42,531 nt of DNA from Phycisphaerae bacterium (GTDB lineage: Bacteria; Planctomycetota; Phycisphaerae; JAJVII01). Positions 1-42,531 of this stretch are shown one piece after another. A program made the position numbers and the translations under genes. How positions within the stretch are numbered: position 1 is the first letter of the stretch; every line of letters begins with the position of its first letter. The DNA lies in contig JAJVII010000031.1 in NCBI GenBank assembly GCA_022072085.1, positions 1-42,531 on the forward strand. Direction: 5' to 3'. Below the pieces are notes generated by a model that did no database searches, had not been told where the DNA came from, and saw only the letters and a program-made list of their open reading frames with translations.

Positions 1-22
1 GATCCCACAGCCTGCCGTCCAT
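1..22 (-). CDS. Start of a divergent gene, truncated by the window edge
   Basis: On the minus strand an AAAGGAG sequence (36-30) lies 7 nt before an ATG at 22, and the frame stays open to the window edge (Met-Asp-Gly-Arg-Leu-Trp-Asp). This is a good ribosome binding site and start, but only seven codons are visible, so no product can be named. A second ATG at 27 is too close to the Shine-Dalgarno sequence. The arrangement implies that this gene and glmU diverge from the 23-161 spacer. I see no convincing promoter pair in that spacer. Confidence 0.35.
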
Positions 23-161
23 GGCATAGCTCCTTTCGGTTTGGTTACCAGAAAAGAGCTTAACCTAAACGGCCGGCTGTTCTTGTACCCGGCTCGGCAA
101 TTATGAAAAACCCTGTGCCTCTGTGGTTCGATCTCTCGCAGGTTCGCAACGGAGATCTCTG

Positions 162-1385
162 ATGCCCAAGACCGCAGCGATCATACTGGCCGCCGGACGC
201 TCGACGCGGATGATCACCGATCTGCCCAAGGTGATGCACGAGGTCTGCGGGCGTCCGATGCTGGCCTGGGTCGTCGACGCCTGCCGCGCCGTCGGCATCG
301 ACCGCATCCTGGTCGTCGTGGGCTATCACAAGGAGGTGATCGTCGACAACTTCGCGAACCAGCCGGACATGGTCTTCGTCGAGCAGGCCCGCCAGAAGGG
401 CACCGGCGACGCCGTGGCCTGCTGCCGCGAGTACCTGGACGATCAGGACACCGTGCTCGTGCTTGCGGGCGACGGCCCGCTGGTTCGGCCTGAGATCCTC
501 AAGCTGCTGATCGACAAGACCACGCAGGAGCGGTCGGCCGGCACGCTGGCCACCGCGAAGCTGAAGGACCCCACCGGCTACGGCCGCATCATCCGCGACG
601 AGTACGGCAACCTCACCGGCATCGTCGAGGAGAGCGACTGCACGCCGGAGCAGAAGCGGATCACCGAGATCAACCCCAGCTACTACTGCTTCGACCGGTC
701 AGCCATCTTCGACGCCCTCGAGCAGGTGCAGCCCAACAACGTGAAGGGCGAATACTACCTGACCGACGCGATCAAGGTGCTGGTCGAGTCCGGCCGGCGG
801 GTGGTGGCCGTCACCGCCGTCGAGCCCGAGGACGTGCTGAGCATCAACAGCCGCCAGCAGCTCGCGGTGGTCAGCCGAGTGATGGAGAGCCGCATCCAGG
901 ACCGCCTGATGAGCAGCGGCGTGACGATCATCGACCCGGAGAACACCTGGATCGACGCCCGGGCCGAGATCGGCCAGGATACGGTGATCTTCCCGTTCAC
1001 CTACATCCACGGCCACGTGAAGATCGGGCGGAACTGCCGGGTCGGCCCGTTCGCCTATCTCCGCGAGGGGACGGCGCTGGAGGACGACGTGGTGATCGGC
1101 GTGTTCACCGAGTTGAAGAACACGCGGTTCGACGCCGGCTCGCGGGCGCGGCATCACAGCTATCTGGGCGACGCCCGGTTCGGCAAGAACGTGGACGTGG
1201 GGACGGGCACGATCACCGCCAACTTCGACGGCAAGAAGATTCACCAGACCTGGGTCGGCGACAACGTCTACATCGGCTCGGGGAGCATCCTGGTCGCGCC
1301 GCTGCACGTCAAGAGCGGCATCCAGATTCCCCCGGGCACGGTGGTGGACAACAAGGGCGAGCATCCGGAGTCAGGGCAGAAGTGA
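162..1385 (+). CDS. glmU: Bifunctional UDP-GlcNAc pyrophosphorylase / glucosamine-1-phosphate N-acetyltransferase GlmU
   Basis: Makes UDP-N-acetylglucosamine in the cytoplasm, the precursor of peptidoglycan and of the lipid A pathway encoded further along. The 407-residue product opens with the nucleotidyltransferase signature LAAGRSTRM...PKVMHEVCGRPM (residues 9-32) and has a GDGPL motif near 103. A left-handed beta-helix of hexapeptide repeats fills the region from about 250 onward. The acetyltransferase site is recognisable from RHHSYLGDA (His331/332) and GTGTITANFDGKK followed by GDNVYIGSGS. It is shorter than the usual ~455 residues, mainly at the C-terminus. The ATG at 162 is preferred over an in-frame GTG at 123 because GGAG lies 7 nt upstream and the family motif then starts at the expected distance. 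First gene of a plus-strand run. Confidence 0.93.
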   Translation: MPKTAAIILAAGRSTRMITDLPKVMHEVCGRPMLAWVVDACRAVGIDRILVVVGYHKEVIVDNFANQPDMVFVEQARQKGTGDAVACCREYLDDQDTVLVLAGDGPLVRPEILKLLIDKTTQERSAGTLATAKLKDPTGYGRIIRDEYGNLTGIVEESDCTPEQKRITEINPSYYCFDRSAIFDALEQVQPNNVKGEYYLTDAIKVLVESGRRVVAVTAVEPEDVLSINSRQQLAVVSRVMESRIQDRLMSSGVTIIDPENTWIDARAEIGQDTVIFPFTYIHGHVKIGRNCRVGPFAYLREGTALEDDVVIGVFTELKNTRFDAGSRARHHSYLGDARFGKNVDVGTGTITANFDGKKIHQTWVGDNVYIGSGSILVAPLHVKSGIQIPPGTVVDNKGEHPESGQK

Positions 1386-1410
1386 CCTCCAGCAGGCGGA
1401 GGAGATAACC

Positions 1411-3528
1411 ATGCGACGACTGCAATTCATCCCGGCGTCGATCGTGATCGCCCTGCTGGCGGCGGCGAGCCCGTTGGCTGCGCAGCCGGCCAAGCCGAAG
1501 TTCGCCAAGGCCCCTGGCGCTAACCTGAGGGACGCGATCATCTGGGGCGCCGAGTGCAGGGTGGACGACAACCGCGGCCTGGCCTTCGGCGGCTGCGACC
1601 AGGCCGCCGACGACGGCGCCGCCCACACCCGCATCCTCAAAGCCGGCCAATGGGTCGATATCCACGAAGACCTCCGCAAGGCCAACCCGCTCCAGGCCGA
1701 CCACGACAAACTCTGCCACACCCGCGACGCGATCAAAGACGCCAAGGCCCGAGTCCGGTTCGTCTTTTTCGAGGGGGCCCCGTCAGCCGACCAGGTAAAG
1801 GCGATCGCCAGTGACGCCCTGCCGGCTCTGAAGAAGGCCGTCACCGACCTGCTCGACCAGGGCGGCACGCTGAACGGTTATAAGCCGAACGAGCTGGCTG
1901 ATCGCGGCAAGCCGGCCGGCCAGTTCGTCGGTTCGGCCCAGATCGAGCTGGCCCACGTGGTCGAGCGGCTGGCTGAAGCCGCCCCATCGGTCGAGGACGT
2001 CAAGGCCCTCGATGCGGTCCAGATCGCCGCCGAGCGAGCCGCGGAGCTTCTCGATTGCGAGCCCGCGCCTCGGGCGCTTTCGCCGATCGTCTATGACAAG
2101 AAGACCAAGCTCTTCGTTCTCTTCGGCGGCGATCACCTGGACTACATGACCAACGACACGTGGGTGTTCGCCCCCGCGACCAACCGCTGGGAGCAGCGGC
2201 ATCCCAAGACGGCCCCGCCGCCGCGGGCCAACCACACGCTGGCATCCAACGAGGATGGCAAGATCACCCTGAGCGGCGGGTTCACGCACAACAACATCGA
2301 CATCTGGTACATGGGCCCGCTCTACCAGCTCCGCGACGACGGCGACTGGGTCTACGACATCGAGCAGGACACCTGGACCAGCAAGGCCGGAACGGCCGGC
2401 ATCGAGCCCGACCAGCGGGCCTACCGCACCGGCGCGTTCGTGCCCGAGTTCTTCATGCAGGGCGACAAGCCCGATCGGGCCGCCAACGAGGCCAAGCTCA
2501 AGGCCCTGCCGGTCAACACATGGGTCGTCATGAACCCGCCCTACAAGCCGCGCGTGAACCGCGACTGGGGATCGGCCTGCACAGACCCCGACCGCGACGT
2601 GCTGCTCCGCTGGAGCGGCGGCCATTGCGCCCACGGCGGCAGCGACGTGCCGATGTATCACTACGCGACCAACCGCTGGGAACTTACCTTCCCCGTCGAG
2701 TTCCCGCTGGGTCAGTGCTACAGCAACACAAGCTACCCGGGCGGATTCAACTTCAACCGTCGCCCCTGGGTCAGCGGACACACCTACAAGAACTTCGGCT
2801 ACGACCCCGTCGACAAGCTGATGGTCTTCACCGGGCACAACCCCTGGAGCTATCTCTTCGACCCGGCGGTCGGCGACTGGATCGGGCGGACCCGCAAGCC
2901 GAACCTCATGAACTACAACGGGTCGTTCTACACGCTCACGCTCTGCACCGCCGGCCAGTCGCTTTACGCCTGGTGCGGGCAATACGGCCAGTCGGTCGGC
3001 CTGACAAAGTGGAACGCCAAGGACCGCAACTGGGACGTCGTGAAGGTGACCGGCGAGAACCTGCCCGGGCCCGAGTGCGACCACAGCGGGTTGGCCTACG
3101 ACGCGAAACGCGATCGGCTGATCTTCTTCCCCAAGAAGTACAGCGGCGCCCTGTTTGCGATGGACTGCAAGACCAACGTGCTGAGCAAGCTGACGCCGGC
3201 CGGCTCGGCTGACGCGCCCAGGCAGATCGGTTTCTGGCGCGAGCTGGCCTACCTGCCCGACGCCGACTGGATCGTCGTCGCGGGCAGCACGCTGGCGGCC
3301 GAAGGCGGCGAGAACGAGGTCCGCCCCACGCTGGCCTACGACTGCGCCAACAACAAATGGCTGTCGCTGACGATCGGCGGCCCGTCGCCCGCGGGTAAGG
3401 GCGGGCGGAACGTGTCGCAGGGCACGGGCTACGACGCCGAGCGCGGGCTGATCTGGGCGACCGACACCAACAGCGAGGTGTTCGTGCTGCGGCTGGACGC
3501 GGCCAACGTGACCAAGAAGGAACTATGA
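1411..3528 (+). CDS. Secreted kelch-repeat beta-propeller protein
   Basis: A 705-residue exported protein of unknown substrate. Residues 1-25 form a signal peptide (RR, then a hydrophobic IVIALLAAASPLA core, then an AQPA cleavage region). From about residue 220 there are repeated kelch-like blades of the type YDKKTKLFVLFGGD...NDTWVF...NRWEQ, with further blades around VYDIEQDTW, YNGSFYTLT and LAYDAKRDRLIFF. The N-terminal 200 residues look helical and are not recognised. The start is supported by a GGAGGAG sequence just upstream. It lies between glmU and prs, two housekeeping genes, and its stop overlaps the longest possible prs reading frame in an ATGA. A second kelch protein sits at 40718-41971. 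Proteins of this kind are common in Planctomycetota next to sulfatases and glycosidases; the ligand is unknown. Confidence 0.8.
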   Translation: MRRLQFIPASIVIALLAAASPLAAQPAKPKFAKAPGANLRDAIIWGAECRVDDNRGLAFGGCDQAADDGAAHTRILKAGQWVDIHEDLRKANPLQADHDKLCHTRDAIKDAKARVRFVFFEGAPSADQVKAIASDALPALKKAVTDLLDQGGTLNGYKPNELADRGKPAGQFVGSAQIELAHVVERLAEAAPSVEDVKALDAVQIAAERAAELLDCEPAPRALSPIVYDKKTKLFVLFGGDHLDYMTNDTWVFAPATNRWEQRHPKTAPPPRANHTLASNEDGKITLSGGFTHNNIDIWYMGPLYQLRDDGDWVYDIEQDTWTSKAGTAGIEPDQRAYRTGAFVPEFFMQGDKPDRAANEAKLKALPVNTWVVMNPPYKPRVNRDWGSACTDPDRDVLLRWSGGHCAHGGSDVPMYHYATNRWELTFPVEFPLGQCYSNTSYPGGFNFNRRPWVSGHTYKNFGYDPVDKLMVFTGHNPWSYLFDPAVGDWIGRTRKPNLMNYNGSFYTLTLCTAGQSLYAWCGQYGQSVGLTKWNAKDRNWDVVKVTGENLPGPECDHSGLAYDAKRDRLIFFPKKYSGALFAMDCKTNVLSKLTPAGSADAPRQIGFWRELAYLPDADWIVVAGSTLAAEGGENEVRPTLAYDCANNKWLSLTIGGPSPAGKGGRNVSQGTGYDAERGLIWATDTNSEVFVLRLDAANVTKKEL

Positions 3529-3590
3529 CGCGACTCGACCAGCGACGCCGGCGGTGGGTGTGGCCCAGCCTGCGGGACAGGTGGGATGTC

Positions 3591-4541
3591 ATGATCGACG
3601 AAATGAAAATCTTCGGCGGATCGGCCAACCCGGTACTGACGCGGAAGATATGCGAGTACCTCGGCATGCCGGTCGGACGCGGCGCGGTCGTGGCGTTTCC
3701 CGACGGCGAACTGATGGTCAAGCTGGAAGAGGACGTCCGCGGCCGCGATGTCTTCGTCGTCCAGCCGACCTGCCACCCGGTCAACCAGAACATCATGGAA
3801 CTGCTGATCTGGCTGGACTGCCTCAAGCGGGCGTCGGCGCTGCGGGTCACCGCGGTGCTGCCCTACTTCGGCTACGCCCGGCAGGACCGCAAGGACGAAG
3901 GCCGCGTGCCGATCACGGCCAAGCTGATGGCCAACCTGATCACCACCGCCGGCGCCGACCGCGTCCTGACGCTCGACCTGCATGCCGCCCAGATCCAGGG
4001 GTTCTTCGACATCCCGGTCGATCACCTGACCGCTGAGCCGGTGCTGAGCACCTACTTCGCCAACCGCGGACTGAAGGACCTGGTGCTGGTCAGCCCGGAC
4101 GTGGGCAACGCCAAGCAGGCCCGCGTCTACGCCCAGCGGCTGGGCGGCGAACTGGCGATCGTCGACAAGGTCCGGCTGGCGGCCGACAAGACCGTCGCCG
4201 GCGCCATCATCGGCGACGTGAAGGGCAAGACCGTGCTGATGATGGACGACATGATCACGACCGCCGGCACGATGGTCGAAGGCGCCAAGCTGGTCCGCGA
4301 GCACGGGGCCAAGCGCGTGCTGGTCGGTGCGACCCACCCGGTGTTGTGCGGGCCGGCGGTCGAGCGGCTGGCGCAGGGCTACGTGGATGAGATCGTCGTG
4401 ACCGACACGATTCCGGTGAACGGCAAGGCGGCCGAGGTCCTGGGCGACCGGCTCAAGGTGCTCAGCGTCAGCGAACTGCTGGGCGAAGCCATCCGCCGCA
4501 TCCACCACAACGAAAGCGTGAGCAGCCTGTTCCTGAAGTAA
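3591..4541 (+). CDS. prs: Ribose-phosphate pyrophosphokinase
   Basis: Converts ribose 5-phosphate and ATP to PRPP for nucleotide, His and Trp synthesis in the cytoplasm. The protein shows the family order: MKIFGGSANP start, YFGYARQDRKDEGR (ATP-binding loop), DLHAAQIQGFF (metal/pyrophosphate region), SPDVGNAKQA, and the PRPP-binding loop VLMMDDMITTAGTM near residues 215-228. With the ATG at 3591 it is 316 residues, the normal family length. The frame is open back to an ATG at 3525 that overlaps the kelch stop codon, but those 22 extra residues (Arg/Trp-rich) have no counterpart in the family. The purine-rich GGTGGGA precedes 3591. An ATG at 3603 is also possible. Confidence 0.93.
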   Translation: MIDEMKIFGGSANPVLTRKICEYLGMPVGRGAVVAFPDGELMVKLEEDVRGRDVFVVQPTCHPVNQNIMELLIWLDCLKRASALRVTAVLPYFGYARQDRKDEGRVPITAKLMANLITTAGADRVLTLDLHAAQIQGFFDIPVDHLTAEPVLSTYFANRGLKDLVLVSPDVGNAKQARVYAQRLGGELAIVDKVRLAADKTVAGAIIGDVKGKTVLMMDDMITTAGTMVEGAKLVREHGAKRVLVGATHPVLCGPAVERLAQGYVDEIVVTDTIPVNGKAAEVLGDRLKVLSVSELLGEAIRRIHHNESVSSLFLK

Positions 4542-4555
4542 GGACAAGAGAGTTA

Positions 4556-4769
4556 TCACCACGGAGTCACGGAGAGCACAGAGGCCGTGCAGAATCAGGA
4601 GAGCTCAGAGGGACTGAGTCGGCAGAGAAGAGACAGAGGAAGATAAGGAATCGAGAGGATGGAAGAGAGGCGGACAGAGGCATTCATCGCCAATTCCCTC
4701 TGCCTCTCTCCGATCGCTCTCTGCCTCTCTGCGTTCGTCTTCTCCGTGTTCTCCGTGCCTCCGTGGTGA
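4556..4769. repeat. MITE-like element with CCACGGAG terminal inverted repeats
   Basis: A 214-bp quasi-palindrome fills most of the prs-rplY spacer. Its left end (4556-4584) reads TCACCACGGAGTCACGGAGA... and the reverse complement of its right end (4741-4769) reads TCACCACGGAGGCACGGAGA...; 25 of 29 positions agree. Between the ends the left half is purine-rich (GAGAGGATGGAAGAGAGG) and the right half pyrimidine-rich (CCCTCTGCCTCTCTCC), so the transcript could fold into one long imperfect hairpin. No transposase is present. The rplY Shine-Dalgarno sequence lies just outside the right end. Similar translated fragments (HHGGTENTEKT-type peptides) appear as spurious ORFs in many environmental genomes, which suggests a dispersed family. 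Confidence 0.75.
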
Positions 4770-4799
4770 AGGTTTCCTGGAACCAAGGAGTCCAAAGCG

Positions 4800-5459
4800 A
4801 TGGAAACGTTCAAGATGTCGGCCCTGAAGCGTGACCCCGCCGGCGGGCGAGCTGCCGGGCGCCTCCGCCGAAAGGGCCTGATCCCCGGGATCATTTACGG
4901 CCACGGCGAAACGCCGCTGCCGGTCAGCCTGGACGCCGAGCAGGTGACCACTCACCTGCACCACGGGGCGCACCTGCTGGACCTGGAGATGGACGGACAG
5001 GTCAGCAAGCTGCTGATCAAGGAAGTGCAGTACAATCACCTGGGCGACACGGTGATGCACATCGACCTGGCCCGCGTCAGCCTGGACGAACGCGTCGAGG
5101 TGACCGTGCCGCTGCGGTTCCGCGGCGAGCCGGTGGGCGTGACCGAGGATGAGGGCATCCTGCTGACCCCCGTCACCGACCTGGAGGTCGAGTGCCCGGT
5201 CGTCGACATCCCCAACGAGATCCGCATCAACGTCAAGGAGCTGCGCATCGACCAGTCGATCCTGGTCAAGGACATCCAACTTCCGCCGGGAGTGGTCGCG
5301 ATGATGCCGCCGGACACGGTGGTGGCGACCGTCGTCGCCCCGCGCGAAGAGGAGGAGGCCGCCGCGGTCGTCGAGGGCGAAGCGCCGGCCCAGCCCGAGG
5401 TCATCGCCAAGGGCAAGGTCGAGACCGAGGAGGGCGAGGAGCCCGAGAAGAAGGAGTAG
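4800..5459 (+). CDS. rplY: 50S ribosomal protein L25, general stress protein Ctc type
   Basis: Binds 5S rRNA in the large ribosomal subunit. The 219-residue protein has the two-domain CTC/TL5 form. An L25 domain covers about residues 1-95 (RRKGLIPGIIYGHGETPLPVS, LLIKEVQYNHLGDTVMHIDL), followed by the beta-rich C-terminal domain (VTVPLRFRGEPVG, IRINVKELRIDQSILVKDI) and an acidic Glu-rich tail ending in EEPEKKE. AAGGAG at 4785-4790 is 9 nt before the ATG and lies between the repeat element and the gene, so the start is secure. It sits next to pth, a common pairing for this family. Confidence 0.93.
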   Translation: METFKMSALKRDPAGGRAAGRLRRKGLIPGIIYGHGETPLPVSLDAEQVTTHLHHGAHLLDLEMDGQVSKLLIKEVQYNHLGDTVMHIDLARVSLDERVEVTVPLRFRGEPVGVTEDEGILLTPVTDLEVECPVVDIPNEIRINVKELRIDQSILVKDIQLPPGVVAMMPPDTVVATVVAPREEEEAAAVVEGEAPAQPEVIAKGKVETEEGEEPEKKE

Positions 5460-5507
5460 CCCCCGGCCCGTATGGGCGGCGGGTGATCCGATGCGCGAGG
5501 TGGTCGA

Positions 5508-6080
5508 ATGTGGCTGATCGCAGGGCTGGGAAACCCCGGCCGCGACTATGCCGGCACGCGGCATAACCTCGGCTTCGAGGTGGTCGATCTGCTGGCCCGT
5601 CGCTGGTCGATCGGCGTGGACCGCTCGCAGTTCGAGGGCCTGACGGGCAAGGGCGTCGCCGGCGCCGAGCAGGTGGTCCTGCTCAAGCCGATGACGTTCA
5701 TGAACAGCAGCGGGTGCAGCGTGGCGGCGGCAGCGGGGTTCTACAAGATCCCGCCTGATCGGCTGATCGTCGTCCTGGACGACCTGGCCCTGCCGCCCGG
5801 GCGGATTCGGCTGCGGACCGGCGGATCGGCCGGCGGGCACAACGGGCTGGACGACATCATCGTCCGCCTGGGGACCGACCAGGTCCCCCGCGTGCGCGTG
5901 GGCATCGGCAGCCCGCCGCCGGGATGGATCGGCCGCGACTGGGTGCTCGCCCGTCCGCCGGCCGACCAGCGCGAATCGCTGGACGAGGCGGTGAAGCAGG
6001 CGGCCGACGCGGCGGCCCTGTGGATCGAGCAGGGCGCCGGGGCGGCGATGAATCGGTACAACCAGGCGCCGGGCGGTTAG
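5508..6080 (+). CDS. pth: Peptidyl-tRNA hydrolase
   Basis: Releases tRNA from peptidyl-tRNA that has dropped off the ribosome. The 190-residue length is typical. Diagnostic sites are GLGNPGRDYAGTRHNLGF with the catalytic His near residue 19, KPMTFMNSSG with the substrate-binding Asn, the DDLALPPGRIRLR segment with the catalytic-region Asp, and GGSAGGHNGL. The ATG at 5508 is preceded by a GCGAGG sequence 7-10 nt upstream and places the first family motif at residue 6, as expected. It follows rplY after 48 bp and precedes rpsF, so the genes are probably co-transcribed. Confidence 0.94.
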   Translation: MWLIAGLGNPGRDYAGTRHNLGFEVVDLLARRWSIGVDRSQFEGLTGKGVAGAEQVVLLKPMTFMNSSGCSVAAAAGFYKIPPDRLIVVLDDLALPPGRIRLRTGGSAGGHNGLDDIIVRLGTDQVPRVRVGIGSPPPGWIGRDWVLARPPADQRESLDEAVKQAADAAALWIEQGAGAAMNRYNQAPGG

Positions 6081-6102
6081 CCCGGGCCTCAGGCACCAGA
6101 GC

Positions 6103-6119
6103 GTCCCGAACGTCGGGAC
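6103..6119 (+). promoter_or_regulatory. Hairpin in the rpsF leader
   Basis: GTCCCGA (6103-6109) and TCGGGAC (6113-6119) form a perfect 7-bp stem with a 3-nt loop. The hairpin ends one base before the AGGAGG Shine-Dalgarno sequence of rpsF. Leaders of rpsF operons in many bacteria carry an S6:S18-binding hairpin with a CCG motif that represses translation. The CCG is present here, but within the stem and not as a clear bulge, so that role is only a possibility. Confidence 0.4.
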
Positions 6120-6131
6120 CAGGAGGACGAA

Positions 6132-6605
6132 GTGGTAAAGACCTATGAAGGCATGTTCTTGGTCAGCCCGGTGCTGGGCGAGGGCGTTGCGCCCACCGAT
6201 CCCGTGCAGCGGATTCTCAAGCGGGCCGAGGCCGAAGTCCTCGTCTGCAAGAAGTGGGACGAGCGCAAGCTCGCCTACGAAATCCGCAAGCAGAAGCGCG
6301 GCACCTACGTGCTGACCTATTTCAAGGCCGACGGCTCGCGGATCGCCGGCATCGAGCGCGACGTGCAACTGGCTGACGACATGCTGCGCGTCCTGATCCT
6401 CGACGCCCAGGACGTCACGCGCGAGCAGATGGAAGCCCCCACGCCCTGCGAGCAGGAGCGTCGGCCCGAGGAGCCGGGCGAGGGCGACGGCGGTGACGAC
6501 CGAGACCGCGACCGCGATCGTGACCGCGACTTCCGTCCGCGCGGGCGGCGCAGCGACCGGGAGCAGCCCGTCGGCGCCGACGACGTCGATGGCAAGGGCG
6601 ACTGA
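6132..6605 (+). CDS. rpsF: 30S ribosomal protein S6 with a charged C-terminal extension
   Basis: Binds 16S rRNA as a dimer with S18 in the small-subunit platform. Residues 1-100 are the S6 fold (KTYEGMFLVSP, then WDERKLAYEIRKQKRGTYVLTYF). The remaining ~55 residues are a low-complexity tail of acidic and Arg/Asp repeats (DRDRDRDRDRDFRPRGRR) that is not part of the conserved fold. Start is GTG at 6132, with a perfect AGGAGG at 6121-6126 five bases upstream. It heads the conserved order rpsF-ssb-rpsR-rplI. A 157-residue length is long for the family, where about 95-135 is usual. Confidence 0.93.
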   Translation: MVKTYEGMFLVSPVLGEGVAPTDPVQRILKRAEAEVLVCKKWDERKLAYEIRKQKRGTYVLTYFKADGSRIAGIERDVQLADDMLRVLILDAQDVTREQMEAPTPCEQERRPEEPGEGDGGDDRDRDRDRDRDFRPRGRRSDREQPVGADDVDGKGD

Positions 6606-6670
6606 GCCGCACCGCCGCGGCGTGTCCGTAACGGGCGCCCCCGGCCGATGCCTGACGAAGGAGGCAAGCG

Positions 6671-7159
6671 ATGGCCAGCTTCAACAAGGTCCTGCTGATG
6701 GGCAACCTGACCCGCGACGTCGAGCTGAGCTACACGCCCAGCAACACGGCGATCGCCAAGTTCGGGATGGCCTGCAACCGTAACTGGACCGGCCAGGACG
6801 GCCAGAAGCGCGAGGAAGTGACGTTCATCGACCTGACGATGTTCGGCCGTCGCGCCGAGGTGCTTAACAAGTACCTGCACAAGGGCGACCCCCTGTTCGT
6901 GGAAGGCCGCCTGCACTACGAAACCTGGGACGCCAAGGACGGCGGCAAGCGCCACAAGCTGTCCGTGGTCGTTGAGGACTTCCAGTTTATCGGCCGCGGC
7001 GGCGCGGGAGGGCAGGGCGGCGGCGGTGGCGGCGGGAGCCAGCGCGGCAGCGCCCAGGCGGCCCGGCAGTCGGCCCCGGCGCCGGCGTCCGGTCCGACCC
7101 CCGACGACTACGCGAGCGATCCGATCCCGGAGGAGGGTGGGGACGACATCCCCTTCTGA
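6671..7159 (+). CDS. ssb: Single-stranded DNA-binding protein
   Basis: Coats single-stranded DNA during replication and repair and recruits partner proteins. The 162-residue protein has an N-terminal OB fold (residues ~1-108: FNKVLLMGNLTRDVELSYTP, GDPLFVEGRLHYETW), a Gly-rich linker (GRGGAGGQGGGGGGGSQRG), and the acidic tip DDIPF at the extreme C-terminus through which SSB binds other replication proteins. AAGGAGG lies 6 nt before the ATG. Its position between rpsF and rpsR is a classical arrangement. Confidence 0.96.
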   Translation: MASFNKVLLMGNLTRDVELSYTPSNTAIAKFGMACNRNWTGQDGQKREEVTFIDLTMFGRRAEVLNKYLHKGDPLFVEGRLHYETWDAKDGGKRHKLSVVVEDFQFIGRGGAGGQGGGGGGGSQRGSAQAARQSAPAPASGPTPDDYASDPIPEEGGDDIPF

Positions 7160-7224
7160 CCGACCGGCCGGACCAGTAACGATATCCGAGTCAACCGACA
7201 CACGAGTTTCACAGGAGTTCGAAT

Positions 7225-7461
7225 ATGGCAATGCAGAGGCAGAAGCGTCCGAACCGTTTTCGCGAGCAGCATCGCTGCCGTTTCGGCAACGACCCGAGCA
7301 AGGTGGACTACAAGGACATCGACACCCTGAGCAAGATGGTGACGTCGCAGGGCAAGATGTTCAGCCGCAAGCGCAGCGGCAACAGCGCCCGCTGCCAGCG
7401 TGCGGTGAAACTGGCCATCAAACGGGCCCGCTACCTGGCCCTGCTGCCTTACGTGGGATAA
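7225..7461 (+). CDS. rpsR: 30S ribosomal protein S18
   Basis: Small-subunit platform protein that pairs with S6. The 78-residue basic protein contains the S18 core, here VDYKDIDTLSKMVTSQGKM followed by a basic stretch and RAVKLAIKRARYLALLPYV. The family's helix and C-terminal signature are intact. AGGAG lies 7-8 nt upstream of the ATG. A single N-terminal Cys (CRFGN) precedes the core; whether it belongs to a metal-binding set cannot be judged from one residue. Confidence 0.95.
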   Translation: MAMQRQKRPNRFREQHRCRFGNDPSKVDYKDIDTLSKMVTSQGKMFSRKRSGNSARCQRAVKLAIKRARYLALLPYVG

Positions 7462-7542
7462 CGCCGGGCCCCCGGGCGCCGGAACCGAACCGAGCATGAC
7501 GGCTGCGCCGACGCCGTGCGGCCGCCCAAGGAGAATCCGACC

Positions 7543-8097
7543 ATGAAGGTGCTTCTCAACCAGGACGTCGCCTCGCTGGGCGAAATCGGCGACGTCGTCA
7601 ACGTCAGCGACGGCTACGCCCGCAACTACCTGTTGCCCCAGCGTCTGGCCGTCGCGCCCAGTCCGGCCAACCTCAAGGCTGTCGAGGAACGCCGCAAGGT
7701 CATCGAGGCCGAGCGCATTAAGCGCCGCCAGGAACTCGAAGCCCTCGCGGCCAAGCTCAACGGCAAGGAGATCACCCTGACGCGGATGGCCAACGAACTG
7801 GGCCACCTGTACGGGTCGGTCAGCGGCCGCGACGTGGCCGAGGCCCTGTCGGCCGAGGGGCTGCCCGTCGAGCCGTCGGAAGTGCTCATCCACGAGCCCA
7901 TCCGCACGCTGGACAAGTACCAGGTCGACATCCGCCTGGCCGCCGAGGTCCAGGCCTCCATCGTCCTGTGGGTGGTCCCGGAGAAGGGCACGGTCCTCTC
8001 GCCCGAAGCCAAGGCCGCCTACGACGGCACGGCGGCGGCCCCGGCCACCGAGACGCCGGCCGACGACGCTGACGCCGACGAGCAGGACGAGGCGTAA
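7543..8097 (+). CDS. rplI: 50S ribosomal protein L9
   Basis: Binds 23S rRNA near the L1 stalk and helps reading-frame maintenance. The signature is plain: MKVLLNQDVASLGEIGDVV, then VSDGYARNYLLPQRLAV in the N-terminal domain, a connecting helix, and a C-terminal domain with GHLYGSVSGRDVAEAL. At 184 residues it exceeds the usual ~150 because of an Ala/Asp/Glu-rich tail (about 30 residues) after the conserved domain. The ATG at 7543 has AAGGAG 9 nt upstream. The frame is open back to a GTG at 7516, but that codon lies before the Shine-Dalgarno sequence. Confidence 0.95.
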   Translation: MKVLLNQDVASLGEIGDVVNVSDGYARNYLLPQRLAVAPSPANLKAVEERRKVIEAERIKRRQELEALAAKLNGKEITLTRMANELGHLYGSVSGRDVAEALSAEGLPVEPSEVLIHEPIRTLDKYQVDIRLAAEVQASIVLWVVPEKGTVLSPEAKAAYDGTAAAPATETPADDADADEQDEA

Positions 8098-8137
8098 GCC
8101 CCGGCCTGCCGACGCAATCCCTGTTGCGCGAACCCCT

Positions 8138-8171
8138 GCCGCGCCTTGGCTGCTCCCAGTCAAGGCGCGGC
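8138..8171 (+). terminator. Stem-loop after rplI, probable transcription terminator
   Basis: GCCGCGCCTTG (8138-8148) and CAAGGCGCGGC (8161-8171) pair perfectly over 11 bp around a 12-nt loop, 40 bp after the rplI stop. The following bases (CGGTATTTC) contain only a short T run, so termination may be weak or Rho-assisted. It marks the end of the ribosomal-protein run. Confidence 0.6.
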
Positions 8172-8272
8172 CGGTATTTCAGCGGTGCGACTTCTCCTGT
8201 GACGCGAACGAAACGTGCAGACCGGTTGCCGCGTCAGTCAGACTGATCCAACAGGCCGATCGCACAAGCGCC

Positions 8273-8301
8273 TTGAATCCGCCCGGCCGGACCGGTACGC
8301 T
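8273..8301 (+). promoter_or_regulatory. Candidate promoter for dnaB
   Basis: TTGAAT (8273-8278), a 17-bp spacer and TACGCT (8296-8301) resemble a sigma-70 promoter 30 bp before the dnaB start codon. It sits after the rplI terminator, where a new promoter would be expected. Assignment is by motif only. Confidence 0.4.
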
Positions 8302-8332
8302 GATGGATGCAGCAGTTCTCACGGAGTGAGCC

Positions 8333-9727
8333 ATGTCCCAGGCCGAAGCCCAACCGACCAGTCTGCTGGAGCGGCTGCCGCCCCAGTCGATCCAGGCTGA
8401 GCGCTGCGTGCTGGGCTCGATGCTGCTGGACGCCGCCTGCGTCGGCGAAGTGATGCAGGTGCTCACCCGCGACCACTTCGTCCGCGACGGCCACCAGGTC
8501 CTCTTCGAAACGCTGGTCCATCTCTACGACACCAACCAGGGGTCGGGCATCGACCTGGTCACCGTCCGCGACCACCTGGAGCGGGCCAAGCTGCTGTCGG
8601 CCGTCGGCGGCATGGAGGCGATCGTCGAGATCGTCGAGACCGTCCCGTCCGCCGACCACGCCCTCTACTACGCCAACATCGTTCGCGACAAGTACACGCT
8701 GCGGTGCGTGATCCAGACCGCGACCGAAGTCCTGCGCGAGGCGTTCGACGCGTCCGAGGACCCGTCGGCCACGATCGACCGCTGCGAGCAGAAGATTTAC
8801 CAACTGGCTGAGAAGCACGCCGGCGCCGGCGCGATCGAACTCAAGGCCCTGCTGGACGCAGTCTACGAGACGATCGGCAGCAGCGAGGGGTCGATCGTCA
8901 CCGGCCTGCCGACCGGGTTTCTCAAGCTGGACGAGCTGACCAGCGGGCTTCAGCCCAACGAGATGATCATCATCGCGGCCCGGCCGTCGATGGGAAAGAC
9001 GGCGTTCGCGTTGAACATCGCCGAGCACATGGCCGCCGACAACAACATCCCGGTCGCCTTCTTCTCGCTGGAGATGGCGGCCCAGCAGTTGGCCCAGCGG
9101 TTGCTGGCCAGCCGGGCGGAGATTCCCGGCCACAAGCTCCGCCGCCGGATGCTCAACGACGAGGAGTTCGGTCGGCTGGCCCTGCACGTCGGGGCGCTGT
9201 CGGAGGCGCCGCTGTTCATCGACGACCAGCCGAGCCTGACGGTGATGCAGCTCCGCGCCCGGGCCCGTCGGCTGAAGAACCAGCACGACATCAAGTGCAT
9301 CTTCGTGGACTACCTCCAGCTCATGGACGCCCCGTCCGGCCGCGACATCTCCCGCCAGCAGCAGATCAGCGACATCAGCCGCGGGCTCAAGGCGCTGGCC
9401 CGCGAGTTGCGCGTGCCGGTGGTGGCGCTGTCCCAGCTCAACCGCTCGCCCGAGGGCCGCGAAGGGCACAAGCCGCGGATGAGCGACCTGCGCGAGAGCG
9501 GTTCGATCGAGCAGGACGCCGACGTGGTCATGCTGCTGCACCGCGAGGAGTACTACCACATCGGGCAGGAGGAGGTCCCCGAGGAGATTCGCGGCGTCGG
9601 CGAGGTGATCGTTGCCAAGCAACGCAACGGGCCCACCGGCAACATCAAGCTCCAGTTCAGCAACGAGACGATGCGCTTCCGAAACCTGGCTGAGGGGTTC
9701 GTCCCGGCCGGGGGGGACGACTTCTAA
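8333..9727 (+). CDS. dnaB: Replicative DNA helicase DnaB
   Basis: Hexameric 5'-3' helicase that unwinds DNA at the replication fork. The 464-residue protein has the N-terminal primase-interacting domain (LPPQSIQAERCVLGSMLLD; residues ~15-115), a linker, and a RecA-like core. Walker A is ARPSMGKT (~216-223). Walker B is CIFVDYLQLM. The RecA-family motif VVALSQLNRSPEGR and DLRESGSIEQDADVVMLLHR follow. No intein or truncation is seen. The ATG at 8333 has an ACGGAG sequence 8 nt upstream. It follows rplI, a frequent neighbour in many bacteria. Confidence 0.97.
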   Translation: MSQAEAQPTSLLERLPPQSIQAERCVLGSMLLDAACVGEVMQVLTRDHFVRDGHQVLFETLVHLYDTNQGSGIDLVTVRDHLERAKLLSAVGGMEAIVEIVETVPSADHALYYANIVRDKYTLRCVIQTATEVLREAFDASEDPSATIDRCEQKIYQLAEKHAGAGAIELKALLDAVYETIGSSEGSIVTGLPTGFLKLDELTSGLQPNEMIIIAARPSMGKTAFALNIAEHMAADNNIPVAFFSLEMAAQQLAQRLLASRAEIPGHKLRRRMLNDEEFGRLALHVGALSEAPLFIDDQPSLTVMQLRARARRLKNQHDIKCIFVDYLQLMDAPSGRDISRQQQISDISRGLKALARELRVPVVALSQLNRSPEGREGHKPRMSDLRESGSIEQDADVVMLLHREEYYHIGQEEVPEEIRGVGEVIVAKQRNGPTGNIKLQFSNETMRFRNLAEGFVPAGGDDF

Positions 9728-9858
9728 ATCGCTCCACTTCCCCGGCGGCGCCGGGTTCTCCAAATCGCGCTTGAAATTTCCCCTTCGGGGCATCATTGTG
9801 GTTACCCGCGGGGACGTCTTGTGGGCTGCCCGGGGCGACTGCGTGAGGTGACCGGACC

Positions 9859-12213
9859 ATCGCGACTTTCTCAACCAGACTGTTCAGGGCCCGCCGCCGG
9901 ATCGCGCTGGCGGCCAGCGGCCTGTTGGTTGCCCTGGCGATCTGTCTGACCGCGGTGGCTGACGACCCCGCGTCCAAGTTAGAGTCTCCGGACGGGCAGA
10001 AGATCAAGGAAATCCGCATCGAGGGCAACCGGAACGTCAGCACCCGCCAGATCCTGGCCCAGATGGGCACGCGGGAAGGCCATATCTTCGACCACGACGC
10101 CATCCAGACCGACATCAACAACCTGTACAAGACCGGCCAGTTCAGTTGGATCGACCCCTCGACGGAGGTGACGGCCGACGGGGTGGTCCTGACGCTGAAG
10201 GTGACCGAGCGGGCGCGGGTGGCGGCGGTGCTGTTCAAGGGGGCCCGGTCGATCGCCCAGGCGGACCTGTCGGCGGCGGCGGGCATCACGGCCAGCGACT
10301 TCCTGGACCGGGCCAAGGTGAACCTGGCGGCGCGGTCGGTCGCCGACCTCTACCGCGAGAAGGGATACTACTTCGTCAGCGTCGACGTGGACGCGGCGGC
10401 GCTCAAGGACAACCAGATCGTCTTCAACATCGTCGAGGGCCCGCAGGTCCGCGTGACGGCGATCCGCTTCGAGGGCAACGAGGCCGTCTCCGACGGCACG
10501 CTGTCGGGCGAAATCCAGACCCGCAAGTACATGTGGCTGTTCAGCAAGGGGACGCTGGACGAGCGGGTGATCAACGAGGACGACGACCGCTTGCTCCAGT
10601 ATTACCACGGCCAGGGGTTCCTCAGCGCGAAGGTCAGCCACGAGCTGCGGTTCGCCGCCAACCAGCGCGACGCGACGGTGATCTTCGTCGTCAGCGAGGG
10701 GCTCCGCTACCGGGTCCACGACGTCAAGTTCGAGGGCAACACGGTCTTCGCGGTGCACGAATTCCGTCCGCTGATGTGGCTGGCCCCCGAGCAGTTCTAC
10801 ACCACCGATGCCAGTGAGCACGACACCAAAGCCATCAAGGACGAACTCTACGGCGCCCATGGCTATATCTACGCCCAGGCCGTCATCGACCACCGCTACA
10901 CCGATCAGGAAGGTTACGTCGACGTGGTCGTGCACATCCAGGAGGGCCAGCGGATCTTCACCGGGCGCATCGACCTGGTGGGCAACGAATACACCAAGGA
11001 CAAAGTGATCTGGCGCGAGATGGCGCTGATGTCCGAGGAACCGCCCAAGCCCTACAACGTCATGGATGAGCGCGAGTCCAAGCGCCGCCTGATGAACACG
11101 GGGCTGTTCAGCAAGGTCGAGATCACCCCCACCGCCCAGGGTCGCGGCAACATCCGCGACGTGCTGGTTCAGGTGACCGAGGCCGACAGCACCAGCTTCC
11201 TGGTCGGACTGGGCGCCAGCAGCGACCAGGGGCTGTTCGGCAACATCAGCCTGGAGAATCGCAACTTCGACCTGTTCGGCTGGCCTCGGTCGGCCAAGGA
11301 GTTCTTCACCGGCAAGGCTTTTAAGGGCGCCGGCCAGACGCTGCGGATCGTGGCCGAGCCGGGCACGCAAGTGAACCGGTTCCAGTTGCAGTTCTTCGAG
11401 CCCTACCTGCTGGACAAGCCCATCAGCCTCTCGACCAACCTGTTCTACTTCACCCGCCCACGCGAGTCGTACGACGAGCAGCGGCTGGGCTACATCGTCG
11501 CCTTCGGACGTCGGCTGGGGCGCGGCTGGTCGGTCGAAGAGGCCCTGCGGATCGAGGACGTGAGCATCACCAAGCTGAGCAGCACCGCCCCCGGCGACGT
11601 GGCGAAGGCGAAGGGCTCGCACATCCTGCTGGCGGCGCGGACCACGCTGGCCCGCGACACGACCGACAATCGCTTCGAGCCCAGCAGCGGCGACCGGTGG
11701 GAACTGTCGGTCGAGCCGGCCGGCGGGTCCGAGACGTTCGTCAAGCTCGGCGGCGACTACCGCGTCTACCGCACGGTCCGCACCGACGTGTTCGACCGCA
11801 AGACGACGGTGAGCGGGCGGGCCGCGGTAGACTACATCCTCGGCAACGCCCCGGTCTACGAGCGATACTACGCCGGCGGCCTGAGCACGATCCGCGGGTT
11901 CGCCTACCGCGGCGTCAGCCCCCGCCAGGGCGTGAACAACGACCAGGTCGGCGGCCAGTTCCAGGTTCTGCTGGGCGGCGAGTATTCCTTCCCCATCTAC
12001 GGCAAGGCCCGCGGCGTCTTCTTCGTGGACACCGGCACGGTCGAGACCGACATCGGGCTGAGCAGCTACCGCGCGTCGGTCGGCTTCGAACTGCGGATCC
12101 CCGTCAAGATGTTCGGCTCGATCCCGCTGACGTTCGGCGTGGCCGTCCCCGTCCTGCACGACACCAACGACGACGTCCAGTATTGGCACTTCATGTTCGG
12201 CACCAGCTTCTGA
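9859..12213 (+). CDS. bamA: Outer membrane protein assembly factor BamA (probable AUC start)
   Basis: Core of the outer-membrane beta-barrel insertion machine. The protein has successive POTRA domains (KEIRIEGNRNVSTRQILAQM, VTAIRFEGNEAVSDGTL, VHDVKFEGNTVFAVHEFRP, GRIDLVGNEYTKDKVIWREM) and then a barrel with the conserved GGLSTIRGFAYRG motif. It ends in an aromatic residue (FMFGTSF), as outer-membrane barrels do. The frame is open from 9847. The only annotation-style start, TTG at 9925, falls inside the hydrophobic core of the signal peptide. An ATC at 9859 gives ATFSTRLFRARRR plus a complete hydrophobic core ending AVA-DD, and GAGGTGA lies 7 nt before it. I therefore place the start there (784 residues). 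A CTG at 9880 is an alternative. Confidence 0.9.
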   Translation: MATFSTRLFRARRRIALAASGLLVALAICLTAVADDPASKLESPDGQKIKEIRIEGNRNVSTRQILAQMGTREGHIFDHDAIQTDINNLYKTGQFSWIDPSTEVTADGVVLTLKVTERARVAAVLFKGARSIAQADLSAAAGITASDFLDRAKVNLAARSVADLYREKGYYFVSVDVDAAALKDNQIVFNIVEGPQVRVTAIRFEGNEAVSDGTLSGEIQTRKYMWLFSKGTLDERVINEDDDRLLQYYHGQGFLSAKVSHELRFAANQRDATVIFVVSEGLRYRVHDVKFEGNTVFAVHEFRPLMWLAPEQFYTTDASEHDTKAIKDELYGAHGYIYAQAVIDHRYTDQEGYVDVVVHIQEGQRIFTGRIDLVGNEYTKDKVIWREMALMSEEPPKPYNVMDERESKRRLMNTGLFSKVEITPTAQGRGNIRDVLVQVTEADSTSFLVGLGASSDQGLFGNISLENRNFDLFGWPRSAKEFFTGKAFKGAGQTLRIVAEPGTQVNRFQLQFFEPYLLDKPISLSTNLFYFTRPRESYDEQRLGYIVAFGRRLGRGWSVEEALRIEDVSITKLSSTAPGDVAKAKGSHILLAARTTLARDTTDNRFEPSSGDRWELSVEPAGGSETFVKLGGDYRVYRTVRTDVFDRKTTVSGRAAVDYILGNAPVYERYYAGGLSTIRGFAYRGVSPRQGVNNDQVGGQFQVLLGGEYSFPIYGKARGVFFVDTGTVETDIGLSSYRASVGFELRIPVKMFGSIPLTFGVAVPVLHDTNDDVQYWHFMFGTSF

Positions 12214-12245
12214 CCGGCGGGGGTCTGCGTCGTGGGCTTTATCAG

Positions 12246-12275
12246 TTGACCGGCCTGCCCGGGGCAGGCTAGGCT
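12246..12275 (+). promoter_or_regulatory. Candidate promoter with a palindromic spacer before ompH
   Basis: TTGACC (12246-12251) and TAGGCT (12270-12275) are 18 bp apart. The spacer contains a perfect inverted repeat, GCCTGCC-CGG-GGCAGGC (12253-12269). This could be a promoter with an operator-like palindrome, or a stem-loop at the end of bamA. Only the palindrome is certain. Confidence 0.3.
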
Positions 12276-12325
12276 ATGTGTCTGCCCGGGATGGCTGCGG
12301 AGGGATTCCCCACAGGAGGTCCGTG

Positions 12326-12970
12326 ATGAATCGCTCGCGTTCAAGTTCGAGTCTGCGGCTGATGCTGGCTGTGCTGGCGGCGACGGCGGTCGGCGGGTAC
12401 TGGCTGCTTCGGCCCACCTTGGCCGACAACGGCGCCGATGCCGCCGGCGGCCACGTGGTCGGCGTGGTGGACGTGGCTCAGATCATTGCCCAGGCCCGCG
12501 AGTTGCAGGACGCCAAGGTCCAGTTGACTGACGAGCAGGGCAAGTTGGAAGCCGAGGTCAACACCCGCCGCACGCGGCTTCAGCAGATGGAGGACGCCCT
12601 CAAGAAGCTCAAGCCCGAGCAGCCGGACTTCAACGACAAGCAGGATGAACTGGTCCGCGAGCTGACCCGCTTCCGCGTGGAGATCGAGGAACGCAAGAAG
12701 GCCCTGGTGCTCAAGCACCTGCTCTACACGGCCGGCTTCTACAAGAAGCTGAACGACGCCATCGCCGACATCGCCAAGGCCAAGGGCCTGGACGTCGTGC
12801 TCTACAAGGAGTCCTACACCGAGGTCAACGCCGACTCCATCGAGGAGATGTACGCCAAGATTCAGCAGCGCAAGGTGCTCTACAACTCCGCCCGCTGCGA
12901 CCTGACGCCCGAGGTCCTCAACCGGTTGAACCGGTACTACCACCCGGTCCTGGCGCCCAGGGAGCCGTGA
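12326..12970 (+). CDS. skp: OmpH/Skp family periplasmic chaperone
   Basis: Periplasmic holdase that escorts unfolded outer-membrane proteins to BamA, which is encoded directly upstream. The 214-residue product has an N-terminal signal or anchor segment (about residues 10-28: LRLMLAVLAATAVGGYWLL). It then has the Skp opening strand GVVDVAQIIAQA and a long charged coiled-coil (roughly residues 65-125) rich in Glu, Lys and Leu. The end returns to a beta segment (KAKGLDVVLYKES), as in the Skp body domain. AGGAGGT lies 5 nt before the ATG at 12326; an upstream in-frame start at 12278 has no such site. The bamA-skp-lpxD order is the same as in many diderms. Confidence 0.85.
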   Translation: MNRSRSSSSLRLMLAVLAATAVGGYWLLRPTLADNGADAAGGHVVGVVDVAQIIAQARELQDAKVQLTDEQGKLEAEVNTRRTRLQQMEDALKKLKPEQPDFNDKQDELVRELTRFRVEIEERKKALVLKHLLYTAGFYKKLNDAIADIAKAKGLDVVLYKESYTEVNADSIEEMYAKIQQRKVLYNSARCDLTPEVLNRLNRYYHPVLAPREP

Positions 12971-13020
12971 TTCCCCAGGCCTGTTGATTCCCGGGCCGAG
13001 ACCCGATAGCATATCGCCAC

Positions 13021-13046
13021 GAGGCGCAGCCGGCCTGCTGCGCCTC
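13021..13046 (+). terminator. Stem-loop between skp and lpxD
   Basis: GAGGCGCAGC (13021-13030) and GCTGCGCCTC (13037-13046) form a perfect 10-bp stem with a 6-nt loop, followed by TTGCATTGG. The T run is poor, so this may be a partial terminator or an mRNA-stability hairpin separating bamA-skp from the lpx genes. Confidence 0.5.
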
Positions 13047-13078
13047 TTGCATTGGGACCGACTGGCGGGAGAAACCCC

Positions 13079-14110
13079 ATGAGCGAGCCGGGCTTCACGT
13101 TGGGCGAGATCGCCGGACGAATCGGCGGCCGCGTCGTCGGCGACGAGTCGGCGCGCATTACCGGCGTGGCCCCCCTGCGCCAGGCGGGCGCGGGCGACAT
13201 CTCGTTCCTGGCCTCAGACAAACGCCGCTATCTCGACGACCTGGCCGCCGGCCGGGCGACAGCCGTCGTGCTGGCCGACCCGGCTTTGGCCCCGGGCCGA
13301 CACTGCGTCGTCGTGGACGACCCGGTGGCGGCGTTCGACCAGATCCTGGCGATGTTCCCCACGCCCCGGGACGTGCCGGCTGGCGTGAGCCCGGCGGCCC
13401 ACGTGGACCCGTCGGCCAAGCTGGCCGAGGGCGTCTGCGTCGGTCCCGGCGCGGTGATCCAATCCGGCTGCCAGGTTGGCGCCGGGACGGTAATCTGGTC
13501 CAGCGTTTTCGTCGGCCGCGATTGCCGCATCGGCGGCGACTGCGTGCTGCACCCCGGCGTGGTGCTGCGGGAGCAGACTGAGCTGGGCGACCGGGTCGTC
13601 ATCCACTCCAACTCGACGCTGGGGGCCGACGGGTTCGGCTACCGCCAGGCCGGCGGGCGGCATGTGAAGGTGCCCCAGGTCGGACGCGTGGTCGTCGGCG
13701 ACGACGTGGAGATCGGGGCCAACGTCTGCATCGACCGAGCCAAGTGCGGCGCGACGACGGTGGGGTCGGGCACCAAGATTGACAACCTCTGCCAGATTGC
13801 CCACAATGTCCAAATTGGCGAGCACTGTCTGATCATGTCCCACACGGGCATCGCCGGGGCGACCGAACTGGGCCGATACGTCGTGCTGGCCGGCAACGTG
13901 GGCGTCCGGGACAATATCCGTCTGGGCGATCAGGCGGTGGTTGCCGCCTGCGCCTGCGTCAGCAGTGACATCGAACCGGGCCAGGTCTGGGGCGGCATCC
14001 CCGCGCACGACCAGCGGCAGGCCGCCCGCGAATACGTGGCCATCCGCAAGCTGCCCGAAATGCTCAAGCAGGTGCAGCAGATGGCCAGGAAACTGGGAAT
14101 AGGTGACTAG
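13079..14110 (+). CDS. lpxD: UDP-3-O-acylglucosamine N-acyltransferase LpxD
   Basis: Adds the amide-linked acyl chain to UDP-3-O-acyl-glucosamine, the third step of lipid A synthesis, in the cytoplasm. The 343-residue protein has the LpxD N-terminal uridine-binding domain (FTLGEIAGRIGGRVVGDES, ITGVAPLRQAGAGDISFLA). A left-handed beta-helix of hexapeptides follows, including HSNSTLGADGFGYRQAGG and IDNLCQIAHNVQIGEH, the latter carrying the catalytic His. The C-terminal helix (EYVAIRKLPEMLKQVQQM) is typical. The ATG at 13079 is preceded by GGGAGA. First of a lipid A block. Confidence 0.95.
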   Translation: MSEPGFTLGEIAGRIGGRVVGDESARITGVAPLRQAGAGDISFLASDKRRYLDDLAAGRATAVVLADPALAPGRHCVVVDDPVAAFDQILAMFPTPRDVPAGVSPAAHVDPSAKLAEGVCVGPGAVIQSGCQVGAGTVIWSSVFVGRDCRIGGDCVLHPGVVLREQTELGDRVVIHSNSTLGADGFGYRQAGGRHVKVPQVGRVVVGDDVEIGANVCIDRAKCGATTVGSGTKIDNLCQIAHNVQIGEHCLIMSHTGIAGATELGRYVVLAGNVGVRDNIRLGDQAVVAACACVSSDIEPGQVWGGIPAHDQRQAAREYVAIRKLPEMLKQVQQMARKLGIGD

Positions 14111-14120
14111 AGGCTCGTCG

Positions 14121-14192
14121 CCAGTGGTCCGTGGCCTGTGGCTCGTGTCGGAGCGAGTCGCCGGCCGCAAACCACGAGCCGACAGCCACTGA
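14121..14192. repeat. Imperfect inverted repeat in the lpxD-lpxC spacer
   Basis: GGCTCGTG (14140-14147) pairs with CACGAGCC (14173-14180). Flanking CTGT (14136-14139) pairs with ACAG (14182-14185), and CAGTGG (14122-14127) pairs with CCACTG (14186-14191). The spacer is therefore a nested quasi-palindrome that ends 4 nt before the lpxC ATG. It leaves no recognisable Shine-Dalgarno sequence for lpxC. The repetitive wording (GTGGTCCGTGGCCTGTGGCTCGTG) suggests a dispersed spacer element. Confidence 0.6.
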
Positions 14193-14195
14193 CTC

Positions 14196-15506
14196 ATGAG
14201 CAAGCAGCGGACAATCCGGCGTCAGATGGAGCTGAAAGGCCACGGCCTGTTCACCAGCGAGCCGGTGCACCTCCGCTTTCGGCCGGCCCCGCCGGACACC
14301 GGGCGGGTCTTCGTCCGCCTCGATGGCGATCGCGAGGTGCGCATCCCCGCGCACGTGGCCGTCGTCGCCAAGCGGATGCGGCGGACCAGCCTGCGCAACG
14401 GAACCTTCTCCATCGAGACAACCGAGCACTGCCTGGCGGCCGTCACCGGGCTGGGCATCGACAACATCGAGATCGAACTGGATGCCAACGAACTGCCCGG
14501 AGTGGACGGCTCGTGCATGCCCTACGTGCGGCTGCTGGAGGAGGCCGGCATCCAGACCCAGGACGCCGAGCGCAACATCCTCCGCGTCACCGAGCCCGTC
14601 GTCGTCCAGGAGGGCGACACGATGATGGCCGCCCTGCCGAGCGAGGGCGACGACCTGACGGTCATGTACGACCTGGACTACGGCGCCGATTCGGTGATCC
14701 CGCGGCAGCTCTACTCGGTCACGCTGACGCCGGAGGCCTTCGTCCGCGAGATCGCCCCGGCCCGCACCTTCCTCACCGAGGCCGAGGCCACCGAGTTCCG
14801 CGCCCGCGGGCTGGGCAAGCACCTGACGCACCAGGACATCCTCGTGTTCGGACCGGCAGGGCCCATCGACAACCAGGCCCGCTTCCCCAACGAGCCGGTC
14901 CGGCACAAGATTCTCGACCTGCTCGGCGACCTGTCCCTGGTCGGTCGGCCGATCGCCGGCCGCATCGTCGCCGCCCGCAGCGGGCACAGCCTCAACCACG
15001 CGATGGCCCGCAAGCTGCTGGCGATGGCCGACCGCCAGGAGAAGGCCGCCCGCGTCGCCAGCGAAGCGGCCATGGACATCCGGCAGATTTCGCGTATCCT
15101 GCCGCACCGCTACCCGTTCCTGCTGGTCGACCGCGTCGTGCAGATCGACGGCGACCGTCGGGCCGTCGGCATCAAGAACGTTACCTACAACGAGCTGTTC
15201 TTCCAGGGCCACTACCCGGGCCAGCCGATCATGCCCGGGGTGCTGATCGTCGAGGCGATGGCCCAGCTCTCGGGCATCCTGCTGAGCCAGAAGCTGGAGC
15301 ACACCGGCAAGCTGGCGGTGCTGCTGAGCATGGACAAGGTGAAGATGCGCCGCCCGGTTGTGCCCGGCGACCAGCTCGTGCTGGTGGCCGAGACCATCCG
15401 CGTCAAGAGCCGCACCGGCCACGTCAAGTGCGAGGCCCTGGTCGGCGACAAGCTGGCGTGCGAGGCGGAGATCAAGTTCATGCTGGTCGATTCCGAACCA
15501 GTGTGA
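14196..15506 (+). CDS. lpxC/fabZ: Fused LpxC deacetylase and FabZ 3-hydroxyacyl-ACP dehydratase
   Basis: Two enzymes in one 436-residue chain. Residues 1 to ~285 are LpxC, the zinc deacetylase that commits UDP-3-O-acyl-GlcNAc to lipid A. Evidence is KQRTIRRQMELKGHGLFT, the zinc-ligand segment ETTEHCLAAVTGLGIDNI, and FPNEPVRHKILDLLGDL with GHSLNH. Residues ~295-436 are FabZ, which dehydrates 3-hydroxyacyl-ACP in fatty-acid synthesis. Evidence is ISRILPHRYPFLLVDRV and FFQGHYPGQPIMPGVLIVEA, with its catalytic His and Glu. The fusion is known from Bacteroidota and some other diderms. It couples the two users of 3-hydroxyacyl-ACP. The ATG at 14196 has no visible Shine-Dalgarno sequence. Confidence 0.95.
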   Translation: MSKQRTIRRQMELKGHGLFTSEPVHLRFRPAPPDTGRVFVRLDGDREVRIPAHVAVVAKRMRRTSLRNGTFSIETTEHCLAAVTGLGIDNIEIELDANELPGVDGSCMPYVRLLEEAGIQTQDAERNILRVTEPVVVQEGDTMMAALPSEGDDLTVMYDLDYGADSVIPRQLYSVTLTPEAFVREIAPARTFLTEAEATEFRARGLGKHLTHQDILVFGPAGPIDNQARFPNEPVRHKILDLLGDLSLVGRPIAGRIVAARSGHSLNHAMARKLLAMADRQEKAARVASEAAMDIRQISRILPHRYPFLLVDRVVQIDGDRRAVGIKNVTYNELFFQGHYPGQPIMPGVLIVEAMAQLSGILLSQKLEHTGKLAVLLSMDKVKMRRPVVPGDQLVLVAETIRVKSRTGHVKCEALVGDKLACEAEIKFMLVDSEPV

Positions 15507-15518
15507 CGGACTTCCAAG

Positions 15519-15539
15519 CCCCGGATCGTAGATCCGGGG
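15519..15539. repeat. Perfect hairpin between lpxC-fabZ and lpxA
   Basis: CCCCGGATC (15519-15527), loop GTA, and GATCCGGGG (15531-15539) form a 9-bp perfect stem 12 nt after the fusion gene stop. No T run follows, and downstream genes continue on the same strand. A terminator is therefore less likely than an intercistronic mRNA-stability structure or a dispersed palindrome. Confidence 0.55.
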
Positions 15540-15559
15540 GATCCTGAGCGAGACCAGAC

Positions 15560-16408
15560 GTGCCAAAGATTCATCCCAGTGCGGTCGTCGAACAGGACGT
15601 TCAGTTGGCCGACGACGTGGTCGTCGGACCCGGCTGCGTGTTGCGCGGGGCCGTGAAGATTGGACCGGGTTGCGAACTGGCGGGCTTCGTCTGGATCGAG
15701 GGCGACGTGACGCTGGGCGCGGGCAATCGGCTGTTCCCGAACGTTACGATCGGCTGCCAGGCGCAGGATCTGCGCGGCAATCCGACCGACCCCACGTCGG
15801 TGGTCATCGGAGACGGCAACACGTTCCGCGAAGGGGTGACCGTGCACCGCGGCACGCGGGCCGGCGGCGGGGTCACCCGCATCGGCAACCGCTGCATGCT
15901 GATGGTTGACTCGCACGTCGGCCACGACGCCCGGCTTCAGGACAACATCGTCCTGATCAACAACACGACCATCGCCGGGCACTGCCTGGTGGAGCAGGGG
16001 GCCTGGCTGAGCGGTTTCACGGGGCTGCACCAGTTTACGACGGTCGGCCGATATTCCTTTACAGCCGCCTTTGCGGGCGCCGACCGCGACGTACCGCCCT
16101 ATTGCCGGGTGGAGCACGTTCATCCCCTGCGGTGCAGCGGAGTGAACGTCGTCGGCCTGCGTCGGCTGGGGCTGAGCGTCGAGACGATTCGTGAGCTGCG
16201 CGACGTGCTGGAAGCGATCTTCCCCCGGGGCGAGCTGTCCCTGGTGGACCGGGACGCGATGGCGTCCATCGCCGCCCGGGGCGACCTGAGCGAGTACGCC
16301 CAATGCCTGGTGGATTTCGTCCAGCGAAGCTCAGCCCACCGGTTCGGGCGACAGCGCGAGGCCGGCCGCCATGCCGCCGCGGCCGCCGCACGCGAGGCCG
16401 AGGTCTGA
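15560..16408 (+). CDS. lpxA: LpxA-family acyl-ACP--UDP-GlcNAc O-acyltransferase (first copy)
   Basis: Catalyses the first lipid A step, transfer of a 3-hydroxyacyl chain to UDP-GlcNAc (or to its 3-amino analogue). The 282-residue protein is a left-handed beta-helix (IHPSAVVEQDVQLADDVVVGPGCVL...), with GDGNTFREGVTVHRGT and MVDSHVGHDARL. The second His of the latter matches the catalytic base of LpxA. The helical C-terminal third is present, with an Ala-rich tail. Start is GTG at 15560, giving MPKIHPSAVV; the Shine-Dalgarno sequence is weak. It differs from the next gene in the region after the helix (CRVEHVHPLRCSGVNVVGL versus YGSPGEVRGVNEVG), so the two copies may use different acceptors or acyl chains. 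Confidence 0.85.
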   Translation: MPKIHPSAVVEQDVQLADDVVVGPGCVLRGAVKIGPGCELAGFVWIEGDVTLGAGNRLFPNVTIGCQAQDLRGNPTDPTSVVIGDGNTFREGVTVHRGTRAGGGVTRIGNRCMLMVDSHVGHDARLQDNIVLINNTTIAGHCLVEQGAWLSGFTGLHQFTTVGRYSFTAAFAGADRDVPPYCRVEHVHPLRCSGVNVVGLRRLGLSVETIRELRDVLEAIFPRGELSLVDRDAMASIAARGDLSEYAQCLVDFVQRSSAHRFGRQREAGRHAAAAAAREAEV

Positions 16409-16496
16409 TTGCGGATTCGATGACTTGACGTCTACTCCCGGGCCCGCGCGAGGCCCAACGCAACGGAGGGCCGCCCGCTGGGGCGGATCGACGGAT

Positions 16497-17363
16497 ATGG
16501 CAAGGATCAGTCAACTGAGCGAAATCCATCCATCGGCCTGCATCGGCGAAGGCGTCGAGATCGGGCCCTTCTGCGTTGTCGGCCCGCACGTCAGCATCGG
16601 CGCCGGCTGCCGGCTGCACAGCCACGTCGTCCTCACCGGCCACGTGACCATGGGGGCGGGCAACGAACTCTACCCCTACGTCGTGATGGGCACGGCCCCG
16701 CAGGACCTGAAGTATCGCGGCGGCCCGACCCGCGTCGAGATCGGCGACGGCAACACCTTCCGCGAATACGTCACGGTCCATCCAGGCACCGAGGCCGGCG
16801 GCGAGATCACCCGCGTCGGTTCCGAGTCGCTGTTCATGGTCGGCTCGCACGTCGCCCACGACTGCCTGCTGGCCGACCACGTGATGCTCGGCAACTTCTG
16901 CCAGCTCGCCGGGCACGTCCGCATGGAGGAATACTCGGTCGTCTCGGCCCTGTCGGGCGTGCACCACTTCGTGACCATCGGCCAGTACGCCTTCGTCGGC
17001 GGGCTGACGGCCGTGAAACGCGACATCCCGCCGTTCACGATCTTCTACGGCTCGCCCGGCGAGGTGCGTGGCGTGAACGAAGTCGGCATGAGCCGCAACG
17101 GCATCACGCCTGAGCAGATCAAGTGCGTCAAGTCCGCCTACCGCCGCCTGTTCAGCGGCAACAACGACCAGCTCCGCCAGCTTGAGCAGCTTGAGGCCGA
17201 GCCCAACCAGGAGCGTTGCGTCGCCATCCTCTGCTCGGCCCTGCGTTCCAGCCTCGACGGCAAGTTCGGGCGCCACCGCGAGAGCCTCCGCGACGCCGGC
17301 GAGGAGACCTGGACGCCCGGCCGCCTCGGGCAGACCTTCGAACAAGCGAGGCAGATTTCATGA
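16497..17363 (+). CDS. lpxA: LpxA-family acyl-ACP--UDP-GlcNAc O-acyltransferase (second copy)
   Basis: A second LpxA homologue of 288 residues, directly after the first. The beta-helix contains GDGNTFREYVTVHPGTEAGG, MVGSHVAHDCLL with the catalytic-type His, and SGVHHFVTIGQYAFVGGLTAV. The C-terminal helices carry RGVNEVGMSRNGI, very close to classical LpxA. It is therefore the better match to canonical LpxA of the two. The ATG at 16497 gives a family-like start (MARISQLSEIHPSACIGEG); the open frame runs back to 16371 but that part overlaps the previous gene. Its stop overlaps the start of the next gene in an ATGA, which points to translational coupling with the oxidoreductase. Confidence 0.88.
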   Translation: MARISQLSEIHPSACIGEGVEIGPFCVVGPHVSIGAGCRLHSHVVLTGHVTMGAGNELYPYVVMGTAPQDLKYRGGPTRVEIGDGNTFREYVTVHPGTEAGGEITRVGSESLFMVGSHVAHDCLLADHVMLGNFCQLAGHVRMEEYSVVSALSGVHHFVTIGQYAFVGGLTAVKRDIPPFTIFYGSPGEVRGVNEVGMSRNGITPEQIKCVKSAYRRLFSGNNDQLRQLEQLEAEPNQERCVAILCSALRSSLDGKFGRHRESLRDAGEETWTPGRLGQTFEQARQIS

Positions 17364-18433
17364 CCGCCCAGTCGCAGCCGCTCCCCGTGGCCGTCGTCGG
17401 CGTCGGCCGCATGGGGAGATACCACTGTCAGAACTTCAAGCAGATGACCGGGCGGGCCCGCCTGATCGGCGTGACCGACCGCAACGCGGACCGCGCCCGG
17501 CAGGTGGCCGAGGAGTTCGGCGCCCGGGCGTTCGCCGACGTTGAGGAATTAATCGCTGCCGCCCCGGCCGCCGTCAGCGTCGCCGTTCCGACGGTCGACC
17601 ACCTGGCTGCCGCCCGGCCGTTCCTCGAGGCCGGCATCGCGGTGCTGGTCGAGAAGCCCCTGGCCGCCGGCCTTGAGCAGGCCCGTGAGATCGTCGATCT
17701 GGTCGCCTCCACCGGCACGCTGCTCCAGGTCGGCCACAGCGAGCGGTTCAACCCGGTCGCGACAGCCATCGAGGAAATGCGCATCCGCCCGCGGTTCCTG
17801 GAAACCCACCGCATCAGCCCGTTCACGTTCCGGTCGGCCGACATCGGCACGGTCATGGACATGATGATCCACGACATCGACATCGTGCTGCACCTGGTGA
17901 ACTCGCCGGTGATCGACGTGATGGCCGTCGGCGTGAACGTCATTGGCCCGCACGAGGATATCGCCAACGCGAGGCTTGTCTTCGCCAACGGCTGCGTAGC
18001 CAACCTGACCACGTCGCGGTTGGCGCTCAAGACCGAGCGGAAGATCCGCGTCTTCAGCGAGCAGGCCTACGTGTCGATGGATTTCGGCCGGCGAATGGGC
18101 ATCGCCGTGACCAAGGACGAGAACGTCGACCTGCTGGAGCTGTTCCGCACCAAGAACGCCGACGACCTGTCCGACCTGGCCGCCAGCGGCGTGAACTACG
18201 CCGACCTGCTGAAGGTCCGCCACCTCCAGCTTTCCGACGAGCAGCCGCTGAAACGCGAGTTGGAGAGCTTCCTGGACGCGGTGGTCACCGGTCGGCCGCC
18301 GGCCGTCAGCGCCGCCGACGGACTGGCCGCCATCGAGACCGCCCAGCGGATCGTCGATTCGATCAAGACGCATCGGTGGGAAGGCAAGCCGGAGGGGCTG
18401 ATCGGCCTGGCCGGCGAAAAGCTGATCCGCTGA
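17360..18433 (+). CDS. Gfo/Idh/MocA family oxidoreductase, possibly GnnA-like
   Basis: A 357-residue NAD(P)-dependent sugar dehydrogenase. The N-terminal Rossmann fold has VAVVGVGRMGRYHCQNF. The EKP motif (LVEKPLAAGLEQA) is near residue 97, and the C-terminal half has GHSERFNP and MIHDIDIVLHL. It is translationally coupled to lpxA (4-nt overlap). In Leptospira and Acidithiobacillus a member of this family next to lpxA, GnnA, oxidises UDP-GlcNAc at C3. A transaminase, GnnB, then makes the 3-amino sugar used for all-amide lipid A. Position and family fit that role, but no gnnB is in this window, so the function is inferred. An oxidoreductase acting on another nucleotide sugar is the alternative. 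Confidence 0.8.
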   Translation: MTAQSQPLPVAVVGVGRMGRYHCQNFKQMTGRARLIGVTDRNADRARQVAEEFGARAFADVEELIAAAPAAVSVAVPTVDHLAAARPFLEAGIAVLVEKPLAAGLEQAREIVDLVASTGTLLQVGHSERFNPVATAIEEMRIRPRFLETHRISPFTFRSADIGTVMDMMIHDIDIVLHLVNSPVIDVMAVGVNVIGPHEDIANARLVFANGCVANLTTSRLALKTERKIRVFSEQAYVSMDFGRRMGIAVTKDENVDLLELFRTKNADDLSDLAASGVNYADLLKVRHLQLSDEQPLKRELESFLDAVVTGRPPAVSAADGLAAIETAQRIVDSIKTHRWEGKPEGLIGLAGEKLIR

Positions 18434-18453
18434 CCGTCCCCCCGTTCCGTTCC

Positions 18454-20196
18454 TTATCGCATGCGCGGCTGCGGGGCGGCGCGGTAGGTTTCTTCCACGA
18501 ACCGCTGCACCGATTCGTTGTCCAGCCCCGAGTTGCGGAAGAGTTCCTGGAGATATTTGTTGATCATCTGGTCGCGCCGCAACTGCACCAGGCGGGTGAT
18601 GATCGTGTCCTGGGCCTGCGAAAATGAGACGACCTGCGGCGCCTGCCGCTCGGTGATGTGAACCAGGTAGAACCCGTCGTCCTCCTCGACCACGTCGCTG
18701 ACGCCGCCGGGCGCCAGGCCGAACGCCGCCGCCTCCAGTTTCTCGCTCGCCAGTCCGCCCTTGCGGATCATGCCCCAGTCGCCGCCGCCCGAGGCGTAGG
18801 GCCCGTGGCTGAACTGCCGCGCCGCCTGCTCGAACGTCATCGACCCGCCGCGGATCTTCGAGAGTAGAGCGTCGATATAGTTCCGCGCCGCCTGGCGGGC
18901 CTGCTCGGCCTGCGCCGCCGACATGTTGTCGCCGCCCGGCGGGAACCGCCGCGGGTCGATCTGGATCAGGAACAGGTGCACCTTCTGAGCCGTGCTGAAG
19001 TCCTTGAGGTGTGCCTGGTAATACTTGTAGGCCTCCTCGCGCGTGATGTAGATCTGCGGCGAGAACTTGTCCCGCAGATACGACCGCACCAGCAGGTCCG
19101 CCCGCTGCTGATCGCGGGCCTGCTCTTCGGTCAGCCCGCGGGTGCGCAGGGCCTGGCTGCGTTTCTCCTTGCTGCCGCCGTAGATCCGCATGATCTGGTC
19201 GCGGATGATCTCGCCTACCGTGCGGTCCACGTTCTGGCGGGCCTCGTCGTTCAGGTTCCGCTCGGCTTCGCGCAGCACCAGGGCGCTGCTCACCTCGTCG
19301 CGCAGACGCTGGGTAATCAGGTCGATCGCCCGGTCGCGGTATTCGATGGCCGTCACCCGCAGCGCCAGGGCGTCCAGCTCCGCCCACACCGAGTCGGTCA
19401 GGACGTCGGCCGCGGTGATCCGCTTGCCGGCGACTTCGAGCATCGCCCCGGTCAGCGGACGGTCGGATCGCTTCTGCACGATCGGCATCTCGGCTGAGCC
19501 GTTCCCGGGGTTGGGGACCGCGTCGCTCCCGCCGGCGGAGCTGCCGCCGCTTGGCCGTTCGACGCCGGCGGCATCGGGCAGCGGCGGCACGGGCACGGAC
19601 GGCGCCCCTTCAGGCGGCAACTGGAGCTGCGTCACCTGCGACCCCGACGGACCGGGGCCGGGCTGCGGCGGCGCGTCGGCCGGCGGCTGGCCTCGCGGAC
19701 CGATCAGCGTGACCGCGTTGGGGTCGTCGGGCGTGTGGACCGGCTGGGGCGTGGCGGCGTCGGGCGTCTTGGGGGGAGTGGCCGCCGGCGTCGCGTCGCT
19801 CTTGCCGGTGAGGTCGGCCGGCCCGAGATTTTTCAGCGGGTCCGGCTCGTCGAAGGCCCGCTTGCGGGCCTCAGCCAGCCGCGTGATGAAGTCGTCCATC
19901 GTGCCCACCTGCGAGCCGCCGTCAGTCGGCGGCGTGTCGCTGGGGGCGTGGATGCCGCCGATGGTCACGCGCGGGCGGCCGGCGGCGGGCACGTCGGCCG
20001 GCTGGGTGGTGGTCGTGTCGCTCATCTCGGCGGCCGCCATCCGGGCCAGCAGGGGGTCGTCGATCATGGCGTAGCTCGGGCCCGCGGGCCGGGCGGCCAG
20101 GGGGGCCTTCTCGCAGCCCGACGGCAGCAGGGCCCCGGCGGCGCAGAGCGCGGCGGCAGCCAGCCAGACCGGCCTGTTTGGACGGGTGAATTCCAT
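18454..20196 (-). CDS. Parvulin-type peptidyl-prolyl isomerase lipoprotein
   Basis: Probable periplasmic foldase of the SurA/PpiD/PrsA kind. The 580-residue protein begins with a lipoprotein signal peptide ending LLPSGC (Cys28). Residues ~80-240 are a disordered Pro/Thr/Asp-rich linker. From ~250 there is a SurA-like helical chaperone segment (LEVAGKRITAADVL, long charged helices). A parvulin domain follows at about 400-515 (AQKVHLFLIQIDPR, FSHGPYASGGGDWGMIRKG, DDGFYLVHITER), and then a helical C-terminus. The start ATG at 20196 is the one that gives the signal peptide; the frame stays open well upstream into mfd but there reads as a shadow. It lies 64 bp after mfd on the same strand. Confidence 0.85.
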   Translation of the reverse strand: MEFTRPNRPVWLAAAALCAAGALLPSGCEKAPLAARPAGPSYAMIDDPLLARMAAAEMSDTTTTQPADVPAAGRPRVTIGGIHAPSDTPPTDGGSQVGTMDDFITRLAEARKRAFDEPDPLKNLGPADLTGKSDATPAATPPKTPDAATPQPVHTPDDPNAVTLIGPRGQPPADAPPQPGPGPSGSQVTQLQLPPEGAPSVPVPPLPDAAGVERPSGGSSAGGSDAVPNPGNGSAEMPIVQKRSDRPLTGAMLEVAGKRITAADVLTDSVWAELDALALRVTAIEYRDRAIDLITQRLRDEVSSALVLREAERNLNDEARQNVDRTVGEIIRDQIMRIYGGSKEKRSQALRTRGLTEEQARDQQRADLLVRSYLRDKFSPQIYITREEAYKYYQAHLKDFSTAQKVHLFLIQIDPRRFPPGGDNMSAAQAEQARQAARNYIDALLSKIRGGSMTFEQAARQFSHGPYASGGGDWGMIRKGGLASEKLEAAAFGLAPGGVSDVVEEDDGFYLVHITERQAPQVVSFSQAQDTIITRLVQLRRDQMINKYLQELFRNSGLDNESVQRFVEETYRAAPQPRMR

Positions 20197-20260
20197 CAGA
20201 CCCACTATTTTACCGGGTATCCGGGCGCGGAGGACAACGAATTTGGCCCCCTCGGCCGAC

Positions 20261-23200
20261 TCACCCCTCGGCCCGCGGGCGGAGCATCTTCCGCAGCACC
20301 GCCGACAGCGTCGCCTTCTCGAAGTAGCGGTCGCCCAGCCGAACGTGAACGGTCGTGCCGTCGATGATCCGCACGATGCCCGGGGCGTCGGTGAAGACGG
20401 GCGAGGCGAAGGCCATGTCGTCGACCGAGAAGACCAGGTCCGGCTCGTCGACGTTGACGGCGCGGATCGACCAACTAGCCGCCCAGACGCGCAGCCGGGC
20501 GATCTGGAGCATGTCGTCAGCCGCCGGCGGCAGCTCGCCGTAGGCGTCGCGCAGGTCGTGTTCGAGCTGTTCGATCTCGGCGTCGCTGGTGCAGCGCGAC
20601 AGCCGCCGGTAGACTTCCATCCGCTGGCGGTCGGAGGGGACGTAGCCCTTGGGCAGGTGGCCGCCGATGCCGAGTTCCAGGTGGGCGCGGGCGGCGCGGG
20701 CGGGCGGCTGGCCGCGGAGCTTGCGGACGGCCTCATCCAGCAGGTGGCAATACATCTCGTAGCCGACCGCGGAGATGTGCCCGCTCTGCTCGGCGCCCAG
20801 GATGTTGCCCGCGCCGCGGATTTCCAGGTCGCGCAGGGCGATGCGGAACCCGGCGCCCAGCTCGCTGTATTCCTCGATGGCCTTGAGCCGCCGCGACGCG
20901 ATCGGCGAGATCGTGCGTGTCTCGGGCAGCATGAGGTAGCAGTAGGCCTTGTGCTTATAGCGTCCGACGCGGCCGCGGAGCTGGTGCAGCTCCGCGAGGC
21001 CGAACTGGTCGCAGTTGTGGATGAAGATCGTGTTGACGTTGGGGATGTCCACGCCGCTCTCGATGATCGTGGTGCAGACGAGGATGTCGGCTTCGCCGCG
21101 GACGAAGTGGAGCATGACCTTCTCCAGCTCGCGGCCGGGCATCTGGCCGTGCCCGACGGCGATGCGGGCCTCGGGCACGATCGTCGCCAGCCGGTCGGCC
21201 ACCGACTGGATGCTGTGCACGCGGTTGTGCAGGAAGTAGACCTGTCCGTCGCGGTTGAGTTCGCGGATGACCGCGTCACGGATCTGCTCGGGGTCGAACC
21301 GCAGGACCTCGGTGTGGATGCTGCGGCGGTCCATCGGCGGGGTCGACAGGCTGCTGATGTCGCGCAGGCCGAGCATGGCCATGTGCAGCGTCCGCGGGAT
21401 GGGCGTCGCGGTCATCGTCAGCACGTCCACGGTCGCCCGCATCTCCTTGAGCTTTTCCTTGTGGGCGACGCCGAAACGCTGCTCCTCGTCGATCACCACC
21501 AGGCCCAGGTCCGCGAACCGCACGTCGTCGCTGAGCAGCCGGTGCGTACCGATGAGCACGTCGATCTGTCCGGCGGCGGTCCGCCGCAGGATTTCCCTGG
21601 CGGCTGACCCCGTGCGGAATCGCGAGATGGACTCGACTTCCAACGGATAATCGGCGAAGCGCTCGCGGAAGGTCCGCTCGTGCTGCTCAGCCAGCACCGT
21701 CGTGGGGACGAGCACCGCCGCCTGCTTGCCGTGCTCGACGACCTTGAATGCCGCGCGGATCGCCAGCTCCGTCTTGCCGTAGCCGACGTCGCCGCAGAGC
21801 AGCCGGTCCATCGGGCGCGAGGACTGGAGGTCCTTCTTGATCTGCCGCAGCGTCGCGAGCTGGTCCTCGGTCTCCTGGTAGATGAAGCTCTCCTCGAACT
21901 CCTTCTGGTACTGGCTGTCCGGCGGGTAGGCGACGCCGTCCTGGCTCTCGCGGATCGCCTGGGTCCGCAGCAGGTCGGCGGCCAGGTCCATCACCGCCTC
22001 AGCCACCTGCTCGGTCTTGCGCTTCCACGTGTTTCCGCCCAGCGTGCTGAGCTTGGGCTTGCCGCGCATCGCCCCGACGTACTTCTGCACGAGGTGAATC
22101 TGGCTGGCCGGCACGTGCAGCGTCGCGTCGTTGGCGAACCGCAGCGTCAGGAACTCCTCCGTCCGCTCGCCCTTGGTCATGACCGACGTGCCGACGAATC
22201 GGCCGATGCCGTGTGTGACGTGCACGACGAAGTCGCCGGGCTGAAGGTCGAGGAATGAGTCGATGGGCCGCCCGGCCTGCACCCGCCGCACGCGGTGGCG
22301 GGCGCCGTAGCGGTGGAACACCTCGTGATGCCCGACCAGCACGAACCGCCCAGCCGGATACTGGAAGCCCGTGTGCAAAAAGCCGATCCGCGTCGCCAGG
22401 CCTGCCGGCATGGGGCCGGGGTGCTCGTCGATCAGTTCGCGCAGGCGACTCTGCTCAGCCGGGTTGTCGCAGTAGACGACCACGTCCTGCGTGCGCGCCA
22501 GCGCGAGCAGCTCGCCGACGGCCTCGTGCGGGGCGGTCTCGAACCGCTGGAGCGACTGGAAGTTGAACGCGACGTGCGGGGCGTCGTCGGTGAGCCCGAA
22601 GCGGGCCATCATCAGGTGACCGATCCGCCGGCTGGGCGTCAGCAACGTGCCCACCGGGTAGAGCCCGCGCGGGTCGTCCATGCGGTCGAGGTAGGCCTTG
22701 CCAAGCTGGGCGATCTCCTCCGGCTCGATGAAGGCGACCAGCGACCCGTCGGGCAGGTAGTCGGTGAAGGGGCAGGTTGCGGTCTCGCTCTTCGTCTTCT
22801 TCGAGCCGCCGAGGGTCCTGTCCGACGTGGCCTTGGCGGAACCGGAAGTCGGCGGTCCGTCGCCCACCCCCCCGAACAGCGCCAGTTCGTCCACCGGCTC
22901 GCGCGACCGCTGCGTGTCCAGGTCGACGGTGCGGATGGACTCGATGCGGTCGCCGAAGAAGTCGATGCGGACCGGCTGCCGCCCGCCGCTTCCGGCCGGG
23001 TAGACGTCCACGATGCCGCCGCGGACCGCGAAGTCGCCGGGGACGTCCACGATCTCCACGCGGGCGAAGCCGTGGTCGGCCAGCCAGGCGATGACCGCGT
23101 CGGGCGAAACCTCCTGCCCGGCGGCCAGGTGCAGCGCGGCCCGGGCCAGCGCCCGCGGCGTCGGGACCGGCTGCATGAGGGCCTGCACCGGCGCGACGAT

Positions 23201-23590
23201 GATCCGCGGCATCTCGGCGGCTGCGTCGCCGGGCGTCGCCGCCCAGGCCGCCAGCCGATGGCAGAGGTCCAGCCGCTCGGCTGCGATCTCGTCGCCGGCT
23301 TCGCCGTAGTCCGTCCGCCCGGGCCACCCGGGAAGCAGGCCCACGGTCTGGCCGGACAGCAGTTCGGCGTCCTCGACTGCGTCGTCGGCCTGATCGAGGT
23401 GGGCGGTGACCAGCAGGATCACGCGGGGCAGGGCATCGGGGTCGGTTTTGGCGGCCTGGGCCAGGCCGGCGCATAGCATCGGCGCAGCCGATCCCCACAT
23501 CCCGTCCGCCCAGACCCGGGGGGCCGGGGCGGTGCGCAGATGGCGGAGCAGCTCGGCGAAGGGCTCGCTGGCGACCAGTCGCTCGAGCAT
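20261..23590 (-). CDS. mfd: Transcription-repair coupling factor Mfd
   Basis: Removes RNA polymerase stalled at DNA lesions and recruits UvrA. The 1109-residue protein has the UvrB-like N-terminal domains (RGGIVDVYPAGS, PVRIDFFGDRIESIRTVD), the RNA-polymerase interaction domain (LQPGDFVVHVTHGIGRFVG), and the helicase motor. The motor has Walker A LLCGDVGYGKTELA, Walker B LVVIDEEQRFGV and motif III TMTATPIPRTLHMAML. The TRG motif region and a C-terminal D7 domain follow. A hydrophilic insertion lies near residues 243-270 (SGSAKATSDRTLGGSKKTK). No Shine-Dalgarno sequence precedes the ATG at 23590, because a pyrimidine-rich repeat arm occupies that position. Confidence 0.96.
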   Translation of the reverse strand: MLERLVASEPFAELLRHLRTAPAPRVWADGMWGSAAPMLCAGLAQAAKTDPDALPRVILLVTAHLDQADDAVEDAELLSGQTVGLLPGWPGRTDYGEAGDEIAAERLDLCHRLAAWAATPGDAAAEMPRIIVAPVQALMQPVPTPRALARAALHLAAGQEVSPDAVIAWLADHGFARVEIVDVPGDFAVRGGIVDVYPAGSGGRQPVRIDFFGDRIESIRTVDLDTQRSREPVDELALFGGVGDGPPTSGSAKATSDRTLGGSKKTKSETATCPFTDYLPDGSLVAFIEPEEIAQLGKAYLDRMDDPRGLYPVGTLLTPSRRIGHLMMARFGLTDDAPHVAFNFQSLQRFETAPHEAVGELLALARTQDVVVYCDNPAEQSRLRELIDEHPGPMPAGLATRIGFLHTGFQYPAGRFVLVGHHEVFHRYGARHRVRRVQAGRPIDSFLDLQPGDFVVHVTHGIGRFVGTSVMTKGERTEEFLTLRFANDATLHVPASQIHLVQKYVGAMRGKPKLSTLGGNTWKRKTEQVAEAVMDLAADLLRTQAIRESQDGVAYPPDSQYQKEFEESFIYQETEDQLATLRQIKKDLQSSRPMDRLLCGDVGYGKTELAIRAAFKVVEHGKQAAVLVPTTVLAEQHERTFRERFADYPLEVESISRFRTGSAAREILRRTAAGQIDVLIGTHRLLSDDVRFADLGLVVIDEEQRFGVAHKEKLKEMRATVDVLTMTATPIPRTLHMAMLGLRDISSLSTPPMDRRSIHTEVLRFDPEQIRDAVIRELNRDGQVYFLHNRVHSIQSVADRLATIVPEARIAVGHGQMPGRELEKVMLHFVRGEADILVCTTIIESGVDIPNVNTIFIHNCDQFGLAELHQLRGRVGRYKHKAYCYLMLPETRTISPIASRRLKAIEEYSELGAGFRIALRDLEIRGAGNILGAEQSGHISAVGYEMYCHLLDEAVRKLRGQPPARAARAHLELGIGGHLPKGYVPSDRQRMEVYRRLSRCTSDAEIEQLEHDLRDAYGELPPAADDMLQIARLRVWAASWSIRAVNVDEPDLVFSVDDMAFASPVFTDAPGIVRIIDGTTVHVRLGDRYFEKATLSAVLRKMLRPRAEG

Positions 23591-23597
23591 GCGAACA

Positions 23598-23752
23598 GCC
23601 AGGGGCCAGGGGTCAGAAGCCAGAGGTCAGGAAGAATCACCCACCGGCTCGCTGGCAGTTGAATTATACGAACATCGTTCTACATTGGTAGCGACCGGCC
23701 GGGGCGTGCCCGGCCCTTCCTGACCTCTGGCCCCCAGCCTCTGGCCCCTGCC
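23598..23752. repeat. 37-bp inverted repeat arms abutting the mfd and galE start codons
   Basis: The left arm (23598-23634) and the right arm (23716-23752) are inverted copies. The inner 15 bp (CCAGAGGTCAGGAAG against CTTCCTGACCTCTGG) and an outer AGGGGCCAG/CTGGCCCCT block match perfectly. The arms are tandem variations of CTGACCCCTGGC. Read on the sense strand of each gene, both mfd and galE have the same pyrimidine-rich leader, ending 7 nt and 1 nt before their ATGs respectively. Neither gene has a Shine-Dalgarno sequence. The central 81 bp carries the promoter candidates. Confidence 0.7.
23659..23691. promoter_or_regulatory. Overlapping divergent promoter candidates around a GAAC-N3-GTTC palindrome
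   Basis: On the minus strand a perfect TATAAT (23668-23663) has a weak -35 (CTACCA) 17 bp upstream and would serve mfd. On the plus strand TTGAAT (23659-23664) and TACATT (23681-23686), 16 bp apart, could serve galE. Between them lies CGAACATCGTTC, whose core GAAC-ATC-GTTC (23670-23680) is a perfect 4+4 palindrome. It sits in the spacer of both promoters, which is a place for a repressor. It resembles a LexA box of the CGAAC-N4-GTTCG type, with one base fewer in the centre. Confidence 0.45.
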
Positions 23753-23753
23753 T

Positions 23754-24737
23754 ATGAACATCTGCGTCACCGGCGGAGCGGGATACATCGGCAGCTTCAT
23801 CGTGCGTCAGCTCGTCGACGCCGGCCATCGCGTTGTCGTCGTCGACAACCTGTGCAAGGGCCACGCCTCCGCGGTCGACGCCCGGGCCCAGTTCGTCCTG
23901 GCCGACTGCGGCGACCGGACGGCCATGGCCGATCTGTTCAGACGCCAGGGCGTCCAGGCCGTTGTCCACATGGCCGCCTTCAGCCTCGTCGGCGAGTCGG
24001 TGACCGAGCCGGGGAATTACTACCGCAACAACTTCGTCGCCAGCCTGTCGCTGATCGAGGCGATGCTGTCGGCCGGCGTGAAGCGGCTGGTCTTCAGCTC
24101 GACCGCGGCCACCTATGGAGAGCCGGCCGATCAGCCGATCACCGAGGAGTTTGCGACCGAACCGATCAACCCCTACGGCCGGGCCAAGCTGATGGTCGAG
24201 CAGGCGCTGGCTGATTTCGTGCAGGCGTTCGAGATCGGGGCCGTCTCGCTGCGCTACTTCAACGTGGCCGGGGCGCTGCCCGACGGCAGCCTCGGCGAGG
24301 ACCACGACCCCGAGACGCACCTGATCCCGCTGGTGCTGGCGGCGGCGGCCGGCCGGCGCGACCGCATCTCCATCTTCGGCGACGACTACCCCACGCCCGA
24401 CGGCACCTGCGTGCGCGACTACATCCACGTGCTCGACCTGGCCGACGCCCACGTGCGGGCGATCGACGCCGCCCAGCCCGGCGCGCTGAAGGTCTACAAC
24501 CTCGGCAACGGCGACGGCTTCTCGGTGCGGCAGGTCATCGAGGCGGCGCAGGGCGTCGTGGGCCGGACGATCCCCACGGCCGTCGCGCCGCGGCGGGCCG
24601 GCGATCCGCCCGTGCTCGTTGCCTCGTCCGCGAAGATCGCCCGCGAGTTGGGCTGGGAGCCGCGCCGCGGGCTGGAGCAGATCCTCGCCGACGCCTGGGC
24701 CTGGCACCGGTCGCATCCCGACGGATACGCCGACTGA
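23754..24737 (+). CDS. galE: UDP-glucose 4-epimerase
   Basis: Interconverts UDP-glucose and UDP-galactose (or their N-acetyl forms) for glycan synthesis. The 327-residue protein is an extended short-chain dehydrogenase. It has the NAD-binding VTGGAGYIG (residues 5-13) and VVDNLCKGH. The catalytic Ser/Thr is in FSSTAATYGEP (~114-124), and the YxxxK pair is at Tyr141/Lys145 (NPYGRAK). C-terminal substrate motifs are SLRYFNVAGA and TPDGTCVRDYIHVLDLADAH. The length is normal. The ATG follows directly after a pyrimidine-rich repeat arm and has no Shine-Dalgarno sequence. It leads a tightly spaced plus-strand cluster. Confidence 0.93.
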   Translation: MNICVTGGAGYIGSFIVRQLVDAGHRVVVVDNLCKGHASAVDARAQFVLADCGDRTAMADLFRRQGVQAVVHMAAFSLVGESVTEPGNYYRNNFVASLSLIEAMLSAGVKRLVFSSTAATYGEPADQPITEEFATEPINPYGRAKLMVEQALADFVQAFEIGAVSLRYFNVAGALPDGSLGEDHDPETHLIPLVLAAAAGRRDRISIFGDDYPTPDGTCVRDYIHVLDLADAHVRAIDAAQPGALKVYNLGNGDGFSVRQVIEAAQGVVGRTIPTAVAPRRAGDPPVLVASSAKIARELGWEPRRGLEQILADAWAWHRSHPDGYAD

Positions 24738-24750
24738 CGGAGGCCGACTC

Positions 24751-25272
24751 ATGCCCATGCCCGTGTCGCGGAGAATCGGCCTGCTGCGGATGCTGCCGCA
24801 GTTGGTCGCGATGGCGGCGGTCGGATTCGGCCTGTCGCGGCTGGGGCTGTTCCGCCTCGTGTTCGTCAACTACGTGCTGGGCGTCTTCCTCGTCCTGACC
24901 TACCGCTACGTCGTGCTGAACACGGTGACGCGGCATCACATGCTGGGCATCCGTCGGGCCCGGGCGGGGGACTACGGGCAGGCGGCCGATCGGTTCGTCC
25001 GCAGCCTCGAATTCTTCTCCCGCTTCCCCGTGCTGGACACCTGGCGGTCGCTGCTGTTCCTCTCGCCGGAGCGATACGGCTATCGCGAGCTGGCGTTGAC
25101 TAACCTGGGGCTGTGCTACCTGCACATGGAGCGGTTCGCCGAGGCCGAGCGGTGCCTGGCCGACTGCGTCAAGCTGCACCCGGGCAACCTGCTGGCCCGC
25201 GCGGCCCTGGAGATGGTCCGAATGCGGCTGGAGTTGGCGGACCCGGCCGCGGGCGAGGGGCGCGAAGAATGA
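24751..25272 (+). CDS. Small membrane protein with TPR-like repeats
   Basis: A 173-residue protein not assigned to a named family. The N-terminal third has two likely membrane segments (residues ~12-50: MLPQLVAMAAVGFGLSRL and LVFVNYVLGVFLVLTYRYVVL). The rest looks like tetratricopeptide repeats (RRARAGDYGQAADRFVRSLEFF, LTNLGLCYLHMERFAEAERC, CVKLHPGN), probably facing the cytoplasm or periplasm as a protein-docking surface. The ATG at 24751 has GGAGG at 24739-24743, 7 nt upstream. It follows galE by 13 bp and overlaps the next gene in an ATGA, so it is co-translated with the phosphatase-fold lipoprotein. Confidence 0.7.
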   Translation: MPMPVSRRIGLLRMLPQLVAMAAVGFGLSRLGLFRLVFVNYVLGVFLVLTYRYVVLNTVTRHHMLGIRRARAGDYGQAADRFVRSLEFFSRFPVLDTWRSLLFLSPERYGYRELALTNLGLCYLHMERFAEAERCLADCVKLHPGNLLARAALEMVRMRLELADPAAGEGREE

Positions 25273-26171
25273 AGCGGTCCGCGCTGGTTATCCTGCTGTT
25301 GGCGCTGCCGATGATGCTCGGCTCGTGCCGCGGGCGGTCGGACCCGCCGAGCCGGCAGCCTGAGGCCGCTGTGCCGGACGCCCGGGCGCTGCCGGCGACA
25401 CTGCCGCCCCCGACGGCGCCGGCCACGTCGCAGCCGGACGCCGTCGCCCAGCCCACCGGCCCGGCGGTGACGGCCGTTACCTGGAACATCCTCTTCGCCC
25501 GGCGGGGGACGCCCGAGGCCATTGCGGCGGCTGTCGGGGCCCGCGGGCCCGACGTGGTGTTCCTCCAAGAGTGCCCGCCGCCGCTGGCGGCCAGGATCGC
25601 CGGCTTCCTCCGCCTGCACGTCGCTGACGTGGGCCCGCTGCTGGGCCCGGGCGAGTCGATCGAGACGGCCATCCTCTGCCGCGTGCCCCTCCGCCGGGTC
25701 GGGCTGATCCGCGAGCAGGGCCGCGTCTTCGCGGTGCAGGCCATCGCGACGCTGGGCGGCCGCGACGTTCACCTGGTCTGCGTCCACCAGAAGTCGACGC
25801 ACCCCGGTTCGGTCCGGGAGATGGCCGAGACATCGGCGCTGCGGATGTCGCAGACGACGACGCTGCTGGAGGCGACCGAGGCGATGGCCGGCGCGGTGGT
25901 CATGGGCGGCGACTTCAATGAGGGGGCTACGTCTCTGTCGATGGAGCGTCTGGGCCGCCGGTTCGCGCACGCATTCTCCCAGGCCGGCCACGGCAGCGGC
26001 ATCACCTTTCCCGATTTCGCGGGCGGGCTCCAGATAGATCACGTATATTGCACGCGCGATCTGGCGGCTGTGGATTGCTTTGTCGCCCCGGCCGGCCTGA
26101 GCGACCACCGGATGGTCGTCGCCCGGCTGCGGTTCATGCGGCCTCAACCCGAGACGCAGAGCGATGAATGA
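25269..26171 (+). CDS. Endonuclease/exonuclease/phosphatase-fold lipoprotein
   Basis: A 300-residue exported protein. The signal peptide ends LPMMLGSC, a lipobox-like site, and is followed by a Pro/Ala-rich spacer. The catalytic fold then shows the family's metal and phosphate residues: VTWNILF, VFLQEC (Glu), VCVHQKS, MGGDFNEG (Asp-Asn), LQIDHVYC and LSDHRMVVA (Asp-His). The family cleaves phosphodiesters in nucleic acids, inositol phosphates or sphingomyelin-type lipids, and the substrate here cannot be told. An extracytoplasmic location argues for scavenging or for an envelope phospholipid or glycan substrate. The start overlaps the previous stop (ATGA), and its 3' end overlaps the next gene by 8 bp. 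Confidence 0.8.
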   Translation: MKRSALVILLLALPMMLGSCRGRSDPPSRQPEAAVPDARALPATLPPPTAPATSQPDAVAQPTGPAVTAVTWNILFARRGTPEAIAAAVGARGPDVVFLQECPPPLAARIAGFLRLHVADVGPLLGPGESIETAILCRVPLRRVGLIREQGRVFAVQAIATLGGRDVHLVCVHQKSTHPGSVREMAETSALRMSQTTTLLEATEAMAGAVVMGGDFNEGATSLSMERLGRRFAHAFSQAGHGSGITFPDFAGGLQIDHVYCTRDLAAVDCFVAPAGLSDHRMVVARLRFMRPQPETQSDE

Positions 26172-27324
26172 GCCGATGGTTCACCCCGTTCGACCCCGGC
26201 CGATCGCCCCGCGTCTTCGCGACCACTTCTTCGGTTACTACGAGCTGAACCCGTGGGACGCGACGGGGCGGTATCTGCTGGCTGGGCAGACGGATTTCGT
26301 TGCCCGCCGCCCGACCCCGGATGACGGGCTGACGCTGACGCGTGTCGAGCTGGCGACCGGCCGGGCCGAAGAACTGGCCGTCACGCACGGCTGGGACTGG
26401 CAGATGGGCGCCCGCGCCCACTGGCTGAGCGGCGGGCCGGCGATCATCTACAACGACCGCCGCGACGGCCGCCTGGTCTCGGTCGTGCTGGATACGCAGA
26501 GCGGACGCGAGCGGGTGCTGCCGATGCCGATCTACTGCACGACGCCCGACGGCCGCTGGGCCATCACGCTGAACTTCGACCGGCTGGACCTTTGCCGGCC
26601 GGGCTACGGCATCGGCGGGACGGGCTATCACGGCGCCGCCGAGGCGACCGACGACGAGGGGCTCTTCAGGATGGACCTGCAGGCGGGCCGGGCGGAGTTG
26701 ATCGTCTCGCTACGGCAGCTAGCTTCCATCGAGCCGGCGGAGAGCATGGCCGGCGCCGCTCACTGGGTCAATCACCTCCAGCTCAACCCGTCGGCGACGC
26801 GGTTCAGCTTCCTGCACCGCTGGGGCGACGCGGGCGGCAGGTGGGCGACGCGGATGTTCACCGCCGACCTCGACGGCGGAAACCTGTTCCTGCTCAACCG
26901 CGAGCCGATGACCAGCCACACCGACTGGCTGGACGACCGGCGGCTGCTTGCCTGGGCCGAGCGCGACCGGCGCAGCGCCTACTGGCTGTTCACCGACCGC
27001 TCTGCTGAAGCCGAGGTCATCGGCGAGCCCTGGTTCGACCGCGACGGCCACTGCCGCTTTTCGCCGGACCGCCGCTGGATGGTCACCGACACCTACCCGC
27101 ACGGGACGACGCACCGCTCGCTGATCGTCTACCGCTGGCCCGACGGGCCGCGGATCGACATCGGCCGGTTTCTCAGCCCGTCGCGGTTTGCCGGCCCGGA
27201 CCGTTGCGATCTGCACACCCGCTGGAGCGCTGACGGGCAAACGCTCTGCATGGACTCGACCCACGAGGACCGCCGGGCGATGTACCTGCTGGACGTTCGC
27301 GAGGTGCTGGACGAGTTCGCTTAG
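26164..27324 (+). CDS. Beta-propeller protein, TolB/oligogalacturonate-lyase-like
   Basis: A 386-residue protein without a signal peptide. Its repeated blades carry Asp/Gly/Arg turns such as WDATGRYLLAGQ, TPDGRWAITLNFD, FSPDRRWMVTDTYP and WSADGQTLCMDSTHEDRR. The segment HWVNHLQLNPSATRFSFLHRW followed by HTDWLDDRRLLAW resembles the His-containing metal-site region of PL22 oligogalacturonate lyases. The resemblance is to the fold and spacing; catalytic activity is not established. Similar proteins occur in polysaccharide loci. The ATG at 26164 overlaps the upstream gene by 8 bp, consistent with one operon. Confidence 0.65.
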   Translation: MNEPMVHPVRPRPIAPRLRDHFFGYYELNPWDATGRYLLAGQTDFVARRPTPDDGLTLTRVELATGRAEELAVTHGWDWQMGARAHWLSGGPAIIYNDRRDGRLVSVVLDTQSGRERVLPMPIYCTTPDGRWAITLNFDRLDLCRPGYGIGGTGYHGAAEATDDEGLFRMDLQAGRAELIVSLRQLASIEPAESMAGAAHWVNHLQLNPSATRFSFLHRWGDAGGRWATRMFTADLDGGNLFLLNREPMTSHTDWLDDRRLLAWAERDRRSAYWLFTDRSAEAEVIGEPWFDRDGHCRFSPDRRWMVTDTYPHGTTHRSLIVYRWPDGPRIDIGRFLSPSRFAGPDRCDLHTRWSADGQTLCMDSTHEDRRAMYLLDVREVLDEFA

Positions 27325-27346
27325 GATTGTGCGAAAGGGGAGCGAA

Positions 27347-29242
27347 ATGGACGTAACCCATCACGCCGCCGCCTGCACGACGCGGGCCGCGCGGACCGCA
27401 ACGCTGGCGCTTATGCTGCTGGCCGTGGCGGTGCTGGCCGGTTCGTGCAGGCGCGACGCCGGGCCATCGACCTCCAGGCCCGTCTCGGCGGGCGCCGTGC
27501 CACCTGCGGCGGATGACGGCCGTCCCACGCTCGTCATCGACGCGCCCATGCCGGGCTACACCCCCGAGCGGGTCGCTGACTGCGTGGCCGTCCTGCTCGA
27601 ACCCGCCCTCAGGTCACTGCCGGAACTGGCCGACATGCAGTCGACAAGCAGCTTCGGCTGGGCGCAGATCGTGCTGCGGTTCAAACCCGGTTGCGATTTC
27701 GACGCCGCCGCTCGGGCCGCCGGATCGGCCATCGATAAGGCCTCGAATCGCCCGCCCGGGCTCGCCGAGGGGATCACGATTCGGCGTCTGGACCCTTGTG
27801 AACTGCCGATGCTCTACCTGGTCGTCTCCGCGACCGACGCCGCAGCGTCGCCGGCCGACATGCGCGACTGGTGCCGATGGATCATCCAGCCAAGCATCAA
27901 CAGCGCTTTCGGCGTCGCCGATGCCAGCATCTTCGGCGGCGGCGTGCGTGAGACCCGGGTCCAGCTCGACCCGGCCCGGCTGACGGCCCGAGGGCTGTCG
28001 GTTGACGACGTCCTTGCGGCGCTGAAGAAGGCGAGAGACGCCGTTGCCCCGACGGTGACGACGACGCCGTCGGAGGTGAAGGTGGCCACCGTCGCGGAAC
28101 AGCCCATCGATTCGATCGTGGTGGCGATGCGTGACGGTCAGCCGATTCGCCTGGACGATCTGGCGACGATAACGCAGACCTGCGCCGACAACGGCGGGGC
28201 CGCCTGGGTAGGGTCCAAGGCGGGCTCCGGCCGTGCGATGGTGCTGGCCGTCCGCCGATCGTTCGGGAGCGATCCGGCCGAGGTGACGGCGGCGTTGCAG
28301 GCGGCGCTGGAGGAACTCCGCCGGGCGCTGCCGCCTTCGGTGAAGCTGGCGCCGATCGATCCGCACGACCGGGCGCGGGCCGTGATCTGCTCGATCCGAT
28401 GGGACGCGGGGGTGCCCCGGGGCCTGCGCGGCGCCCGGCTGAAGAATGTCGTCGACATCCTTGGCACGCATCCCGCGGCAGCATCGGTGGTCGCGATGAT
28501 GCAGGACGCGGAGGCCCCGGACAGCGACGGTCCCCCCCTTGCGCTGGTCACGCTGGCGCCCGAAGTGCATGACGCGGGGCGCGTCATCGAGGACCTTCGG
28601 CTGAGACTGGCCATGCCCGGGGGCGTCGTGCAGATGCGGATGGCCGGCGCGGGACCGGCCGGCATGCGGATGACCGGGGCGGCGTGGCACTACCGGCTGA
28701 CCGGGCCGGACGCGGGAGCGCTCCACCATGCCGCCTGCCTGCTGGTCGCACGGCTGGGGCAGATCGCGGGCCTGACCGACATCGCGTCGGACGTGGTTCT
28801 TGGCGGGGCGATTCTTGATCTGGCCGTCGATCCAGAGAAGGCGGCGAAATTAGGCTTGAATCCGGCGCACGTCTCCGATTTCGTCGACGCGGCGAGGGGC
28901 CGACGAATCGAGGCGCTGCCGGGCGGGCGGCTGATCCGCGTCGAATTCTCGAAGTCCTCGCCGGACGTTCGCGACCTGCTCGACCTGACGATACCGACCC
29001 CCGGCGGATGGCACGCCCCGCTGCGGAGCATCGTGAACGTTGCGGGGCGGCCTGGCGGGCTCACTCCCATTCGACGGATGAACGGACAGGCGGCCGAGAC
29101 GGTTTCGTGGAACCTCGCGCCCGGTGCGTCGGAGGCCAGGATGCGGGCGGCCGTCGAGAAGGCGGCGGCCGATGCGTTGCCGGCCGGCGTGACCGGCGCG
29201 TTCGTCGCCGCCGACGCGGCCGGGACGGCGGGTGTCAATTAG
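27347..29242 (+). CDS. RND-transporter porter-domain lipoprotein lacking all transmembrane helices
   Basis: A 631-residue protein that matches the two periplasmic halves of RND pumps (CzcA/AcrB type) but not their membrane parts. A lipoprotein-type signal ends LAGSC (Cys34). Residues ~60-340 follow the first porter half: PMPGYTPERVADCVAVLLEP, STSSFGWAQIVLRFKPG, FGGGVRETRVQLDPARLTAR, GQPIRLDDLATI and LPPSVKLAPID. Only about 25 residues replace TM2-TM6. Residues ~365-625 follow the second half (LGQIAGLTDIASDVVLGGA, AAKLGLNPAHVSDFV, DLTIPTPGGWHAPLRSI). No other hydrophobic segment is long enough to span a membrane. AAGGGGAG precedes the ATG at 27347. Membrane-fusion and TolC-like partners are absent nearby. 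Proton-driven transport is impossible without TM4/TM10, so it probably binds or hands over a ligand. Confidence 0.85.
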   Translation: MDVTHHAAACTTRAARTATLALMLLAVAVLAGSCRRDAGPSTSRPVSAGAVPPAADDGRPTLVIDAPMPGYTPERVADCVAVLLEPALRSLPELADMQSTSSFGWAQIVLRFKPGCDFDAAARAAGSAIDKASNRPPGLAEGITIRRLDPCELPMLYLVVSATDAAASPADMRDWCRWIIQPSINSAFGVADASIFGGGVRETRVQLDPARLTARGLSVDDVLAALKKARDAVAPTVTTTPSEVKVATVAEQPIDSIVVAMRDGQPIRLDDLATITQTCADNGGAAWVGSKAGSGRAMVLAVRRSFGSDPAEVTAALQAALEELRRALPPSVKLAPIDPHDRARAVICSIRWDAGVPRGLRGARLKNVVDILGTHPAAASVVAMMQDAEAPDSDGPPLALVTLAPEVHDAGRVIEDLRLRLAMPGGVVQMRMAGAGPAGMRMTGAAWHYRLTGPDAGALHHAACLLVARLGQIAGLTDIASDVVLGGAILDLAVDPEKAAKLGLNPAHVSDFVDAARGRRIEALPGGRLIRVEFSKSSPDVRDLLDLTIPTPGGWHAPLRSIVNVAGRPGGLTPIRRMNGQAAETVSWNLAPGASEARMRAAVEKAAADALPAGVTGAFVAADAAGTAGVN

Positions 29243-29279
29243 CCCTTCTCGCTCGGGGCGTGGGTGGTATCATTCGGCC

Positions 29280-30323
29280 ATGCGGATCCTCGTCGACGTC
29301 AAGCATCCCGCCGACGTGCTGCTGCTGGCCGCGGTGCGCCGGGCGCTGCTGGAACGCGGCGACGAGGTCATCGTCACGTCGCGGCCGAAGGATGAGACCG
29401 AAGCGCTGCTGGAGGCGATGTCGATCCCGCACACCTGCCTGGCCCCGATCCGCAGCGGCGTCGCGGGCATGGCCCTGGAACTGGCGATCCGCGCCCGGCG
29501 GATGTATCGCCTCGTCTCCCGCCGCCCGCCGGACTGCCTGATCGCCCGCGCGGGCATCACGGTCGGCATGGTCGGCCGGGCGTTGGGTCGGCCGAGCATT
29601 ACCATCGACGACACCGAAACCGCGACGCTCCAGGTCCGCCTGTTCACCCCGCTGGCCGACGCGATCTGGACCGGCCTGGGCTACGGGCGCACGTTCGGCG
29701 GCAAGCAGGTCTGCGCCGACAGCCTCACGCAGTTGTTCTACACGCACCCGGCGCGGTTCACGCCCGACCCCGGCGCGCTGCGGGCCTGCGGCGTCGATCC
29801 CGCGCGGCCCTACGTCGTGGTGCGGGTGAACAGTTGGCGGGCCCTGCACGACATCGGCGTGCACGCCGCCAGCGACAGGGAGTTGGCCGACCTAGTCCGG
29901 GCGTTGGAGCCGATCGGTCGGCCGATCGTCAGCTCCGAGCGGCCGCTGCCCGAGTCGATGCGGCCGTATGCCAGTCCCGTGCCGGTCGCGCGGATGCTCG
30001 ACCTGCTGGCCTGCGCCCGGCTGTACGTGGGCGAAGGGGCGAGCATGGCGGCGGAGGCCGGCTGCCTGGGTGTGCCCGCGGTGCTGGTCAACCCGCTCAG
30101 CCGACGCGGCTACCTGGACTTCCTCGGCCAACGGTTCGGGCATGTCGCGACGATCCGCACGCCGGAGGAGGCCCTGGCGGCGGCGAAGGGCCTGATCTCG
30201 CGGCCTGCGGCGGAGAGCCCGGCGGCGCTGCGCAGCCGAATCGCCGCGGAACTGGCTGACCCGCTGCCGTCGCTGCTGACGCTTGTGGACCGCCTGGTCC
30301 GCCGCCGGTTGCAGGGGGGCTGA
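29280..30323 (+). CDS. DUF354-family glycosyltransferase-like protein
   Basis: A 347-residue protein resembling the DUF354 group, which has a GT-B fold distantly related to MurG and UDP-GlcNAc 2-epimerase. The N-terminal half begins MRILVDVKHPADVLLLAAV and contains DCLIARAGITVGMVGRALG and SITIDDTETATLQ. The C-terminal half has YVVVRVNSWRALHD, GRPIVSSERPLPESM, and the nucleotide-sugar-site-like LYVGEGASMAAEAGCLGVPA. It has no signal peptide. Members are found in polysaccharide biosynthesis loci, which suits the galE-led cluster. The ATG at 29280 lies 37 bp after the previous stop with no strong Shine-Dalgarno sequence; an in-frame GTG at 29232 overlaps the upstream gene. Confidence 0.75.
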   Translation: MRILVDVKHPADVLLLAAVRRALLERGDEVIVTSRPKDETEALLEAMSIPHTCLAPIRSGVAGMALELAIRARRMYRLVSRRPPDCLIARAGITVGMVGRALGRPSITIDDTETATLQVRLFTPLADAIWTGLGYGRTFGGKQVCADSLTQLFYTHPARFTPDPGALRACGVDPARPYVVVRVNSWRALHDIGVHAASDRELADLVRALEPIGRPIVSSERPLPESMRPYASPVPVARMLDLLACARLYVGEGASMAAEAGCLGVPAVLVNPLSRRGYLDFLGQRFGHVATIRTPEEALAAAKGLISRPAAESPAALRSRIAAELADPLPSLLTLVDRLVRRRLQGG

Positions 30324-30335
30324 CCGGGGGGGCAG

Positions 30336-30363
30336 CGGTTACAGATTGCCCCGTCGGTTACAG
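30336..30363. repeat. Two direct CGGTTACAG copies, 19 bp apart
   Basis: CGGTTACAG occurs at 30336-30344 and again at 30355-30363 in the spacer before the zinc-ribbon gene. A 19-bp period puts both copies on nearly the same face of the helix, as for a tandem regulator site. No known regulator is matched. Confidence 0.25.
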
Positions 30364-30402
30364 TGGCGGCCCCGGCGCCGATGCGGGAGAATGGCAGACG
30401 CG

Positions 30403-30909
30403 ATGGCTTACACCTGCCCACACTGCCGCTGCCGCCTGACCGAGAGCCGGGACGGCGACACGATCTTCTGGATGTGCGAGAAGTGCACCGGCTGCGCGGT
30501 CGGCGTCTCGGTGTTGCGGCGGATCGTCGCCCGCGACGCGATCAACCGCGTGTGGCTCCATGCCCGGCGGCTGATGAAGGCCGACCAACGCGGGCCGATC
30601 GACTGCCCCTATTGCGGGCTCAAGATGTTCCGCGTCGATCCGCCGCCCGGCGACGCGACGACCCCGCCGCTGGACGTCTGCACGGCCTGCCTGATGGTCT
30701 GGTTCGACCCGAAGGAACTGGAGGCCCTGCCGCCGCCGCCTGCGCCGGAGATGGAGAAGGCGATGTCGCCCCAGAGCCGCGAGGCGCTGGCGATGTGGCG
30801 GCTCAGGCGGCTGGCCGAGCGCGACGGGATCGGGCACGACATTCCGCCCATGCTGCCGACGACGTGGTGGAGGGCGGTGCTGGCGTTCTTCGGTCTGCCG
30901 ATGGAGTAG
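30403..30909 (+). CDS. Double zinc-ribbon protein
   Basis: A 168-residue protein with two Cys-rich ribbons: YTCPHCRCRL...WMCEKCTGC at residues 4-31 and DCPYCGLKM...DVCTACLMVWFD at about 67-107. The second resembles the TFIIB-type zinc-finger family (CPxC...CxxCxGxWFD), whose members often guard or regulate attached enzymatic domains. The C-terminus is a charged helix ending in WWRAVLAFFGLPME, an aromatic tail that might contact a membrane or a partner. No catalytic domain is visible. The ATG at 30403 is chosen over 30391 because GGGAGA directly abuts 30391. The function is unknown. Confidence 0.65.
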   Translation: MAYTCPHCRCRLTESRDGDTIFWMCEKCTGCAVGVSVLRRIVARDAINRVWLHARRLMKADQRGPIDCPYCGLKMFRVDPPPGDATTPPLDVCTACLMVWFDPKELEALPPPPAPEMEKAMSPQSREALAMWRLRRLAERDGIGHDIPPMLPTTWWRAVLAFFGLPME

Positions 30910-30940
30910 ACGGCGCCGGCCAGCCCCAGCGACTCGCGGC

Positions 30941-30970
30941 GGGGACGGATCCCCGTCGCAAGCGACGGGG
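30941..30970 (+). promoter_or_regulatory. Hairpin after the zinc-ribbon gene with a competing upstream pairing
   Basis: CCCCGTCGC (30951-30959) and GCGACGGGG (30962-30970) form a strong hairpin. The preceding GGGGA (30941-30945) can instead pair with TCCCC (30950-30954), so the two structures exclude each other. The sequence CTTGACTG follows, without a T run. It may act as a weak terminator in the 183-bp spacer before the GH42-like gene. I see nothing else in that spacer. Confidence 0.3.
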
Positions 30971-31092
30971 CTTGACTGAGGACTGCCGCTCGGCCTGCCC
31001 CCCCTGTATTTCCAATCGGCGATGGGATAGGATGGCGGCTCGCTGAGCGGCTCAGGCAATTACCTTCACCCGTTCCAGGAGTGCCGGAATCC

Positions 31093-33894
31093 ATGTCACT
31101 TAAAGCCGTCAAGATTCACGTCGATGTCCCGCAGCTCTACCTGCACACGGAGGAGGACCGCGAGTTCCTCAAGGTCGGCCAGAAGCTGACGGGCTACGTC
31201 CAGCTCGACGGCCCGGGTCGGCCGAAGTCCATCGAGATCCGCTGGGTCGACAGCCACAACCGCGTGCTCGGTCGGTCGGCGGGCAAGCTCGACGCCTACC
31301 AGCGGCGCGTTCACTTCGAGTTCCAAGTGAACCAGAGCCCGTTCTGGGTCCACTTCATCGAGTGCGACATCGACGGGAAGACGCAGAGCGAGCGGGCCCA
31401 ATTCGCGATCTCGCCGGTGCGGGAGGGCTGGTGGAGCGCCCCGGCCATCACCTGGGCCAACTACCCCAGCGGCGATTTCTACGACCGGCTGCAGGAAGTG
31501 GGCGTCAACGGACACATCGCCTATCGCACCGCGCCGTTCGACCACGTCGCCCGCAGCGGCATGCGGTTCTATGTGGACCAGATGGCGTACTTCAACATCT
31601 CGCTCTATCACCGGCCGTTCAAGACCTACTGGGAAACCGCGCCGCTGCCGACCGGGTCGGTCGGGCATTTCAGCGACCACTGGAAGACCCTGATCGAGCA
31701 GTACAAGCGGCTGCGGGCGCAGGCGAAGAAGGAGGGCGTGCAGATCAGCCGAAATGCCCACGCCCGCAAGCTGCTGTGGCGGCGGCACTGCCCCAACGAC
31801 CCGGGCACGTGGACGATCACGGCTGAGCGGGTCCAGGCCGTCGTCCGACAGCACAAGGGCTATCGGCCGCTCTTCTTCAACATCGCCGACGAGGCGGGCA
31901 TCACCGACCAGACGCGACCGTTCGACTTCTGCTACTGCGACTGGTGCATGGACCAGTTCCGCCTCAAGCTCCAGAAACGCTACGGCACGCTGACGGAGCT
32001 GAACGCGCAGTGGGGGACGGATTTCGCGACCTGGGGCGAGGTCTTTCCACTGACCTGCGACGAGACGATGGCCGCCCAGGGCAAGGGCCGGCCGTGGAAC
32101 TTTGCCTCCTGGGCCGACCACCGCGAGTTCATGGACGACACCTTCGCCGACCACTTCCGCCGCATGCGGCTGGTCGGCAAGGACGTGGACCCGATCACCG
32201 ACTTCAGCCAGGGCGGCTGCCAGTGGCCGACCATCTACGGCGGCTGGGACTACGCCAAGGTCACCCGCGACATCGACGCCCTGATCCCCTACAACCTCGG
32301 CGGCAACCAGGAGATCATCCGCTCGGTGCGGCCGAACGTGAAGAACCTCAGCCCGTTCTTCGGCGACGACGCGCGGCACGTCCGCGGCCTGTGGAGCGCC
32401 TACATCCACGGCGACGCGGGGGTGATCTTCTGGGACAACGACGAGAAGAAGGGGCGATTCGTCACGCGGCCCAGCGGCAAGCTGGCCCACCGCGGCAAGG
32501 TCTTCGGCCCGGCGCTGCGCGAGATGCGCGGCGGCTACGCCCAGCAGTTCCAGACCTGGAGCCGCGAAGATGACCCCATCGGGCTGCTCTACAGCCAGCC
32601 CAATGAACGGGCGCACTGGATGCTCGAAACCCTCGTCGACGACGTCGAGTGGTTCGACCGCGTCTACCGCAGCCGCTACGTCCGCACGCGATTCGGCTGG
32701 CAGAACCTCATCGAGGACCGCCAGCTCCAGTATCGCTATGTCAGCTACCTCGACATCGACGAAGGCAACATCGACCTCTCGCGATTCAGGATGCTGGTGC
32801 TGCCCGAGACGATCGCGCTGTCCGACACGCTGGTGAGGGCCCTGCGTGATTACGTGGTCAACGGCGGCGTGCTGGTGGCCGATGGTCGGGTCGGCAGGAT
32901 GACCGCCAACTGCCGCCAGACCGCGGCCGGACTGCTGGACGACCTGTTCGGCGTCACGAGCCCGAAGGAACTGAACCTCAAGTGCGGCGCCAAGCTCAAG
33001 GCCGTGTCCGCGTCCGAGGAGCCCTGGCTTGCTTTCGACTCGAACATCTCGCATCTCAATGCCGCAGACGCCGGCCTGCGTCTGGCCCGCAGCGGCAACG
33101 CCGAGGCGGCCGCAGTGGCCGGGCAGGCGCCGGCCATCATCCGTCGCCAGGTCGGCAGCGGCTGGGCCGTGCTGCTCAACATCGAGGTCGGCAGCTATGT
33201 GGCCGATCGCTACCTGGCCGACAGCCCGCGAGGCCAACTGCTCCGCGAACTGCTGGACGTTCTGTGCGAGTTGGCCGGCGTCGAACTGGCCCTGGACGTT
33301 ACCAGCGACGACGCGGTCGGCACGATGGGCGTCGAGGTCACTCGCTTCTCGCAGCGGGGCTGCACGATGGTGGCTGCGTTGCTCAATCGCCAGTTCCGCG
33401 TCAGCGGCATCGGCGAGACGCTCCAGGAGAAAGACCTGGAGGCGTTCGAGAGCGACCGCAAGCTGACCCTCCACTTCCCCGATGTGGCCTTCACCTGGAA
33501 CTCTCGCACCGGCGAATACCTCGGCCACGTCGACCAGGTGACCCAGAAGCTGCCGTGCCTCACGCCGCTGATCGTCAGCCGACTTCCGTACCGCGTCCGC
33601 GGCATCGACCTGACGCTGCCGGGCAAGCCGACGCCGGGCGGCCGAACGGCCGACGTCGTCGTCCGCATCAAGGCCGACGGCGAGTTGGCTGACCACGTCG
33701 TCCGCGTCGACGTTTATCAGCCGGACGGCACGTGGTGCTACTGGTACAGCGACAGCGTGGTGGCGGCCGGCGGGGAAGCACGCCTGGCAATTCCGCTGGC
33801 GTTCAACGACCCGGCCGGGCGATGGAAGGTGACCGTCCGCGACACGGTGACCGGCGCGACGCGGAGTGGGACGCTGCGGGTAGGCAAAGCGTAA
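31093..33894 (+). CDS. GH42-like glycoside hydrolase (beta-galactosidase family)
   Basis: A 933-residue protein. An N-terminal beta-sandwich (residues ~1-110) precedes a TIM-barrel region. The latter contains FCYCDWCMDQFRLKLQKRYG and LTELNAQWGTDFATWGEV, a combination characteristic of GH42 and related beta-galactosidases, in which such Cys residues often bind zinc. FFNIADEAGI may hold the acid/base Glu. About residues 560-720 look like the class-I-amidotransferase-like trimerisation domain (LVLPETIALSDTLVRALRDY, VVNGGVLVADGRVG). A beta-rich C-terminus follows. No signal peptide is present, so it would act in the cytoplasm on imported sugars, unless exported another way. The ATG at 31093 has AGGAG 11 nt upstream; the GTG at 31081 overlaps that site. 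The catalytic nucleophile is not identified, so the family label is moderate. Confidence 0.65.
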   Translation: MSLKAVKIHVDVPQLYLHTEEDREFLKVGQKLTGYVQLDGPGRPKSIEIRWVDSHNRVLGRSAGKLDAYQRRVHFEFQVNQSPFWVHFIECDIDGKTQSERAQFAISPVREGWWSAPAITWANYPSGDFYDRLQEVGVNGHIAYRTAPFDHVARSGMRFYVDQMAYFNISLYHRPFKTYWETAPLPTGSVGHFSDHWKTLIEQYKRLRAQAKKEGVQISRNAHARKLLWRRHCPNDPGTWTITAERVQAVVRQHKGYRPLFFNIADEAGITDQTRPFDFCYCDWCMDQFRLKLQKRYGTLTELNAQWGTDFATWGEVFPLTCDETMAAQGKGRPWNFASWADHREFMDDTFADHFRRMRLVGKDVDPITDFSQGGCQWPTIYGGWDYAKVTRDIDALIPYNLGGNQEIIRSVRPNVKNLSPFFGDDARHVRGLWSAYIHGDAGVIFWDNDEKKGRFVTRPSGKLAHRGKVFGPALREMRGGYAQQFQTWSREDDPIGLLYSQPNERAHWMLETLVDDVEWFDRVYRSRYVRTRFGWQNLIEDRQLQYRYVSYLDIDEGNIDLSRFRMLVLPETIALSDTLVRALRDYVVNGGVLVADGRVGRMTANCRQTAAGLLDDLFGVTSPKELNLKCGAKLKAVSASEEPWLAFDSNISHLNAADAGLRLARSGNAEAAAVAGQAPAIIRRQVGSGWAVLLNIEVGSYVADRYLADSPRGQLLRELLDVLCELAGVELALDVTSDDAVGTMGVEVTRFSQRGCTMVAALLNRQFRVSGIGETLQEKDLEAFESDRKLTLHFPDVAFTWNSRTGEYLGHVDQVTQKLPCLTPLIVSRLPYRVRGIDLTLPGKPTPGGRTADVVVRIKADGELADHVVRVDVYQPDGTWCYWYSDSVVAAGGEARLAIPLAFNDPAGRWKVTVRDTVTGATRSGTLRVGKA

Positions 33895-33930
33895 ATCGCT
33901 AAATTGCAATGTATTGTGATTCTCTAGCCA

Positions 33931-33957
33931 GACCTGGTCACTTCGGTGAACCAGGTC
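33931..33957 (+). promoter_or_regulatory. UUCG-capped hairpin between the GH42-like gene and the next gene
   Basis: GACCTGGT (33931-33938) pairs with ACCAGGTC (33950-33957). Inside it CAC pairs with GTG around a TTCG tetraloop, leaving one bulged A (33949). The stem is 11 bp and very stable. No T run follows. It could end the GH42-like transcript with help from Rho, or form the first element of a structured ~130-nt leader for the gene starting at 34060. I could not match the leader to a known riboswitch class. Confidence 0.5.
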
Positions 33958-34059
33958 CGGCAACCCATACGGGGTCGGTCGGGAACCCGGCGGCTTTTCG
34001 TGCGTCCAATGTCATCGGCAGGGGGACGCTATGTTCGCACTGCGAAGGAGGCAGAGGTC

Positions 34060-36240
34060 GTGACAACGTTGCGATGGAACATACTGCTGGGCGGCCTGGT
34101 GGCGATCGGTCTGACGGGCGCGATGTTGCTGACACCTGGGCCGGGCCTGGCGGCTGAGGGCCTGATCGCGGCGGCCCCGCCGGTGGGCGGCGCAGCCGAC
34201 GAAGGGGCCCTGGCGGCGCAGGTGAAGGGCGCCGGCCTGGTGCTCATCGGCAAGGTGACTGAAGCCAAGGCCGGCATTCAGACCCGCACCAATCCGCCGC
34301 GGACGCAGTATTCGATGACTTTCGACCTGGAGAGCATGCAGGTCCTCAAGGGCGAGAAGCCGGCCGCCTCGGCCCGCTTCATCTACTGGCACAGCGGCGA
34401 CCAGGCCTCCGCGCCGCAGGCCGACAGGAAGTACGTCGCCGTGGTCACTACCAGCGGGCGCGGGCTCTACGTCGGTCGACTCCTGGAGGCGACCGACGCC
34501 AACGTCGCCGACGCCAGGAAGGCTGTCGATCAGGCTGCGAAGGAAGCCCCGGCTGCTGACGGCGGGGCGGCGTCCGAGACGATCTTCGCGGCCGTCAACC
34601 AGGGCCAGGCGGTCTACGTTGCCAAGCTGACCAGCGCCCAGGCGGTTGCCCAGACCATGAGCATGCCGCCCACAATCATGTACGTGCTGAGTTTCGAGGT
34701 GACCGACGTGCTTCGCGGCCCGAAGGTGACCAAGCTCTCGGCCCGATTCTCCCAGCGCCAGGGCGCCGAGCCGGCGTTGAACGTCGGCGACAAGTACATA
34801 ATCGTCGGAAACACGCCCGTGCCCGGCGCGATGCCCGGCGGCAACTTCGGGCCCGGTCGCATCCGCCCCATGCCGCAGCCGATTCCGCCGGTCCAGATCG
34901 TTCCCGACGGGGGTGTGCAAATCCAGCCGGGCCTCCGCATCGAACGGATCGACCCGCAGCCGGCCCCGGCGCCGGAACTTCAGAGCGATGTGGCCGTCCC
35001 GCTGGGCGGGGCGATCCAGGGCGCCCAGCCGGCGCTCAAGCCGGTGATCCGGCCCATGCCGCCCCAGCCGGTCGATGACGTCGCCGACGACGTCGGCGCC
35101 GACAACGGCGGCGACAACGGCCAGCAAAACAACGATCAGCCGATGACCATGCAGATCACCTCGCTGTTTACGGCCACCGATGCGAACCTGGCGATGGCCA
35201 AGAAGGCGGTCGGCCTGCCGCTGGCCTGGACGATGGACGGCAAGGGCGAGGCGATCTCACCCTTTGCCGATCTGGGTGACAAGGCCTGGCCCAAGGCGGT
35301 CGACTACAAGTTCCAGCCGGCCGGCGGGGTCAAGTGCAGCAAGACCGGTCGGCCGGCGCTGCTGGCCGGGGCGGACGTGTCGATCAGGGTCGAGCAGGTG
35401 CCCGCCGCCAAGCTGGAGAAATTCAAGAACCCCTACGGCGACGGCAAGTTCACGGTCGTCGTGACCAACAACGGCAAGGCGGCCGTCGAGGTGCCGGCCC
35501 TGCTGACCGACGGCAAGGCGATCCTGTGGGCCGACTCGCTGGTGATCGTCGAGCGGGGCAAGGCGCACCTGCTGCCCGGCGCTGGGGCGGCGGGCAAGGA
35601 CGTGCGCCCGGTCAAGCTGGAGCCCGGCCAGGGTGTGGCGGCTGAGGTGAACACGCTGACGCTCAAGGGCATCAGTTGGCCCCGGGGCGGCAGCCGCGTG
35701 AACTTCCAGTTCTGCCTGGGCGACCTGGGCGCGGACAACTTCTTCTACTACTACTCCGACCTGCACGACAAGATGCGCGAGGCTGCCGGCGCCGACGCGG
35801 CCAAGACCGTTCCGGCACCGGCCGTTCCGCAGGCCGGCGACTGGACCGACCTGTCCTCCGGCGAGGGTTGGTATAAGAATCAGGCAGGCAAGGAGCAGGA
35901 GTTCGTCGGCACGCTGGAGGCCGTCCCCAACGCCGACGTGCCCTCGACGCTCCAGCGGACCAGCTACTATCACCTGGGCGGCCGCACGATCTACACCGGC
36001 GCCAAGAAGATGGCCGCCCTGGACAGACTGGTCGGCAAGAAGGTCGTCATCCGCGGCAAGCCGTATGACATCAACCTGGAAGGCCAGGCTGTCAGCGAAA
36101 TATGGCCTGGTGCCATCCGCCCGGCTCGCGCGGACGATGCCGACAAGATACCGGCTGGGCAGGCTGAACCGCTGCGCCCCCTGATCCGCCCCGGACGCCC
36201 AATCGCCCCGCTTCCGCCCGGCGACCAGATGCACAACTGA
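34060..36240 (+). CDS. Exported protein with a duplicated NTR/OB-like domain
   Basis: A 726-residue protein with no confident family. The GTG at 34060 has AAGGAGG 8 nt upstream and starts a signal peptide (TTLRWNILLGGLVAIGLTGA...LAAEG). Two similar domains follow: residues ~45-160 (VLIGKVTEAKAG, YSMTFDLESMQVLKGEK, RKYVAVV) and ~180-270 (VYVAKLTSAQAVA, YVLSFEVTDVLRGPK, DKYIIVG). Both end by running into a LLEATDANVADARKAV or FTATDANLAMAKKAV helix, the second after a long linker. The pattern resembles TIMP/NTR-type OB folds that sense or bind metals or proteins. A Pro/Gln-rich linker lies between the domain core and a C-terminal region with another OB-like segment (GKKVVIRGKPYDIN). The periplasmic function is unknown. 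Confidence 0.6.
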   Translation: MTTLRWNILLGGLVAIGLTGAMLLTPGPGLAAEGLIAAAPPVGGAADEGALAAQVKGAGLVLIGKVTEAKAGIQTRTNPPRTQYSMTFDLESMQVLKGEKPAASARFIYWHSGDQASAPQADRKYVAVVTTSGRGLYVGRLLEATDANVADARKAVDQAAKEAPAADGGAASETIFAAVNQGQAVYVAKLTSAQAVAQTMSMPPTIMYVLSFEVTDVLRGPKVTKLSARFSQRQGAEPALNVGDKYIIVGNTPVPGAMPGGNFGPGRIRPMPQPIPPVQIVPDGGVQIQPGLRIERIDPQPAPAPELQSDVAVPLGGAIQGAQPALKPVIRPMPPQPVDDVADDVGADNGGDNGQQNNDQPMTMQITSLFTATDANLAMAKKAVGLPLAWTMDGKGEAISPFADLGDKAWPKAVDYKFQPAGGVKCSKTGRPALLAGADVSIRVEQVPAAKLEKFKNPYGDGKFTVVVTNNGKAAVEVPALLTDGKAILWADSLVIVERGKAHLLPGAGAAGKDVRPVKLEPGQGVAAEVNTLTLKGISWPRGGSRVNFQFCLGDLGADNFFYYYSDLHDKMREAAGADAAKTVPAPAVPQAGDWTDLSSGEGWYKNQAGKEQEFVGTLEAVPNADVPSTLQRTSYYHLGGRTIYTGAKKMAALDRLVGKKVVIRGKPYDINLEGQAVSEIWPGAIRPARADDADKIPAGQAEPLRPLIRPGRPIAPLPPGDQMHN

Positions 36241-36293
36241 CGGCGCCGACTTCCCGGTCACGACCTGGGGTTGCCCCGCGGATCGCGCCCGCG

Positions 36294-36315
36294 GCCCGCG
36301 CTGCGGGCTTTCTTT
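36294..36315 (+). terminator. Rho-independent terminator
   Basis: GCCCGC (36294-36299), a 3-nt loop and GCGGGC (36303-36308) are followed at once by TTTCTTT. Stem and T tract fit an intrinsic terminator, 54 bp after the stop of the 34060 gene. It separates that gene from the metY promoter region. Confidence 0.75.
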
Positions 36316-36330
36316 GCGCCCAGGCGGCGC

Positions 36331-36358
36331 TTGACACGCCGTGATCCGCGGTAATGAT
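36331..36358 (+). promoter_or_regulatory. Candidate metY promoter
   Basis: A perfect TTGACA (36331-36336) is followed after 15-16 bp by TAATGA/AATGAT (36352-36358). It stands just behind the upstream terminator and 77-83 nt before the metY start codon, the expected place for a promoter. The -10 is imperfect. Confidence 0.45.
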
Positions 36359-36366
36359 GATGAGTT

Positions 36367-36402
36367 CCTGCCGGCGGACCCGGGGTGGGCCGTCGGGACA
36401 GG
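36367..36402 (+). promoter_or_regulatory. Strong hairpin in the metY leader
   Basis: CCTG (36367-36370) pairs with CAGG (36399-36402). CCGGCGGACC (36371-36380) pairs with GGGCCGTCGG (36387-36396) with one mismatch and one G-U pair, around a 6-nt loop. The hairpin occupies the centre of the 5' leader, 19 nt before the Shine-Dalgarno sequence. Sulfur-amino-acid genes are often under SAM-riboswitch control, but I do not recognise a SAM-I, SAM-II or SAM/SAH core here. Confidence 0.4.
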
Positions 36403-36434
36403 TTCCGCTCCCGCTGCAATTGAGGAGATCGCTG

Positions 36435-37745
<1,311 letters not shown>

Positions 37746-37778
37746 CGCGGGCGGACACCGGCGGTCGACGTACAGAAC

Positions 37779-37813
37779 GAAGCCCGGGGCAGCGAGCCCC
37801 GGGCTTCTTGTTT
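37779..37813. terminator. Strong terminator between convergent metY and PEP-CTERM genes
   Basis: GAAGCCCGGGGC (37779-37790), loop AGCGA and GCCCCGGGCTTC (37796-37807) form a perfect 12-bp stem followed by TTGTTTG. It lies 33 bp after the metY stop and 26 bp from the end of the convergent gene. It could serve both directions, though the T run is better on the plus side. Confidence 0.85.
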
Positions 37814-37838
37814 GACAGGTAGGGGTGTCAGCCGGCGT

Positions 37839-39116
37839 TCAGTGCCGCCGCCTGCGGATCGCGCCGCCGAGCATGCCCAGTCCGCCCATCAGCAACAGGC
37901 CCAAAGTGGCCGGCTCGGGGACCTCGGCCTGGACCGCCAGCACGTGGAGCGTGCCGCTGCCGGTGATGTAGCTGGACAAATTGGCCGACGTGTAATCGCC
38001 GGCAGCCAGAGACGTGTATCCGACCGGGGCCTCCCAGCCGCCGGTGCCGCCGACATAGGCGAAGTTGACCGTGGTGATCGTACTGGTCGAAAGGTTCAGC
38101 TTGCCGTAGACGCCGGCGTTGTTGTCGAGATAGACGTCGGCCAACTGGCTCATGACGCCGGTGATGGTGATCTCAAGCGTGGCGCCGCCGTCGACGTGCA
38201 GGTCGCCGGAGCCCAGGCCCGCGGCCGCGGTGACCTGCGCCGTGTTGTTGAGAACCTCGGTGCCGCCGGTGTAGCTGTTGGCGTGGTTGAGGATGACCTT
38301 GCGGTTGCTGGCGCCGTGCGAGAGCGAAAGCTTCGCGTTGCCGGTGATCTCCCCGTCCATGTAGACGTGCTTGCCGCTGTAGTCGGTGACGTTGCGGATG
38401 GTGGCGTCCGACAGCAGCGTGACCGTTCCGGTGTGGTGATAGGCCCCGGCCGATCCGCCGCTGGAGATGGTCCCGCCGACCAGGTCGAGCGTCCAGTCCA
38501 GCGTCGTGCTGGTTCCGACGGTGACGCTGGCGCCGGTGTTGACGTAGAGTTCGCCGGTGCCCAGGTTGCCGTAGAGGTTGGTCGGACGGTGCAGGCCGTT
38601 GCCGTCGTAGATGAACCACGTTCCGCTGTAGCCGGAACTGTTGCCGCTGAAGGTGACGGATCGCGTGACGGCCTGATTGTTGTAGATACTCAGGTTGCCG
38701 CTGCCGCTGAAGGCGGCCGAGATCGTGTTGTTGTCCGCCGAGCCGCTCTGGATGATGGACGCGGCGGTCACCTCGATGTTGCCGGCCAGCGACGTGGCGC
38801 TGCCCATGTAGATTGAGCCGCCGTCGAGCTTGAGGGCGGTCACGACCTGCGACTTGTAGGCCTCGAGGCTCAGGACCGTGCCGCTGCGCAGGATCAGCGT
38901 CGAGGAGAACGTGGTGTTGCCGACCGCCTTCACCGTTCCGGACGTCACCTCGGCCGTGTCTCCGACGGTGTTGGAGAAGCCGCCCGGCGACCAATTGGTT
39001 GCGGTCAGCCAGTCCCCGTCGACGGGACCGCTCCATGTGTAGGCGACGGCGCCGAACGACGGGGCCGCCGCGACGAGCAGGGCGACCAGCGTTGCGAAGG
39101 CGATCCTGGCTCTCAT
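37839..39116 (-). CDS. PEP-CTERM surface protein with autotransporter-type beta repeats
   Basis: A 425-residue secreted protein. Residues 1-23 are a signal peptide (RIAFATLVALLVAAAPSFG). The body starts with YTWSGPVDGDWLTATNWSPGG, typical of autotransporter-associated beta-strand proteins. It continues as Ser/Thr/Gly/Asn-rich repeats of the right-handed beta-helix sort (LNHANSYTGGTEVLNN). The C-terminus is a classic PEP-CTERM signal: VPEPATLGLLLMGGLGML, a hydrophobic stretch, then RRRRH. Such proteins are cut and anchored or released by an exosortase, which is not in this window. The ATG at 39116 has AGGAGA 6 nt upstream; an in-frame start 33 nt earlier lacks one. It diverges from the regulator at 39459. 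Confidence 0.88.
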   Translation of the reverse strand: MRARIAFATLVALLVAAAPSFGAVAYTWSGPVDGDWLTATNWSPGGFSNTVGDTAEVTSGTVKAVGNTTFSSTLILRSGTVLSLEAYKSQVVTALKLDGGSIYMGSATSLAGNIEVTAASIIQSGSADNNTISAAFSGSGNLSIYNNQAVTRSVTFSGNSSGYSGTWFIYDGNGLHRPTNLYGNLGTGELYVNTGASVTVGTSTTLDWTLDLVGGTISSGGSAGAYHHTGTVTLLSDATIRNVTDYSGKHVYMDGEITGNAKLSLSHGASNRKVILNHANSYTGGTEVLNNTAQVTAAAGLGSGDLHVDGGATLEITITGVMSQLADVYLDNNAGVYGKLNLSTSTITTVNFAYVGGTGGWEAPVGYTSLAAGDYTSANLSSYITGSGTLHVLAVQAEVPEPATLGLLLMGGLGMLGGAIRRRRH

Positions 39117-39323
39117 CTCTTGTCTCCTGTGATTCGTTTCCGCTTCCACTATCCCGCTGACTCGAGACGCTTCTCACCAATGCCTGCAATCCGCGTGCCA
39201 GAGCTGCGCACCATCGCATTCTTGTTCTGGAGATATGTGTAAATCTATATGCGCAAATATTTTGTGATATTTCTCTGTCAGCCCGACAGGCCGAGATAAT
39301 GTCATTCAGTAGTCATGTTTTTG

Positions 39324-39352
39324 TTGACAGGATATCGTGCAAGTCATACAAT
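39324..39352 (+). promoter_or_regulatory. Sigma-70-type promoter for the GntR/LacI-type regulator
   Basis: TTGACA (39324-39329), a spacer of exactly 17 bp and TACAAT (39347-39352) match the consensus at 11 of 12 positions. The start codon lies about 107 bp downstream, so the mRNA would have a ~100-nt leader. This is the best promoter in the window. Confidence 0.65.
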
Positions 39353-39400
39353 GTCATACTTTCTGTTGTTGCAAAGTATGTTTTGAAAAGATCTTACTGC

Positions 39401-39437
39401 GTGTCGACACTTGACGTCGCCTGTCGTCAATCGTCAA
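39401..39437. promoter_or_regulatory. Palindrome cluster, candidate autoregulatory operator
   Basis: GTGTCGACAC (39401-39410) is a perfect 10-bp palindrome. It is followed by TTGACG (39411-39416) paired with CGTCAA (39425-39430), and a further CGTCAA at 39432-39437. The cluster lies between the promoter and start codon of the regulator gene, where an autorepressor would bind. The link to that protein is inferred from position. Confidence 0.4.
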
Positions 39438-39458
39438 CAAGAACTCAGGGGTAAGACC

Positions 39459-40667
39459 ATGAGCCAGGCACGCCGCACCTCGGCTGATCCTGTCACGCCG
39501 CTGACGCAGGATCTCCGCACGCGGATCAGGCGGCAGGTGATCGGGCGATCGCGGCCCGGCGACCGCCTGCCCAGCGAGGCGGTGTTGGCCCGGCAGATGG
39601 GCTGCTCGGTAGGGTCGATCCGCAAAGCGCTGGCGGTCCTGGCCGATGAGGGCCTGGTCGTCCGCCGTCACGGGTCGGGAACCTATGCCAGCGACGCGAT
39701 TCCGCGGCAGAGCGGTACGACCGGGCTGGTCTTCTATGGCACGCCGCGAACGTTCATCACCGACCACTACAGCCAGGAGTCGTACCATGGCATCCTGGCG
39801 GCCGCCGATGCCATCGACCGCCACATCCACATCGTCATGGCTCGCTCGGCCAAGCCCTTCGGACTGGCCGGCTCCATCCGCCGGCGCATCGACACCAGTG
39901 CTCTGGATTCGATCATCTGCCTGGAGATATTCGAGCACACGCTGATGGGCGAGTTGGCCGCCTGGCTGCCCACCGTGGCGATGGACTTCGAGTGCCAGCA
40001 GCGCGGCGTCAGCAGTTGCTCGCTGGATCACGCGCAGAACATGGACGTGGCCGTGGAACACCTGTGGCGGCTGGGGCATCGGCGCATCGGAATGATCGGC
40101 TGGCTCAGCCGGCGCCATTCCGATCCCGCCATTCCAGCGCGGGTGTCGGGTTTCAGTCAGGGGTTGCAGCGTCGCGGACTGCCCATCGACCCGGAGTGGT
40201 TCGTTTCCACGCGGTGGGCCGACGAGGTCGTCGCCGTCATTCGCCGCTGGAAGGCGGCGCCGCGCTCCGCCCGCCCCACGGCGTTTCTCTGCGAGGGGCA
40301 GTTCTGGTCGTATGCTCACGCCTGCGTCCAACTGGGGATCGCCGTTCCGGGCGACCTCAGCCTCTTGAGCCATGACCGCGAGCACTTCTGGCTGACGAAC
40401 TGTGAGGTCCGTCGCGGGCAGAGCGATTCGCGCGACGACGTCTCCATGGCGATCACAGGACAGCCGACCGATCCGCTGACACCGGAACTGGCCCCGCTGC
40501 GGAACATGGCGCCAACGGCGCTGGACCTGCCATTCGGACACATGGGGCAATGGGCGGTCGATGAGATCCAGCGCCGCCTGAGCGACCCCGAAGCTTTGCC
40601 CCGACACGAGAAGTTCCCCACCGGCCTGATTCCGGGCAACTCGGTGGGCCCAGCCAACACTCCATAG
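39459..40667 (+). CDS. GntR-type DNA-binding / LacI-type sensor transcriptional regulator
   Basis: A 402-residue regulator. Residues ~14-75 are a GntR winged helix-turn-helix (LRTRIRRQVIGRSRPGDRLP, LARQMGCSVGSIRKALAVLADEGLVVRRHGSGTY). Residues ~85-350 look like a periplasmic-binding-protein-type sensor as in LacI-family proteins (GILAAADAI, LDSIICLEIFEH, VAMDFECQQRGVSSCSLDH, HLWRLGHRRIGMIGW, GISVPGDLS-like GIAVPGDLSLLSHD). The ligand is probably a sugar. This AraR/GntR-LacI architecture is frequent in polysaccharide-using bacteria. It diverges from the PEP-CTERM gene across an AT-rich spacer with palindromes. It probably controls that gene, itself, or the kelch/sulfatase genes downstream. AGGGGT precedes the ATG; a second in-frame start at 39411 is less likely. 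Confidence 0.85.
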   Translation: MSQARRTSADPVTPLTQDLRTRIRRQVIGRSRPGDRLPSEAVLARQMGCSVGSIRKALAVLADEGLVVRRHGSGTYASDAIPRQSGTTGLVFYGTPRTFITDHYSQESYHGILAAADAIDRHIHIVMARSAKPFGLAGSIRRRIDTSALDSIICLEIFEHTLMGELAAWLPTVAMDFECQQRGVSSCSLDHAQNMDVAVEHLWRLGHRRIGMIGWLSRRHSDPAIPARVSGFSQGLQRRGLPIDPEWFVSTRWADEVVAVIRRWKAAPRSARPTAFLCEGQFWSYAHACVQLGIAVPGDLSLLSHDREHFWLTNCEVRRGQSDSRDDVSMAITGQPTDPLTPELAPLRNMAPTALDLPFGHMGQWAVDEIQRRLSDPEALPRHEKFPTGLIPGNSVGPANTP

Positions 40668-40668
40668 C

Positions 40669-40691
40669 CCCCGGGTCGCGCTTGCCCGGGG
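40669..40691. terminator. Stem-loop between convergent regulator and kelch genes
   Basis: CCCCGGG (40669-40675) and CCCGGGG (40685-40691) form a 7-bp stem with a 9-nt loop, immediately after the regulator stop and 27 bp before the end of the convergent gene. No T run follows on either side, so termination efficiency is uncertain. Confidence 0.45.
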
Positions 40692-40717
40692 CCGACGGCC
40701 GATTCGCCGGATAGTGT

Positions 40718-41971
40718 CTAGCGGGCGCCGCCGCCGAACTCGCCGGTGCGCCCAGCCGCCTCCTGCTCCATCCGCTTGACGTATTCCGGGGGCACGCCGT
40801 TGAGCTTGGCCGGGACCAGTCGCAAGACGTACCACTTCGCATCCCGCGTGTGACAAACGAAGGCGTCCCGGGATTCGTCGTAGGTCAGGTTCTGGTAGAG
40901 TTTCGGCGGGACCGGCTTGGGGGACTCGATCTTCAGCCACTTCTGCTCGCCGGGAAAGTAGACCCAGCACTCGCCGGTGTCCCACGTCTTCGGGTTGACC
41001 TTGCGCCAGCACAACGCCACGTCATGCCGCGGCGCGTAAGCCCAGCCGGGCGCGCTCGCGGGCGGGCCGTCCGGCAGCCGCTTCCATTTGAGGTCCGTGA
41101 CGGACAGCGCCCAGAGCTGCGGCCCGGGCGCGGCGAAGGGGCCGCCGAGCACCTGGCCGCCGTAGAGGAGCACCTGCTTACGCCGGGTATCATAGGTCAT
41201 GGCGGTGCGCAGCCCCAGGCGGGGGCCATCTGCGATCGGCTTCTTCGACCAGGTGCGGGTCTTGAGGTCCATGAACCACGCCGCCTCGTCCGAGGAGACC
41301 CAGCGCACGATGGCGTTCAGGTCCGGGACGAAGGTCATGCAGTCGCTCAGCGACGGGGGCGGCTGTTCGCCCTTGACCTGCTCCCACTTGTTCGCGGCCA
41401 GGTCGAACCGCCACGTGTCGTTGGGGTGCCGGGCCTTGCCGTCGGAACTGGTGGTCTGGTTGGCGCCGGCGCCGAGGTAGACCGCGTTCTCCCCGGGCAC
41501 GAAGGCCACCTCTCCATAGGGGTGCCGCGGGAGAGGCGTGGGCTCGGTCTTGTTCTCCGGCATCTCCACGGTTCGGTAGCCGCCGCTGGCGGATGCCTCC
41601 TTCTTCCAGTTGAACAGGCTCAGCCGCACGATCTCATTCTTGCCCAGGTCCAGGGCCATCAGCGAATTGGCATAGATGTACGTGCCCTCGATCCGGCCGG
41701 GGGCCGCCCAGCGGTCGATGTTTATGATTCGCTTGCCCACCGAATCGTAGACCAGCTTGTTCCAGCTCACCGGGTGGTGACTGCCGCCGCCGGGCGGGGG
41801 CATGTACTTCGGCGCGATCTCCGTCCAAACGTTGGGCTCCAGATCAGGCCGCGATGTCGGGCCGGGCGGATCTCCCGCCGCGACGGGACCCGCCGAGAAT
41901 GCAGCGGGCGGCCTGCAACTGACGGCCAACACGACGGCGAGGAAACCGATCGCCTTCATGCAGTTTCTCAC
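40718..41971 (-). CDS. Exported kelch-type beta-propeller protein
   Basis: A 417-residue protein. The N-terminus is a signal peptide (MKAIGFLAVVLAVSC...AFSAG); LAVSC also resembles a lipobox, so lipid anchoring is possible. Blades are visible as YDSVGKRIINIDRWA, VPGENAVYLGAGANQT with NDTWRFDLAANKWEQV, FVPDLNAIVRWVSSDEAAW with MDLKTRTWSKK, YDTRRKQVLLYGGQ, and YDESRDAFVCHTRDAKWYVL. I place the start at GTG 41971 because GGAGGAGAG lies 7 nt upstream. The ATG at 41959 is four codons later and has no such site. It resembles the kelch protein at 1411-3528 in plan. It lies next to a sulfatase, so it may help bind or process a sulfated glycan. Confidence 0.75.
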   Translation of the reverse strand: MRNCMKAIGFLAVVLAVSCRPPAAFSAGPVAAGDPPGPTSRPDLEPNVWTEIAPKYMPPPGGGSHHPVSWNKLVYDSVGKRIINIDRWAAPGRIEGTYIYANSLMALDLGKNEIVRLSLFNWKKEASASGGYRTVEMPENKTEPTPLPRHPYGEVAFVPGENAVYLGAGANQTTSSDGKARHPNDTWRFDLAANKWEQVKGEQPPPSLSDCMTFVPDLNAIVRWVSSDEAAWFMDLKTRTWSKKPIADGPRLGLRTAMTYDTRRKQVLLYGGQVLGGPFAAPGPQLWALSVTDLKWKRLPDGPPASAPGWAYAPRHDVALCWRKVNPKTWDTGECWVYFPGEQKWLKIESPKPVPPKLYQNLTYDESRDAFVCHTRDAKWYVLRLVPAKLNGVPPEYVKRMEQEAAGRTGEFGGGAR

Positions 41972-42193
41972 GGCGCTTCTCTCCTCCTCACTTGGCCCGC
42001 AGCCTGCGGGGTCGGGTCTCAGTAGCGCATGCTGCCTTGCCCGGCCGCGGCGGCAGCGGCGCCCAACGGGGCGGACGGACGTCGGGAACGTGGTGAAGCC
42101 CGCAGTGATGCTGCCGGGGATTCTCTCTCTCTCAATCCAGTCCACCTTGCCGGGCACGCCGCCACTGATCCGGCAACGATCCGCCGCCGAGGA

Positions 42194-42531
42194 TCAGTCC
42201 AGGCCAGTCCCGGGCCGCAGCGGCTCCGGCGTCGCCGGCACCGAACCGCCATTGGTGCGCCCGGCGGGCAGCGGTCTCGCGGATCCGCCGCCGAATTCGC
42301 CGAACGGGTAGCTGTAGGTCGAGCAGTGTTCCCGCAGCAGGGCCTGCAATTCCTTGACCGTTGCGGCTTGAGCCGGGTCCTTGAACAGGTTCTTCTTCTC
42401 GTCGGGGTCGGCCTTCAGGTCGAACAGCAGATCGTTCTGGCCGCCGTAAACATTCCGCATTCTCGTATCCGGGTAGCCCTTCACGCTGCGAACGGCGATA
42501 TACTTCCATCGCTCGGTGCGAACCGCCCGGG
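42194..42531 (-). CDS. Sulfatase, C-terminal part only
   Basis: The last ~112 residues of a protein that enters from beyond the right edge of the window. The visible sequence AVRTERWKYIAV...DLLFDLKADPDEKKNLFKDP is the C-terminal signature shared by many type I (formylglycine) sulfatases: a substrate-side strand, then the DLxxDPxExxNL motif. The active-site Cys/Ser-x-Pro-x-Arg motif and signal peptide are outside the window. After the motif there is a non-conserved Gly/Pro-rich tail. The 222-bp spacer to the kelch gene holds nothing I can identify, and the two genes are likely in one minus-strand unit. Confidence 0.8.
   Translation of the reverse strand, partial: RAVRTERWKYIAVRSVKGYPDTRMRNVYGGQNDLLFDLKADPDEKKNLFKDPAQAATVKELQALLREHCSTYSYPFGEFGGGSARPLPAGRTNGGSVPATPEPLRPGTGLD

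Follow-up and report, generated by a model that had tools for sequence, protein, structure and literature searches.

A transmembrane-helix-less RND porter protein with a predicted lipoprotein signal in a Phycisphaerae bacterium

Genes at the locus

The window (the whole 42,531-nucleotide stretch of DNA that was analysed) carries P0001, an open reading frame for 631 residues on the forward strand (27347..29242, +; ORF 27347-29242). A Shine-Dalgarno-like sequence, AAAGGGGAG, can be read directly 5' of its ATG (27334..27342, +). The gene stands in a same-strand run that comprises an NDP-sugar epimerase, a TPR protein, an Exo_endo_phos-family protein, P0005, P0001 and a DUF354 protein. The Exo_endo_phos-family protein (25269..26171, +; family match) overlaps P0005 by 8 bases and starts with a lipoprotein-like signal of its own, MKRSALVILLLALPMMLGSC (LGSC). 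P0005, the upstream neighbour of P0001 (26164..27324, +), is a 386-residue protein with no match in Pfam, NCBIfam or the PDB (best E-value 0.32), and it was not found in seven relatives. The downstream neighbour, the DUF354 protein (29280..30323, +), has a family match; a search of the same-family genome did not recover it. Because P0005 and P0006 were not found in the sole same-family genome compared, the stretch around P0001 looks accessory. No HlyD-type adaptor, outer-membrane factor or pump gene was present among the neighbours scanned. Many true RND pumps are also unlinked to an adaptor or outer-membrane factor, so that an unlinked gene weighs little. Elsewhere in the window, a 764-residue frame without a Pfam match (33946-36240) adjoins a GH42-like protein (31081-33894).

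P0001 matches both porter halves of RND pumps

P0001 matched Pfam ACR_tran (PF00873) with an E-value of 1.1e-56 in two stretches. The nearest NCBIfam models were RND_permease_2, MdtC and MdtB, and MdtB was also the top sequence match in the PDB. We took 40 RND-gene stretches from the host's own genome and its phylum and built a hidden Markov model (HMM) from the first 20, which are full pumps. This pump HMM aligned to P0001 in two blocks: residues 59-345 paired with pump positions 50-337 (174.7 bits), and residues 367-628 with pump positions 593-865 (56 bits). Together with hydropathy, the Pfam and HMM matches mark the whole gene as coding for a TM-less RND porter protein, a predicted lipoprotein. 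As judged from its sequence, P0001 consists of both periplasmic halves of an MdtB/MdtC-related HAE-type RND pump, joined directly and predicted to be secreted.

Domain layout and fusion point

The chain begins with a predicted signal peptide in the place of TM1 (residues 1-33; 27347..27445, +), recognised by hydropathy and by the lipobox pattern LAGS|C (LLAVAVLAGSC in full). Cys34 (27446..27448, +) is the lipidation site predicted from this pattern and is followed by Arg at position +2. Residues 35-58 (27449..27520, +) form a hydrophilic tether, modelled mostly with pLDDT below 50. The N-terminal periplasmic half, PN1 and PN2 with DN, covers residues 59-345 (27521..28381, +) and is at most 35% identical to pumps. 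At the fusion point, residues 338-346 (28358..28384, +), the end of PN2 runs into the first strand of PC1 in the C-half alignments. The C-terminal half, PC1 and PC2 with a trimmed DC, takes up residues 346-631 (28382..29239, +), supported by the second HMM block, by C-half alignments and by a model of that half. The C-terminus falls where TM8 would start.

Mixed N-half/C-half alignments and full-pump alignments misplaced residues 346-400; the C-half was therefore aligned and folded alone. Here, residues 339-408 of P0001 paired gap-free with 558-627 of the pump L094 (mapped row), from which we conclude that PC1 is complete. The PC1 strand 345-352 and helix 358-374 were predicted with good confidence in the C-half model. 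About 227 residues of L094 (about 331-557, that is TM2-TM7) are absent at the fusion point, where the two halves adjoin with practically no linker. DN and DC, the funnel subdomains, have also been retained, apart from a 5-residue deletion at residue 252 in DN and a 4-residue deletion at residue 520 in DC.

A hydropathy scan of P0001 gave a single TM-like window, residues 14-32, which is the signal. In a control scan of L094, TM1, the TM2-7 block and the TM8-12 block were all visible. The 12 TM helices in two blocks of six are thus absent from P0001 by hydropathy, and the TM4/TM10 proton-relay residues are gone with the TM2-TM7 and TM8-TM12 regions. P0001 is RND-derived by descent, yet it lacks the features by which RND transporters are defined.

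These results largely agree with the first-pass annotation, every landmark of which is present in the translation. It had proposed that both porter halves (PN1-PN2, then PC1-PC2) are present, that all TM helices are missing, that a lipoprotein-type signal replaces TM1 and that the protein terminates just short of TM8; each of these points holds, the first through the two-block match to ACR_tran and the pump HMM. Its further statement that about 25 hydrophilic residues replace TM2-TM6 has to be revised: TM2-TM7 are missing instead, and the residues in question are β1-α1 of PC1.

Predicted fold

A structural model of full-length P0001 had a mean pLDDT of 63.6 and was weak at residues 338-444 because the alignment is misplaced there. 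When this model was searched against the PDB with Foldseek, crystal structures of AcrBper came out on top (7b8s, 5eno, 7b8r and 5en5; E-values down to 4.8e-28 over 572-589 residues), so that the proposed porter fold is supported by the retrieval of RND periplasmic structures. VIA-align of residues 43-630 gave Z-scores of about 20 to CusA, MexY, AcrB and AcrBper; CusA was highest (Z 20.6, rmsd 8.9 over 374 residues), with many RND rows tied. For the full-length model, global TM-scores were low (about 0.3) and rmsd values high, which indicates that this model is unreliable as to how the two halves lie relative to each other. The C-half folded alone reached a pLDDT of 78 and matched CusA, BpeF and MdtB.

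Relatives and phylogeny

No second TM-less copy was found in 41 relatives, 397 genomes of the class, 392 genomes of the phylum and 75 genomes of another class in the phylum (overlapping sets that amount to about 780 distinct Planctomycetota genomes), nor in two GTDB-wide contig scans. The 397- and 392-genome scans scored three candidates per genome, so that a TM-less relative as distant from P0001 as pumps could escape; the PF00873 matches in 101 relatives were the best ones among the matches listed, and short members could escape there as well. The host group is thinly sampled, with one other same-family genome in the comparison.

Every close match of P0001 was a pump, at most 35% identical, and either full-length or cut by a contig end. 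At all loci examined, RND frames shorter than 900 residues ran off the end of their locus, apart from P0001 itself and from L131, which was split between frames. As candidate TM-less relatives, the short frames in G020, G372, G024 and G043 were accordingly rejected as contig ends, and the one in G015:C2 as a pump split over frames. In that last case (L131 387-4525), the RND pump is spread over overlapping same-strand frames of 649, 173 and 743 codons, probably by a frameshift.

The host's own genome encodes six full RND pumps, none of them more than about 30% identical to P0001 over strong matches; the best match reaches 30% over part of the N-half. In a phylogenetic tree P0001 fell beside the MdtBC-like clade, and all six own pumps fell outside that clade. 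Exact placement is unsure, since P0001 fills 47% of the columns (in effect the N-half) and both P0001 and several own pumps are long-branched. The terminal branch of P0001 is about nine times as long as the median one (4.24 versus 0.49 changes per column).

It had been considered beforehand that P0001 might be an isolated deletion among full-length orthologues. The copy is indeed isolated, without an orthologue of the same layout, but no close full-length parent was found and the fold evolves under constraint.

Selection or decay

At pump positions that are uniformly hydrophobic, P0001 is hydrophobic (Ala included) at 89% in the N-half and 79% in the C-half, similar to what full pumps at equal divergence show. 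We compared P0001 with a neutral simulation in which a pump consensus drifted to the divergence of P0001 (200 runs). Hydrophobic core retention was 84% in P0001 versus 67 ± 4% under neutrality, and 77% of the changed core positions were still hydrophobic versus 46 ± 5%. P0001 contains no stop codons, whereas the neutral sequences acquired a mean of 8 (minimum 1 in 200 runs). The gene thus has neither stops nor frameshifts, and its core retention, above neutral, speaks against a lost fold constraint. Because core retention and the lack of stops exceed the outcome of simulated neutral decay, decay of P0001 is unlikely. Constraint is partly relaxed, given the length of the terminal branch. The first-pass annotation had taken the intact frame and the good Shine-Dalgarno site as signs against decay. 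The site is there and decay is not obvious, but at 68% GC long spurious frames arise often, and an open frame by itself therefore counts for little; the argument for selection lies in the simulation.

Codon usage of P0001 was the least adapted of the 22 genes in the window (0.063 bits per codon versus 0.19-0.44 in the others), and its GC3s was the lowest; L088, a true pump of the same genome, has a similarly low GC3 of 0.83. These values fit the most serious of the alternatives, which we nonetheless consider unlikely, namely that P0001 is a relic of a divergent RND pump whose TM blocks were taken by deletions and whose gene is drifting to loss. The singleton status in all scans, the very long branch and the lack of partner genes nearby point the same way. 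Moreover, the simulation spans the branch from end to end, together with any period in which the gene still coded for a pump. It is therefore compatible with a scenario in which an unsampled divergent pump lost its TM blocks recently. A relic would, however, have gone through three separate losses at domain borders (TM1 to signal, TM2-TM7 and TM8-TM12) with the frame kept, and it would have avoided the stops that every neutral run to the same divergence acquired and the poorer core retention of the simulation. Nor was a close full-length parent found in the own genome or in the genomes searched.

Proposed function

The structure of P0001 is well supported; its function we infer, and the claim concerns one gene in one metagenome-assembled genome. 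Proton coupling in RND pumps needs TM4 and TM10. P0001 has lost these regions and with them the means of proton coupling, in line with the earlier view that it is not an ordinary pump. A non-pump use of the RND fold is probable. Our preferred reading, held at about even confidence, is that P0001 is a lipid-anchored periplasmic binding or scaffold protein that derives from an RND porter. Under this reading it does not act as a pump, and it is probably no decoy for a close partner either.

According to this proposal, P0001 would be lipidated at Cys34 and would reside in the periplasm on a membrane leaflet, which by the enterobacterial rule would be that of the outer membrane, given Arg at +2. 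It would fold like the engineered AcrBper and perhaps trimerise. Without a proton relay it would presumably not pump. It may instead hold or bind a periplasmic ligand or partner through the cleft between porter subdomains or through the porter surface; we are less sure of these last two steps than of the others. The ligand would probably differ from the hydrophobic drug spectrum of AcrB, because the C-half aromatics and the Gly-rich switch loop are eroded. Aromatic residues make up 2.7% of the C-half versus about 7% in MdtC-like pumps, a loss that by itself says little, as two more distant true pumps are likewise aromatic-poor in this half. A hydrophobic pocket is not obviously kept. Taken together, the loss of aromatics and of the Gly-rich switch loop would speak weakly against AcrB-like polyspecific drug binding.

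Two other roles had been suggested for the protein, and both are weakened. In the first, P0001 would be built into the trimers of the cell's own full-length RND pumps, as a dominant-negative subunit or a regulator. It shares with pumps the porter and funnel parts through which trimer subunits touch one another, and six full pumps are available. All six nevertheless lie outside the MdtBC-like clade next to P0001 (with the uncertainty that long branches bring), the best match among them reaches 30% identity over part of the N-half, the DN part is 5 residues shorter and no pump gene adjoins P0001. With no close full-length partner in the cell, we regard this role as improbable.

In the second, P0001 would act from the outer-membrane side as an adaptor or passive conduit and dock to an outer-membrane factor via the top of the funnel. 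The lipoprotein signal with Arg at +2 would suit such a position, and DN and DC are present, but loops are trimmed in both, which weakens a docking role, and the neighbours scanned include no HlyD-type adaptor or outer-membrane factor; the chances of this role also appear slim. Finally, an assembly or binning artefact is highly improbable: although the genome is a draft of 72 contigs, the gene lies at least 13 kb from either contig end, the own genome has no parent pump sequence, and an artefact would need an in-frame join at a domain border plus an added lipoprotein signal.

We return to the binding or scaffold protein. P0001 may exemplify a class of RND-derived periplasmic lipoproteins that is natural and functional, and in which the porter, freed from the membrane motor, serves anew as a tethered protein for binding or scaffolding. 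Our confidence in this proposal is middling. Porter and motor of RND pumps are usually viewed as inseparable. If the proposal is true, selection can keep a porter for something other than proton-driven export, and P0001 offers a ready-made soluble porter with which to study what binds to the porter on its own and to ask whether the porter can cycle without the membrane domain.

Comparison with known systems

The SecDF and MmpL/HpnN branches of the RND superfamily have RND-type periplasmic domains and keep their TM helices; neither was among the sequence matches of P0001. To our knowledge, the TM-less RND layout is otherwise known only from an engineered laboratory construct. We found no description of a natural TM-less RND porter in the literature, as the first-pass annotation had supposed, in a search that left subscription papers mostly outside. 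SecDF has been classified as a branch of the RND superfamily (PMC8277102).

The CusA/CzcA heavy-metal pumps have the porter fold in common with P0001 and gave the highest VIA-align Z-score, but they match less well in sequence and have 12 TM helices. The closest sequence relatives are the MdtB/MdtC-like HAE-type permeases (NF033617, PF00873), to which both porter halves align end to end. P0001 differs from these pumps in having neither their 12 TM helices nor their proton relay, and it has lost their switch-loop glycines and most of their C-half aromatics.

The nearest counterpart in layout is AcrBper (PDB 5EN5, 5ENO and 7B8R-T). Like P0001, it joins the N- and C-half periplasmic parts without TM helices in about 570-610 residues. 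AcrBper, a soluble fusion of the two periplasmic loops of AcrB, is trimeric in its crystals and has doxycycline, fusidic acid and levofloxacin among its ligands (PMC8617272). It is a laboratory construct, whereas P0001 is natural, carries a lipoprotein signal, is essentially linker-free and is about 20% identical to it. P0001 thus repeats in nature the engineered AcrBper design: in AcrBper the porter was separated in the laboratory, and P0001 would be its natural counterpart.
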